39,357 nt of DNA from Myxococcota bacterium (GCA_023150845.1 JAKLKD010000031.1:1-39357), one strand, 5' to 3'; positions 1 to 39,357 are shown, counted from the first letter of the stretch. Program-made: numbers and translations. Notes: generated by a model from the sequence alone, not told the origin.

Positions 1-299
1 ACCGTCGGCACGTCGGTGACCCCGAAGGTCGCCGCCTGCTCGTAGAGCGTCACGGCGAAGCGCCCGTCGGTGTCCTCTAAGGCGGCTTCAGAGAGCAGCG
101 GGAAGAGCGCGCGCTCGGCGAAGGTGGCCGCGGAGAACACCTGGCTGTTCATCGTGATCGCCGCCCGGGCGTTTCGATAGCCCGCCGTCCCGGCGATGGG
201 CGCGTTGCCCTCACAGTCGTTGCGGGTGCCCGGCGTGCCGTAGATGAACCCGCCCTGGCCTTGGGCCCAGGCGAGCCCCAAGATCCACGCCGTGATCAT
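1..299 (-). CDS. Secreted protein of unknown function, 3' end outside window
   Basis: An open frame runs from an ATG at 299 leftward off the window edge, giving 99 codons without a stop. The N-terminus (MITAWILGLAWAQGQ) is a short hydrophobic stretch ending in A-Q, consistent with a signal peptide. The visible mature part contains one Cys and a Gly/Thr-rich start (YGTPGTRNDCEG), then ordinary globular sequence. The start overlaps the stop of the upstream gene in an ATGA arrangement, so it is the third gene of a translationally coupled operon of small secreted proteins. I do not recognise the family. The reading frame and start are well supported by coupling; the function is unknown. Confidence 0.6.
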   Translation of the reverse strand, partial: MITAWILGLAWAQGQGGFIYGTPGTRNDCEGNAPIAGTAGYRNARAAITMNSQVFSAATFAERALFPLLSEAALEDTDGRFAVTLYEQAATFGVTDVPT

Positions 300-712
300 G
301 GCGCGCCCCCGGTGTCCGAGGCGCCGTCGCTCTCCCAATAGGGCTCCCCGTCCCGGCGCTGCACGACGTAGGGGCAGGCGTTGGAGGCCCGCAGCCAGGC
401 GTCGAGGTCGTCCCCGCGCCGGAAGACCTCGCTGCACGAGAGGCCGTCGATGGCGTAGGCGCAGTGGAAGTAGTCGTCTTCAGGGAAGTTCGCGGGGTTG
501 TCCGGCGCCTCGCTGAGATCGATCGGCACACAGACGTAGTCGGCCTCAAAGCTCGCGTAGCGGGCGTTGGCGAGGTCTGGATCTTCGGTGCAGGCGAAGG
601 TGCGGGCGGCGATGGCGTAGCCGGCCTCCCGGCAGGGCTGGTCCGGCGGCATGGGCTGGATGCCCGAGCAGGCCGCGGAGAGGCCGAGCGCAGCGACGAG
701 GGCGCGGCTCAT
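296..712 (-). CDS. Small Cys-containing secreted protein or lipoprotein
   Basis: 138 residues. It starts with MSRALVAALGLSAACSG, a signal peptide ending in a Cys that could be lipidated, although the residue at -3 is Ser rather than Leu. The mature part has about six further Cys residues (for example in REAGY...FACTED, DYVCVP, FHCAYA, LSCSEV, NACPYV), suggesting a disulfide-stabilised periplasmic or surface domain. The C-terminus is a short Asp/Thr/Gly tail (SDTGGAP), common in exported proteins of this window. The start at 712 overlaps the upstream stop (ATGA), and the stop overlaps the downstream start the same way, so three genes are tightly coupled. No family recognised. Confidence 0.7.
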   Translation of the reverse strand: MSRALVAALGLSAACSGIQPMPPDQPCREAGYAIAARTFACTEDPDLANARYASFEADYVCVPIDLSEAPDNPANFPEDDYFHCAYAIDGLSCSEVFRRGDDLDAWLRASNACPYVVQRRDGEPYWESDGASDTGGAP

Positions 713-1089
713 GGGGTCAAGCTCCAGGTCTCGTTGGCGGCCGTGACGGTGCGGTGGTCGATGAGTCGCCCGTCCGCCTCGCCGCGCGCGACCCAGACGT
801 GGGTGGTGTAGGTGCCCTGGGCGAAGCCCTCGCCGGGGCCGAGGGTGAAGTACAGGCGCTCGGCGCAGGCGCTGTCCCGCCAGTAGATCTGCGCCCGCTC
901 GTTGAGCTCGTTCTGCACGTTGAGCGTCGCCACCGCGCCGCTCGTCGTCGAGCAGGGCAGCTCCTCCTCCGGGATCTGGGTGTCGGGCACCTCGATCCCG
1001 CCGCCCATGGGTGGAGGCTCCTCGGGGATGAAGGTCTCTTCGCCACCGCACCCCATCCCGAGCACGAACCAGAGCCAAGCGTGCGTCAT
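709..1089 (-). CDS. Exported protein with von Hippel-Lindau beta-domain-like fold
   Basis: 126 residues. The N-terminus MTHAWLWFVLGMGCGG is a signal peptide with a Cys that may be lipidated (the lipobox is poor). A Pro/Glu-rich linker of about 30 residues follows. Residues about 55-124 show the VHL beta-domain pattern: an N-x-N/E-x-R-x-x-I-Y-W strand, then L-Y-x-T-L-x-P-G-E-G, then Q-G-T-Y-x-x-H-V-W-V-A-R, then G-R-L-I-D-H. Human VHL has the matching order (valine-tryptophan strand, PYPTLPPGTG, SYRGHLWLFR, GLLVNQ). Bacterial proteins with this fold are known, but their role is not. The chosen ATG at 1089 gives a proper signal peptide and lies 30 bases downstream of a TATACT hexamer. It is the first gene of a three-gene operon. 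The fold call is inference from motif order. Confidence 0.7.
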   Translation of the reverse strand: MTHAWLWFVLGMGCGGEETFIPEEPPPMGGGIEVPDTQIPEEELPCSTTSGAVATLNVQNELNERAQIYWRDSACAERLYFTLGPGEGFAQGTYTTHVWVARGEADGRLIDHRTVTAANETWSLTP

Positions 1090-1119
1090 GCCTGTCCGCC
1101 AAACAGAGGTCTGGAGACG

Positions 1120-1125
1120 AGTATA
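1120..1125 (-). promoter_or_regulatory. -10-like hexamer TATACT upstream of the VHL-like operon
   Basis: TATACT on the minus strand ends 30 bases before the ATG at 1089. The same hexamer occurs at comparable distance before three other transcription units in this window (6483, 20333 and 28870). No convincing -35 box is visible. Confidence 0.4.
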
Positions 1126-1199
1126 CCGGAGCCGCGGCGGGATCAGCGCGCCCACCACCCCATACCCGAGACGCCCGGCGCGCTTACAGAGTAGGGCAT

Positions 1200-1223
1200 G
1201 GGCGCCCTCCGGCGCCCACGGAG
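1200..1223 (+). promoter_or_regulatory. Hairpin directly upstream of the htpX ribosome binding site
   Basis: GGGCGCC (1200-1206) and GGCGCCC (1211-1217) form a perfect 7-bp stem around a CTCC loop. GGAG (1220-1223), the likely Shine-Dalgarno sequence of htpX, follows after two bases. The stem could shape access to the ribosome binding site; it has no T-run and is not a terminator. A regulatory role is inference. Confidence 0.35.
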
Positions 1224-1229
1224 GACATC

Positions 1230-2072
1230 GTGAACACCGTCAAGACCTTCCTGCTTATGGCCGGGATGACCTTTCTGCTCATGTTCATCGGCGAGGCCGT
1301 CGGGGGGCAGAGCGGCATGATGTTCGCCCTGGTCGCGGCCGGGGTGATGAACGTCGGGAGCTGGTGGTTCTCCGACCGCATCGTGCTCGCGATGTACGGG
1401 GCCCGGGTCGTCACCGAGGACGAGGCCCCGGAGCTCGTCAGCGTCGTGCGGGAGCTCACCCAGCGCGCGGGCATGCCGATGCCCCGGGTCGCGCTCATCC
1501 CTGAGGAGGTGCCCAACGCCTTCGCCACGGGCCGTAACCCCGAGCACGCCGTCGTGGCCGCCACGGCGGGGCTCCTGCGTATCCTCGACCGCGACGAGCT
1601 CGCCGGGGTCATGGCCCATGAGCTCGCCCACGTCAAGAACCGTGACACCCTCATCTCCACCGTCGCCGCGACCCTCGCCGGGGCCATCGCGATGATCGCC
1701 CGTATGGGCCTGTGGTTCGGCGGCAGCCGCGACGACGACGAGGGCGGCGGCAACCCCGTGGTGCTCCTGGGCGCCTTGATCGTCGCCCCCTTCGCCGCGA
1801 TGTTGCTGCAGATGGCGGTGAGCCGCAGCCGCGAGTACGGCGCCGACGCCATGGGCGCCCAGATCTCCGGCCAGCCCCTCGCCTTGGCCCGCGCCTTGAA
1901 CAAGCTCGAGCGCATCGCCCAGGGCCACCCCATCGACGTGAACCCCGCGACGAGCCACATGTTCATCATCAACCCCTTGGGCAGCCTCGGCGGCGTGACC
2001 AAGCTGTTCCGCACCCACCCCAGCACTGAAGAGCGCGTCGAGCGCCTCAAGGCCATCGCCGCGGCGATGTGA
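1230..2072 (+). CDS. htpX: HtpX-like inner-membrane zinc metalloprotease (M48)
   Basis: 280 residues, the usual HtpX length. HtpX degrades damaged or misassembled membrane proteins at the cytoplasmic membrane. Two N-terminal membrane segments (about 5-22 and 30-46) are followed by the catalytic site HELAH at 130-134 (zinc ligands H130 and H134, catalytic E131). Another hydrophobic pair lies at about 142-195, and the third zinc ligand is E202 in SRSREYGAD. The C-terminal TKLFRTHPSTEERVERL is typical of the family. Translation starts at a GTG at 1230 with GGAG upstream, preceded by a small hairpin. The gene is first in an operon whose next gene starts on a 4-base GTGA overlap. Envelope-stress function fits the membrane-enzyme genes that follow. 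Confidence 0.95.
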   Translation: MNTVKTFLLMAGMTFLLMFIGEAVGGQSGMMFALVAAGVMNVGSWWFSDRIVLAMYGARVVTEDEAPELVSVVRELTQRAGMPMPRVALIPEEVPNAFATGRNPEHAVVAATAGLLRILDRDELAGVMAHELAHVKNRDTLISTVAATLAGAIAMIARMGLWFGGSRDDDEGGGNPVVLLGALIVAPFAAMLLQMAVSRSREYGADAMGAQISGQPLALARALNKLERIAQGHPIDVNPATSHMFIINPLGSLGGVTKLFRTHPSTEERVERLKAIAAAM

Positions 2073-4096
2073 GCGCGGTCAGAGCCCCGTTCGCCGGGTT
2101 ACCCTCACCGGCGAACGCTGCGCTCTGGGGTCCCCTCGTGAACCTCCTCCTCCGCCCGTCTACGCGCTGGCTGCGCGTCGCCACCCTCGCCATCGGGATC
2201 GGGCTCCTCGCCGGGGGGATCGAGGCCGCCCAGCGCGGGCTCACGAGCGCCCTGGACCTCAGCTTCACCGAGGCGCTGCTCGTGGGCCTCTGCGGCTGCG
2301 GCCTCGGGGCGCTCTTGGCGGCCCCGATCGGGGCGGTGGTCGGCGGGGCGCTCCAGCTCATCGGGCGGCGCTGGCTCGACTCCAAGGTGCTCGCGGCGAG
2401 CATGGGGCTCACGACCTTCTTCGTCGCCTTGGTCTACGTCCTGCAGACCGTCTTGGAGCTCCTGGAGGTCGGGCGCACCCCGGGCGCCTTGGCGATGCTC
2501 GGCACCCCGGTCGGCTTCGCGGGCATGGTCTGGACGAACGCGAGCTACCTCTTCCGGAAGGAGGAGCTCGGGCGGCCGGCCCGGGGGAGCTGGCTCGGGG
2601 TGTCCACGGTCGGGGCCCTGGTCTTGTGCCTCATCGGCGCCGGGATGAGCAGCCAGCGGGGCTACGGCTCCTCCCGGGCCCTCGCCGGGGACCCCAACGT
2701 CCTGCTCATCACCATCGACACCCTGCGCCGCGATCACGTCAGCGCCTACGGCCTCGGCCTCGCCAAGACCCCGAACCTCGACAAGCTCGCGGACAGCGGG
2801 GTCCTGTTCTTAGACGCCGTGACGCCGACGCCGGAGACGGCCCCGGCCCACGCGACGCTCTTCACGAGCCTGCACACCCTGCGGCACAAGGTGCTGTCCA
2901 ACGGCGACAGCCTGGAGGAGGGCCACGTCACCCTCGCCGAGCGCCTGGAGGAGGAGGGCTACGCCACCGCGGCCTTCGTGTCCTCCTACGCCGTGAACCA
3001 CCAGACCGGCCTCGACCAAGGCTTTGAGCTCTACGACGACGACTTCTTCACCGCGCCTCGGGGCCTCGGGCAGCTCACCTTGGCGCGCTACGCCGTGAAG
3101 CTACTCTTCGCCGCCGGGCTGCCCCACCTCGCGCCGCGGCTCCTGGAGCGGGACGGCGCCCTCACCGTCGAGCTCGCCGGGCGCTGGATCGCCGACCGCG
3201 GCGAGCGCCCTTGGTTCGCCTGGGTTCACCTCTTTGAGCCCCACGCCCCCTACGAGGCCCCCGGCGCCGCCGTAGACCACCGCGCCCTTCTCACCAACCC
3301 CGGCCACGTCTACACCGACGCCGAGGCCGCCGAGCTGCGCCGCCTCTACGCCCTGGAGGTCGAGCGTGTCGACGCGCTGGTGGGCCAGCTCTTGGAGACC
3401 CTCGCCGCGGCCGGGGCCGACGAGCGCACCCTCGTCATCGTCACCGCGGACCACGGCGAGCAGCTCGGCGAGCACGGCATCCAGTTCCACCACCACGGCC
3501 TCTACGACGAGTCCATCCGGGTGCCGCTCATCGTGCGCCCGCCCGGCGGCGCGCTCCGGGGGCGGGTCGTGCCCCAGCAGGTGCGCCTGATGGACGTCGC
3601 CCCCACCGCCCTCAAGGTCATCACCCTCGACCCGATGAAGCTCTCTGAAGGTGTGGAGCTCCTGCGTTACGCCACGGGGGAGCAGACCCAGTCCCTCGTC
3701 GCCGACCTCTTCGGCCGCGAGACCGCCGACCTCAGCCAAGGCTGCCTCTTCGGCCTGCGCTCGGCCTGGGCCGAGGCCCCCGCGGCGCCCCCTGCTGACG
3801 CCCCGCCCGGCCCCGACGGCACACCCGCCCCGGCGGCTCCGGCGGAGACCGGCGCCCGGGTGAAGTACATCTTGGACCCCGACGCCCAGACCGAGCTGCT
3901 CTTTGACCTCGTGAAGGACCCCGGCGAGCAGACCAACATCGCCGCGGCCCAGGTGCTCGCCGTGCAGGCCGCCCGGGCCCGCGCCGCCCCAGCCGCCAAA
4001 TCGACGCCGTGTGGTCAGCGCTCGGGGGGCCTCGGCCTCGGCGAGCAGCGCATGCTGGAGGCGCTCGGGTACGTCGAGAAGGGCGACGCCAAGTGA
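2069..4096 (+). CDS. Membrane-anchored sulfatase/alkaline-phosphatase-fold enzyme
   Basis: 675 residues. The N-terminal third holds about five hydrophobic segments (roughly 36-52, 66-98, 110-130, 143-160, 178-192), and the catalytic domain then lies outside the membrane. It begins with NVLLITIDTLRRDH at 210-223 (metal-binding D217). The nucleophile motif reads T257-A-P-A-H261 where classical sulfatases have C/S-x-P-S-R, so there is no Cys or Ser for formylglycine; a Thr nucleophile is typical of phospho- or phosphoglycerol-transferring relatives. VTADHGEQLGEHG supplies the second metal site. A Pro/Ala-rich insert (about 570-595) precedes the C-terminal region, where DLVKDPGEQTN is the usual sulfatase ending. 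GTG starts couple it to htpX upstream and to the YfhO-like gene downstream. The substrate is unknown; an envelope lipid or glycan is likely. Confidence 0.88.
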   Translation: MSAVRAPFAGLPSPANAALWGPLVNLLLRPSTRWLRVATLAIGIGLLAGGIEAAQRGLTSALDLSFTEALLVGLCGCGLGALLAAPIGAVVGGALQLIGRRWLDSKVLAASMGLTTFFVALVYVLQTVLELLEVGRTPGALAMLGTPVGFAGMVWTNASYLFRKEELGRPARGSWLGVSTVGALVLCLIGAGMSSQRGYGSSRALAGDPNVLLITIDTLRRDHVSAYGLGLAKTPNLDKLADSGVLFLDAVTPTPETAPAHATLFTSLHTLRHKVLSNGDSLEEGHVTLAERLEEEGYATAAFVSSYAVNHQTGLDQGFELYDDDFFTAPRGLGQLTLARYAVKLLFAAGLPHLAPRLLERDGALTVELAGRWIADRGERPWFAWVHLFEPHAPYEAPGAAVDHRALLTNPGHVYTDAEAAELRRLYALEVERVDALVGQLLETLAAAGADERTLVIVTADHGEQLGEHGIQFHHHGLYDESIRVPLIVRPPGGALRGRVVPQQVRLMDVAPTALKVITLDPMKLSEGVELLRYATGEQTQSLVADLFGRETADLSQGCLFGLRSAWAEAPAAPPADAPPGPDGTPAPAAPAETGARVKYILDPDAQTELLFDLVKDPGEQTNIAAAQVLAVQAARARAAPAAKSTPCGQRSGGLGLGEQRMLEALGYVEKGDAK

Positions 4097-6432
4097 GCGC
4101 CCCCCGCCTGGAGCGTTGGCCCTGGGCGGCGGCGCTGTTCATGGCCGTCGCCGCGGCCCAGACCCCGGACGTGCTCCTGGGCCGGGGTGTGCTCTGGTCC
4201 CACGACCTCCGGCACCACCACCTCCCCTGGCGCCACTGGGCGGCCACCCAGGTTCGCGCCGGGGAGTGGCCCTTGTGGTGCCCGGAGATCGGCGCGGGTT
4301 TCCCCCTCGCCGCCGACGGCCAGACCGGCGTGTTTTACCCGCCTTACGCCGCGTTGGGCCTGCTCTTTGAGGCCCACACCGCGCTCAGCCTCTCCGTCAC
4401 CCTGCACACCGCCTGGGCCGGCCTCGGCGGCTGGTGGCTGTGCCGGGGCCTCGGTCGCAGCGGCCTCGCCAGCGCGCTCGGCGGCCTCATCATCATGCTC
4501 AGCGGCTTCTTGACCGCCCACGTCACCTACGCCGGGATGCACGCCGTGGCGGCCTGGGCGCCTTGGGCCTTGGGCGCCGCCTGGCGCCTGGGCCGGGGCG
4601 AAGGTGGGGCGCTGCCCTTCGCCTGCGCCGTCGCCGCCTTGTGTACGGCGGGGCACCCCCAGCTCGGCGCCATCGGGCTCTTGGGGGCGCTGCTGCTCTT
4701 CTTGATGAGCCGCCCGGCCCTGCCCGCCTTCGTGAAGGCCGGCCTCGCCGCCGCGGTGGGCCTCGCCGCCGCCGCGCCGCAGCTCGCCGCCAGCCTGGAG
4801 CTCGCCGAGCTGAGCGCCCGGGCGGGCGGCGTCGATGAGGCCTTCGCCGGGATCGGCTCCTTGCCACCCCAAGAGCTCGTGAACGCCGTGCTCCCCCGCT
4901 TCTGGGGCTGGGAGCGCCCGGCGGACATCCCGCTCACCTACGTTCATAAGGCCGCCGCCTACTTCGGCACCGGGGAGACCCACTGGGAGGACTGCTTCTA
5001 CCTCGGCTTCCCGGCCCTGGCCTTGGCGATGTGGGGGCGCGGTCGGGCGCTGTGGGCCCTGGCGGCCTTGAGCCTCGTCTGGGCCTTGGGGCGCTACACC
5101 CCGGCCTACGAGCTCCTCCGGGCTTTGCCAGGCTTCGACCTCTTCCGTTTCCCCGCGCGCCTGCTCTGGCTGCTCACCCTCGCCGTGGCGGCCCTCGCCG
5201 CGGGGGGACTCGACCGTCTGATGAGCGACGAGGGGGAGGCCCTCGCCGAGCGAGGCGCCCGGCGCGCCTGGGCCGCCCTCGCCCTGCTCGTCGCCGGGGG
5301 GCTCCTCGGCGCCGCGCTCCTCCAGGCCGTCGAGCCGATGGTCCGGGGCGCGCTCATGGGGGCCTTGGGCGACCGCCCCGACGGGCCCGCCCGCATCGAC
5401 GCCCTGATCCAGGGCATGCGTTTTAACGGAACCTGGGGCCTCGCCGCCCCGGCCCTGAGCCTCGGCGCCTTGGCCCTCTTGCTCCGCCAGCGCGCGGCGC
5501 TCGGCCTCGTGGCGCTGGTCGGCCTCGACCTGGGCTCCGCCCTCTACAGCTACAACCCCCGGGTGTCCCCCGCCCTGGTCACGACGCCCCCTGCGACGGT
5601 GGGGCTCCTGCCCGAGGGCTACGCCGCGTCACTGGACCGCACCACGGTCATCGACCGCGTCGTGCCGCACGCCCTCGACCGTGAGCTGATGAGCGCCTCC
5701 ATCGGCCTGATCTGGGGCACCCACGACGTCATCGCGCTCTCGCCCCTGCGCCTGCCCGGGCACGAGGCGCTCCTGGCGAGCGCGGGCCTCGACGTCGGCC
5801 TCGACCACGGCCCGGAGAAGGCCCGCCAGCTTGAGAGCGGCCTCGCCATCGCCGAGCTCCTCGGCGTACGAAACCTCCTGACGGTCCACGCCTTGAGCCA
5901 CCCCCGCCTCGTCGAGCGCGGCGCCGTCGAGGTCGCCGACGGCGTGGTGCGGGTCTACGAGGCCACCGGCGCCTTGCCCCGAGCCTTCGTGGCGCCTTGT
6001 GTGGCCTGGGCCGCGGACGAGGCCGACGCGCTCACCACGCTCAAGGCCGTGGACCCCGCCCAGGTCGCCGTGCTCTTCGGTGAAGGGGAAGATCGTTGCG
6101 ACCCGGCGGTCTCCCCACGAGGGGGCGGCGCCACGATCACGCGCTACAGCCCCGACGCGCTTGAGCTCACCGCCCAGGGCCCCGGCGTGCTCATGCTCAC
6201 CGACACCTACTACCCCGGCTGGAGCGCCACCCTCGACGGCGCCCCGGCGACGATTCACCGCGCGGACCTCAGCCTGCGCGGCCTGCTCCTCCCCCCGGGT
6301 GAGCACCGCCTCAGCTTCCGGTACGAGCCCGCCTGGGCCTGGACCTTGCCCCTGGGCGTCGGGGCCTGGCTGGCCTTCGCCTTGGGTGTCGTGGTCCAGG
6401 GGGCCCGACGGCTGACACGAATGTCGCGGTGA
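4093..6432 (+). CDS. YfhO-like polytopic membrane protein (GT-C-type)
   Basis: 779 residues from the GTG at 4093, which overlaps the previous stop as GTGA. After the first membrane segment comes D38-L-R-H-H-H-L-P-W, the acidic first-loop site of GT-C-type glycosyltransferases. The family pattern G-F-P-L-A-A-D-G-Q-T-G-V-F-Y-P-P lies at about 69-84. Roughly ten further hydrophobic helices follow, then an extracytoplasmic C-terminal domain with DTYYPGWSATLDG and LPPGEHRLSFRY, characteristic of YfhO proteins, and a last membrane helix. In Firmicutes YfhO helps glycosylate lipoteichoic acid. Here, next to a sulfatase-fold transferase, it more likely decorates an envelope glycan or lipid. The specific reaction is unknown. 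Confidence 0.85.
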   Translation: MSAPRLERWPWAAALFMAVAAAQTPDVLLGRGVLWSHDLRHHHLPWRHWAATQVRAGEWPLWCPEIGAGFPLAADGQTGVFYPPYAALGLLFEAHTALSLSVTLHTAWAGLGGWWLCRGLGRSGLASALGGLIIMLSGFLTAHVTYAGMHAVAAWAPWALGAAWRLGRGEGGALPFACAVAALCTAGHPQLGAIGLLGALLLFLMSRPALPAFVKAGLAAAVGLAAAAPQLAASLELAELSARAGGVDEAFAGIGSLPPQELVNAVLPRFWGWERPADIPLTYVHKAAAYFGTGETHWEDCFYLGFPALALAMWGRGRALWALAALSLVWALGRYTPAYELLRALPGFDLFRFPARLLWLLTLAVAALAAGGLDRLMSDEGEALAERGARRAWAALALLVAGGLLGAALLQAVEPMVRGALMGALGDRPDGPARIDALIQGMRFNGTWGLAAPALSLGALALLLRQRAALGLVALVGLDLGSALYSYNPRVSPALVTTPPATVGLLPEGYAASLDRTTVIDRVVPHALDRELMSASIGLIWGTHDVIALSPLRLPGHEALLASAGLDVGLDHGPEKARQLESGLAIAELLGVRNLLTVHALSHPRLVERGAVEVADGVVRVYEATGALPRAFVAPCVAWAADEADALTTLKAVDPAQVAVLFGEGEDRCDPAVSPRGGGATITRYSPDALELTAQGPGVLMLTDTYYPGWSATLDGAPATIHRADLSLRGLLLPPGEHRLSFRYEPAWAWTLPLGVGAWLAFALGVVVQGARRLTRMSR

Positions 6433-6455
6433 GGCCGCCGGGAGCGCCTTTTTTT
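6433..6455 (+). terminator. Intrinsic terminator after the htpX-YfhO operon
   Basis: Immediately after the stop, GGC-GC (one bulged C) pairs with GCGCC around a CGGGA loop, and seven T residues follow (6449-6455). The stem is short but the position and T-run are typical. Confidence 0.55.
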
Positions 6456-6467
6456 GCGCCGCGGGGC

Positions 6468-6488
6468 TGGCATGGCCCTTGCTATACT
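6468..6488 (+). promoter_or_regulatory. Promoter region: sigma-54-like -24/-12 element overlapping a TATACT -10
   Basis: TGGCATGGCCCTTGCT at 6468-6483 matches the sigma-54 consensus TGGCACG-N4-TTGCW with one mismatch, and the invariant GG (6469-6470) and GC (6481-6482) are exactly 10 bases apart. The same bases end in TGC-TATACT (6480-6488), an extended -10 for a sigma-70-type polymerase, and TATACT recurs at other promoters here. Either reading places the start of transcription about 25-35 bases before the ATG at 6525. Which sigma factor is used cannot be decided from sequence alone. Confidence 0.5.
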
Positions 6489-6524
6489 GGCCACGCGAAC
6501 CGACTCCATCACCATGAGGTCCCC

Positions 6525-7316
6525 ATGACCGGCTCTCGCCTCGCGCTCCCGCTCCTCACCTCCGCCCTCAGCCTCCTCACGGGCTGCGGCTTCGTGGGCG
6601 GCGCCTTGATCGGCCAGCTCTTTACCGACGACCTCGGCTACGGCTACGACGTCGATTACGCCGACGACGCCTACGGTGACTCCGACGCCATCGTCTGCCT
6701 CGGCACCAACGCCGAGCTCACCGAGGAGCAGGCCGCCGCCACGCGCTTCGACATCCGCGGCCGCGTCGTAGACACCAACTTCAACGAGCTGCGCGCGGGC
6801 TTTGACAACGTCATCCCCTGCTGGGACACCCCCGAGACGGTCATTCGGGTGCGTGACGACGCGGGCGCGCTCTGGACCGTCGGCTTCGCCTGGCGGATGT
6901 CCGGCTGGGACTCCACCCCTTGGCCCTCGGTCAGCACCGATGACCCGGTCTCCGTCGTCGTCCGCACCGACGGCGCCGAGGCCGCCGGCTTCGCCCTCTT
7001 CGCCCGGGACGGCCTGCGCTACGCGCTCGAGTCCGGCCGCGGCGGCCAGGGCCTCCAGGACGGCGACCTCCCCAACATCAGCTTCGGCACCGCCGAGGGC
7101 GTCGGCAGCTTCGAGTCCGAGTGTGGTGAGCGCGCCTTCCTCACCCAAGAGTTCGTGAGCGAAGAGAGCGAGCTCGCGCTGTTCTCCGGCGAAGACGCCG
7201 GGTTCTACGCCGACGGCGAGTACTACACCACCTGCTCCATCACCGCCTGGGAGACCGTCGAGGACAACTGCGGCGACTCCCTGCCGGTGAACAGCTCCTG
7301 GGTGATGTTCCGCTGA
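6525..7316 (+). CDS. Lipoprotein of unknown function, paralog A
   Basis: 263 residues from the ATG at 6525. The signal peptide is MTGSRLALPLLTSALSLLTGC, with lipobox L-T-G-C, so it is a probable outer-membrane lipoprotein. After an Asp/Tyr-rich linker the mature domain has paired Cys residues (CLG, IPCW, ECGE, TTCS, NCGD) and a beta-rich look. It shares a string of landmarks with the next gene: LTGCGF, IRGR, N-x-IPC, RDDAG, F/YAWR, GWD-x-TPW, GFAL, ECGER and an identical C-terminus SSWVMFR. The two are therefore tandem duplicates. It has its own promoter and follows a terminator. Family and function are not recognised; a surface or structural role is possible but unproven. Confidence 0.85.
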   Translation: MTGSRLALPLLTSALSLLTGCGFVGGALIGQLFTDDLGYGYDVDYADDAYGDSDAIVCLGTNAELTEEQAAATRFDIRGRVVDTNFNELRAGFDNVIPCWDTPETVIRVRDDAGALWTVGFAWRMSGWDSTPWPSVSTDDPVSVVVRTDGAEAAGFALFARDGLRYALESGRGGQGLQDGDLPNISFGTAEGVGSFESECGERAFLTQEFVSEESELALFSGEDAGFYADGEYYTTCSITAWETVEDNCGDSLPVNSSWVMFR

Positions 7317-7363
7317 GGATCCCAGCGCGCGGCCTGTCCCCACGCGCAGGGCCCAACAAAACG

Positions 7364-7397
7364 TAGCAGCGATCGCGCCTCGGCTCGATCGCTGCTA
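7364..7397. promoter_or_regulatory. Perfect 12-bp inverted repeat overlapping the paralog B promoter
   Basis: TAGCAGCGATCG (7364-7375) and CGATCGCTGCTA (7386-7397) are exact inverted copies around a 10-base spacer. The right arm runs into TGC-TATGCT (7393-7401), an extended -10-like element ending 37 bases before the ATG at 7439. The repeat could be an operator, or a terminator for paralog A, although no T-run follows. Confidence 0.5.
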
Positions 7398-7438
7398 TGC
7401 TTGCTTCAGTGCCTCCTCTCCCGTCGTTGGAGTCCATC

Positions 7439-8221
7439 ATGCGCCAAGCCCTCCTCTTCAGCGCCTCCACCCTCCTGATCTCCGCCCTCACCGGCTGCGG
7501 GTTCGCCGCTGGGTCGTTCGTGGGCAGCCTGTTGACCGGCGAGGAGCTCTCCTACTTCGACGTCGCCGACTCGTCGGGGATGTGGTCGGGCTCCGGCGTG
7601 GTCTGCCTCGGCGGCGACGAGTCCTTGATCGCTGAAGACGGCCTCTACACCATCCGTGGCCGCTTCATCCGCGACGAGGCCGCCCCGTCCGACTTCAACG
7701 ACAACCTCATCCCCTGCGCTGATGAGCCCGCCCGGGTGGCCACCATCCGTGACGACGCGGGCAACACCTTCCGCCTCGGCTACGCCTGGCGCGACTCCGG
7801 CGGCTGGGACATCACCCCTTGGGTGAACGTCTTTGAGGACGAGCAGGTCAGCCTCGTCGTCCGCCAAGGCGACAGCGAGGGCACGAGCTCCGCGGGCTTC
7901 GCGCTCACGAACAGCGGCGGCGGCCTCGTTTACGCCCTGGAGGCCAACCGCGGCGAGCCCGGCCTCGCGGCGAACGACATCCCCGGCCTCAGCTACCGCG
8001 TCGGTGAGGTGGTCGGCACCGCCCAGTCCGAGGAGTGCGGCGAGCGCAGCTCCTTCACCCTGGAGTTCATGGCCGACGGCCAGACCATCACCATGTACGA
8101 GGGCGAAGACCTCCCCATGGAGATCACCGACGAGCTGATGACGGTGTGCACCATCGCCTCCTACCAGCTCTCCGGCGACTGCGCGGACCCCGTGCAGTCC
8201 TCGTGGGTGATGTTCCGCTGA
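7439..8221 (+). CDS. Lipoprotein of unknown function, paralog B
   Basis: 260 residues from the ATG at 7439. The signal peptide MRQALLFSASTLLISALTGC carries lipobox L-T-G-C. The mature part is colinear with the preceding gene: GVVCLG, TIRGR, FNDNLIPC, IRDDAG, GYAWRDSGGWDITPW, SSAGFALTNSGGG, EECGERSSF and the same final seven residues SSWVMFR. Sequence in the linker and the middle loops has diverged, so the duplication is not recent. The gene has its own promoter-like region with a 12-bp palindrome and ends at a strong hairpin. Function unknown; probably an outer-membrane lipoprotein acting like its paralog. Confidence 0.85.
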   Translation: MRQALLFSASTLLISALTGCGFAAGSFVGSLLTGEELSYFDVADSSGMWSGSGVVCLGGDESLIAEDGLYTIRGRFIRDEAAPSDFNDNLIPCADEPARVATIRDDAGNTFRLGYAWRDSGGWDITPWVNVFEDEQVSLVVRQGDSEGTSSAGFALTNSGGGLVYALEANRGEPGLAANDIPGLSYRVGEVVGTAQSEECGERSSFTLEFMADGQTITMYEGEDLPMEITDELMTVCTIASYQLSGDCADPVQSSWVMFR

Positions 8222-8247
8222 GCCTCGCCGCCGACCCTTCCCCACGC

Positions 8248-8276
8248 GCCCTCCGCCTCGGCGGGGGGCTTCGTGC
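8248..8276 (+). terminator. Hairpin terminator after the lipoprotein pair
   Basis: GCCCTCCGC (8248-8256) pairs with GCGGGGGGC (8261-8269) over a CTCG tetraloop, giving a 9-bp stem with one G-T pair. TTCGTGC follows. The stem is strong but the T tract is poor. Confidence 0.5.
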
Positions 8277-8333
8277 TCCTTGAACCCCGCCGCGCCCTGG
8301 CCATCGCCCAAGCGAGGCGCTAGATGAGCCCTC

Positions 8334-9647
8334 ATGGACCGCCCGCTGACCGTCGGAGAGCTGAACGCGCGCATCAAGGACACCCTCGATCGCGCCATCC
8401 CAGACGTGTGGGTCGAAGGAGAGGTCAGCCGCTTCTTGGCCCACCGCTCGGGCCACTGGTACTTCAGCCTCATCGACGGCCAGACCGCCACGGTCTCCGC
8501 GGTGATGTTTAAGGGCTCAAACCAGTTCTTGCGCTGGACCCCCCGGGACGGCGAGCGGGTCATCTGCCGGGGCCGTATCGACGTGTACTCGCCCCAGGGC
8601 AAGTACAACGTGCTGGTGCGCCAGCTTGAGCCCTCGGGCGCGGGCGCTCGGGCGCGGGCCTTAGAGGAGCTCAAGCGCCGTCTGGGCGCCGAGGGCCTCT
8701 TCAGCGAGGACCGCAAGCGCCCCTTGCCCTTCTTGCCCCGGGCCGTGGGCCTCGCCACCTCCCCGACCGGCGCGGCCCTGCAGGACATCCTCAAGGTGCT
8801 CAACCGGCGTTTCCCGGGCATCCCCGTGTACCTCGCCCCCTGCCGGGTGCAGGGCGAAGGCGCCGCCGAGGAGGTCGCGGCGGCCATCGAGCTGCTCAAC
8901 CGCCACGGCAAGGCCGAGGTGCTCATCGTCGGGCGCGGCGGCGGCTCCATCGAGGATCTCTGGGCGTTTAACGAGGAGGTCGTCGTGCGCGCCGTCGCGG
9001 CCTCGGAGATCCCCGTGATCTCCGCCGTCGGCCACGAGATCGACGTCACGCTCTGTGACCTCGCCGCCGACCTGCGCGCCCCGACGCCGTCGGCCGCCGC
9101 CGAGTCCGCCGTGCCCGAGCAGGCCGCGCTCTCGATGCACGTCGACGCCCTGGAGGAGCGCCTCGCCGGGGCGATGTCCCGCGCGGTGACCCGGGGCCGC
9201 CAGCGGGTCGACCAGACCCACCGCCGCCTGCGCCACCCCCAAGAGCGTGTGCGGGACGCCCGACGCCAGGCCGACCAGCTCCGCGCCCGGCTCACCCGGG
9301 CCGTGAAGCTGACGCTCTCGACCCGCGCCCAGCGCCTCAGCCGCGCCCGCCTGCCCGACCTCAGCCCGCGCCTGGAGCGCGCCCAGGTCCGCGTGCAGCG
9401 CCTCGACGACCTCCAGCGCCGGATCATCGCCCAGCGCCTCAGCCGCGGCCGCGAGGCCCTCGCCCAGGCCGCCGCGAGCCTCAACGCCATGTCGCCGCTG
9501 CGGGTGCTGGAGCGGGGCTACGCCATCGCCAAGATCGGCGGCCGCGCCGTGGTGAAGGCGAAGGACCTCAAGGTCGGCGCCACCGTGGAGCTGCGCTTCC
9601 GCGAGGGCCGGGCCGAGGCGAAGATCGTCACCGTCGAGCAAGACTGA
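8334..9647 (+). CDS. xseA: Exodeoxyribonuclease VII large subunit
   Basis: 437 residues, normal XseA length. Exonuclease VII degrades single-stranded DNA from both ends in the cytoplasm. The N-terminal OB fold (about 5-100) includes LTVGELNARIKDTLDR, VWVEGEVS and GHWYFSL. The catalytic region has LATSPTGAALQDIL, IVGRGGGSIEDLWAFNEE and PVISAVGHEIDVTLCDLAADLRAPTPSAAAE split over about 140-270, all hallmark motifs. A long Arg/Gln-rich helical section follows, then the terminal LERGYAI-A repeat region. The start at 8334 gives the standard N-terminus. The small subunit gene xseB is not adjacent and not seen in the window. The DUF218 gene follows after 16 bases, probably cotranscribed. Confidence 0.95.
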   Translation: MDRPLTVGELNARIKDTLDRAIPDVWVEGEVSRFLAHRSGHWYFSLIDGQTATVSAVMFKGSNQFLRWTPRDGERVICRGRIDVYSPQGKYNVLVRQLEPSGAGARARALEELKRRLGAEGLFSEDRKRPLPFLPRAVGLATSPTGAALQDILKVLNRRFPGIPVYLAPCRVQGEGAAEEVAAAIELLNRHGKAEVLIVGRGGGSIEDLWAFNEEVVVRAVAASEIPVISAVGHEIDVTLCDLAADLRAPTPSAAAESAVPEQAALSMHVDALEERLAGAMSRAVTRGRQRVDQTHRRLRHPQERVRDARRQADQLRARLTRAVKLTLSTRAQRLSRARLPDLSPRLERAQVRVQRLDDLQRRIIAQRLSRGREALAQAAASLNAMSPLRVLERGYAIAKIGGRAVVKAKDLKVGATVELRFREGRAEAKIVTVEQD

Positions 9648-9663
9648 GCGAACGGAGTCCACG

Positions 9664-10260
9664 ATGCGGCTCGACGCGGTGATGGTCCTCGGGAAAGAGC
9701 TGCGGCGTGACCCCGAGCGCGCCCGGCGGGAGCTCCTCGCCCGCGCCGTCGCCGCCACCCTCGCGCTGCGCGGCGGAGCCCGGCGGGTGATCGCCGTCGA
9801 GGCCCGGCTGCGGGGTCAGGCCGAGTCCGGCTCGGCATTGGTCGCGGAGATGCTCTTGGCCCGCGGCGTTCGGGAGGACCAGCTCCTCCTGCGGGAGCAG
9901 ACCCGCAGCACCCGGGAGGAGGCCCTCGTCGCCCGGGCGCTCTGCCAAGAGCACGGCCTCGGCCGCCTCGGCGTCATCACCGCCCACTACCACCTGCCCC
10001 GGGCGCGGGCGCTCTTCAACGAACACTTCGGCCCCGGCGAGGTCGAGCTGTGTACGCCGGAGAGCTTCGCCCAGCGCGCCACCCCACAAGAGCGCGCCCT
10101 CATCGTCGCCGCGACCCCGGACGCCGCGACCCTTGAGCTTGAGGGCCGCACCGAGGCCCTGCTCCACACCCTCGCCCGGGCGCTTCGCCCCTTGCCCGAC
10201 GCCCTCCGGTTTGGGCTTGAGGTCCAGGCCGCGGCCTGGCTGCGACGCGCTGAGGGCTGA
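9664..10260 (+). CDS. DUF218 (YdcF/SanA-like) domain protein
   Basis: 198 residues with the DUF218 layout: LDAVMVLGKEL at the N-terminus, RELLARAVAATLAL, E-S-G-S-A-L with LLARGV, LREQTRSTREEALVARAL, and GVITAHYHLPRARALF, the conserved histidine motif. Relatives such as SanA and ElyC affect envelope or cell-wall processes, but most members are uncharacterised. There is no signal peptide or membrane helix, so this one looks cytoplasmic, unlike SanA. GGAG lies just before the ATG at 9664. It is probably cotranscribed with xseA. The stop is within a hairpin shared with the convergent operon. Confidence 0.75.
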   Translation: MRLDAVMVLGKELRRDPERARRELLARAVAATLALRGGARRVIAVEARLRGQAESGSALVAEMLLARGVREDQLLLREQTRSTREEALVARALCQEHGLGRLGVITAHYHLPRARALFNEHFGPGEVELCTPESFAQRATPQERALIVAATPDAATLELEGRTEALLHTLARALRPLPDALRFGLEVQAAAWLRRAEG

Positions 10261-10275
10261 GGCTCAGGGCGCGTC
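10244..10275. terminator. Hairpin at the junction of two convergent operons
   Basis: GACGCGC-TGAG (10244-10254) pairs with CTCA-GGGCGCGTC (10263-10275), with a two-base bulge and an 8-base loop. It contains both stop codons (10258-10260 on plus, 10264-10266 on minus), which are only three bases apart. Without T-runs it may act as a two-way transcription barrier; this is inference. Confidence 0.4.
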
Positions 10276-10722
10276 GAGGCGGGCGCGGGCGAGGCTGTAG
10301 CGCCGGGCGAGGGGCAGGGTGAACAGCATCATGAGGCCCGCGCAGATCACCATGCCTACGGCCACGAGGGGCAAGAGCGAGAACAGGCCCAGGTAGAGGG
10401 CGTAGAGCGTCCAGAGCCCGCCGATGATGGCCATGGCCGCCGCGAGGCCGAGGCTGTAGAGCACGGGCTTGTGCTCCCCGGTGGAGGCCTTCGCGCCGGT
10501 CCACATGCCCCCGACGCCAAGGGCCATGAGCATCGCCGGTCCGACGGCGATCTCGATGGGCGGCGGCCAGATGGCGACCATAAACACCTGGAGCCCCGTC
10601 GCGGCGATGGACATGCTCGAGAAGAGCATCCACAGGCCGAAGAGCTGAGCGCCAGGCGGCGGCTTGAGCTCGTCCTCGCTGGGCAGGCTCGGGGCGGTGG
10701 GGTCAATCTGCGAGCTGCTCAT
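10264..10722 (-). CDS. Small four-helix membrane protein of unknown function
   Basis: 152 residues. A polar N-terminus (about 1-25, Ser/Pro/Glu-rich) precedes four hydrophobic segments at about 27-50, 56-75, 87-108 and 112-137, and a basic C-terminus with RRYSLARARL. By the positive-inside rule both ends are probably cytoplasmic. It follows tamB by 16 bases and is the last gene of the tamA-tamB operon, which suggests but does not prove a link to outer-membrane assembly. I do not recognise a family. Confidence 0.75.
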   Translation of the reverse strand: MSSSQIDPTAPSLPSEDELKPPPGAQLFGLWMLFSSMSIAATGLQVFMVAIWPPPIEIAVGPAMLMALGVGGMWTGAKASTGEHKPVLYSLGLAAAMAIIGGLWTLYALYLGLFSLLPLVAVGMVICAGLMMLFTLPLARRYSLARARLDAP

Positions 10723-10738
10723 GGCGCGCCGTCCGGGT

Positions 10739-13700
10739 TTAGAAGCGGATCGTATAATAAAGGTCGGCGGAGCGGTCATTCCCGATGTGAATCTCGCCCT
10801 CCAGGCGGCGCGTGAACGCGTACTCGAAGGAGATCTCGGTCTGCGAGCCGCCGTTCTCGTCGGCGGAGGCGCCGAGGTTCCACTGCAGCTCCAAGAAGCC
10901 CCGGTCACCGACGGAGGTGCCCACCTTGATGTCGCTCAGGAGCTGATCCTCCAGGCTCCCGAACGACAAGCTGTCGATGAGGGAGGTTTTCGAAGCGCTG
11001 CTCGCTTTGCTAGAGAGCACACCGCCCGCCTGGCTCGACAAGAAGGTGCCGATCTGCTGCATCGCCCCGGCGCCCGTCGCGCCGAGGTCCTCGACGCTTT
11101 GCCCGGTGAGCAAGATGCTGAGGATGCTCGTGATGCTGTAGCCCTCATCGGAGCTGAAGCTCACGTTCGGCGCCTCGGCGCTCTGGCTGACGTTCACGCT
11201 GATGTCGCCGTGGCTCTGGGTCTTGTGGACGGCGACGATCTCGATGTTGGGGTTGTCGATGGGCTGGCCCGAGAACACGATGAGCCCGTCCTGCAGCCCG
11301 AAGCTCTTGTTCATCATCAGGACCTCGCCGCGCAGGATCGTCACCTCTCCCGTCGCGTCGATGTCCTCGCCGAACATGCGCACGTCGAGCACGCCGTCGA
11401 GCTGGCTGTTCTGCAGGGTGATGGTGCTGAGCCCCAAGGCGTCGTAGGCGTCGAGCATCGGCAGGGTGACCTCCAAGAAGGCCTGCCGGTTGAGGTCGAC
11501 GTTGAGCTGGATGTCCCAGAGCTCGTAGAAGCTCGGCTCGGCCGTCGGCGCGACGGTGGTGACCGCGGCGGCGACGACCTCCTCCCCGACGAGCTGGCTG
11601 AGGCTGTCCTCGGCGGCCTCTCCGCCCTCCCCCGCCGCGGCGCTCCCCTCGCCGGACACGCTCACGGGCTCCCCGTCCTCGGCGAGCCCCCGCATGACGA
11701 CGAGCGCCGGGTCGAGCTGGAGCGCCCCAGCCTCAAAAAAGTCGGACTCGTCGAAGCGTAACGACATGGTGTCCGAGCGTAAAAATCCGCGCAGGCGCAG
11801 ATCCGGGTAGGGCCCGGTGAGGCCGAGGTCCGTCGTCACCTGGATACGCTCGTCCCGGGTGGCGCTCACCCAGACCTTGTTGCCGCAGACCTGGAGGTCG
11901 AAGAGCGCCGGGCTCAGGTTCTCCAGGGCCACGGTGCCCGCGGCGAAGACCTCGCCGGGGGTGAGCGGGGACTCCAGCGGCACCGGGCTCTTGCGGGCGA
12001 CGCCGGTCGTGGGGTCGGGGCGGGTGAGCCCCGCGGCGCAGCCCTCGGACGCGGGGCGGTCCCCGGCGGCGAGGAGCGCCGTCGCCGCGCCCGTCGCGCC
12101 GTCGTCCGCGGGGAAGATGCGCGCCCGGGCCTCGTGGAGCGTCAGGGCGTCGGCGGTGAGCTGGGCGTCGAGCCCGATCTCCTGCACGTCGAGCTTGAGG
12201 TCGCGGTAGACGAGGCTGCCGCCGTCCAGGCGCAGGCTGAGGTCGGGCTCAGGCGCGGTGACGCTGCCGGTGACCACGCCGCTCACGGCCAAGGCGCCGC
12301 GACCGCGCAGGATCGCCGGGTCGAGGGCCCGCAGCGCGGCCACGGGCAGCCCCGAGCCGGTGACGCTGAGGTTGAGGCCCTCCCGGGCGAGCTGGGCGTC
12401 CATGTCAAAGCCCGAGGCGGCGTCGAGCACGAAGGGCACAAACCCAGCGATGGTGACGTCGGTGGCGCCCTCCTCGGCGGGGAGGTTCGGGTCGGTGAAG
12501 CCCGCGGTGATGAGCAGGTCGTAGCCGCCGTCAACCGGGGAGAGAGACATGATCGCGGGGCTGATCTGGAGCTCCCCCAAGGCCCCCTCGATGAGCAAGA
12601 GCGCGCCCTCGACGCTCGGCGACGAGGGCCGCCCGGAGACGACGAGGCCGCCGCTCAAGAAGCCGCTGAGGTCGTCGGGCAGCTCCACGAAGAGGCCCAG
12701 GGCCTCGGTGGGCACCCGCACCGGCACCACACGGGCGGAGAAGCTCGGCACCATGGCGTCGAGGTCGGAGGTGTCCACAGCGGGGCCGTCGGCGAACAAG
12801 GCCCGGGTGAAGGCGCCCACGGCGGCCTCGGCCTCACCGTCGAGCTCCACCCGCCGCTGACCACGTTCGTACACCTCGGCGCGGGTGGTCAAGGTGTCGC
12901 CGTCTTGGTTCACGTTGAGGTCGAGGCGCAGCCACTCCTTCGTCTCGCCGGTCGGGACATGAAGCCCCGCCCGCAGCTCGGTGACGGGGTTGAGCGGCGT
13001 GCCCTCCCAACGCAGCTCGGCGCTGCCCCGCCCCTCGGGCAGCTCCCCCAAGGCGGGGATCGCCCGGGAGAGGCGCGCGAAGCCCGCGGGCAAGAGCGCG
13101 AGGCGGCCCTCGGTCTGCCCCTCGGGCACGAGCGCCGGGCTCGCGAGGTTCAGGGTCACAGGCAGGGCCCCGTCGAGGGTCAAGAGCGTGCCCTCACGGT
13201 CGGCGACCTGCACGTTGAGCCGCAGCGTGTCGCCCTCGCTCGTCGCGTCGAGGCGGGCGTTCACCCCGGCGACCTGGTCGGGCACGCCGAGCCCCTTCAC
13301 CCCGCCCCGGGCGGTCATCGTCGGCGCGGCGGCGTCCCCGGTGAGACGCAGGTCGAGATCGACGAGGCCCGTCCACCCGGCGAGGGTCTCCGGCGCGAGG
13401 GCCGCGGCCCAGGCGAGGCTCACACCTTTTGCGCTCAGGGTGCCGTCTACGGGGCCCGTCGTGCCGATGGCGCCGGTCAGCCCGAGGCTGCCCGCGTCGC
13501 TCTGCAGCGCCAGGTCCGCGTCTTTCACGCCCCCGTCGGTGAGGGTGAAGCGCGCGGTCCGGGAGCTCGTCCAGGCGACGCCGCCGAGATCAGCGACATA
13601 AATCTGCTCAAACGCCCAGATGTTCGTCTTCAGATCCCCGCCGCCGACGGCGATGAGCGCAGGGGTCTCCCCATCGCGCAAGCGCAGATCGATGGTCAGC

Positions 13701-15517
13701 GCGTCGCCAGAGATGCCCAGCGCCATCGTGCCCAGCTCACCGGAGACCGGGGGGTACGCCGCGCCGCTGAGGCCGAAGGTGCCGCTGAGCTCCAGGCGCT
13801 CCTCGACGTACCGCAGCTCCACCAGGCCATCGAGGGTGTTGACCATGAGCGCGTCGTAGGCGAGGCCCTCGCCGTGGGGCTCGACGGCGACCTCAACGGC
13901 CCCGTCCGGGTAGACGTCCACGATGTAGGGGCCCGAGAGCAAGGCGACCTCAACCCCTGAGGAGGAGACGCCCTCGGCGTCGAGGGTGCCTTCGACGTGG
14001 GTGCCGCTGCCGTCGTAGCGCACGACGACGTCCGGCGAGGACCAGGCGCCCATCGCGACGTCTTGGGCGTAGGCCAAGGCCCGGCCCTGGAGCGCCCCGT
14101 CGAAGTCCACCTCGGCGTCGTCAGCGCTCCAGTCCACACGCAGGCGGCCCGAGCCCCGGGCGTCCCCGGCGAGGTCCGTCACGTCGACCTCGGCGAGGCC
14201 GCTGAGCCGCCAGATGTTGAGGTCGAGGTCGAGGTCGAGGCTCGTCTCGCCGATCCAGCCCCGGCCCGTGGCGATGCCCCAGTCCGTCTCGTAGCGGACC
14301 CCGGTGAGGCTCGCCCGGCCGTCCTTCAAGGAGACCGTGGCTGTGGCCTTGGGCACGGCGTAGCCCCAGGCGACGGCGTCGGCGAGGGAGACCGTAGCCT
14401 CGGCGGTGAGGTCGTCGGGCCAGGAGACCCCGGCCCCGGCGCCGCGCACCTCGGCGGTGAGCACCGTCGGCTCGGTGACGGCGTCTACCAAGGAGCCGAC
14501 GTCGAGGCCCTGGGCCGTCACCACCCCCGACCAGGGCAGCCGGGGGTCGAGCACGTTGAGCACCACGTCGAGCTTGGCCCCGCCGACCGGCGCCGCGACG
14601 TCGCCCTTCACGGTGAGCGAGCTCAGAGGCCCCTCGGCCTGCAAAGACGCGCCCAAGACCCCGGACAGGCCAAGATCGCCGGTCAGAGACTCCAAGGCGT
14701 CGGCGTCAAGGCGCGTCGCGTTGACGACCACGTCCACCTTGGGGTCGTCGCCGAGGAGATCATCGGCCTCACCGCTCAGGTCCAAGGTCGAGCCGGCCAC
14801 GGCGACCCGCAGAGCGCTGAGGTCCAGGTCGCCGTCGTCCCAGATGAGGCGCCCGGCGAGGCTCAGCGGGCCCGCCGCCGGGGCGAGGAGCTCGGCGTCG
14901 AGGGTCAGCTCGGTGAGCTGCACCCGCTTGTGAACGGCGCGCCCGGCGAGGCTGAGGCGGATCGGCGCGACCTCGTAGCGGCTCACGCCGTCGTCGTAGG
15001 CCACGGAGACGTCTTGGAGGCGCACCGCCTCGACGATGAGCTCGATGGGCAGGCCCGCCCAGGGCTCGTCGGGGGCGTCGGGGTCGCTGGGGAACATCCG
15101 GCTGAGATCCAGAACGCCAGCGTCATCCGCCTGGAGGTCGATCCTGGCGCCGTCCAGGTCCAGGGACTTCACCTCGATGGCTCGGCGCTTGAGCAGCGGC
15201 CAGAGGCCGATTTTTGCCTGCACGCTGTCGAGGGCGACCACCTCGCGGCCCGCGCCGTCCACGAGCTTCACCTCCCCCAGCTCCAGGCGGGTGAAGAGGT
15301 CCGTGCTTAACTGACCGATGGTCAGTTTCCCCTCCCCCATCGTGCCGGTGACGAGCTCCTCGACCTGGGTCCGGATGAGCTCGTTGCCCGCCGGGGTGCG
15401 TAGGTAGAGCACGGCGCCGCCGACGAGGGCCAACGGCGCGCCCAAGAGCACCGCGAGGCCCCGCTTGACCCAACGGCGGCGCGGCGGCGGGGCGGCAGGG
15501 ACGGCGGCGGCGCTCAT
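10739..15517 (-). CDS. tamB: TamB-like translocation and assembly module protein
   Basis: 1592 residues. A basic N-terminus (PPRRRWVKRG) and one membrane helix (about 19-40) anchor it in the inner membrane. A very long, repetitive beta-rich body of AsmA/TamB type follows (about 60-1150), which would span the periplasm as a lipid-conducting groove. The C-terminal DUF490 region (about 1200-1592) has GEVTILRGEVLMMNKSFG, LIVFSGQPIDNP and a final aromatic (YYTIRF), as expected for contact with the outer membrane. A Gly/Ala/Glu-rich insertion lies just inside this domain (near DNA 11620). The ATG overlaps the tamA stop by one base (TGATG), so the two are translationally coupled. TamB with TamA supports outer-membrane protein insertion and phospholipid transport to the outer membrane. 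Confidence 0.93.
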   Translation of the reverse strand: MSAAAVPAAPPPRRRWVKRGLAVLLGAPLALVGGAVLYLRTPAGNELIRTQVEELVTGTMGEGKLTIGQLSTDLFTRLELGEVKLVDGAGREVVALDSVQAKIGLWPLLKRRAIEVKSLDLDGARIDLQADDAGVLDLSRMFPSDPDAPDEPWAGLPIELIVEAVRLQDVSVAYDDGVSRYEVAPIRLSLAGRAVHKRVQLTELTLDAELLAPAAGPLSLAGRLIWDDGDLDLSALRVAVAGSTLDLSGEADDLLGDDPKVDVVVNATRLDADALESLTGDLGLSGVLGASLQAEGPLSSLTVKGDVAAPVGGAKLDVVLNVLDPRLPWSGVVTAQGLDVGSLVDAVTEPTVLTAEVRGAGAGVSWPDDLTAEATVSLADAVAWGYAVPKATATVSLKDGRASLTGVRYETDWGIATGRGWIGETSLDLDLDLNIWRLSGLAEVDVTDLAGDARGSGRLRVDWSADDAEVDFDGALQGRALAYAQDVAMGAWSSPDVVVRYDGSGTHVEGTLDAEGVSSSGVEVALLSGPYIVDVYPDGAVEVAVEPHGEGLAYDALMVNTLDGLVELRYVEERLELSGTFGLSGAAYPPVSGELGTMALGISGDALTIDLRLRDGETPALIAVGGGDLKTNIWAFEQIYVADLGGVAWTSSRTARFTLTDGGVKDADLALQSDAGSLGLTGAIGTTGPVDGTLSAKGVSLAWAAALAPETLAGWTGLVDLDLRLTGDAAAPTMTARGGVKGLGVPDQVAGVNARLDATSEGDTLRLNVQVADREGTLLTLDGALPVTLNLASPALVPEGQTEGRLALLPAGFARLSRAIPALGELPEGRGSAELRWEGTPLNPVTELRAGLHVPTGETKEWLRLDLNVNQDGDTLTTRAEVYERGQRRVELDGEAEAAVGAFTRALFADGPAVDTSDLDAMVPSFSARVVPVRVPTEALGLFVELPDDLSGFLSGGLVVSGRPSSPSVEGALLLIEGALGELQISPAIMSLSPVDGGYDLLITAGFTDPNLPAEEGATDVTIAGFVPFVLDAASGFDMDAQLAREGLNLSVTGSGLPVAALRALDPAILRGRGALAVSGVVTGSVTAPEPDLSLRLDGGSLVYRDLKLDVQEIGLDAQLTADALTLHEARARIFPADDGATGAATALLAAGDRPASEGCAAGLTRPDPTTGVARKSPVPLESPLTPGEVFAAGTVALENLSPALFDLQVCGNKVWVSATRDERIQVTTDLGLTGPYPDLRLRGFLRSDTMSLRFDESDFFEAGALQLDPALVVMRGLAEDGEPVSVSGEGSAAAGEGGEAAEDSLSQLVGEEVVAAAVTTVAPTAEPSFYELWDIQLNVDLNRQAFLEVTLPMLDAYDALGLSTITLQNSQLDGVLDVRMFGEDIDATGEVTILRGEVLMMNKSFGLQDGLIVFSGQPIDNPNIEIVAVHKTQSHGDISVNVSQSAEAPNVSFSSDEGYSITSILSILLTGQSVEDLGATGAGAMQQIGTFLSSQAGGVLSSKASSASKTSLIDSLSFGSLEDQLLSDIKVGTSVGDRGFLELQWNLGASADENGGSQTEISFEYAFTRRLEGEIHIGNDRSADLYYTIRF

Positions 15518-17955
15518 CAGAACGCCTCCTGGAACGCGAGGTGCACGGCCCAGCGGCGATCGGAGGCGAACTGCCCCGTCGGCTTCACGAGGCGATAACC
15601 GACGTCTACACGCAGCGGCCCGATGGGGCTGCGGTACCGCATACCGACGCCGACCGAGGGGTAGATGTGCTTGAGGGGGTTGAGGTCAGGGGCGGTGAGG
15701 TCAGGGATGAAGCTGCCGACGTCGAGGAAGGCGGCGTAGTCGATAGAGAACGGCCCGGAGATGCGGTACTCCACGGTGCCGAAGAGCACGGCCTGGCTGC
15801 CTTTGGGGTAGACCTGCAAGGAGGGCTCGTCGGGGCTCACGGTGTAGCAGTCGGTGTCGCCCAAGGGGCCGTCGGGCACGCCGTCGCCGTCGATGTCGTC
15901 GCCGCTCCGGGTGAAGCAGGCCCGGCTCGACATGTAGTCCGCCGCCCAGCCGCGCACGGTGTCCGGGCCGCCCAAGAAGTAGAGCTCGTTGTAGGGCACA
16001 AAGGAGAGGTTGGGGTCGTTGCCCCAGGGCACGGCGACGCTCGCGGCGAGCCGGGTGGCCAAGGTGGCGCGGGTGGGGCGCATCACCGAGGTGTACTTGC
16101 GCAGATCCATCTCCACCTTGGTGAAGGTGAGGCCCGGCAGCACCGAGCGCCCGGCGTCGCTCACCGCAGCCTGGGCGTAGTAGCCGCGCCGGGTGTAGAT
16201 CGGGTGGTCGCGGTGGTCGGTGGTGGCCTGGAGCCGCCAGTACATGAGGGTGTAGTCGAGATCCTTCTCGCTGAGCTGGGGGTTGTCCTCGTCGATGAAC
16301 TCAAGCTCGGTGTTCCAGCGCTCGGCGTGGAGGCTCGGCGTGAAGGAGAGGTAGCGGGTGGCGCGCCAGGTGAGCGCCGGGGACACCTGCAGGCTTCGTT
16401 TGACCTGGCCGACGTCCCGGTCCAGCACGACGGAGGCCTTCGGGGTGAACGTCAGGGCGGGCTGGCCCAAGAAGTAGGGCACGACCAGAGACGTCGAGAC
16501 CGAGGCGACGGGGCCGCCCTCAAAGCGGCTGCTCGTCGCCGCCGTGACGGAGTCGATGGCCTCGTTGCCGTCGTCAAAGACGCCCCGGGTGGCGTTCACC
16601 AGCGTAAAGGCGCTGGCCTGGCCGTTCTGGGTGAAGCCCTTGACGCCGCCCTCGGCCTCGGCCTCCAGGCGCATGAGGCGCCCGCCGAGGTTTGTGTGGG
16701 AGAAGGTGGTGCGGGCGCGCAGCTCGGCGCTGTTGCTCTCAAAGGAGAAGCCGCCGCCGAGCCGCGCCCGGCGGAAGCGGGACTCGGTGACCCGCACCTC
16801 GACGGGGATGGTGTTCGACGGCACGCTGAGGTCGGGCAAGGTCTGCACGACGGCGAAGGTGCCGAGGTTAAACAGCGCCGTCTGGGTGTCCTTGAGGTCT
16901 TGGGGGGACCAGGCCTTGCCCTCCTCGACCTTGATGTGTTCCTCGATGAGCGCGGGATCGACGGCGACGTTGCCGGTGAGGGTGACCTCGCCGAAGCGGC
17001 AGAAGGGCCCCGGCGTGGCCGCGATGGTCACGTCCGCGACGCCGAGCTCGGGGTAGACCTCGACCTTCACCTCGGCCTCGGCCCGGGCGTAGGACTGCTC
17101 CTGGAGCAAGGTCTCGATGAGCGCGGCGAGGTCGTAGGGGGCGCTCAGGGTGAAGCGGTCGCCCTTGAGGTCCTCCGCCGAGCGCTCCACCTTGATCTGC
17201 AGCGGGCGGCCCTGCTCCTCAAGCCCAGAGATCGTGATGTCACGCAGGGTGACCGCCGGGCCCTCCTCGACGTAGCCCGTGAGCCGCACGGCCTCGGGGC
17301 GGCGCAGCCAGTCCACCGTCCAGTGCCGGGGCATCCAGTGGAGGGGCCGCGCCGGGCGCACGGTCTCGACCTCCCAGCCCAGCACCTTGGCGTCGAAGTA
17401 GCCGTTGTGGGCGTACCAGAGCTCGACGGCGAGGGCGTCCTCGTCGAGGCGCTCGATGTCGAGCGGCGGGTGCTCGGAGAACAGGCGCAGGAGCGGCGCG
17501 GACGAGAACCCCGTCGTCTCTTGCTGGGACATCGCCGTGCGCACGGCGTCGTCGCCGCGGCCGTCGGTGACCCGCTTGATCCACTGCACCGTCGGGAAGC
17601 GCCCGTCGTCTACGATCTCAAAGTGGATGTCGGCGACGACCGGCGGCGGGGCGAGGGCCTGATCCTCATCGCGGCGCTGGCGATCGGCGGCCTCGCGGCG
17701 CTGGCGGCCCTCCCAGACGCCTCCAGCGGCCTGCTCGTCTTCGGGCTCCTCGGGTTCGGCGGCGACGGCGGTGGCCCCGGCTCCCGAGACGATGACGCCT
17801 AGAAGCACCCATTGCGAGGCGCAGAGGTTGGAGAGTCGGCTCAGCACAAGGTCAGAGACTAACTCAAGCGGGGCCACGCGCGGGGCGCAGAGCGAGCGAG
17901 CGGCGTGGATCGCGGGTCGGGGGAGGATCTGGGGGTTGACACCGGCCCGGCTCAT
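15517..17955 (-). CDS. tamA: TamA/BamA-like outer-membrane Omp85 protein
   Basis: Up to 812 residues. It holds an N-terminal signal region, a charged Glu/Arg/Gln linker, several POTRA domains (recognisable in [33 protein letters not shown] and the LGTFAVVQT helix-strand), and then a C-terminal 16-strand-type barrel. The Omp85 loop-6 motif is seen as GGPDTVRGW, and the chain ends in Phe (HLAFQEAF), a beta-barrel signal. With tamB directly after, it is most likely TamA rather than BamA. The start is uncertain: the ATG at 17955 gives an odd 36-residue extension, whereas a GTG at 17847 would yield a clean signal peptide ending AVAA. Neither has a clear Shine-Dalgarno sequence. Confidence 0.9.
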
Positions 17956-18043
17956 CAATAAAGGCGGACGGTTCGTGTTCCCGGTCGGCGACGCCGATCA
18001 CCCCGTCATCAGCACCGTTCATCTCTCCGAGGAGGAGGCCCCC

Positions 18044-18232
18044 ATGGGGAAGAAGTCTTCCAAGGGTCGCGTCAAGATTCAGCTCGAGTGCACCACCTGC
18101 CGCGAGTCTGAGGTCCCTGGCGTCTCCCGCTACCCGACCACCAAGAACAAGAAGAAGACCCCGGGCCGCATCGAGTTCAGCAAGTACTGCCGCTTTGAGC
18201 GGAAGCACACGCTGCACCGTGAGGTCAAGTAG
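18044..18232 (+). CDS. rpmG: 50S ribosomal protein L33
   Basis: 62 residues. The protein is part of the large ribosomal subunit. [19 protein letters not shown] and the ending FSKYC[13 protein letters not shown] are diagnostic. The first zinc Cys pair is intact (C16, C19), but of the second pair only C49 remains; position 52, normally Cys, is Glu. It has an unusually strong ribosome binding site, GAGGAGGAGG, six to eight bases before the ATG. The divergent tamA operon lies upstream and a clear terminator follows, so it appears to be a single-gene unit. Confidence 0.95.
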
Positions 18233-18250
18233 TCTCCTCCGCGGTCTCTC

Positions 18251-18294
18251 AGGAGGCGCGTCCGGGCACCCCCCGACGCGCCTCTTGTCGTTTT
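18251..18294 (+). terminator. Intrinsic terminator after rpmG
   Basis: GAGGCGCGTC (18253-18262) and GACGCGCCTC (18275-18284) form a perfect 10-bp stem, extendable by an A-T and a G-T pair, with a 12-base loop. It is followed by TTGTCGTTTT. It sits 20 bases after the stop codon. Confidence 0.85.
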
Positions 18295-18308
18295 AGGGGG
18301 CTCAAGCC

Positions 18309-18851
18309 ATGTCGTTCCGCCGGTCTCAGAAGCCGCCGACCCTCGACGCCTGGAACCAGGCCCTCGGCCACCTCGCCCGGCGCGATCATGGCCAACAAGA
18401 GCTGCGGGAGAAGCTGATCCAGCGCGGGCACAGCCCGGCGGACACCGACGCCGCGATCGCCGCGCTCATCGAGCGGGGCTGGCTCAACGACGCCCGCACG
18501 GCCCAGACCATGTCCGAGTCCTTGGTCAAGGGCCGGGGCTACGGGCCCCGAAAGGTGATGCAGACCCTCGTGGAGCGCCGCAAGCTCTCCTCTGCCGACG
18601 CCAAGGCCGCGCTCACGACCCTCGACGAGCAGGGCCTCGACTGGCGCGCCCGGGCGGACGCCCTGCTCGCCCGGCGCCGGGTGCGACCCGACGATCCCCA
18701 GGCCTGGGCCAAGCTGGCCCGGTTCTTGGCGAGCCGCGGCTTCCCGATGGACGTGTGCAGCGCCGCCGCCCGCGATCGACTCGACGCCTTACGCGCCGAG
18801 GCCAAAGACGCCCCCCGCGACGACGACGGCGACGACGACAGCGAGGGCTAA
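18309..18851 (+). CDS. recX: Regulatory protein RecX
   Basis: 180 residues. RecX binds RecA filaments and modulates recombination and SOS activity in the cytoplasm. It shows the tandem three-helix repeats of the family: ALGHLARRDHGQQELREKLIQRGH, IAALIERGWLNDARTAQ and GYGPRKVMQTLVERRKL, broken here for length. The C-terminal part has LARFLASRGFPMDV, a typical RecX ending, followed by an acidic Asp-rich tail. recA is not in the window. Its TAA stop overlaps the stop of the convergent M20 peptidase gene by two bases. Confidence 0.9.
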   Translation: MSFRRSQKPPTLDAWNQALGHLARRDHGQQELREKLIQRGHSPADTDAAIAALIERGWLNDARTAQTMSESLVKGRGYGPRKVMQTLVERRKLSSADAKAALTTLDEQGLDWRARADALLARRRVRPDDPQAWAKLARFLASRGFPMDVCSAAARDRLDALRAEAKDAPRDDDGDDDSEG

Positions 18852-20308
18852 GCCCCGGCGCCCCGGCGGATCACCTGGCGGTAGAAGGCTGGGAACAAGG
18901 CGAGGTTCTCAAGCTTCACCCGCTCATCGGTGCCGTGGATCGCCGCGCGCTCGGGCTCGGTGAGCTGCAGAGGCATGAAGCGGTAGATGTCGTCGGCGAG
19001 GTCGATGAAGCGCCGGGCGTCGGTGGCGCCGATGGTGAGGCCCGGGGCGACGAGCACGTCGGGGCGCAGGGCGCGGATCGCCCCGGCGATGCTGTCGAAG
19101 CCCGGCGAGCCCACGTCCCCGGCGATGGGGCTGGGCTCACCGTTGAGGCCGCTCGGGTAGGGGCTCAGGGTGATTGTGGGGTCGTCGATGACCTCGGCCA
19201 GCCGGGCCAGGGCGCTCGCCTGGTCGTCCCGAGGGTGCAGGCGCAGGTTGACCACGGCCCAGGCGCTCTGCGGCAGCACGTTGTCTTGTAGGCTGCCGGA
19301 GAGCATGGTCACGGCCTGGGTCGTGCGGACCAAGGCGTTGGTGCTCGGCTTCTGGGTGAGCTGGGAGAGCACGACGGGCCGGAACAGCCAGAGGTTGGAG
19401 AAGACCGTGCGGAGGGGCTGGCGCATCTCCGGGGCGAGCCAGGCGAAGAGGGCCGAGGCCGGTCCGTCGAGCCCCGCGGGGAAGGGCTCGGCCTCCAGGC
19501 GCGCCACGGCCCGGGCGACCCGACCGGCGGCGGTGGTGGGCGGAGGCATCGACGAGTGGCCGCCCGCGTCCGCGGCCTCGATGCGTACGCTGAGGTAGCC
19601 GCGCTCGGAGACGCCGATGAGCGCCGCCGGGGCCGAGAGCCCGGCGATGATGCCGTCGGTGATCACCATGCCCTCGTCGAGCACCCACGAGAGGCGCACG
19701 CCCCGCTCCCGCAAGAGCGCCGCGGCGGCGAGGCTGCCCTCGCCCAAGGTCTCCTCGTCGTGGCCGAAGCTCAGGTAGACCGTGCGCTGCGGCGTGAAGC
19801 CCTCGGCGATGAGGCCCTCGACGGCCTCCAGGATGCCCACCACGCCGACCTTGTCGTCCATGGCGCCGCGCCCCCACAAGGCGCCGTCCGCGATGACGCC
19901 GTCAAAGGGCGGGTGGGTCCACTCGGCCTCGTTCTCGACAGGCACGACGTCCATGTGGGACATGAGCAGGATCGGCGGCAAGGAGGGGTCGGCGCCGCGC
20001 CAGGTGAACAGCAAGGAGTGCCCGCCGACGACCTCCCGGATGAGCTGGTCGTGGGTGCGGGGGTAGGTCTGCTCCATCCAGGCGATGAGGCCGTCGAGGG
20101 CCTCTCGGTTGACGTCTTCAGCCCGGGCGGCGCTCACGGTCCGGAACCGGATGGCCTCAGCGAGGTGCTGGGTCATGGCCTCGACGTCGACCTGCTCCGA
20201 GGCCGGGGGCACGACGGGCTGCCGGGAGGGGGTCAAGGCGACGCCCGCCCCCAAGGCCACGACGAGGGCGAGGAGCAGGACTCCGAGGGCGAGGGCGACA
20301 CGACGCAT
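18848..20308 (-). CDS. Exported M20 family zinc peptidase (carboxypeptidase S / PM20D1-like)
   Basis: 486 residues. An N-terminal hydrophobic segment (about 4-25, MRRVALALGVLLLALVVALG) is a signal peptide or membrane anchor, so the enzyme acts in the periplasm. Metal ligands and catalytic residues are visible: H118 and D120 in LLMSHMDVVP, D151 in GRGAMDDK, E185/E186 in GHDEETLGEG, and a C-terminal His. The dimerisation domain (about 245-400, GVSERGYLSVRIEA... GGHSSMPP) is present. Length and layout match the CPS1/PM20D1 branch, which hydrolyses or forms peptide or N-acyl amino-acid bonds; the substrate is unknown. A TATACT hexamer lies 24 bases before the start, so it is probably monocistronic. 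Confidence 0.9.
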   Translation of the reverse strand: MRRVALALGVLLLALVVALGAGVALTPSRQPVVPPASEQVDVEAMTQHLAEAIRFRTVSAARAEDVNREALDGLIAWMEQTYPRTHDQLIREVVGGHSLLFTWRGADPSLPPILLMSHMDVVPVENEAEWTHPPFDGVIADGALWGRGAMDDKVGVVGILEAVEGLIAEGFTPQRTVYLSFGHDEETLGEGSLAAAALLRERGVRLSWVLDEGMVITDGIIAGLSAPAALIGVSERGYLSVRIEAADAGGHSSMPPPTTAAGRVARAVARLEAEPFPAGLDGPASALFAWLAPEMRQPLRTVFSNLWLFRPVVLSQLTQKPSTNALVRTTQAVTMLSGSLQDNVLPQSAWAVVNLRLHPRDDQASALARLAEVIDDPTITLSPYPSGLNGEPSPIAGDVGSPGFDSIAGAIRALRPDVLVAPGLTIGATDARRFIDLADDIYRFMPLQLTEPERAAIHGTDERVKLENLALFPAFYRQVIRRGAGA

Positions 20309-20332
20309 GGGGCTCCTAAGGCTTGGCGAAGG

Positions 20333-20338
20333 AGTATA
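20333..20338 (-). promoter_or_regulatory. -10-like TATACT for the M20 peptidase gene
   Basis: TATACT on the minus strand ends 24 bases before the ATG at 20308. A loose -35 (TTGGCT) occurs 15 bases further upstream. It falls in the 42-base gap after the DUF6940 stop. Confidence 0.45.
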
Positions 20339-20350
20339 CGGCGAGCCGCG

Positions 20351-20953
20351 TCAAGCCAAGGGCCCAGGAGGCCAGCGGCGCAGCTCCACGCTGCGGTAGT
20401 ACTTGGGCCGGGTGTCGAGGCGCACATGCAGCCAAGACACGCCCATGCCCGCCGTGGAGAGCCAGCGCGGGGTGTCGTCGGTGAGCCGGGGCGCGGCGGC
20501 GCGCCCGACCTCGGCCCAGAGCGCGTCCCGCTGGGCGGCCGGGGCGAGGCGCACGAAGGCCCCGAGGTGGGGATACGCCGCGTGGTCGGTGAGGGGCGCC
20601 GGGGCGATGAGGGTGGCGTCCCCGCCGAGGCTCGTGAACCGGGCCACCGGCTGGCCGGGGGAGAACTTGTCCACGAAGGGCTCAAGCTCCGGGCTCACCT
20701 GGGCGAGGAGCGGGGCGCTCAACACGTCCTGGACGGCCGGTCCGCCCGCCGTAGAGGCCGCCAGGGGCGCGCTCTCCCAGAAGAAGGCCGGGAACGGCGA
20801 CGCGGCGAGGGCCTCGTTGAGGGCGGCGCGGGCGCCGGGCTCGTCGCGGAGCGCGCAGATCCACTCGGCCAAGGTGGCGGGGCGCTCGTCGCGGCGCCAG
20901 CGCAGTTGCTCGCCGCCGGGGATCGGGCGCCGCTCGGCGCTCCAGCGGCTCAT
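20351..20953 (-). CDS. DUF6940 family protein
   Basis: 200 residues, a soluble cytoplasmic-looking protein with no signal peptide. The conserved pattern of this uncharacterised family is visible: LAEWICALRDEPGAR, SPFPAFFWESAP, F-T-S-L-G-G-D-A-T-L-I-A-P, a Y-PHLGAFVRLAP segment, then PRWLSTAGMGVSWLHVRLD and RPKYYRS near the end. Members occur in bacteria and plants, and no biochemical role is established that I can cite. The start overlaps the upstream stop (ATGA), making it the last gene of a four-gene operon with two Asp-box propeller proteins. Confidence 0.75.
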   Translation of the reverse strand: MSRWSAERRPIPGGEQLRWRRDERPATLAEWICALRDEPGARAALNEALAASPFPAFFWESAPLAASTAGGPAVQDVLSAPLLAQVSPELEPFVDKFSPGQPVARFTSLGGDATLIAPAPLTDHAAYPHLGAFVRLAPAAQRDALWAEVGRAAAPRLTDDTPRWLSTAGMGVSWLHVRLDTRPKYYRSVELRRWPPGPLA

Positions 20954-21891
20954 CCGCCAGCCTTCGGGGGCACGACCCCACGGAGCTTTCGCTCCACATC
21001 GACCCACCAGAGCGCCTCGCCGAGGCCCACCCAGGCCGGGTCGCTCACGCCGCTGAGGCGCCGGTCGGTGAAGGTGTTCCCGCCGTCGCGGCTTGTGAAG
21101 ACGACGAGGCCGCTCGTGCCCTCCTTGTTCGCCAAGACCCGCACCCCGCCGGGGCTCGTGCCGATGGCCGCCGGTCTCAAACCTTCGGGCAAGGAGCCGC
21201 GCCAGGTGACGGCGTCGCCGCTGAGCTGGCCGACCCGGGCCGCGCCGCGCTGGCCGGTGACCACCCACACGCCGTCCGTGGCCAGCACAGCCTCGTCGTG
21301 CTGCACCCGAAAGGCCTCGCCGTGGTCGTCGCTGCGCATGAGCCGCGCGCCGCTCACCAGCAGGCGTCCATCGACGAGGCCGAGCTGCTCGGCGACCTGG
21401 CCCGGCATCGGGGCGCCGCTGAGCTTGGTCCAGGTTCGCCCGCCGTCCGTCGTGCGCCAGAGCTGGCCGACGCCGACGGCGTAGCCTTCACCGCCGTCGC
21501 CGACGGTCAAGGCCGTGAGGCTCGTCGCGGGGATGGGCCCACGCTCCTCCCAGAGCCCGCCCCGCTCGACGACGAGGCGGTAGTCGCTGCCGGTCTTGTC
21601 CTCCCGGGCGGTGGCGACGATCGCCCAGAGCTCCGCGCCGTGGCCCTCCGCGGCGACGTACCAGCCCTCCCCGGCGGGCCCGGTGGCCGCCAAGGTCTCC
21701 CCGGTGAGGCGCCAAGCGGCCAAGGTCCGCGCGGTGACGCCGACGAAGGGCCCGCCGCCGAAGCCGAAGACCACCCCGGCGTCGGGGTCCACGACCGTCG
21801 GGGTGAAGTCCTGGGGCAAGGCCCCAAGCGTCACCGTCTGCTCACGCGGGGCGCCCCCGAGGCAGGCCCAGAGCGTGAGCAGCAGGCTCAA
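20950..21891 (-). CDS. Lipoprotein with Asp-box (BNR-like) beta-propeller
   Basis: 313 residues from a TTG at 21891 that overlaps the upstream stop (TTGA). This start gives MSLLLTLWACLGG, a short signal peptide with lipobox L-W-A-C; no other nearby start does. The mature protein has repeated Asp-box turns of the S/T-x-D-x-G-x-T-W type: LWRTTDGGRTWTKL, LMRSDDHGEAFRV and VFTSRDGGNTFTDR. This indicates a sialidase-like or YCF48-like propeller. There are no catalytic sialidase residues I can identify, so binding or scaffolding is more likely. It is paired with a second propeller protein and a DUF6940 protein in the same operon. Confidence 0.75.
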   Translation of the reverse strand: MSLLLTLWACLGGAPREQTVTLGALPQDFTPTVVDPDAGVVFGFGGGPFVGVTARTLAAWRLTGETLAATGPAGEGWYVAAEGHGAELWAIVATAREDKTGSDYRLVVERGGLWEERGPIPATSLTALTVGDGGEGYAVGVGQLWRTTDGGRTWTKLSGAPMPGQVAEQLGLVDGRLLVSGARLMRSDDHGEAFRVQHDEAVLATDGVWVVTGQRGAARVGQLSGDAVTWRGSLPEGLRPAAIGTSPGGVRVLANKEGTSGLVVFTSRDGGNTFTDRRLSGVSDPAWVGLGEALWWVDVERKLRGVVPPKAGG

Positions 21892-22823
21892 ACGCGCCCC
21901 GCCTGAAGCACCCGCCGCGTCTCGGTGAGCGCCAAGGCGCCCTTGTCCCCGGCGAGGCCAAGCCAGGCCTCCGTCGGCGGCAAGGCGAGCAGGCTCGTGA
22001 CGAAGCCGCCGTCGGGGTGAGAGGCGGCGACGGCGAGGCCCGGGTGGGCCTCGGGGTCGTCCGGCACCAAGGCGAGCTGCATCGCCGCCCCTGAAGGCCG
22101 GGCGCTCCAACCCATGGAGAGCGGGTCGCCGGGGTCGGAGATCTCGCCCAGCCACTCGACGAAGGCGCCCTCCAGGCGGCCCAGCCGCACCCGCCCGTCC
22201 TGGACCGCGGCGAGGTAAGGGAAGGCCAAGGCGCGCACATGGGCGCCGTCTACGTTGCGGTGGCCCCAGCGGTGGCCGTCGTCTCGGGACAAGAACAGGC
22301 CCTCGGGGGTGCTCAGCACGAGCTGGTCACCGACGCGGAAGAGGCGGTCCCGGGTGGAGTCTCGGCGGCCCGGGGCGCTGATCGCCTCAAAGGAGCCCGC
22401 CCGCCAGCGCAAGAGCGTGTTGGCGCCGAGGAGCCAGACCTCATCGGGGCCCATGACGAGGGCTGAAGTGACGCTCTCCGCCGGGATCTCCCCGAGCTCA
22501 ACCCAGCCGCCGACGTCTACGGAGACCGCGCGCAGCAAGGTGAAGCGGGGGCCCGGGTGCCCGACGACGGCGTAGCCCGCCCCGTCGTGGAGGTCACCCG
22601 CGCGCACCCAGCCGGGGCCCTCCCAGACCGTGCGCAGGCCGCCGTCAGCGTAGACCCGCAGGATGACCCCGACGCGGTCCACCGGGGCGGGCCCGCCGCG
22701 CCAGCCGAACATGAGCCCCGAGCCGTCTGGCCGGGCGACGATCCGCTCTGGCACGAACCCCGCCGGGGCCTGGGCGCCGAGCCGCCAGTCCCGCTCCGGC
22801 CGGTTCGGCTCAGAAGATGTCAT
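21888..22823 (-). CDS. Beta-propeller protein with Asp-box motif, no signal peptide
   Basis: 311 residues. It begins MTSSEPNRPERDW without a signal peptide, so it is probably cytoplasmic unless exported by another route. Short beta-strand repeats of about 40-50 residues run through the whole length, with one clear Asp-box (LFLSRDDGHRWGHRN) and several degenerate ones (VWEGPGWVRAGDL, GPDEVWLLGANTLLRW, TEAWLGLAGDKGALALT). It resembles the downstream lipoprotein in fold and may be a distant duplicate. Its ATG lies 14 bases inside the end of the upstream gene, so it is translationally coupled. Function unknown. Confidence 0.7.
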   Translation of the reverse strand: MTSSEPNRPERDWRLGAQAPAGFVPERIVARPDGSGLMFGWRGGPAPVDRVGVILRVYADGGLRTVWEGPGWVRAGDLHDGAGYAVVGHPGPRFTLLRAVSVDVGGWVELGEIPAESVTSALVMGPDEVWLLGANTLLRWRAGSFEAISAPGRRDSTRDRLFRVGDQLVLSTPEGLFLSRDDGHRWGHRNVDGAHVRALAFPYLAAVQDGRVRLGRLEGAFVEWLGEISDPGDPLSMGWSARPSGAAMQLALVPDDPEAHPGLAVAASHPDGGFVTSLLALPPTEAWLGLAGDKGALALTETRRVLQAGRV

Positions 22824-23823
22824 CCCAGACCTCCTCGGCCCAGGCCGACGCGGAGTCTACGCCCGCCTCGGCCTCATCGACGAGGTCACTCGCGGACTCC
22901 CGGGCGGAGTCCAGCGCGGCCTCCGTGGCGCCCTCCTCACCGAGCGCCGAGTCCAAGGCGTCTACGCCCTCACCGACGACGTCGGAGGCGACGCCGTGGG
23001 CGTCCTCGGCCAAGGCCAAGGCGTCCTGGCCGAGCTGGTCCGCGCCGTCGCTGAGCGCCTGGGACGTGCCCTCGCCGAACACCTCGTCGATGCCGTCGCC
23101 CACGACCGCGAAGCCCTCATACGCGACGTCGACGAGCTCCTCGGTGGTGCCGTCGCCGCCGACGTAGTCGATGGCGTCTTCGCCCCAGGTGCTCAAGAGC
23201 CGGGTGCCGATGTCGGCGACCTGGCCGAGCCCATCAAAGGCGATGAGGTCCCGGACGTCCGGGGTGAGGCCGATGTTCGCGAGGTCAAAAGGGCTGAGGT
23301 CGCCGAGTCCCGCGTTCCAGTAGGCGTCGGCGTGGGTGCCATACGCGAAAGAGGTGAACGCGGAGTCGTTCTTCTCCAGGCGATCGAAGTCGGCGGGGTC
23401 CGCGTCGCGGCGGCCCTCGATGGCGGTCTGGAGGTTGAGCCGCGCCCGCACGAGCCAGGCCTTGCCCTCGTCCGTGAGGCGGTCGTTCGTCTCGTTGGTG
23501 AAGCGCCCGACGTACTTCTCGCCGTAGCCGAGGTAGTAGGTCGGCGGGGTGAGCCCGGCGTCGGCGTAGCGGGTGGAGAAGTCCCCGTGGCGGCGGCGGT
23601 AGTAGGACAAGGCGCCGTCTGCGGCGACGGAGCCCGGAAGATGGACCGGATCCGCGTCCCCGTTGGCGCTGGGCTCGCCGGGACCGCCGCTCATCACCTG
23701 ACGCTGCACCTCCGTGTTGCCGAGGGAGTCCTGGCGCTGGTCACGAGACGTCGTCGGCGTGGAGGTCGTCGGGCCGCTGGGCGAGACGCTTGGGGTGACC
23801 GGCTCATGGCGCAGGCCGCTCAT
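22810..23823 (-). CDS. Unknown 337-residue protein with Ala/Asp/Glu-rich helical C-terminus
   Basis: Starts at an ATG preceded by GGAGG at good spacing. Residues 1-65 are Ser/Thr/Pro/Gln-rich and look disordered. Residues about 70-195 form a globular region with many aromatic residues (ALSYYRRRHGDF, PPTYYLGYGEKYVGRF, KAWLVRARLNLQTAIE, FTSFAYGTHADAYW), followed by LSPFDLANIGLTPDVRDLI. Residues about 240-337 are a long amphipathic, very acidic Ala/Asp/Glu/Gly stretch (repeated ALDSA, EEGA and SDxVDEA-like units) ending in EEVWDDIF. There is no signal peptide. It heads the operon with the propeller and DUF6940 genes. I do not recognise the family; the middle region deserves a profile search. Confidence 0.65.
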   Translation of the reverse strand: MSGLRHEPVTPSVSPSGPTTSTPTTSRDQRQDSLGNTEVQRQVMSGGPGEPSANGDADPVHLPGSVAADGALSYYRRRHGDFSTRYADAGLTPPTYYLGYGEKYVGRFTNETNDRLTDEGKAWLVRARLNLQTAIEGRRDADPADFDRLEKNDSAFTSFAYGTHADAYWNAGLGDLSPFDLANIGLTPDVRDLIAFDGLGQVADIGTRLLSTWGEDAIDYVGGDGTTEELVDVAYEGFAVVGDGIDEVFGEGTSQALSDGADQLGQDALALAEDAHGVASDVVGEGVDALDSALGEEGATEAALDSARESASDLVDEAEAGVDSASAWAEEVWDDIF

Positions 23824-23978
23824 TCCAGACCTCCGAGGTGCTGCTTCTTGCGCGGTGTGACAGGGGGGAGACTCCCCTTGAGGCTACCTCGGACCCCCAA
23901 AAACCGCAACAACTCCTTGCGCTCCCGCTGACCGCGGTGGGTCAAGGCGAGACCGACGCGTGAGGGTTAATCCGGCGA

Positions 23979-24713
23979 ATGCCCCGAACCCCAGCCGCCG
24001 CTCCTGACCCCGAGGCCGCCTTGGCCGCGCTGCGCGCCCTGGCCAACCCGAGCCAACGCGAGGGCCTCTCCCGCTACGGCATCCCCACCGAGCGGGCGAT
24101 CGGCGTACGGATGGCCGACGTGCAGGCCCTCGGCAAGACCTTGGGCCGCCACCAGGAGTTCGCCGAGGCCCTCTGGGAGAGCGGGGTGTACGAGGCCCGC
24201 CTGCTCGCCGCCTTCGTCGCCGAGCCCGCCGCCTTGCCGCCCGCCACGGTGGAGCGCTGGCTCGCTGACCTCGACTCCTGGGCGATCTGCGACACGCTCT
24301 GTTTCCACCTCTTTGACCGCGCCCCCGACGCCTGGGGCTGGGTCGTCGCCTGGGCGAGCCGCCCCGAGGAGCTCGTCCGCCGCGCGGCCTTCGCGCTCTT
24401 GGCGGCCTTGGCGCTCCACGACAAGCGGAGCCCTGATGCGCGCTTCACCGCGCTCTTCCCCTTGATCGTCGCCGCGGCGGAGGATCCCCGCGACCTCGTG
24501 AAGAAGGGCGTGAGCTGGGCGCTGCGCAGCGTCGGCCACCGCGGACCGGCGCTGCACACCGAGGCGATTCAGCTCGCCGAGACCTTGGCCGCGGCGTCGA
24601 GCACCGCCGCCCGGTGGATCGGCCGAGACGCCCTGCGGGACCTCCGCCGCCCCCAGGTCTTGGCGCTCGTGACGCGGAAGGCCGCCCCGAAGGCGCCGCG
24701 CCGCCGGGCTTAG
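23979..24713 (+). CDS. AlkD-like DNA alkylation repair (HEAT-repeat glycosylase)
   Basis: 244 residues made of helical HEAT-like repeats, the AlkD size. AlkD excises bulky N3/N7-alkylpurines without base flipping. The three signature residues line up in spacing with the known family: W101 and D105 in DLDSWAICDTLC, and W180 in VKKGVSWALRSVG (family W109, D113, W187). RYGIPTERAIGVRMADVQALGK is a typical first repeat. No Shine-Dalgarno sequence precedes the ATG, and TTAAT lies about nine bases upstream, so the mRNA may be leaderless. Its stop overlaps the stop of the convergent FMN reductase gene. Confidence 0.85.
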   Translation: MPRTPAAAPDPEAALAALRALANPSQREGLSRYGIPTERAIGVRMADVQALGKTLGRHQEFAEALWESGVYEARLLAAFVAEPAALPPATVERWLADLDSWAICDTLCFHLFDRAPDAWGWVVAWASRPEELVRRAAFALLAALALHDKRSPDARFTALFPLIVAAAEDPRDLVKKGVSWALRSVGHRGPALHTEAIQLAETLAAASSTAARWIGRDALRDLRRPQVLALVTRKAAPKAPRRRA

Positions 24714-25252
24714 CCCACCTTCTTCCACAGGGCCTGGAGCGCGACGAGCTGGTCGTGCAGCATCTTCTTCGTCGCCTCGTCGGTGAGCTCACCCGCGGCG
24801 TTGAACTTCGTGTGCGCCGCGCCGATGAACACCTCGGGCTTGTTCAGGGTGAAGGTGTTCAAGAAGACGAGGATCTGCCGGAGGTGGTACTGGGCGCGGG
24901 CCGTGCCCAAGGCGCCCATCGACGCGCCGAGGATCGCCACGGGCTTGCCGTTCAAGGGCGGCTCCGGCGGGCGGGAGATCCAGTCGATGGCGTTCTTGAG
25001 CACGCCGGGCACGGAGTAGTTGTACTCCGGCGTGGCGATGAGCACGGCGTCGGCGTGGGCGAGCTGATCCTTGAGGCGGGCGACGGCGGCGGGCAGGCCT
25101 TGGCGGGCCTGATCGTCGTTGTAGAGCGGGATGTCCGAGATGTCCACGATCTCGATGGAGACGCCCTCTGGAGCGACCTTCTGGGCGGCCCGCAGGGCGA
25201 GGGTGTTGTAGGAGCCCTTCCGGAGGCTCCCCGAGATCGCGAGCACGTTCAT
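24710..25252 (-). CDS. NAD(P)H-dependent FMN reductase (ChrR/YieF-like)
   Basis: 180 residues, a flavodoxin-fold cytoplasmic enzyme that reduces quinones or other acceptors using NAD(P)H through FMN. The phosphate-binding loop SGSLRKGSYN is at 7-16, and the flavin site has ATPEYNYSVPGVLKNAIDWISRP and GASMGALGTARAQ. It is divergent from the pirin gene, and oxidoreductase/pirin neighbours are common, fitting a shared redox or quinone stress response. The start gives the usual MNVLAISGS N-terminus. Confidence 0.9.
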   Translation of the reverse strand: MNVLAISGSLRKGSYNTLALRAAQKVAPEGVSIEIVDISDIPLYNDDQARQGLPAAVARLKDQLAHADAVLIATPEYNYSVPGVLKNAIDWISRPPEPPLNGKPVAILGASMGALGTARAQYHLRQILVFLNTFTLNKPEVFIGAAHTKFNAAGELTDEATKKMLHDQLVALQALWKKVG

Positions 25253-25321
25253 CAGCGTCCGTTCCTGGCTTGGGGGTTGGGCTCTTCAGGTAACGCCGGG
25301 GCGGCAATTGCGGAGCGGTTC

Positions 25322-25343
25322 AGGACGTAGACAGCGCCGTCCT
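25322..25343. promoter_or_regulatory. Inverted repeat between FMN reductase and pirin genes
   Basis: AGGACG and CGTCCT are exact inverted copies separated by 10 bases, in the divergent intergenic region (39 bases before the pirin ATG). The half-sites are short, so an operator is only a possibility. Confidence 0.25.
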
Positions 25344-25381
25344 ATCCCCGCTACGATCGCCACCCCTGTGTGGAGCCGCCG

Positions 25382-26256
<875 letters not shown>

Positions 26257-26260
<4 letters not shown>

Positions 26261-27357
26261 GGGGCCTGGTCCTGGCCGGGCTCACGACCACCACCCTCCT
26301 CCTCACCGTGACCGCGCTCAACATGCGCGGCCTGCTCATCCGCGCCATGGCCCCCGAGGGCTCCTTTGACCCGGCGAAGGCCCCGCCGCCGCCGGACTAC
26401 GCCGACCCGGCGAGCTGGAGCGCCTTGCCCGAGCGGCAGGACGCCGGGGACGCCGCGCCCATCGGCGCGCCCGCGATTGACCAACAGACCGCCCTCGTCG
26501 ACGTGTTCTACGTTCACCCCACCTCGTACCTGGGCTCGGGCTGGAACGGACCCACCACAGACGCCAAGCTCAACCAAGACACGGACTGGCTCTCGACCAA
26601 CATCCAAGCCACGGCGTTTAACGGCTGCTGCGCGGTGTACGCGCCCCGGTATCGGCAGGCGACGGGGCAGAGCTTCTACGCCCCCAGCGCGGACGGCGAC
26701 GCGGCGATTGACCTCGCGTACACCGACATTCGCCGGGCCTTTGAGGAGTTCAACCGCCGCCGCGGCGCCGACCGCCCCTTCGTGATCGCGGCGCACAGCC
26801 AAGGCTCCGTGCTCGCGACGCGCCTGCTCTTTGAGGAGGTGAGCGGCGGGCCCCTGGCGACCGCGCTCGTCGTGGCCGTGCTCCCCGGGGGTCGGCTGAC
26901 CGTGGCTGGGCTCGCCGAGGCCGCGCCGGACCTGCCGGTCTGCGCAGATCCGACACAGACCGGCTGCGTGCTGGCCTGGAACGCCCGAGGCCCGGGCTTC
27001 GTCCCGAACGAGCTCTCACTGTTCCAAGACGACCCCCGCCCCCTCGTCTGTGTGAACCCGATCACCTGGCGGGCGGACCTCACCCGCGCCGACGCCGACC
27101 AGAACCCCGGCGCCGTGTTCTTGGAGCACCCCGACCCCAAACCCCTGCCCGGCCTCGCCAGCGCCCAGTGCCGCGAGGACGGGGTGCTGCTCGTGGACGA
27201 GCTCGGCGACGTGCCCCGGGACACCATGAGCCGCATGCTCGACCGCGCGCTGGGGCCGGAGAGTTACCACGCCTTTGAGGTGCAGCTCTACTTCATGGGG
27301 CTGCGGGAGAGCACGAAGCTGCGGACGGAGGCTTGGCTGCGGGCGAATGGGGGGTGA
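26257..27357 (+). CDS. DUF3089 alpha/beta-hydrolase (lipase-like), membrane-anchored or exported
   Basis: 366 residues from a GTG at 26257 overlapping the pirin stop. A hydrophobic N-terminus (about 3-20) acts as anchor or signal peptide. DUF3089 features are clear: VDVFYVHPTSYLGSGWNGP at 82-100, CCAVYAPRYRQ, and the nucleophile elbow A-H-S181-Q-G in FVIAAHSQGSVLATRLL. Four or more Cys residues in the C-terminal half could form disulfides in the periplasm (for example VCADPTQTGCVLAW). The substrate is unknown; lipase or esterase activity is inferred from family resemblance. Confidence 0.85.
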
Positions 27358-27377
27358 GCGTCAGCCATCGGGGTGGG

Positions 27378-27434
27378 CGTGTTCAGGAATCGGCGCTCGG
27401 ACCGGCCTCCCCCACCCCCTCGTGTTCAGGAATC
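27378..27434 (+). repeat. Pair of exact 14-bp direct repeats
   Basis: CGTGTTCAGGAATC at 27378-27391 and 27421-27434, each followed two bases later by CGCT. Related reverse-oriented copies are at 27606-27625 and about 27650-27669. Confidence 0.7.
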
Positions 27435-27505
27435 ATCGCTTTGACCGCGCTCCCCTACCCTGCTGTGTCAGGCGTTCGCCACTGGGCGTCAGGCTTTGGC
27501 CCTCT

Positions 27506-27603
27506 ACCGTCAGGGTTTGAGCGCCTAATCCGAGCCGAGTTGGTCTCTTCCAGGCGAGCTTACACCTCGAGACTAGGCTGACCCACCCCCAAACCCTGAC
27601 GGT
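27506..27603. repeat. Perfect 14-bp inverted repeat pair
   Basis: ACCGTCAGGGTTTG (27506-27519) and CAAACCCTGACGGT (27590-27603) are exact reverse complements, 70 bases apart. Confidence 0.7.
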
Positions 27604-27760
27604 GAGCCGCCGATCTCTGAACACGGCACCCTCACCCTCACAGGTCCGGGCGCTGATTCTTAGACACAGCACCCCCGAGCAGACGAGTCTGGGCGCACAA
27701 AGCTAGACACCCAGACCCCAGGTCCTGAGCACGGCGCGCCGCTCCTCGCTCACCGCGCCC

Positions 27761-28843
27761 TCACGGCGCGATCCAGCACCACTCCGGCAGGTAGCTCGGC
27801 AAGGCGCCGTCGCTGAGGTAAGGCGACTGTCCTACATCGAGGTCGTAGGGGTGGTCAAACATGAACGACCACATGCCGTAGAACAGGGTCTCGCCCTCGG
27901 GGGGCTCAAAGGGCGGCACGGCGTGGCCTTGGTCGTGCTCGCAGGCCACGACGAAGTGGTCGTCGGCGCGGAGCTCGTCCACAAACCGCTCGCTCGCGGC
28001 GTGGAAGTCTACGGCCAGCCAGTCCAAGGGGCCACCGTTGAGCACCAGCGCCGGGTATTTTCGCTCTTGGGGCGCGTACTCCATCTCCCAGACGCCGAGC
28101 ACCTCGCCGAGCCCGCCGGAGAGGCTCATCACGCTCGCGAAGGGCGCCACCTCCTCGGTGTTGGCGATGTAGGTCAGCCACAAGGCCCCGGCGCTCACGC
28201 CGACGCCGTGCACCTGATACGGATCGATGTTGTACTGGCTCGTGATGCAGGCGAGCATGTCGTTGAAGAACAACAGCTCTTGCTCTACACCCCAGGTCTC
28301 CACAAAGGGCCAGTTGAAGAAGTAGGCGTCCTCGATGTCGTCGGGGAACACGGCGATGAAGTCCATCTCCTCCACCGCGCGCTCCAGCTCACCATCCCGC
28401 ACAAAGCTCGACGAGGAGGCGTTCATCCAGTGCCAGCCGATCACGAGCGGCAAGGGGTGGCTGCCGTCGTAGTGGGACGGCACCATGAGCCGGAACGCGC
28501 GCTCGTTCCCGCTGGAGAGAAAACCCTCGTTGAGCGCGAGGTCGCTCACGTTGGAGCCCACCAAGGTCGGGCAGAGGCCCTCGCTGTACTCCGGCCAGTC
28601 GGGCGGGATCGTGGGGTGGGTCGTCTCCGGCTCGGCGGTGTCCTCGGGCGGGGACGTGTCCTCGGGCGGGGAGGTGTCCTCCGGCGGGGTCGTGTCCTCG
28701 GGCGGCGTCGTGTCCTCGGGCGGCGTCGTGTCCTCAGGCGGGGCGCTGTCCGTCGCCGCGGGCTGGGTGTCCGGCGGCGCGCTCTCGACGGTCTTGGGGG
28801 TGGTCGTGCCACAAGCGGCGGCCAGGAGCAGGAAGAGGGGCAT
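27761..28843 (-). CDS. Surface lipoprotein with PPEDT repeats and esterase/PHB-depolymerase-like domain
   Basis: 360 residues from the ATG at 28843 (a GTG at 28855 would add MRSP). MPLFLLLAAACG is a lipoprotein-type signal. Residues about 34-69 are six tandem PPEDT(T/S) units, a flexible Thr/Pro/acidic linker. The catalytic domain (about 85-360) resembles LpqC/PHB depolymerase/feruloyl esterase hydrolases: PLPLVIGWHWMNAS, then nucleophile elbow G-V-S217-A-G in VHGVGVSAGALW, and a likely catalytic His in EHDQGHAVPP. The substrate is probably a polyester or ester-linked polymer outside the cell, but this is inference. A TATACT hexamer lies 26 bases upstream. Confidence 0.8.
   Translation of the reverse strand: MPLFLLLAAACGTTTPKTVESAPPDTQPAATDSAPPEDTTPPEDTTPPEDTTPPEDTSPPEDTSPPEDTAEPETTHPTIPPDWPEYSEGLCPTLVGSNVSDLALNEGFLSSGNERAFRLMVPSHYDGSHPLPLVIGWHWMNASSSSFVRDGELERAVEEMDFIAVFPDDIEDAYFFNWPFVETWGVEQELLFFNDMLACITSQYNIDPYQVHGVGVSAGALWLTYIANTEEVAPFASVMSLSGGLGEVLGVWEMEYAPQERKYPALVLNGGPLDWLAVDFHAASERFVDELRADDHFVVACEHDQGHAVPPFEPPEGETLFYGMWSFMFDHPYDLDVGQSPYLSDGALPSYLPEWCWIAP
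28637..28744 (-). repeat. Six tandem 18-bp units encoding PPEDT repeats
   Basis: 108 bases of near-identical 18-bp units within the esterase lipoprotein gene. Six copies of S/T/A-PPEDT are encoded, so copy number could vary by slippage without shifting frame. Confidence 0.8.
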
Positions 28844-28869
28844 GGGGGACCTCACAGGCTGGGCGAGTC

Positions 28870-28875
28870 AGTATA
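28870..28875 (-). promoter_or_regulatory. -10-like TATACT for the esterase lipoprotein gene
   Basis: TATACT on the minus strand ends 26 bases before the ATG at 28843. On the opposite strand a TATGCT (28948-28953) lies 27 bases before the divergent gene at 28981, so the divergent region could hold both promoters. Confidence 0.4.
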
Positions 28876-28980
28876 CAGGATCCTGCGTTCGCGCAGATCG
28901 CCGACCGAACGAGCCCCCCACCTGCCCAGACCCCGAGCCCTCGTGGCTATGCTGCTCGGGCGCTTCAGAGGGTGAGTAGG

Positions 28981-31044
28981 ATGTTTGTGAAGATGATCGA
29001 GCGCTACGCGCAGCTCGTGCTCGTCAACGCGCCGACCCAGCTCGCCTTGGTCGGGCTTGGTCTGGTTGTGTTTGTTGTCGTCGAGCGCCTGATCGCCCAG
29101 GGGCGGCTCCGCGCGGCCTGGGCCCGGGCCTTGGGCCTCGGCGGGCTCACCCTGTCGGCGCTCATCGGCGCGGCGGCGCGGGCCTCGGTCGTCGACGACG
29201 CCTTCATCTCGTTTCGGTATGTCGAGAACCTCCTCGCCGGTCACGGCCTCGTCTGGAACCTCGGCGAGCGGGTCGAGGGCTACACGAACCTCCTGTGGGT
29301 GCTGATGCTCGCCGCCCTGAGCGCGCTCACACCCCTGGAGCTTCCACACCTGGCCTTGGGGCTGAACCTCCTGACCTTCGGGCTCACGACGCTCGGCTTG
29401 GCCCAAGCCGAGCGCCGCCTCACCCCAGGGGCCTGGGCGCTCCCCCTCGCGCCGCTCCTCTATGTGGGCCAGAGCGTCGTCATCGAGCACGCCACCACAG
29501 GCTTAGAGACCTCCTTCGCCGCCTGGATCGTGACCTTGGGCGCCGGGGCGCTCCTCACGGGGAGGCGGCCCCTGGCGGTGGGCGCGCTGTTGATCTTGGG
29601 GGTGCTGACCCGGCCCGACTTCGCGCTCTTGTGGGCGGCGGCGGGGGCGGCCCTCACCCTCGACGCGGCGATGCGCGCCGAGGGCCCCTGGCGCGGGCAG
29701 CTCGGGGCTGCCCTCGGCGTGGCCGCACCCTACGCGCTGAGCGCCTTGCCCTACGCCCTGGTGATGCTCTGGCGCCATGACTATTATGGCGACTGGCTGC
29801 CAAACACCTACTACGCGAAGTCCGCGGACCTGCCTTACTGGCGCCAAGGGGAACGTTACGCCTGGACCTTCTTCGTCGGCGCCCACCTCTGGCTCACCCT
29901 GCCGCTTGGGCTCGCCGGGCTCTGGGCCGCCCTGAGAGACCACACCGCCCGCGCCTTCGGGCTGTTTGTGCTGCTTGGCCTGCCCCTCCATGTTCTGTAC
30001 GTCATGCGCGTGGGCGGCGACTTCATGTACGGTCGCTTCTTCATCGTGCTCTTGCCGCTCTGGGCCTTGGTCGTGGCCCTCGGGGTGGCGGGCCGGTCAG
30101 GGCGCTGGCGCTGGGCGGCCTTGGCGCTCGCCCTGCTCACCACACGCGGCGTGCCGATCATCGGGCCCGAGAAGACCCGCTGGAACATCACCAACGAGGG
30201 CGCGGTGTACCCGGTGACGGCCTGGTGGCCCGAGGTGGTTATCGACCACCACAACTGGCGGGCGGCCAAGGCGCTCCAGCGCCTCAAGGAGCGGGGGATC
30301 TCCCCGATCATCGCGACCTCGGGCATCGGCATGGTCGGGTACTACAGCGGCCTCACGGTCATCGACCTCCGGGGGCTCACCGACCACCACACCGCGCGGC
30401 TGCCCGTCGGCAAGCGGGGCATGCCGGGCCACGAGAAGTGGCCGTCACACGCCTACCTCGCCGAGCGTGGGGTGAGCGTCGCGAGGTTCGTCACCGCGCA
30501 CCCCGAGCGCTGGCGCACGCTCACGATGATCGACCTCGGCCCCGGCGTGCCGCTGGACTGGGGCTTCTTCCAGTATGACGCGGGCCTCGCGAAGGAGCTG
30601 CGCACAGCGGCGCCGGAGCTGCGCTTCTTTCAGCCGACGGCCCACCTGGAGCGGTGGCTTGACCGCTCCGTCCGCCTCACCGACGAGGAGATCCTGCGAG
30701 ACGTGGCGTTCTGGCGGTTTTACCTCTTGGCGCGGAACCCCGACGCGGCGCTGGCGGCGAGGCTCGACGCGGTGCTGGCGGGCCGAGGGCTCACCCTCGA
30801 ACCCCACACAGTGGGCAGCCCCTACAAGATCAAGGCTGGGCCTGGGCCATCTCGACGAGCTGGTCCAAGGCCGCGCCCCAGCCGTGGTGGAAGCCCATCT
30901 CCTCGTGCTGCTTGCGGGTCTCGGGGTTCGCGTGGCGGGCGATGGCGATGTAGCGGGTGCCCTCCCCCTCGGGCTCCAAGAGGAGCATGCCGGTCTGGAA
31001 GGCCTCGCCGCTGGGGCGGAAGCCGGGGCGTAAGGCGTCGGTGA
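28981..31044 (+). CDS. GT-C-like polytopic glycosyltransferase, C-terminus uncertain
   Basis: 687 residues as read, from the ATG at 28981 with GAGGG eight bases upstream (a GTG at 28972 is also possible). After two membrane segments comes the signature D72-D73-A-F-I-S-F-R-Y with NLLAGHGLVWNLGERVEGYTN, shared with AftB/ZomB-type GT-C proteins that use polyprenyl-phosphate sugars. About nine more hydrophobic segments follow, then a soluble C-terminal domain (VIDLRGLTDHHTA, DWGFFQYD). The last 70 residues (from about 30833) are Arg/Pro/Gly/Ser-rich and lie antisense to the next gene, so the natural stop was probably near 30840 and has been lost. Likely role: adding sugar to an envelope glycan. 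Confidence 0.75.
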   Translation: MFVKMIERYAQLVLVNAPTQLALVGLGLVVFVVVERLIAQGRLRAAWARALGLGGLTLSALIGAAARASVVDDAFISFRYVENLLAGHGLVWNLGERVEGYTNLLWVLMLAALSALTPLELPHLALGLNLLTFGLTTLGLAQAERRLTPGAWALPLAPLLYVGQSVVIEHATTGLETSFAAWIVTLGAGALLTGRRPLAVGALLILGVLTRPDFALLWAAAGAALTLDAAMRAEGPWRGQLGAALGVAAPYALSALPYALVMLWRHDYYGDWLPNTYYAKSADLPYWRQGERYAWTFFVGAHLWLTLPLGLAGLWAALRDHTARAFGLFVLLGLPLHVLYVMRVGGDFMYGRFFIVLLPLWALVVALGVAGRSGRWRWAALALALLTTRGVPIIGPEKTRWNITNEGAVYPVTAWWPEVVIDHHNWRAAKALQRLKERGISPIIATSGIGMVGYYSGLTVIDLRGLTDHHTARLPVGKRGMPGHEKWPSHAYLAERGVSVARFVTAHPERWRTLTMIDLGPGVPLDWGFFQYDAGLAKELRTAAPELRFFQPTAHLERWLDRSVRLTDEEILRDVAFWRFYLLARNPDAALAARLDAVLAGRGLTLEPHTVGSPYKIKAGPGPSRRAGPRPRPSRGGSPSPRAACGSRGSRGGRWRCSGCPPPRAPRGACRSGRPRRWGGSRGVRRR

Positions 31045-31315
31045 ACACCAGGCGGCGCTCGGGGATGACCTCCAGGTAGCAGCCGTCCCCCTCGGGCATC
31101 CGGACGCCGTCGGGGCCCTGCATCACCGTCATGAACTGGCCGCCGGGGCGCAGGTCGATCTTACACTCCACGACCTTCCAGGGCCGGGGGCAGAACCACT
31201 GCATGAGCTCCTCGGGGTTCGTCCAGGCACGCCACACGCGGGCGGGGGACACGGGCACCCAACGCTCCAGGACGAGGTCGAGCTCGGGGTTGATGGTGAT
31301 GTCGATCGGGGTCAT
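30830..31315 (-). CDS. SRPBCC (AHSA1-type) domain protein, module 1
   Basis: 161 residues forming one START/AHSA1-like lipid- or ligand-binding fold: LVLERWVPVSPARVWRAWTNPEEL, MQWFCPRPWKV, DLRPGGQFMTVMQGPDG, and GFHHGWGAALDQLVEMA at the end. Such proteins usually sit next to an ArsR regulator, and this one starts on the ArsR stop (ATGA). The ligand is unknown. Its 3' end overlaps the open frame of the convergent GT-C gene by 215 bases. Confidence 0.85.
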   Translation of the reverse strand: MTPIDITINPELDLVLERWVPVSPARVWRAWTNPEELMQWFCPRPWKVVECKIDLRPGGQFMTVMQGPDGVRMPEGDGCYLEVIPERRLVFTDALRPGFRPSGEAFQTGMLLLEPEGEGTRYIAIARHANPETRKQHEEMGFHHGWGAALDQLVEMAQAQP

Positions 31316-31662
31316 GGCGTCGGCTCCTGGTCGTTGATGAGGAAGTGGTCGAGCTGGTCGAGGCGCCTCGTCCAGAGGTCTCGCTGCTCGGCGAGCCAGC
31401 CCTCCATCGGCTTGAGGGCGTGGGGGGCCAAGGCGTAGGTGCGGACACGACCGCTCTTCTGAGAGGTCACGATCCCCGCGTCTTCGAGCACCCGGAGGTG
31501 CTGCACGAAGGACGGCAAGGCCACGTCGTAGGACGCGGCCAGCTCGCTCACCGACGCGGGGCCCCGCCCGAGGCGCTCCACCACCCCACGCCGCGTCGTG
31601 TGCGCCAAGGCGAGGAGCACGGCGTCGAGGCGGGAGGCGGAGGGTGGCTGGGCGTTCTGCAC
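31312..31662 (-). CDS. ArsR family winged-helix transcriptional regulator, module 1
   Basis: 116 residues with the ArsR fold: LDAVLLALAHTTRRGVVERL, ASVSELAASYDVALPSFVQHLRVLEDAGIV as helix-turn-helix, then wing SQKSGRVRTYAL and the C-terminal WL-x-x-Q-R-DLWTRRLDQLDHFL typical of regulators paired with SRPBCC genes. There are no metal-binding Cys clusters, so it is probably not a metal sensor. The GTG start at 31662 lies inside a near-palindromic operator-like repeat, suggesting tight autoregulation or a leaderless transcript. It is cotranscribed with the SRPBCC gene. Confidence 0.85.
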   Translation of the reverse strand: MQNAQPPSASRLDAVLLALAHTTRRGVVERLGRGPASVSELAASYDVALPSFVQHLRVLEDAGIVTSQKSGRVRTYALAPHALKPMEGWLAEQRDLWTRRLDQLDHFLINDQEPTP

Positions 31663-31690
31663 AATACTTAGGTAACAGACTAAGTGTTGT
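31661..31690. promoter_or_regulatory. Operator-like palindrome overlapping the arsR-1 start codon
   Basis: ACAATACTTAG (31661-31671) and CTAAGTGTTGT (31680-31690) match as inverted repeats at 10 of 11 positions around an 8-base spacer. The site is AT-rich in an otherwise GC-rich stretch and touches the GTG start of the ArsR gene. Binding by the encoded regulator is the natural hypothesis. Confidence 0.5.
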
Positions 31691-31739
31691 GCGGCGAGGG
31701 GGGCGCCCCAAAAAAGTGCGGCGATGATCCTGGGCGCCC

Positions 31740-32129
31740 TCAGCCCTCGTCGTCGGGCGCCTGGGCGGGCCCCTCCCCAGGGGGCTCCTGGGCCGCGGAC
31801 TCCAGGCGGCGCTGGCGACGCCCCCGGGCGACCTCCGTGGCCAAGGCGTCGAGGCGGCTCACCCAGAGGGCCCGGAACTGGTCGAGCCAGAGGTCCACGG
31901 CCTGGAGCGGCGCCGCGCTCAAGGAGTAGAGGCGCCGGGTGCCGTCGATACGCACGACGACGAAGCCCGTCTCGCGCAGCACCCGGAGGTGCTGGGAGAC
32001 GGCGGGCTGGGAGAGGCCGAGCTCCTCGCCGATGACCTGGGCGATGGCCCCCGCGGGCCGCTCACCGTCGGCGAGCAGCTCCAGGACGCGGCGGCGCGCG
32101 GGGTCACCCAAGACGTCGAGGGCGTGCAT
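31740..32129 (-). CDS. ArsR family winged-helix transcriptional regulator, module 2
   Basis: 129 residues. MHALDVLGDPARRRVLELLADGE and GLSQPAVSQHLRVLRETGFVVVRIDGTRRLYSL are the ArsR helix-turn-helix and wing (broken across the fold). LQAVDLWLDQFRALWVSRLDAL is the C-terminal helix of the SRPBCC-linked group. A Gln/Arg and then Pro/Glu/Asp-rich tail follows. It comes after its SRPBCC partner (10 bases between), the reverse order of module 1. No metal ligands are visible. Confidence 0.85.
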   Translation of the reverse strand: MHALDVLGDPARRRVLELLADGERPAGAIAQVIGEELGLSQPAVSQHLRVLRETGFVVVRIDGTRRLYSLSAAPLQAVDLWLDQFRALWVSRLDALATEVARGRRQRRLESAAQEPPGEGPAQAPDDEG

Positions 32130-32138
32130 CGACCTACC

Positions 32139-32777
32139 TCATGCCCCCCCAGTGTAAAACGCGGCGGTGCGCCCCGCCGCCTCGCGGGCGGCCTCGGCCT
32201 CGTCTCCCCCGGCGATGGCGGCCTCTCCCCAGGACCGGGCGGCGCGCCGGGTGAGGTCGAGGCCCTCGGCGGACATCGTCCAGGCGATGACGGCCTCCCG
32301 GTCGAAGGGCAGGTCCCGGGCGCCGACGTAGAGCGCGAGGCCCAAGAGGCCGAGCTCCCAGCCGACGCCGACCGCGCCAGGCCCGTACTGCGTCCAGAAC
32401 TCCTCCGGCACAAACGCGACGTGCTCGAGGGTGAGGGTCGTCCAGCCCGGTGCCGCGGGGCTCAGGGTGACGGTGACCCAGCTCACCTCCCCCCGCATCT
32501 CCCAGGTCAGGCCGAGGCGGCGCGGCGGCTCACAGGCCGTCACCTCGCCCCCGGCGTTGCCCTCAAGCTGGTAACGGCCGCCGAGGCGCAGCTCGCCGTG
32601 AACGGGCAAGAACCAGCGGGGGATACGCTCGGCGCTCGTGAGGGCGTCCCAGAGGTCGGCGGCGTCGGTGTTGTAGGCGCGGGTGGCCACGACCACCCGG
32701 GCCGGGCGGCCCTCGTGCTCACGGCGGGTGACGGCGCGGGCGGTCGCGCCGAGGTGGTGAAGGATGTCGAGGTCCAT
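32139..32777 (-). CDS. SRPBCC domain protein with C-terminal extension, module 2
   Basis: 212 residues. The AHSA1/SRPBCC fold covers about 25-160 (VVVATRAYNTDAADLWDALTS, IPRWFLPVHGELRLGGRYQL, LTLEHVAFVPEEFW, YGPGAVGVGWELGLLGLALY). An extra helical C-terminal part (about 165-212, SAEGLDLTRRAARSWGEAA) includes Ala/Glu-rich helices. Such proteins are common partners of ArsR regulators; the ligand is unknown. It is first in the two-gene module, with an AT-rich palindrome about 25-45 bases upstream. Confidence 0.8.
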   Translation of the reverse strand: MDLDILHHLGATARAVTRREHEGRPARVVVATRAYNTDAADLWDALTSAERIPRWFLPVHGELRLGGRYQLEGNAGGEVTACEPPRRLGLTWEMRGEVSWVTVTLSPAAPGWTTLTLEHVAFVPEEFWTQYGPGAVGVGWELGLLGLALYVGARDLPFDREAVIAWTMSAEGLDLTRRAARSWGEAAIAGGDEAEAAREAAGRTAAFYTGGA

Positions 32778-32796
32778 GCAGGGCTCCGGGGTTTAT

Positions 32797-32823
32797 TTGC
32801 GCCAGCTCTTATATAAGCTGCAA
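32797..32823. promoter_or_regulatory. AT-rich imperfect palindrome at the module 2 promoter
   Basis: TTGC-GCC-AGCT (32797-32807) and AGCT-GCAA (32816-32823) flank CTTATATA, which offers a -10-like core. It is 20 bases upstream of the SRPBCC start at 32777 on the minus strand and between that gene and the divergent cyclase. It fits an ArsR operator on a promoter; direct evidence is lacking. Confidence 0.4.
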
Positions 32824-32867
32824 CTAAAACAAGCAAGACCCTGACCTCGATCGGGATCCATCGGGCG

Positions 32868-32873
32868 TACAAT
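32868..32873 (+). promoter_or_regulatory. -10-like TACAAT before the adenylate cyclase gene
   Basis: TACAAT is 31 bases before the ATG at 32905, with GAGGAG (32888-32893) as a ribosome binding site in between. No clear -35 box. Confidence 0.4.
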
Positions 32874-32904
32874 GGCGCTGATGAACTGAGGAGCGCCCCC
32901 GGAC

Positions 32905-33981
32905 ATGATCGAAGGATTCACGCTGCCCGAGGTGCTCGGCGCTGAGGGCGCGGCGCGGCTTGAGCCTTTGCTCGACACGCTCGGCGAGGCCGACGCTGAG
33001 GCGCTTTGCGCCGATCCCGAGGGCCAGGCCGAGGCGATCCGGGAGCTCACGAGGCTCACCCGCAGCCTGCTCGACAGCTTCGGCGACCTCTCCCTCATCC
33101 ACGAGACCGTCGTCGAGCACGCCACCGAGATGGAGAACGAGCTCTCGGTGCAGAACGAGCGCATCACGGCGCTCACCGAGAACATGCGGCGTTACCTCTC
33201 CCCGCAGCTCTACGCGCGGATCTCCGGCGGTGAGGTGCGCGCCACCTCCCAGCAGAACCGCCGCCGCCGGATCACCGTGTTCTTCTCCGACATCGTCGGC
33301 TTCACGGACATGACGGACACCGTCGAGCCCGAGGTGCTCTCCGAGGTGCTCAACCGATACCTGGAGGCGATGGTCGAGATCGCGACCCGCTGGGGCGCCA
33401 CCATCGACAAGTTCATCGGCGACGCGGTGATGGTGTTCTTCGGCGACGACGACGAGACCGACCCCGCCGAGGGCGCCTACCGCTGCGTCGGCATGGCGCT
33501 GGAGATGCAGGCCGACGTGGGCCGCCTGCTCGACGCGATGTCCCTCGGCGCCGACCGCCGTCTGCTCACCCGCATGGGCATCAACACCGGGGTCTGCACC
33601 GTCGGCAACTTCGGCTCGGTGACCCACCGGATGTCGTACACGGCCATCGGCGGCGCGGTGAACATCGCCTCACGCCTGGAGGGCGCCGCACCCCACGGCG
33701 GCATCCTCATCAGCGGCGCCACCTACCACCTCATCGCCGACCGGATCGTCGCCGAGCCCCGGGGCGCGCTGAAGCTCAAGGGGGTGTCGCACCCCGTGGA
33801 GACCTATGAGGTCCTCGGCCTCGCCGGGGACAAGCTCGCCGGGCGCACCACGCTCACCGAGGTCGAGGGCGGCTTCCGCCTCGCGCCTCTGGAGCTCGTG
33901 CCCGGCGTCACCTCCGGCGTCGAGCGCCGCGAGATGGCCCTCGCCCTGCGCGCCGCCCTGCGCCTGCTTGAGCGAAGCTGA
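32905..33981 (+). CDS. Class III adenylate cyclase, soluble
   Basis: 358 residues. Makes cAMP from ATP. An N-terminal helical region (about 15-95, with coiled-coil character at 65-95) precedes the cyclase homology domain. Metal-binding D129 (FFSDIVGFT) and D173 (KFIGDAVMVFF) are present, adenine-selecting K169 and T246 (YTAIG) indicate ATP rather than GTP, and N253 and R257 (VNIASRLE) complete the active site. There is no membrane segment, HAMP or GAF domain, so the sensor input may be the N-terminal coiled coil. The methyltransferase gene follows after 27 bases and is probably cotranscribed. Confidence 0.92.
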   Translation: MIEGFTLPEVLGAEGAARLEPLLDTLGEADAEALCADPEGQAEAIRELTRLTRSLLDSFGDLSLIHETVVEHATEMENELSVQNERITALTENMRRYLSPQLYARISGGEVRATSQQNRRRRITVFFSDIVGFTDMTDTVEPEVLSEVLNRYLEAMVEIATRWGATIDKFIGDAVMVFFGDDDETDPAEGAYRCVGMALEMQADVGRLLDAMSLGADRRLLTRMGINTGVCTVGNFGSVTHRMSYTAIGGAVNIASRLEGAAPHGGILISGATYHLIADRIVAEPRGALKLKGVSHPVETYEVLGLAGDKLAGRTTLTEVEGGFRLAPLELVPGVTSGVERREMALALRAALRLLERS

Positions 33982-34008
33982 CGCCCTCCCCCGCCCTGGA
34001 GCACCCCC

Positions 34009-34854
34009 ATGTCTCAGGAAGAGACCCGCCCCAACCAGCACGCCTGGTCGGACGTCGACAAGGCCCCGGACACCCAGGCCTTCGCCGCCTACCTCGACAC
34101 CCTGCGCGGCTTGGACGCCATCGCGGAGTACAAGCGGCGCTCCATCGAGCGGTTGCGCCTCAAGCCTGGCCAGCGGGTGCTGGACCTCGGCTGCGGGACG
34201 GGCGACGACACGGCCCTGCTCGCCGCCGCCGTGGGCCCCGCCGGGGGCGCCCTCGGCGTGGACTTCTCCGGGGCGATGGTGGACGAGAGCCGCCGCCGCT
34301 GGCTCAACAAGGGCCTGCCGTTGTCCTTTGAGGTCGGCGACGTACACAAGCTGGACCTGCCGAACGACCACTTCGACGGCGTGCGCGCCGACCGGGTGTT
34401 TCAGCACCTCGCCCAGCCGACAGACGCCTTGGCGGAGCTCGTGCGGGTGACCCGCCCCGGGGGCCGGGTGGTCGTGAGCGACCCCGACTGGGGCACCTAC
34501 ATCCTCGACGCGCCGCCGACCCCTGCGGTGCTCAAGTACCACGACCTCGCCCAGCGCCAGGCGAAGAACCCCTGGATCGGCCGCCAGCTCTACGGCATGT
34601 TCCGCGCGCTCGGCCTCGTGGAGCTGGAGGTCACCGTCTCGGTCACCACCTTCACCGACCTCAACGTGCTGGAGCGCCTGGGCAACCTCGACGCCGGGTT
34701 CATCACCGCCGTGCAGACCGGCCAGCTCACCGAGGCCGAGGTCGGCGCGGTGAAGCGGGTGCTGCGGGAGCGCCAGGACGCCGGGCGCTTCTTCGGCTCG
34801 GTGAACATCTACACCATCTCGGGCGCCTTGCCCGAGGCGGTCAGCGCGCCTTGA
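34009..34854 (+). CDS. Class I SAM-dependent methyltransferase
   Basis: 281 residues, soluble. SAM-binding motif I is RVLDLGCGTGDDTALLA at about 56-72, the acidic loop is GVDFSGAMVDESRRRW, motif II/III is DVHKLDLPNDHFDGVRADRVFQHL, and VTRPGGRVVVSDPDWG completes the Rossmann fold. The ubiE/methyltransferase-11 type is typical; the substrate cannot be told from sequence. The last 14 bases overlap the 3' end of the convergent STAS gene. Confidence 0.9.
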   Translation: MSQEETRPNQHAWSDVDKAPDTQAFAAYLDTLRGLDAIAEYKRRSIERLRLKPGQRVLDLGCGTGDDTALLAAAVGPAGGALGVDFSGAMVDESRRRWLNKGLPLSFEVGDVHKLDLPNDHFDGVRADRVFQHLAQPTDALAELVRVTRPGGRVVVSDPDWGTYILDAPPTPAVLKYHDLAQRQAKNPWIGRQLYGMFRALGLVELEVTVSVTTFTDLNVLERLGNLDAGFITAVQTGQLTEAEVGAVKRVLRERQDAGRFFGSVNIYTISGALPEAVSAP

Positions 34855-35173
34855 GCGTGAGCTTGGGGTAGAGCCGGGCCAAGGACGGCAAGGTCTTCTT
34901 CTGCCAGGAGACCTGCTCGTCGATGATCACGGTGAGCTGAACGCTATGCTCACGCGCCAACATGACGAGGCGCGAGAGCGCGGTGATGCCTGAGCTGTTG
35001 AGGAACTGGAGGCCCGCGAGGTCGAGCTCAAGGGGCCCCTTCGCGGCCTCGATCTGGTCGTGCACCGCGGCGAGCGCGCTGCGATACGCCGCGGGCGAGA
35101 CCAGCCGCATGACGCCGGACAAGGTCGCGCCGTCCGCGCGAAGCTCCAGCTTGTACTCACCCTCTACGCTCAT
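34841..35173 (-). CDS. STAS domain anti-sigma factor antagonist
   Basis: 110 residues, one STAS domain like SpoIIAA/RsbV. The phosphorylation loop reads LQFLN59-S60-S61-G-I, so S60 is the probable phospho-acceptor; the usual preceding Asp is Asn. It is the last gene of the operon with a SpoIIE-type phosphatase and a HATPase, so it is expected to be phosphorylated by the HATPase and dephosphorylated by the phosphatase, switching a target such as an anti-sigma factor or enzyme. AGGAG precedes its start. No sigma factor is nearby, so the output partner is unknown. Confidence 0.85.
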   Translation of the reverse strand: MSVEGEYKLELRADGATLSGVMRLVSPAAYRSALAAVHDQIEAAKGPLELDLAGLQFLNSSGITALSRLVMLAREHSVQLTVIIDEQVSWQKKTLPSLARLYPKLTLKAR

Positions 35174-35197
35174 GGGGGGCTCCTAAACAGGAAGTGG

Positions 35198-35767
35198 TCA
35201 GCCGCGCTCGACCGCGTCAACCTCCAGCGCGAGCTGGAGCGTGACGTGGAAGCGCTCAGGGTCGTCGGGGACCGCGCGTATCTCCGCGGAGAGGCGGGCG
35301 CCGTAATCTTTCTTGAGGTTGATGAGGCCGAGGCCTGAGGCCGCCCGGTCCCGGGACGCGGTGTGCTCAAGCTGCTCCAAGAACAGCTCCTCGGGGTCCG
35401 TCGTCGCCATGCGGGTGAGCCGCGCCCGCAGAGCCGCGACCTCGGCGCGGCGGGCCTCGTTCTGGGTCTCAAAGGTGATGACCTCGCCGAAGTGGCTGAT
35501 CTCAACGGAGACCGGCCGCTGCTTGTCCGCAGAGAACTTCGCGAGGTTCTCGATGAGCTCGTTGAGGCCCGTGCTGAGCACCTGGGCGGCCACCACCCGA
35601 GACTCAAAGTGGTACTCGAAGTAGCTCGCCAAGAAGTCCGCCATCTTGCTGCACCGGCGCCACTGCACGATGAGATCGATGGGCAGAAGCTCGATTCGCA
35701 GGTTGGAGAGGCGGTCCGCGGGGTCTTGGGGCGTCAGGGTGTCCCCGACCTGGCCGAGTAGGTCCAT
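35198..35767 (-). CDS. SiaB-like HATPase (DUF6272-type) protein kinase
   Basis: 189 residues. It is a compact GHKL ATPase: the N box is GLNELIENLAKFS (N69, E70, N74), and the G2-like glycine motif is ASGLGLINLKKDYGARLSAEI at about 143-163. Together with the STAS protein downstream this matches the SiaB/SpoIIAB type of serine kinase that phosphorylates a STAS antagonist. The start ATG at 35767 is one base after the upstream stop. Whether it also binds a sigma factor is unknown. Family assignment to SiaB rather than RsbW is inference from layout (no typical RsbW sequence motifs). Confidence 0.7.
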   Translation of the reverse strand: MDLLGQVGDTLTPQDPADRLSNLRIELLPIDLIVQWRRCSKMADFLASYFEYHFESRVVAAQVLSTGLNELIENLAKFSADKQRPVSVEISHFGEVITFETQNEARRAEVAALRARLTRMATTDPEELFLEQLEHTASRDRAASGLGLINLKKDYGARLSAEIRAVPDDPERFHVTLQLALEVDAVERG

Positions 35768-35768
35768 C

Positions 35769-36443
35769 TCAGCCCTCCGCCTTGGGCGAGCGCGCCGGGA
35801 GCTCAAAGACCGCGGGCAAGGTCAGCTCCCGGATCTCAGGGGGGATGTCTACCTCGGGGATGATCAGGCGGCTCTGCATCGGGTCGTGCTCGGAGCGGTA
35901 CTCCGAATGGATCGGGTACCGCGGGAAGGGCGCGAGGTAATGGGAGTGCACGGGCCCCTTGGGCGCGAAGAAGCGGTCCAGGATCGACACCGTCGCGCAG
36001 ACGAGCAAGAGCACCGGGCGGCCGTCCGCGTCCCAGTCCCCCTCACAGAAGCCCCGGCTGAGCGCGGCGTGGAAGATGTGGCGGGCGAGGCCGAAAGACT
36101 CCCAGCCCTCCCGCACGACGAGCTTCGTGATCTCGCGGCGGGTGGCGTTGACGTAACGATCGACGACCCCCGAGGCGACGAGCTCGGCCTGCACCTCGTC
36201 GTCGGTGATGCCCCCGTACCGCTCGACGTAGGTGTCGCGGGTGTAGAGCGCGAAGGCGCAGACGATCAGCCCGTCCACGGTCCCCATGAGGTACTTCTGG
36301 GGGTAGGGCTCGATGCGCGCGTCGAGATCATGGCTGTCCTCGGAGAACATGATCTGGTAGCGCCGGTTGTAGGTCTCCGCGATGAAGTACTGGCATCGCA
36401 GCACCTCGGCGCGCGTCTTGGCGATGGAGATCTTGAGGAGCAT
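35769..36443 (-). CDS. LuxI/FeeM-like (GNAT-fold) acyltransferase-like protein
   Basis: 224 residues. The N-terminal half is reminiscent of acyl-homoserine-lactone or N-acyl-amino-acid synthases: RCQYFIAETYNRRYQIMF (R16, F20), a DLD motif at 39-41, YLMGTVDGLIVCAFALY at 51-67, and REITKLVV at 103-110 where LuxI has the E-x-x-R-x-x-V strand. The second half (FHAALSRGF, VLLLVCATVSILDRFF) could be the acceptor side. Its start overlaps the phosphatase stop by one base (TGATG). In the partner-switch operon it may be the sensor, the output, or a producer of a lipid signal. The call rests on pattern resemblance only; an undescribed conserved protein is the alternative. Confidence 0.45.
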   Translation of the reverse strand: MLLKISIAKTRAEVLRCQYFIAETYNRRYQIMFSEDSHDLDARIEPYPQKYLMGTVDGLIVCAFALYTRDTYVERYGGITDDEVQAELVASGVVDRYVNATRREITKLVVREGWESFGLARHIFHAALSRGFCEGDWDADGRPVLLLVCATVSILDRFFAPKGPVHSHYLAPFPRYPIHSEYRSEHDPMQSRLIIPEVDIPPEIRELTLPAVFELPARSPKAEG

Positions 36444-37828
36444 CAGGCTTCCTGCCGTCTTGCGATGATGAACGTGACGTCGTCGTGGTACACGCCCTGG
36501 GTGAACCGCTCTAGGTCCTCGGTGAGCGCCGCCCGGATGGCCTCCAGGGGCCTCGACGCGTGGCGCTTGATGAACTCGATGAGGCGGGCCTCCTCAAACA
36601 TGCCCTGCTTGTAGTCGCCGGTCTTCGCGGCCTCGGTGACGCCGTCGGTGATGACGAACAGGGTGTCGCCGGGCTCGATGTGCAGCCGGGTCTCGGACAC
36701 GAAGTCCGCGGGGATGTCCTCGATAAGCCCGAGCTGGAACGGGAACTGGGAGACGGTCACCACCTCGACCTCCCCCGTGGCCTTGCGGTGCACGTAGAGG
36801 TTGTCGTGGGAGCCCGAGAGCACCAGCTCGTCATCCCGATCCATACACAAGGAGACGATGCTCATCGTGCGCTCCTCGCCCATTCGCGCGAGGTTCTGGT
36901 GCAGCACGCTGTTGGCGAGGAGGTTCAGCTCGCCGGGGCCGATGCTCTCCCGGGTGCGCAGGATGCTCGACATGACGCTCTGCGCCATGAGCATCACGAG
37001 GCCTGAAGAGAGGCCGTGGCCGGTGACATCGCCGAGGAGGATCCAGGCCCGGTCGCCGAAGCGCTGCACGTCGTAGTAGTCCCCGCCGACCTCGTCCGCG
37101 GGCTTCATGTAGCAGACGAGCTCAAGGCCCGGGACCTGGGGGTTGTGGGGCAAGAGCTGGGTCTGGATGCGGCGGGCGGCGTCCATCTCGGCGGCGGTGC
37201 GCGCCGTCTGGGCGGTGATCTTCTCGACGACGACGGCGGGGGCGAAGATGGACAGCGCGAAGATGCACAGGAGCCCAAGGCTAAAGCCGAAGGGGCCCCA
37301 CTCCGGCTTGTCGCCCAGAAGCGCGAAGTCGAGCATGTGCAGGCCGTAGAACAGGCTCGCGACGACCATGCCGAGCTCTGAAGAGCTCAGCCGCGCACGG
37401 TGCCTCAGGAGCAGCTCCCCAGCCGTCGAGAGCAAGGGGAAGGCCACGCCGCAGAGCAGGGGGAAGGTCACGAAGAAGAAGGGCAGCCCGGCGAAGTCGC
37501 TCAGGAGCGCGACCACCCAGCCCAAGCCCAACAAATAAAAGGACCGCCGCCATGACACGACGACGTCGGAGCTGATCGAGAGCAGGTGGGCGATGGCGCA
37601 AGAGATCGAGAAGACCGCGGTGAGCCCGACGAGCACCAGGGGCATCGCCGTCCCGGCGAGACCTTGCACCACGAGGCTCCCAAAGGTCGATCCCCAGATG
37701 AAGAGCTGGGCGCGGGTCAGCGCGTCACGCTGGCGAAGCCATAGCAGGCCCGCGACCAACGAGTTGATGAGCACGGCCCCCGCGTAGACGATGAGCAACG
37801 TGTTCAGGACCGCCTGCTGACCTTCCAT
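36443..37828 (-). CDS. Membrane SpoIIE-type PP2C serine phosphatase
   Basis: 461 residues from the ATG at 37828, chosen for its GAGG seven bases upstream; an ATG at 37852 is possible but lacks one. About six membrane helices fill residues 8-205. A short helical linker (MDAARRIQTQLLPHNP) leads into the PP2C domain with the metal sites D250 (VGGDYYDV) and D267 (LLGDVTGHG), then FVITDGVTEA and the final HDDVTFIIARR. It dephosphorylates STAS antagonists in partner-switching systems. It is first in a four-gene operon with a perfect TATAAT upstream. The membrane part may sense a signal; no named sensor domain is visible. Confidence 0.9.
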   Translation of the reverse strand: MEGQQAVLNTLLIVYAGAVLINSLVAGLLWLRQRDALTRAQLFIWGSTFGSLVVQGLAGTAMPLVLVGLTAVFSISCAIAHLLSISSDVVVSWRRSFYLLGLGWVVALLSDFAGLPFFFVTFPLLCGVAFPLLSTAGELLLRHRARLSSSELGMVVASLFYGLHMLDFALLGDKPEWGPFGFSLGLLCIFALSIFAPAVVVEKITAQTARTAAEMDAARRIQTQLLPHNPQVPGLELVCYMKPADEVGGDYYDVQRFGDRAWILLGDVTGHGLSSGLVMLMAQSVMSSILRTRESIGPGELNLLANSVLHQNLARMGEERTMSIVSLCMDRDDELVLSGSHDNLYVHRKATGEVEVVTVSQFPFQLGLIEDIPADFVSETRLHIEPGDTLFVITDGVTEAAKTGDYKQGMFEEARLIEFIKRHASRPLEAIRAALTEDLERFTQGVYHDDVTFIIARRQEA

Positions 37829-37869
37829 GCGTTTGCCTCGACCACCAGCCATCTTGGCTCGGGGGCTCG

Positions 37870-37875
37870 ATTATA
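37870..37875 (-). promoter_or_regulatory. -10 TATAAT for the partner-switch operon
   Basis: A perfect TATAAT on the minus strand lies 41 bases before the ATG at 37828 and 17 bases before the ATG at 37852. No -35 consensus is seen in the GC-rich upstream sequence. The position fits the shorter start better. Confidence 0.5.
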
Positions 37876-38161
37876 TCCCTACGCGGGGGCGCGCGCGGGA
37901 CCGCGGGAGCGCCCACGAACGACCGACCTCAGGCGGGATGGGTGAACGGTGGCTCGGGAGTTTAGACGCCGATATTTTACGTCTCAGGCCCTGAGCCGCA
38001 CAAGGCGCGACCGGCGTCTCACCCCGGCGGCGCCCCAAAGCCGCCCTGGGCGCCACGCGGCGGGCGTTCGCCCACGCCGTCCACGCACGATAAACACGTC
38101 CGGGACAAGGCCAGCCGCCAAGACCGAGGCGCAAACCTCGCCTCCCACCCCAGGAACGACC
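37876..38161. other. Divergent intergenic region with short palindromes
   Basis: About 290 bases between the phosphatase and kinase-like genes hold no gene. An AT-rich element has AGACG (37964-37968) and CGTCT (37980-37984) as inverted arms around GATATTTTA, and an overlapping perfect 13-base palindrome CTCAGG-C-CCTGAG lies at 37983-37995. TAAACA (38091-38096) could serve as a -10 for the plus-strand gene, and AGGAA precedes its start. Regulatory roles are inferred. Confidence 0.35.
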
Positions 38162-39097
38162 ATGACCCCTGAGGCCCTCTCCGCCCGGACGGCCCACGCC
38201 GTAGACACCGCCGTCGCGATCGGCCGAGCGCTCGGCCTCTCCGTAGACGCCCCGATCGTGCTGCACGACGTCTTCTCCGTCGTGGTGCACCTCGCGCCGA
38301 GCCCCGTCGTCGCCCGGGTCCCTGTGGTCTTGCCGTCTTGGCTGACCCTCCCCCGCCTCGCCGCCCGGCAGCAGCGGGAGCTCGACGCCGTCGCTGGGCT
38401 CCGGGCCGCCGGGCTGCCCGTCGTGGCGCCGAGCCCCCTCGTCCCACGGGCGCCGATTCAGCGGGACGGCCTCAGCGTCACCCTCTGGGAGCTCGCCGAG
38501 GTGACCCCAGAGCACGCGCCCTACAACGACGCTGGCGCCGAGGCCACGGCCACGCTCCACGCCGCGATGCGCGCCCTGCCGACGGACCGCCTGGAGCTCC
38601 TGAGCCCGGCCCAGCTCGATCTGCCGAGCCTGCTCACCACCTTTCGTGAGGCGCCGGGCCCGCTCACCGAGGTGGACCTCGCGCACCTCCAGGCCGACTG
38701 GCGCGCCCTCGCCCCGCTGCTCGTGAGCCCCGAGGCCCTCCGCGCGGCCCTGCCCGGCGTCTCATTGCAGGCGATTCATGGCGACGCGCCGCAGCACAAC
38801 GTCATCCTCACGACGACCGGCCCCCGCTTCGCTGACTTTGAGGACGTGTGCCTGGGCCCGATCGAGTGGGATCTCGCTGGACACGGCCCCGAGGCCCTCG
38901 CCGCTTACGACGACGCCGCCCGGGCCCGGGGCCTGCGCCCCCACGATCCCGAGGCCCTGCGCCTCATGAACGCCGCCCGATCGCTCCAGGTCATCGCGGC
39001 CTTCGCCCTGGTGCCCCAGCTCCCGCTCCTCGCCCAGGGCCTCGCCCCGGCCCTCGACGCCTGGCGCGAGACCCCGCCCCTCGACGCCGGGCGCTAA
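38162..39097 (+). CDS. APH family small-molecule kinase (aminoglycoside phosphotransferase fold)
   Basis: 311 residues. The eukaryotic-kinase-like fold is recognised by the catalytic loop I-H206-G-D208-A-P-Q-H-N213-V-I-L and the metal site F-A-D225-F-E-D. The N-lobe has ARVPVVLPSW as a plausible ATP-binding strand but no clear Gly-rich loop. Such proteins phosphorylate small molecules such as antibiotics, choline, sugars or homoserine; there is no evidence of drug resistance here. AGGAA lies before the ATG. It is followed by the DUF1801 gene after 52 bases and may be cotranscribed. Confidence 0.82.
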   Translation: MTPEALSARTAHAVDTAVAIGRALGLSVDAPIVLHDVFSVVVHLAPSPVVARVPVVLPSWLTLPRLAARQQRELDAVAGLRAAGLPVVAPSPLVPRAPIQRDGLSVTLWELAEVTPEHAPYNDAGAEATATLHAAMRALPTDRLELLSPAQLDLPSLLTTFREAPGPLTEVDLAHLQADWRALAPLLVSPEALRAALPGVSLQAIHGDAPQHNVILTTTGPRFADFEDVCLGPIEWDLAGHGPEALAAYDDAARARGLRPHDPEALRLMNAARSLQVIAAFALVPQLPLLAQGLAPALDAWRETPPLDAGR

Positions 39098-39118
39098 GTC
39101 GCGTATCGTGCCACTAGA

Positions 39119-39137
39119 GCGACCCTGGGCGGGTCGC
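39119..39137 (+). promoter_or_regulatory. Hairpin just before the DUF1801 ribosome binding site
   Basis: GCGACCC (39119-39125) and GGGTCGC (39131-39137) form a perfect 7-bp stem with a 5-base loop. GGAG (39139-39142), the likely ribosome binding site of the next gene, follows immediately. No T-run, so it is probably not a terminator; translational control is possible. Confidence 0.3.
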
Positions 39138-39149
39138 CGGAGCGCGCTT

Positions 39150-39357
39150 ATGCCGACACCTGACCCGGTTGACGACTACATCAACGCCCAAGCCCCGGCC
39201 ACCCAAAGCCACCTCAAGCGGGTGCGCGCGGTCCTGAGCGAGGCGATCCCAGGCGCCGAGCAGGTGATCAGCTACCAGATCCCCTGCTTCCGCCTCGACG
39301 GCACCTACGCGCTCTACTTCGCGGGGTACGCCCACCACGTCGGGGTCTACCCCATCA
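39150..39357 (+). CDS. DUF1801 (YdhG-like) protein, 3' end outside window
   Basis: The ATG at 39150 has GGAG seven bases upstream, and the frame is open to the window edge (69 codons). VDDYINAQAPATQSHLKRVRAVLSEAIPGAEQVISYQIPCF (split across the first half) is the classic DUF1801 start, and YALYFAGYAHHVGVYP follows. Some members (for example Bacillus YdhG/Fra) act as frataxin-like iron donors, but most are uncharacterised. The gene is cut by the window edge. Confidence 0.85.
   Translation, partial: MPTPDPVDDYINAQAPATQSHLKRVRAVLSEAIPGAEQVISYQIPCFRLDGTYALYFAGYAHHVGVYPI

Follow-up and report, generated by a model that had tools for sequence, protein, structure and literature searches.

A four-gene partner switch of the slr1658 type with an acyltransferase-like member in Myxococcota

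INTRODUCTION

Partner switches are mostly described as controls of sigma factors, and a few of them drive diguanylate cyclases. The operon described here encodes a phosphatase, a kinase, and a STAS protein of such a switch together with a fourth, 224-aa protein of acyltransferase-like appearance. This raises the question of what the switch controls and whether the fourth protein is its target, its helper, or a bystander.

RESULTS AND DISCUSSION

Organization of the locus

The 39-kb stretch of DNA analysed here (the window) corresponds to contig C430 in its entirety; the Myxococcota genome it belongs to has 7.13 Mb in 444 contigs. The operon occupies positions 37828 to 34841 of the minus strand, in the order PP2C phosphatase, 224-aa gene, HATPase kinase, and STAS (Table 1). 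As originally predicted, the genes overlap or nearly touch: the stop codon of the phosphatase gene and the start of the 224-aa gene overlap by 1 base (TGATG), a 1-base gap separates the latter from the kinase gene, and a 24-base gap lies between the kinase and STAS genes, with AGGAG ahead of the STAS gene. With a membrane PP2C phosphatase, a HATPase kinase, and a STAS protein all encoded in one operon, its core is, again as predicted, a complete partner switch of a known kind.

Next to the operon, a methyltransferase gene is convergent with it, overlaps the end of the STAS gene by 14 bp, and starts 27 bp past a class III cyclase gene. Its counterpart beside the operon of a congener (L009; see below) is 79% identical, and the methyltransferase is a possible associate of the switch.

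Table 1. Features of the operon and its surroundings (positions in the window)
Feature	Positions	Strand	Evidence or remark
SpoIIE/PP2C-type membrane phosphatase, 461 aa	36443..37828	-	PF07228, 117 bits
Phosphatase membrane part, ~6 hydrophobic segments, residues 11-201	37226..37798	-	Kyte-Doolittle scan
PP2C catalytic domain	36455..37054	-	PF07228
224-aa acyltransferase-like protein, probable GNAT fold	35769..36443	-	Operon place shared with L009 and L043
E104-x-T106-K107 of the GNAT-like protein	36123..36134	-	Invariant in three homologues
HATPase switch kinase, 189 aa, slr1658 superfamily	35198..35767	-	NF047703, 133 bits
STAS-domain switch protein, 110 aa, slr1659-like	34841..35173	-	NF047705, 83.7 bits; PF13466, 28.2 bits
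STAS Ser60, predicted phosphoacceptor (FLN-S-SGI)	34994..34996	-	NSSGI conserved
SAM-dependent methyltransferase	34009..34854	+	PF13847, 77.8 bits
Class III nucleotide cyclase, 358 aa	32905..33981	+	PF00211, 84.9 bits
Cyclase stalk motif LSLIHETVVEHATEME	33088..33135	+	Common to most switch-linked cyclases

The switch proteins

The phosphatase retains every PP2C motif (DEVGGDYYD, GDVTGHG, TDG, and DD), and the closest solved structure is that of a putative serine phosphatase (6k4e; E value of 1.2e-8). Its ATG at 37828 agrees with the start of the homologue in the congener (L009:4616); an alternative start at 37852 would give a protein of 469 aa.

The kinase carries the N-box ELIEN and the G-box SGLGL. 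It had been taken for a SiaB-like protein, an assignment that has to be given up: the SiaB profile NF038262 scores 32.3 bits against a cut-off of 85, whereas the slr1658 superfamily profile NF047703 scores 133.4 bits, above its cut-off of 100, and the kinase of the related operon L043 scores 134.8 bits against the same profile.

The STAS protein resembles slr1659, as a relative that falls below the curated cut-off (NF047705, 83.7 bits, and 89.2 bits for its L043 counterpart, against a cut-off of 100); its PF13466 score is likewise just under the cut-off of 29.2. Its N-S-S-G-I motif aligns with N67-T68-S69 of SiaC, in which T68 is the phosphorylated residue (PMC8457831). By this alignment, Ser60 is the predicted site of phosphorylation.

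Distribution of the fourth gene

The order PP2C-GNAT-kinase-STAS sought in the neighbourhood survey recurs in two other loci, L009, of the same genus (Myxococcota metagenome-assembled genome JAKLKE010000054.1), and L043, of a different Myxococcota class. The 224-aa protein is 77% identical to its L009 homologue and about 47 to 49% identical to the one in L043. The identities to L043 are, in operon order, 46% (PP2C), 47 to 49% (224-aa protein), 40% (kinase), and 50% (STAS); such similar divergence of all four genes is as expected of a cassette whose members stay together. Between the window and L009, the dN/dS values of 0.19, 0.29, 0.18, and 0.11, in the same order, indicate purifying selection on each of the genes.

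Profile searches for the 224-aa gene covered a 379-genome sample of the phylum, 318 genomes of the L043 class, and, for the window's own taxa, 63 genomes of the order and 71 of the class. They found three true copies. Small as this number is, all three (3/3) are flanked by a PP2C gene on one side and an slr1658-type kinase gene on the other, so the gene is not one that occurs mostly outside phosphatase/STAS operons; no homologue outside such operons was found in the same Myxococcota genomes. A weak match to the 224-aa profile in genome G576 (E value of 8.5e-4) proved to be an antisense frame of another gene and is attributed to chance. Beyond Myxococcota, the sampling consisted of plasmids, phages, and one scan of genome contigs; no homologue was found in plasmids, phages, or viral contigs, and the scan, which reaches close relatives only, returned the congener alone. 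The shared position and parallel divergence indicate that the 224-aa gene is a true member of the operon.

The fourth protein as a putative GNAT

The 224-aa protein of the window has no worthwhile match in Pfam, NCBIfam, or the PDB sequences, and none of the GNAT profiles matches it at E values up to 10. The L043 homologue matches PF00583 with an E value of 0.027, below the cut-off. AlphaFold models based on the three-sequence alignment, with the window and L043 proteins as queries, are of low confidence (pLDDT of 42 and 38, respectively). In both, the elements follow the order strand-helix-helix-strand-strand, and the 50 best PDB matches of each in Foldseek are nearly all GNATs; the best E values are 0.064 and 0.018, none of the matches falling below 0.001, and the LuxI-family protein EsaI appears at rank 49 of the best 50 for one model. 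Low-confidence models can mislead, so this result is a hint only.

LuxI enzymes have an E-x-S-R motif and the conserved residues R24, F28, W34, D45, D48, R70, E101, and R104. The residues D36-x2-D39, E104-x-T106-K107, G118, and A/G120 are common to all three homologues, a comparison that rests on three copies, and resemble, on the one hand, D45/D48 and E-x-S-R of LuxI and, on the other, one half of the CoA motif of GNATs. Residue by residue, the F, D-x2-D, and E-x-T-K positions are kept, R24 is replaced in L043, and counterparts of W34 and R70 were not identified. The canonical CoA motif Q/R-x2-G-x-G/A is partly present, with E or N replacing Q/R; as it is only partial, the 224-aa protein might be catalytically dead.

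Membership in either of the two families named in the original prediction, LuxI and FeeM, was rejected on profile evidence. The autoinducer synthase Pfam family gives no match at E values up to 10. The FeeM-family profile PF21926 has no match in the protein's own genome, and HHalign comparisons with the FeeM-family proteins encoded at loci of the phylum are not significant, although short pieces align at matching places. Of the predicted likeness, there remains a protein that probably has a GNAT fold, judging from two weak models that retrieve almost only GNATs.

A class III cyclase near the operon

A class III cyclase gene lies 0.9 kb from the operon. Its product has the catalytic residues, namely the metal-binding aspartates D129 and D173 and the transition-state residues N253 and R257, as well as K169/T246, a Lys/Thr pair of the type that characterizes some adenylate cyclases. 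Neither this cyclase nor the STAS-methyltransferase fusion of the sister systems described below figured in the original prediction.

Across 284 genomes, scores above 300 bits against the window cyclase are reached by three other genes only (the next scores 193). These three are directly divergent from switch operons of the methyltransferase kind (L046, L047, and L079); all are of one family and therefore do not count as independent cases. Elsewhere, a class III cyclase gene is found directly 3' of the STAS gene (L134, L141, L144, and L147) or 5' of it (L145). Among the GNAT-bearing operons, the window and L043 have such a gene nearby; it is missing from the matching place in L009, whose genome encodes no close cyclase. 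The more distant cyclases L106 to L121 have no STAS or kinase gene within 1.5 kb.

Most switch-linked cyclases share a stalk motif, L-x2-[IL]-x2-[TFS]-x2-EH-[AS]-x2-[IM]-E, which is imperfect in L043 and L079. The pattern was derived from the switch-linked cyclase sequences themselves; a scan of 1.7 million residues, many other cyclases included, found it in no further frame. A relaxed form does occur once, in L088/L122, among whose neighbouring genes no slr1658-type switch was found, so the motif is not fully exclusive to switch-linked cyclases. It is a candidate STAS docking site, and the window cyclase is a probable further output of the switch, judging from gene neighbourhoods and this shared motif.

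Sister switches

Kinases of the slr1658 superfamily above the cut-off are encoded in 8 of 284 sampled Myxococcota genomes and in 27 of the 318 searched within a single class. Neighbours were typed at a subset of these loci, with profiles built in this analysis. Most of the typed loci comprise, in order, a second kinase-like gene, a STAS-methyltransferase fusion (identified by both Pfam and NCBIfam), a dCache-HAMP-PP2C gene, a kinase gene, and a STAS gene. The same methyltransferase-kind gene set is found on rhizobial plasmids behind a GGDEF-EAL gene, which in Sinorhizobium meliloti lies ahead of the operon. Three loci (L134, L135, and L142) have neither the fusion nor the GNAT-like gene, and the two never occur together at the typed loci. 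The genome of the window itself encodes a second switch, with a PP2C phosphatase, a DUF6272 kinase, a STAS protein, and an adenylate cyclase in one operon. That related switches adjoin genes for cyclic-nucleotide enzymes suggests direct on/off control of enzymes, not of genes.

Output of the switch

We tentatively favour, at a little short of an even chance, a switch of the slr1658/slr1659 kind that would have enzymes as its output: the acyltransferase-like protein and, probably in addition, the cyclase. The fold, phosphorylation, binding, catalysis, and direction of control are all steps that we infer. A signal received at the PP2C protein's membrane part would turn on the phosphatase, which would strip the phosphate from the STAS protein (probably from Ser60), and the HATPase kinase would re-phosphorylate it. 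By analogy with SiaC/SiaD and BgrV/BgrR, the unphosphorylated STAS protein should bind enzymes and switch them directly, as SiaC does SiaD. The operon's own target would be the 224-aa protein, the constant partner in the GNAT-bearing variant, with the stalked class III cyclase as a probable second, optional target. For an enzyme output speaks the STAS-methyltransferase fusion of the sister systems, which ties an enzyme physically to a STAS domain; against it stand the weak fold models, the lack of a family profile, the partial CoA motif, the absence of the cyclase beside the L009 operon, and the small number (three) of GNAT copies available for comparison. A more specific version appears possible rather than probable: a signal-responsive, STAS-switched acyltransferase that makes an N-acyl signal or acylates proteins, within an slr1658-type class having interchangeable acyltransferase and STAS-methyltransferase modules and stalked cyclases that share a STAS-docking motif.

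The weak link of the enzyme-output reading is the direction of control for the GNAT-like protein, which could act upstream. The cyclase might then be the sole output, with the GNAT-like enzyme on the input side, synthesizing a ligand of the phosphatase or acylating switch proteins. This arrangement, which we consider rather unlikely, would fit the place of the GNAT gene directly after the sensor phosphatase gene and the membrane part of the GNAT-bearing phosphatases, which is unlike the dCache-HAMP sensors found in switches of the methyltransferase kind. It would also fit the cyclases, which accompany slr1658-type switches with or without a GNAT gene and are for that reason the more general partner. 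However, L009 retains the GNAT operon without an adjoining cyclase, and an enzyme on the input side has no known substrate or target. It is distinctly unlikely that the 224-aa protein is no enzyme at all, being instead a scaffold or anti-partner with a degenerate GNAT-like or unrelated fold: the missing family match, weak models, and partial CoA-binding motif agree with such a role, whereas the E-x-T-K and D-x2-D residues, invariant at only 47% identity, fit an active site, and GNATs make up nearly all matches of the two weak models.

The least probable reading, in our estimate quite improbable, is an ordinary SpoIIE/RsbU-kind switch whose sigma factor is encoded elsewhere, the extra genes being passengers. 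Other contigs of the genome do have 23 sigma-70 region 2 matches. Nevertheless, no sigma factor was found on the 39-kb contig, which bears out the original remark that none lies nearby and makes a non-transcriptional output likely. Moreover, the kinase is of the slr1658 kind, not the RsbW/SpoIIAB kind, and enzymes recur beside related switches, as far as can be told from neighbours typed for enzyme kinds only, not for sigma factors.

In a limited search of the open literature, the GNAT-containing variant of the switch was not found, nor was a statement of the link between slr1658-type switches and class III cyclases or STAS-methyltransferases in Myxococcota. The link itself may be familiar in part to specialists, since the Bgr system has already been described. 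Should enzymes, among them an acyltransferase, methyltransferases, and class III cyclases, turn out to be the general targets of slr1658-type switches, a class that so far lacks assigned targets would gain concrete, testable ones; the GNAT cassette of three genomes and the cyclase stalk motif offer starting points for studying direct binding.

Comparison with known systems

The 224-aa protein shares with the LuxI and FeeM GNATs the predicted strand-helix order, D-x2-D, and E-x-[ST]-[KR], although it has no Pfam match to either family. The switch proteins are like Slr1658/Slr1659 of Synechocystis in that the kinase scores above the slr1658 cut-off and the STAS protein is similar to slr1659. An Slr1658 mutant of Synechocystis overexpresses pgr5 (PMC7555055).

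The Bgr system of S. meliloti also resembles the window: the pSymB locus L060, probably the BgrR/U/V/W operon (PMC7647112), encodes an slr1658-type kinase (161 bits), an slr1659-type STAS protein (136 bits), and a PP2C phosphatase. Unlike the window, it has a GGDEF-EAL gene and a STAS-methyltransferase fusion in place of the cyclase and the GNAT, and a dCache-HAMP sensor. BgrU and BgrW set the phosphorylation of BgrV, which in turn controls BgrR (PMC7647112).

In SiaABCD of Pseudomonas aeruginosa, as in the window, a membrane PP2C phosphatase, a HATPase kinase, a single-domain STAS-like phosphoprotein with an N-[ST]-S phosphoacceptor motif, and an enzyme or enzyme-like protein are encoded in one operon; the output of SiaABCD is non-transcriptional, and that of the window is likely so. 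SiaC in its unphosphorylated form activates the diguanylate cyclase SiaD by attaching to its helical stalk, which phosphorylation prevents (PMC8457831). The original claim that described switches leave no place for such a fourth gene needs qualification: in SiaD and BgrR, two of these switches have an enzyme as their output (PMC8457831, PMC7647112). What sets the window apart is that the enzyme of the Sia system is a diguanylate cyclase, whereas the fourth gene here encodes a 224-aa, GNAT-like protein and sits between the phosphatase and kinase genes.

Cyclase and other neighbors of the switch operons

The window's class III nucleotide cyclase belongs to a subfamily tied to slr1658-type switches. 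In the congener that carries the same operon, the SAM methyltransferase is retained and the cyclase is absent beside it. No slr1658-type switch is found among the genes near the L122 cyclase, which adjoins genes that, judged by eye, look like HprK-type and ATP-grasp genes.

L148 (G325:C506), from a congener of genome G278, has a disrupted reading frame for the slr1658 kinase, part of a phosphatase gene on the opposite strand, and no GNAT gene. This state could represent either decay or an assembly error.

Features of the window and of the compared loci
Feature	Position	Strand	Remarks
Two small ArsR-like regulator genes	window 31312-32777	-	tandem, beside SRPBCC-like genes; named from sequence by eye
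Class III nucleotide cyclase	window 32905-33981	+	convergent with switch operon
SAM methyltransferase	window 34009-34854	+	27 bp after cyclase; convergent with switch operon
ThiF-family gene	L043:4053-5210		directly 3' of GNAT-type operon
Divergent second kinase-like gene and STAS-methyltransferase fusion	L045:3865-5429		ahead of phosphatase gene
Second complete switch	L051:5635-8699 (G000:C88)	-	window's genome
Cyclase	L122:5889-7259		stalk close to switch-linked motif
slr1658/slr1659 kinase and STAS	L136:7061-7999		single open frame
slr1658/slr1659 kinase and STAS	L137:6678-7616		single open frame
slr1658/slr1659 kinase and STAS	L140:6616-7545		single open frame

Other switch architectures

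The gene arrangement of L045 recurs at L046, L047, L057, and L060. At L042, L045, and L046, the STAS domain of the fusion has no counterpart of the serine motif that the free STAS protein carries.

The second switch of the window's genome is a tight operon of PP2C, a DUF6272 kinase, a STAS protein, and an adenylate cyclase; L055 shows a similar arrangement. The fused kinase-STAS frames (~310 aa) are each followed by a second PP2C-kinase-STAS set.
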